A program made the translations under genes and the position numbers. Below are positions 1-6,056 of a DNA stretch of 6,056 bases, piece by piece. This stretch comes from Caldisericota bacterium. GTDB lineage: Bacteria > Caldisericota > Caldisericia > B22-G15. Each line of letters opens with the position of its first letter. Position 1 is the first letter of the stretch. Below the pieces are notes generated by a model. It did no database searches, was not told where the DNA came from, and saw only the letters and a list, made by a program, of their open reading frames with translations. Location: contig QMOO01000077.1 in the NCBI GenBank assembly GCA_003648245.1, positions 1-6,056 on the forward strand, read 5' to 3'.

Positions 1-300
1 AATGCCAAAGCTGGAACAGTATCCATGGACATTGGAAGAGTTGTTCAGGAGATTAAAAAGGGAAAAGTTGAATTTAAGATGGATAAACTTGGAAACATTC
101 ATGTTTCCATAGGTAAGGTAAGCTTTCCTGAAGAAAAACTTAAAGAGAATCTTGTTGCATTACTTGAGGCTTTGCTTAAAGCAAAGCCAGCAGCAGTGAG
201 GGGCCAGTTTATAAAGTCTATTTATCTTTCTCCAACTATGGGTCCCTCAGTAAAACTTGACGTTCAAAAGGTTTTAAACGAAATTAAAAAAGTTGCCTGA
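1..300 (+). CDS. rplA: 50S ribosomal protein L1, C-terminal part (5' truncated by window)
   Basis: The first 99 residues in frame 1 continue from outside the window and end at TGA 298-300. L1 is the large-subunit protein that binds 23S rRNA helices 76-78, forms the mobile L1 stalk by the E site, and in many bacteria represses its own operon. The visible part begins with NAKAGTVS, matching the conserved N-x-K-x-GTV segment near the middle of L1. It continues with the IGKVSF...KLKENL stretch and ends with the L1 signature YLSPTMGPSVKLD, where the chain returns to domain I. Full-length L1 is about 230 residues, so roughly the first 130 are missing. The Met codon at 25 is internal and is not a start. 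The gene is followed by the rplJ leader and stalk genes, the usual order. No anomaly is visible in the part seen. Family assignment is secure. Confidence 0.96.
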   Translation, partial: NAKAGTVSMDIGRVVQEIKKGKVEFKMDKLGNIHVSIGKVSFPEEKLKENLVALLEALLKAKPAAVRGQFIKSIYLSPTMGPSVKLDVQKVLNEIKKVA

Positions 301-407
301 GAAAGTGGGTGCTTTTTAAAAGCTTAATGAGGTTTTCGCCCACCGAGGCAGGAGAAATTGGGAAATAGGTTTCTTCTTGTCCTTCGGTGGAAGGATATTT
401 TAATTTT
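301..407 (+). promoter_or_regulatory. rplJ (L10) leader, probable L10-L12 autoregulatory RNA
   Basis: The 118 nt between rplA and rplJ hold no gene but strong RNA structure. Helix A pairs 305-311 with 337-343 (7 bp, one G-T). Helix B pairs 340-348 with 382-390 (9 bp, one G-T). Helix C pairs 378-384 with 391-397 (7 bp, one G-T) with a 6-nt loop, and is followed by TTTTAATTTT at 398-407. A and B share 340-343, and B and C share 382-384 plus the loop of C, so neighbouring helices exclude each other. Known for the family: the L10(L12)n complex binds the rplJ leader in many bacteria. In Bacillus subtilis it favours an anti-antiterminator that allows a terminator to form. Inference: A is the anti-antiterminator, B the antiterminator and C a weak terminator. 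Helix C has few G-C pairs and its T-tract is interrupted, so control could instead act on translation or processing. Confidence 0.8.
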
Positions 408-413
408 AGGAGG
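408..413 (+). promoter_or_regulatory. Ribosome binding site of rplJ
   Basis: A perfect AGGAGG lies 5 nt upstream of the ATG at 419. It decides this start and rules out the TTG at 358, which opens a different frame inside the leader. It sits just 3' of helix C and its T-tract, outside all three leader helices, so the folds described there do not directly mask it. Confidence 0.85.
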
Positions 414-418
414 CAGTT

Positions 419-940
419 ATGATAACAAGGGAAAGAAAGAGAGAACTTGTAAAGGAACTTCAAGAGAAGGCAGAAAAAGCAGGGCTCCTACTCTTCACTA
501 CCTTCAGCGGAATTACTGTATCAGAAATCTCCAACTTAAGGCGTAGCATTAAGGAAAACGGAGGAGAACTCAAAGTTTACAGAAACACCCTTTTAAAGAT
601 GGGACTTGCAGAGAAAGGTTTTGAAGTGGATGATAACATTTTTACCGGACCCACAGCAGTTGTTTTCGGATACGAAGATCCGTTCCCTGTTATGAAAGTG
701 GTAGATGATTTTCAGAAATCTCACAGGAAAAACTTTGATATAAAGGGTGGATTCCTTGGAACACTTAAATTAACCAAGAGCGATATAAAGGAACTTTCAT
801 CCCTATCTTCTATGCAGGAGCTTTATGGAAAGCTTGTCTGGGGAATAAAGGCTCCTCTTGCAAGACTTGTCTTTGCTCTTAAGAATCCTGTTTCGAAGTT
901 GGTCTTTGTTTTAAATCAGATAAAAGATAAAAAAGCATAA
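419..940 (+). CDS. rplJ: 50S ribosomal protein L10
   Basis: This 173-residue protein is the base of the ribosomal stalk. Its N-terminal domain binds the L11 region of 23S rRNA and its C-terminal helix carries the L12 dimers that recruit translation factors. Visible family features are the basic start, the FTTFSGITVSEISNLR segment (about 26-41), VYRNTLLKMGL (53-63), TGPTAVVF (76-83) and GGFLG (110-114). The C-terminal helix (136-168) is three tandem 11-residue repeats, each with a K/R-Leu-Val core. E. coli L10 (165 residues) has room for two L12 dimers, while thermophiles such as Thermotoga maritima carry three, so six copies of L12 per stalk are inferred. The start is fixed by the AGGAGG 5 nt upstream. 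rplL follows after 12 nt, so the two are co-translated, and the leader upstream probably gives feedback control. Confidence 0.97.
   Translation: MITRERKRELVKELQEKAEKAGLLLFTTFSGITVSEISNLRRSIKENGGELKVYRNTLLKMGLAEKGFEVDDNIFTGPTAVVFGYEDPFPVMKVVDDFQKSHRKNFDIKGGFLGTLKLTKSDIKELSSLSSMQELYGKLVWGIKAPLARLVFALKNPVSKLVFVLNQIKDKKA
824..922 (+). repeat. Triplicated 33-bp (11-residue) L12-dimer binding repeat in rplJ
   Basis: L10 residues 136-146, 147-157 and 158-168 align without gaps as YGKLVWGIKAP, LARLVFALKNP and VSKLVFVLNQI. Position 3 is basic, positions 4-5 are always Leu-Val, and the first two units end in Pro. Known from L10-L12 structures: each such segment of helix alpha-8 binds one L12 N-terminal dimer. 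Three units therefore predict an L10(L12)6 stalk. The DNA copies have diverged, so this is conserved protein periodicity and not a recent duplication. Confidence 0.75.
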
Positions 941-941
941 A

Positions 942-947
942 AGGAGG
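942..947 (+). promoter_or_regulatory. Ribosome binding site of rplL
   Basis: A perfect AGGAGG begins 1 nt after the rplJ stop and lies 5 nt before the rplL ATG. Such a strong independent site suits a protein needed in several copies per ribosome, unlike L10, which is needed once. Confidence 0.88.
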
Positions 948-952
948 AAAGA

Positions 953-1327
953 ATGACTAAAGAAGAAATTTTAGAGGCAATTGAAAAGATGAGTGTAACT
1001 GACCTCGTAGAGCTGGTAAAAGCTCTCGAGGAAAAATTTGGTGTATCTGGAATGCCAATGGCAATGCCAGTAGCAGGTGGTGGCGGTGGCCAACAAGCAG
1101 CACAGGAAGAGGAAAAAACCACCTTTGATGTTGTTTTGACCAGTGTTGGTCAGGCAAAAATCCAGGTCATTAAAGTTCTCCGTGAGGTTCTTGGTGTCTC
1201 CCTCAAAGAGGCAAACGAGATCTGCAACAAAGTACCTCACCCTGTTAAGAAGGGTATAAGCCAGGACGAGGCAGAGGAAATCAAGAATAAACTTTCCGCT
1301 GTAGGTGCTACAGTGGAGATTAAATAG
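953..1327 (+). CDS. rplL: 50S ribosomal protein L7/L12
   Basis: This 124-residue acidic stalk protein has the standard three parts. An N-terminal helical dimerisation domain (about 1-33) attaches to the L10 tail. A flexible hinge (about 34-56) contains repeated Met/Ala/Pro and five Gly in a row at 42-46. A globular C-terminal domain (about 57-124) recruits and stimulates EF-Tu, EF-G, IF2 and RF3. In the factor-binding helix pair, Lys69, Val72, Ile73, Lys74 and Arg77 match E. coli K65, V68, I69, K70 and R73. The SLKEAN segment at 83-88 has Ser where Gly is usual and Asn88 where E. coli has the conserved factor-contacting Lys84. Length is normal. The TAG stop overlaps the base of the downstream hairpin. 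Identification is secure; the effect of the substitutions is unknown. Confidence 0.97.
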
Positions 1328-1357
1328 AACCCCGATTATCGGGGTTCTTTCCCTTTT
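1326..1357 (+). terminator. Hairpin attenuator/terminator between rplL and rpoB
   Basis: A perfect 10-bp stem pairs 1326-1335 with 1339-1348 around a TTA loop, with five consecutive G-C pairs in its middle. It is followed by a T-rich run broken by CCC (TTTCCCTTTT, 1348-1357). The last two bases of the rplL stop codon form the stem base. In E. coli a partial terminator at the same place cuts rpoBC transcription to a fraction of rplL. The broken T-tract and only 24 nt left before rpoB favour partial termination here too, by inference. A role in mRNA processing or 3'-end stability is also possible. Confidence 0.78.
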
Positions 1358-1362
1358 AAACT

Positions 1363-1367
1363 GGAGA
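1363..1367 (+). promoter_or_regulatory. Ribosome binding site of rpoB
   Basis: GGAGA lies about 5 nt upstream of the ATG at 1372. It is a weaker match than the AGGAGG of rplJ and rplL, consistent with lower output of the polymerase subunit. It supports the chosen start. Confidence 0.7.
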
Positions 1368-1371
1368 CAAT

Positions 1372-4300
1372 ATGGAGATAAAAGAAGTTAAAAACTTCAA
1401 TAAATTTTTATTTCAGCCTGAGATTCCCGATTTACTTGAATTCCAGAAGGAATCTTTTTTCAGATTTATAAACGAAAAAATACCAAAGCTTCTTGAGGAG
1501 ATTTCGCCGATTGAAACTCCAAAGGTGGAGCTTGAGTTTTTTGATCCAAAAGTTATTCCACCAGAGCTTTCAGTTGAGGAATGCAAAGAAAGAAAACTCA
1601 CATATTCCGGGAATCTCAAGGCAAAGGTAAGGATTATCAATAAAAAGAGTGGAGAGATAAAAGAACAGGAGGTTTTTTTAGGAGAGATTCCATACATTAC
1701 CCCTCATGGTTCTTTTATATTTAATGGAGCAGAGAGAGTGGTTGTCTCTCAACTTATAAGAGCACCAGGAGTATATTTTACCACTCCTTCATCTGCTCAT
1801 TCGGGAAGAGTCCATTTTGAAGCAAGATTAATTCCAGAAAGAGGAACGTGGTTTATCTTTGAGGTTGAAACCAGTGGCACAATCGTTGTAAGACTAAACA
1901 AGGGTTCAAGAAAACTCTACTTCCCAACTGTTCTAAGAGTCTTTAAGGAACTTACAGATGATGAAATCCTCGAGATGTTTAAGGAAAAAAGAAAGATTAA
2001 AATAGGTGTACTTGATGCAGATAGATTGCTTCCAGCCACCTTTGCTGAAAATATATTTGATCCAGAGACTGGAGAGGTTATCTATAAAGAAAAAGAAAGA
2101 ATTACCCAAAAAAAACTTGATCATATAGCTTCCCTTGGCATACACTATGTTGAAATATATAAGGAAATGGTGGATCCAATCATAATTAAGACTGTTGATA
2201 AGGATCCAAATAAAACACAGAAGGATGCAATAATTGAGATTTACAGAAAGTTAAGACCTGGTGAGAGGGTAACCTTTGAATCAGCCAAGAATCTTATAAA
2301 TCTTATGTTCTTTGATAAAAAGAGAAACTTCTTATCAGATGTTGGAAGACACAAAATAAATCAGAAGTTCGGTCTCAATCTTAAAGATAATATGGTAACT
2401 TTTGACGATCTTGTGGCAATAATAAAACATGCTGTAAAGATAAAGAATAATGAGGCAGAACTTGATAACATAGATCACCTTGGAAATAGGCATGTAAGAG
2501 GAGTGGGAGAACTCCTTGAAGTAAATATGAGATTTGGTTTCTTAAGAATGGTTAAAGTTGCCAAAGGTAGAATTAGTACATATTCAGAGGATAGATACAC
2601 AGCTCAACATCTTATAAATTCAAAGCCAATAACAGCAGCCCTTCAGAGTTTCTTCGGAACAGGACAGCTTTCCCAATTTATGGAGCAGACAAATCCTCTC
2701 TCTTCTCTTACTCACAAGAGAAGACTTTCGTCTATGGGACCAGGTGGTTTGACTAGGGAGACTGCAGGACTTGAGGTAAGAGACATTCATTCCTCCCACT
2801 ACGGTAGAATATGTCCTATAGAGACTCCTGAGGGACAGAATATTGGACTCATAAACTCCCTTACAGTATTTTCTAAAATAAATGAGTATGGATTTATAAC
2901 AACTCCTTACAGAAAGGTAAAGAAAGGAAAGATAACTAAAGAGATTGTCTATCTTGAAGCTGGTGAGGAAGAAAAATACTATATAGCCCAGGCAAACACA
3001 CCTGTTAATAAAAAAGGAGAACTTCTTAAAGATGATAAAGGTAATCTTTTAAATGATGGAATAGCCCTTGGAAGGTATCAGGGAAATATTGTTGAGATAC
3101 CTCTTGAAAAGATTGATTTCATAGAGGTATCACCACTTCAGGTATTTTCTGTTTCAGCATCTCTTATCCCATTTCTTGAACATGATGATGCAAACAGAGC
3201 TTTGATGGGATGCAATATGCAGAGACAGGCAGTTCCCCTGCTATTTCCAGAAGTTCCACTTGTAGGAACTGGAATGGAAAAGATTGTTTCAAGACACGAT
3301 CCAAGTGTGGTAATCTCTGAAATAAATGGTAAAGTGGAGGCAGTTTCTTCTGATAAGATTGTAGTTCGTAGCAGTAAAGAGAAAAAGATATATAAACTCA
3401 AAAAATTTGAAAGATCAAATCAGGACACATGTATAAACTCAAGGCCCATAGTTAGGAAAGGGGAAAAGGTAAAGAAGGGACAGATCATTGCTGATGGACA
3501 GGCAATAAAGGATGGGATTCTGTCTCTCGGAAGAAATCTCCTTGTTGCATATCTTCCATGGAGAGGATACAACTATCAGGATGCTATTCTTATAAGCGAA
3601 AGATTGGTAAAGGATGATGTATATACCTCAATTCATATAAAGGAGTATGTGACTACTGTAAGAGATACCCGCGCAGGTCCTGAGATATTAACCCGTGATA
3701 TTCCCAATGTTGACGAAGTTGACTTAAGAAATCTTGATGAAGACGGAATAATAAGAATAGGAGCGGAGGTAAAGGCTGGAGATATACTTGTTGGAAAGCT
3801 TGCACCAAAGACAGAAGTGGACACCTCTCCTGAATCAAAGATATGGAGAGCAATGTTTGGTGAGAAGGGAAGAGATGTTATAGATGTTTCCTTAAGACTT
3901 CCACCTGGTGAATTTGGAACTGTAATAATGACAAGAATCTATTCCAGGGATAAAGGTGACGAACTTCCCATTGGAATAAATAAACTTGTGAAAGTCCTTG
4001 TGGCACAGAAGAGAAAGATAATGGTGGGAGACAAGATGGCCGGAAGACACGGAAACAAAGGAGTTGTTGCAGCAATACTCCCTGAGGAGGATATGCCATT
4101 TAGAAGCGATGGAACTCCAATAGATATAGTCCTCTCTCCACTTTCTGTTCCTTCAAGAATGAATATAGGGCAGGTCCTTGAAGCCATGCTTGGACTTGTG
4201 GCATATGAAATGGGGTTCAGAGCAGAGATTCCAATTTTCTCTTCTTTGAGCGAAAAGGATATAGAGAAAATGCTCAAGAAGGCTGGCTTCAATGTGAATA

Positions 4301-4791
4301 GTAAAGAGATTCTATATGATGGATATACAGGTGAGGCTTTCCTTGCTCCTGCTCTTGTTGGATACACATACTTTATGAAGCTGAACCACCTTGTTCTTGA
4401 TAAAGTTCATGCGAGATCCACGGGAACTTATTCCCTTGTAACTCAGCAACCTCTTGGAGGGAAATCTCAGTTCGGAGGTCAGAGACTTGGTGAAATGGAA
4501 GTCTGGGCTCTTGAAGGTTATGGAGCAGCTCATCTGATTCAGGAAATGCTTACAGTAAAGTCCGACGACATAGAGGGAAGAAGAAAAGCATACGAAGCTA
4601 TAGTAAAGGGAAGAGACATAGAAGAGGTTGGAATACCCGAGTCTTTCAAGGTTCTAATACGAGAACTTAAGGGACTTGGTATTTCAGTAAAAACAATTCC
4701 CCCTATAGAGAAAAAAGAAGAGAAGAAGGAACCAAAATTCTTTCTTCCAACAAGAAGGAAAAAAACTAAGAAAAAAGAGGTGAATCAATGA
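1372..4791 (+). CDS. rpoB: DNA-directed RNA polymerase subunit beta
   Basis: This complete 1139-residue catalytic beta subunit forms one jaw of the RNA polymerase active cleft. Landmarks in order: protrusion motif NGAERVVVSQ (118-127); a short module at about 220-270 resembling one repeat of the proteobacterial lobe insertion; rifampicin region (427-460); HYGRICPIETPEGQNIG (476-492); NMQRQAVP; GYNYQDAILISERL; catalytic GDKMAGRHGNKG with Lys888 and Lys896 (E. coli K1065, K1073); PSRMNIGQ with Arg929 (E. coli R1106); and the C-terminal GGQRLGEMEVWALEGYGAA anchor that packs on beta-prime. The numbering offset to E. coli grows by 100 residues between 736 and 888, so the large insertion before the catalytic lysines is absent. 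Gln736 replaces the near-universal Glu (E. coli E813). The last 26 residues are a Lys/Glu-rich tail. A hairpin precedes the gene, and it overlaps the next gene by 4 nt. Confidence 0.98.
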   Translation: MEIKEVKNFNKFLFQPEIPDLLEFQKESFFRFINEKIPKLLEEISPIETPKVELEFFDPKVIPPELSVEECKERKLTYSGNLKAKVRIINKKSGEIKEQEVFLGEIPYITPHGSFIFNGAERVVVSQLIRAPGVYFTTPSSAHSGRVHFEARLIPERGTWFIFEVETSGTIVVRLNKGSRKLYFPTVLRVFKELTDDEILEMFKEKRKIKIGVLDADRLLPATFAENIFDPETGEVIYKEKERITQKKLDHIASLGIHYVEIYKEMVDPIIIKTVDKDPNKTQKDAIIEIYRKLRPGERVTFESAKNLINLMFFDKKRNFLSDVGRHKINQKFGLNLKDNMVTFDDLVAIIKHAVKIKNNEAELDNIDHLGNRHVRGVGELLEVNMRFGFLRMVKVAKGRISTYSEDRYTAQHLINSKPITAALQSFFGTGQLSQFMEQTNPLSSLTHKRRLSSMGPGGLTRETAGLEVRDIHSSHYGRICPIETPEGQNIGLINSLTVFSKINEYGFITTPYRKVKKGKITKEIVYLEAGEEEKYYIAQANTPVNKKGELLKDDKGNLLNDGIALGRYQGNIVEIPLEKIDFIEVSPLQVFSVSASLIPFLEHDDANRALMGCNMQRQAVPLLFPEVPLVGTGMEKIVSRHDPSVVISEINGKVEAVSSDKIVVRSSKEKKIYKLKKFERSNQDTCINSRPIVRKGEKVKKGQIIADGQAIKDGILSLGRNLLVAYLPWRGYNYQDAILISERLVKDDVYTSIHIKEYVTTVRDTRAGPEILTRDIPNVDEVDLRNLDEDGIIRIGAEVKAGDILVGKLAPKTEVDTSPESKIWRAMFGEKGRDVIDVSLRLPPGEFGTVIMTRIYSRDKGDELPIGINKLVKVLVAQKRKIMVGDKMAGRHGNKGVVAAILPEEDMPFRSDGTPIDIVLSPLSVPSRMNIGQVLEAMLGLVAYEMGFRAEIPIFSSLSEKDIEKMLKKAGFNVNSKEILYDGYTGEAFLAPALVGYTYFMKLNHLVLDKVHARSTGTYSLVTQQPLGGKSQFGGQRLGEMEVWALEGYGAAHLIQEMLTVKSDDIEGRRKAYEAIVKGRDIEEVGIPESFKVLIRELKGLGISVKTIPPIEKKEEKKEPKFFLPTRRKKTKKKEVNQ
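4777..4782 (+). promoter_or_regulatory. Ribosome binding site of the EF-G-like gene, inside rpoB
   Basis: GAGGTG, lying within the last codons of rpoB, is 5 nt upstream of the ATG at 4788. With the ATGA stop/start overlap it sets this start and implies translational coupling: ribosomes ending rpoB can reinitiate on the next gene. Confidence 0.8.
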
Positions 4792-6056
4792 AAACATTAG
4801 AACCCTCTAAAATTAGAAATGTTTCTTTTGTATCTCACAGTGGAGCTGGAAAAACAAGTCTTGTTGAATCTATGCTTTTTGTTTCAAAGACGATAGATAA
4901 AAAGGGAAGCACTGATAAGGGAAATACCGTATCTGATTTTGAGCCAGAGGAGGTGAAAAGACACATAAGTATCTCTACATCACTGATTCCCATATTCTGG
5001 AAAGATTACAAGATAAATATCCTTGACACCCCTGGATTCCTTGAATTTTTTGCAGAGGTTAGGGGTGCTTTAAGGGTTTCAGAAGGTGCTGTCGTTCTTG
5101 TAGATGCCTCTTCAGGTGTTGAAGTTGGAACTGAAAGGGTCTGGGAATTTGTAAAAGAGGAAGAAATTCCTGCATGTTTTGTTGTAAGCAGAATGGATAG
5201 AGAGAATGCAAATTTTGAAAAAGCACTTTCCAGTATTAGAGATTTCTTTGGTTCAGACGTCGTCCCCCTTATCCTTCCCATTGGTCAGGGGCAGAACTTT
5301 AAAGGTTTTATAAATCTTCTCACAGGAGAGGCAAAGATATTTGAAGGTGGAAATGTAAAAGAAGTTGATGTTCCTGATTCTGAGAAGGAAAAATTTGACA
5401 TGTACAGGAATGAACTTGTGGAGAAAGTAGCAGAGAACGACGAGGAACTATTAGATAAATACCTGAATGAAGGAGACCTTTCTCCTGAGGATATAAAGAA
5501 GGGCCTTAAAGAAGGAATAAAAAATAAGGTGATATTCCCTGTCCTTGTTTCTTCCTCTGTATCTGATATGGGAACAGAAGAGATTCTTGATTTTATTATA
5601 GATGAGTTTCCTCCACCATACCTTGATGAAAAGCGCTACGGTAAAAAGCCCAATTCAGATGAAGTTGTTGTTGACAGTATTGATCCAGAAAAACCATTCT
5701 CCGGTCTTGTGTTCAAGACATTCACTGATCCCTTTGTGGGAAGGATTAACTTTGTAAAGGTTTACACTGGAAAACTGACAAGTGACATGAAGGTCCTTAA
5801 CATAGATAAAGATAAAGAAGAAAGAGTTTCAAACCTCTTCTTCATAAGGGGAAAGAATCAGGAGAAGACAGATAAGATTCTCGCAGGAGATATGGGAGTT
5901 ATTGCGAAACTCAACCATACCCTTACAGGAGATACTCTTTGCGATTCTAACTTTAAGGTGAAGTATGACTGGCTGAAGTATCCTGAGCCAGTTCTTTCAT
6001 ATGCAGTGGAACCAAAGAGAAAAGAAGACGAGGACAGGTTGAGCACGGCCATATTC
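4788..6056 (+). CDS. EF-G-like translation GTPase (EF-G-2/FusA2-like), 3' truncated by window
   Basis: The first 423 residues of an EF-G paralogue are visible; EF-G is about 690, so domain III onward is largely missing. The GTPase domain shows P-loop SHSGAGKT (16-23), a switch I segment KRHISIS (57-63), DTPGF (80-84), SRMDREN in the G4 position (134-140), and an EF-G-type G' insertion (about 165-250). Domain II starts near 303 with PFSGLVFKTFTDPFVGRI, and domain III near 398 with YPEPVLSYAVEPK. The pattern recalls Thermus thermophilus EF-G-2, including a GHAGSGKT-like P-loop and no catalytic His after DxPG. That protein binds GTP but was reported to lack ribosome-dependent GTPase activity. 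Usual EF-G residues are changed at Gly19, Ser61, Phe84, Ser134 and Arg135, so it is probably not the main translocase. It occupies the position after rpoB usually held by rpoC and overlaps rpoB by ATGA. Exact role unknown. Confidence 0.9.
   Translation, partial: MKTLEPSKIRNVSFVSHSGAGKTSLVESMLFVSKTIDKKGSTDKGNTVSDFEPEEVKRHISISTSLIPIFWKDYKINILDTPGFLEFFAEVRGALRVSEGAVVLVDASSGVEVGTERVWEFVKEEEIPACFVVSRMDRENANFEKALSSIRDFFGSDVVPLILPIGQGQNFKGFINLLTGEAKIFEGGNVKEVDVPDSEKEKFDMYRNELVEKVAENDEELLDKYLNEGDLSPEDIKKGLKEGIKNKVIFPVLVSSSVSDMGTEEILDFIIDEFPPPYLDEKRYGKKPNSDEVVVDSIDPEKPFSGLVFKTFTDPFVGRINFVKVYTGKLTSDMKVLNIDKDKEERVSNLFFIRGKNQEKTDKILAGDMGVIAKLNHTLTGDTLCDSNFKVKYDWLKYPEPVLSYAVEPKRKEDEDRLSTAIF

Follow-up and report, generated by a model that had tools for sequence, protein, structure and literature searches.

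Results

An EF-G paralogue directly follows rpoB

The window, that is, the whole stretch of 6,056 nucleotides analysed here, carries on its plus strand the 3′ end of rplA (L1; 1..300; TIGR01169, 118 bits over the part present), rplJ (L10; 419..940; NF000955 PRK00099.1-1, above cut-off), rplL (L7/L12; 953..1327; TIGR00855, above cut-off) and rpoB (1372..4791; NCBIfam PRK00405 and TIGR02013), which encodes 1139 aa and stops with TGA at 4789-4791. The gap between rplL and rpoB contains a hairpin (1326..1348, plus strand) with a perfect 10-pair stem that runs into the T-rich tail TTCCCTTTT. The rpoB-rpoC pair is among the most stable gene pairs of bacteria; directly 3′ of rpoB in the window, we found an EF-G gene and not rpoC. 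This gene, here called EFG2 (4788..6056, plus strand), was assigned to EF-G from Pfam matches and to the EFG II type from diagnostic residues and a tree, and is still open at the window end. Its ATG (4788-4790) overlaps the stop codon of rpoB in an ATGA (4788..4791, plus strand), and a Shine-Dalgarno-like GAGGTG of putative function (4777..4782, plus strand), located inside the end of rpoB, ends five bases before the EFG2 start. Both the overlapping EF-G-like frame and its own GAGGTG site had been described in the initial annotation, whose coordinates proved accurate. The protein can be read over 423 aa before the window ends at 6056, and P0001, a full-length EFG2 relative, has 692 aa. Pfam GTP_EFTU and EF-G_D2 were matched, while the start of EFG_III scored below the cut-off because the window ends there.

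Gene order in close relatives and across the phylum

The near twin of the window, G002, encodes an RpoB that is 97% identical to that of the window, with about 90% nucleotide identity over rpoB and EFG2. Its gene order is rplJ-rplL-rpoB-EFG2-rpoC, in which rpoB and EFG2 are spaced by -4 bases and EFG2 and rpoC by 14. The -4 spacing recurs in G004 and G006, and the identical six bases GAGGTG precede the EFG2 start in G002, G003, G004 and G006, the last three of which have RpoB proteins 79-82% identical to that of the window. Some of the closest EF-G and RpoB proteins, among the best 120 listed, are named Caldisericia bacterium, and one protein of that name, P0003, is 100% identical to the EFG2 of G006 (691 aa compared). 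For the part of EFG2 inside the window, comparison with G002 gave a dN of about 0.025, a dS of about 0.49 and a dN/dS of about 0.05. The EFG2 protein is thus under purifying selection, which is uninformative about the position of its gene.

Gene order was surveyed in 54 genomes of the phylum (NCBI "Caldisericia" included), reached via genome G001 from L006, the locus found by a search with the window EF-G protein. Start codons were picked by a script as those nearest to the aligned start, and fusA-labelled matches below 45% identity, which comprised EF-Tu-like pieces and one fusA piece of G027, were dropped from the order count. Fifty-one of the 54 genomes were informative, rpoB not being visible in G005 and G036 and the contig of G049 stopping 53 bases past rpoB. 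The rpoB of G020 (L161) is split over two overlapping frames, by a frameshift or an assembly error, and was counted once. The gene directly 3′ of rpoB was EFG2 in 46 of the 51 informative genomes and rpoC in five (G050-G054). The spacing between rpoB and EFG2 ranged from -26 to +22 in the 46 genomes; it was negative (-26 to -1) in 26 of them and positive (+1 to +22) in the other 20. On the same contig, rpoC came next after EFG2 in 39/46 (gap of +6 to +51), whereas the contig stopped in or shortly past EFG2 in 7/46 (G008, G026, G027, G032, G033, G035 and G048); for G027 and G048, the 3′ part of EFG2 and rpoC were recovered on a separate contig. Looking downstream in relatives thus located rpoC next after EFG2 in G002 and 38 other genomes. 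The initial annotation had suggested that the EF-G gene was either inserted between rpoB and rpoC or had replaced rpoC; the former holds, as seen from the full order in G002, and the latter is contradicted by the 39 contigs, so that rpoC has been displaced, not replaced, by EFG2. The concern that the junction might occur in a single assembly is likewise removed by its presence in 46 genomes. The rpoB-EFG2-rpoC order, carried by most sampled genomes of the phylum, appears to be old and stable.

The five genomes with the ordinary order (G050-G054) also carry EFG2, at another location. Its neighbours were inspected in two of them and include an S-layer/VWA gene (G051) and a glucanotransferase gene (G052). 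According to our reading of the search output, a second, fusA-type match was present in 45 of the 54 genomes.

RpoB also differs in size within the phylum, being about 1140-1170 aa long in the group of the window and in G050, G051 and G054, and about 1400 aa in most of the remaining phylum. In G053, both RpoB (L119:2370-9092, 2241 aa as translated) and RpoC (9199-14568, 1790 aa) are very large. Weak coiled-coil-type Pfam matches fall in a long insert of this RpoB, which carries a further insert towards the N-terminus, and no intein model was among the matches listed; in the homology search, the RpoB of G052 looked similar.

EFG2 belongs to the EFG II type

P0001 scored 933 bits against NF009381 (cut-off 583) and 713 bits against the general EF-G model TIGR00484 (cut-off 659), and also passed the EF-G models NF009891 and NF009379. 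At L006, the fusA product passed both NF009381 (802, cut-off 583) and TIGR00484 (1004), and the inserted EFG2 fell just under the TIGR00484 cut-off (648). NF009381 and TIGR00484 therefore rank these proteins and cannot separate EFG2 from fusA, because each model passes both types. The tetracycline-resistance ribosomal protection model NF012153 was not passed by P0001 (336 versus 775 bits). In a quick-search tree that gave long-branch warnings and represented EFG I only by the fusA of this phylum (70 rows: 26 inserted EFG2, four of the five ordinary EFG2, 13 of 30 fusA, 21 of 79 outside loci and six outside proteins), EFG2 was separated from the fusA of its own phylum and joined EFG II-type proteins from other phyla (support 100). 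The sampled EFG2 of the phylum fell together at 97, and the inserted EFG2 formed a weak group of their own (59).

Diagnostic residues were surveyed in 51 EFG2 and 30 fusA, in T. thermophilus EF-G numbering and by the EFG II criteria given in the excerpted text of PMC3150367; G027, G048 and G054 were represented by the longer of two EFG2 pieces. Among the readable EFG2, Thr316 was found in 48/48, Gly360 in 49/49, and residue 379 was Lys in 48 and Arg in one of 49, while none of the 28 readable fusA had the EFG II residues at 316, 360 and 379. Ser64, listed for 76% of EFG II in the same excerpt (PMC3150367), occurred in 49/49 readable EFG2, and all 30 fusA had Thr. Two further positions were more variable: residue 28 was Leu in 27 of 49 EFG2, P0001 included, and otherwise Ile (14), Trp (5), Phe (2) or Met (1), with Thr in 30/30 fusA, and residue 19 was Gly in 21 of 49, Ser in 24, among them P0001, and Ala in four. 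The corresponding excerpted figures for EFG II are 99% for Leu28 and 86% for Gly19 (PMC3150367). The switch II His87 and P-loop Asp22, each present in 30/30 fusA, were absent from all 48 and all 49 readable EFG2, respectively, residue 87 being Tyr in 37, Phe in eight, Leu in two and Ser in one. His87 was also found in none of the 79 outside loci, where Asp22 was found in four, and its lack is thus a trait of the family and not special to these bacteria. According to the same partial source, Thermus EF-G-2, an EFG II protein, hydrolyses GTP and M. smegmatis EFG II has no ribosome-dependent GTPase (PMC3150367), so that neither the activity of EFG2 nor an altered GTPase can be read from family residues. 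The place by which EFG I is recognised, directly after rpsG in the str operon, is occupied by fusA wherever it is visible, and not by EFG2. These sequence criteria place EFG2 among the EFG II-type paralogues of elongation factor G.

The G4 motif (window 5184-5207, P0001 residues 133-140) reads SRMD instead of NKxD in the window, G002, G003, G004 and G006, and is kept as N/T-K-x-D in the remaining readable EFG2. This variant could alter nucleotide binding.

The trio is kept while its flanks vary

For 42 genomes, 1 kb or more of sequence was available upstream of rpoB; queries with the L10 and L12 of the window, which diverged copies could escape, matched there in three of them (G002, G004 and G006). 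Of the 39 genomes in which 500 or more bases past rpoC were available, 30 had rpsL there, mostly together with rpsG and fusA, and the order rpoB-EFG2-rpoC-rpsL-rpsG-fusA is shared by many genomes. No rpsL was seen past rpoC in the other nine (G002, G004, G006, G040-G044 and G016, the last with 733 bases available). The rpoB-EFG2-rpoC trio thus stays intact while both outer flanks vary.

The region of the rplL/rpoB hairpin (window 1322-1372) folds at -17.5 kcal/mol, with a z of -3.67. Similar hairpins with different loops occupy the same gap in G002, G004 and G006, and that of G002 was matched by the terminator scan. Judged by its form, the element looks attenuator- or terminator-like and, as an attenuator, might perhaps hold rpoB, EFG2 and rpoC below L10/L12. 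No terminator-like site was found on the plus strand of G002 from this hairpin to a site overlapping the end of rpoC, in a genome where such sites are no commoner than in shuffles. The 1:1 translation of rpoB and the EF-G gene put forward in the initial annotation is what their spacing, by itself, would suggest, and the link between control of transcription and of translation raised there is hypothetical.

One event suffices, and rpoC follows rpoB in most control genomes

We placed the two gene orders on an RpoB tree (LG+G4 without mixture, quick search), which left out the inserted genomes G007, G008, G023, G024 and G031, labelled G049 as 'inserted' even though its contig ends so close to rpoB, and used nine outside sequences as outgroup, the named ones being Bacillota or Clostridia. 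With a warning of long branches meeting, one branch (100) set apart the 43 'inserted' rows and another (100) the five ordinary rows. One event suffices to explain the change of order on this tree, and we infer that the insertion is the derived state because rpoB-rpoC is the rule elsewhere.

As controls, we searched 121 genomes from the phyla of Sporomusa ovata, a Chloroflexi, Geothermobacter and an Aminicenantes genome, of which 117 matched and 116 had a locus, for a total of 120 loci. The gene after rpoB was rpoC in 96/116 genomes; 8/116 were unreadable, and in 12/116 the 112-576 bases available past rpoB gave no match to rpoC. No EF-G match was found near rpoB at any of the 120 loci, in a search that misses minus-strand loci. 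In the converse direction, 147 relatives of the window EF-G were found and 80 of these loci retained; among the 80, rpoB or rpoC lay within the flanks of L006 only and of none of the other 79 (flanks of at most 10 kb, often less). The controls extend to four phyla and to flanks of limited length, and the order may exist elsewhere. No relative turned up when viral contigs were scanned with alignments of Caldisericia EF-G and RpoB. At three Chloroflexi control loci (L231, L232 and L233), no rpoC match was seen in the 573-576 bases past rpoB, and another gene may sit there.

Discussion

Taken together, we consider it probable that a single relocation, in an ancestor shared by most of the phylum, brought an EFG II gene into the rpoB-rpoC junction, where its supply would track that of RNA polymerase. 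The three genes would share one transcript, and ribosomes that finish rpoB would reinitiate at EFG2 and, after it, at rpoC, although restart by overlap cannot be universal because the rpoB/EFG2 gap is positive (+1 to +22) in 20 of the 46 genomes. EFG II would thereby be produced in step with the RNA polymerase core and kept at the level of RNA polymerase, not of ribosomes, while canonical EF-G, made from a separate str-type fusA, would perform bulk translocation. Most likely, EFG2 itself would bind the ribosome as an accessory factor for translocation or recycling, and its GTP hydrolysis would be altered. A clade with a translation factor inside rpoB-rpoC offers a natural test of the function of EFG II and of a dosage tie to RNA polymerase, and the insert is a rare genomic marker that divides the sampled genomes of the phylum in two.

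The same anatomy is explained by a neutral placement, in which a convenient site in a housekeeping operon was taken by chance of a single event and few later events undid it, with no functional tie to RNA polymerase; the two readings overlap and differ on whether the position matters. We give this account a little under an even chance. It draws on the presence of EFG2 elsewhere in the five ordinary genomes, beside genes unrelated to translation in the two inspected (G051 and G052), and on the sufficiency of one event, and has against it that the tight spacing was conserved despite change in both outer flanks. If EFG II merely hitches a ride, the locus reveals what the rpoB-rpoC pair tolerates.

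A direct functional coupling, in which EFG2 would bind RNA polymerase, or act on the first ribosome that trails it, and so coordinate transcription with translation, strikes us as unlikely. The position of the gene between those of two large subunits, in a trio that stays intact, would suit such a role, but the residues and domain models of EFG2 are ordinary for EFG II, and EFG II-type genes occur away from rpoBC in other phyla (rpoB or rpoC within the available flanks of 0/79 loci, from 80 retained of 147 found). Its more specific form, a coupling module in which EFG II, synthesised alongside beta and beta′, would serve as a low-turnover translocase for the ribosome directly behind RNA polymerase, seems a long shot; if true, the pace of the ribosome would be tied to transcription in a lineage-specific manner. 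Very improbable is an EFG I copy, duplicated locally from the str-operon fusA and left behind in a merged rpo-str cluster: the rpoB-EFG2-rpoC-rpsL-rpsG-fusA order would fit it, but the split in the tree (100) between EFG2 and the phylum's fusA, its sole EFG I representative, the grouping of EFG2 with EFG II-type proteins from elsewhere, and the differing diagnostic residues refute it unless tree and residues both mislead. Replacement of rpoC, or an assembly join at the junction, was conceivable for a window that stops before rpoC could appear, but the same-contig rpoC of G002 and 38 other genomes and a junction seen in 46 leave it virtually no credence, unless the window differs from its near twin.

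Comparison with known systems

Searches of a collection of open-licence papers gave none on the rpoB-EFG2-rpoC order. The window shares the rplJ-rplL-hairpin-rpoB order of the ordinary rplJL-rpoBC operon and differs from it, by extension from its relatives, in the third gene between rpoB and rpoC. Canonical EF-G (EFG I, the fusA of the str operon) belongs to the same family as EFG2, which keeps the domain IV tip motif but lacks the switch II His87 and the P-loop Asp22 and lies outside the rpsL-rpsG-fusA order. Bacteroides fusA2/EF-G2 is likewise an extra EF-G that accompanies an essential fusA. A 2023 EMBO J paper reportedly described a Bacteroides EF-G that lacks GTPase activity. The Bacteroides EF-G2 model gave 610 bits for P0001, below its cut-off of 1000, and, in the portion of PMC6989115 at hand, this factor is induced upon carbon limitation by its own regulator, unlike EFG2, which sits beside rpoBC.

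The closest likeness is to EFG II, which is itself well known (PMC3150367 and PMC4342817, both in part). EFG2 resembles Thermus EF-G-2 (structure 1WDT; PMC3150367, excerpt) in residues 316, 360, 379 and 64, has the domain make-up of an EF-G and, in most genomes of the phylum, accompanies a str-type fusA as a second copy. The excerpted text names a conserved gene context for EFG I only (PMC3150367); EFG2 differs from the known EFG II in its location between rpoB and rpoC.
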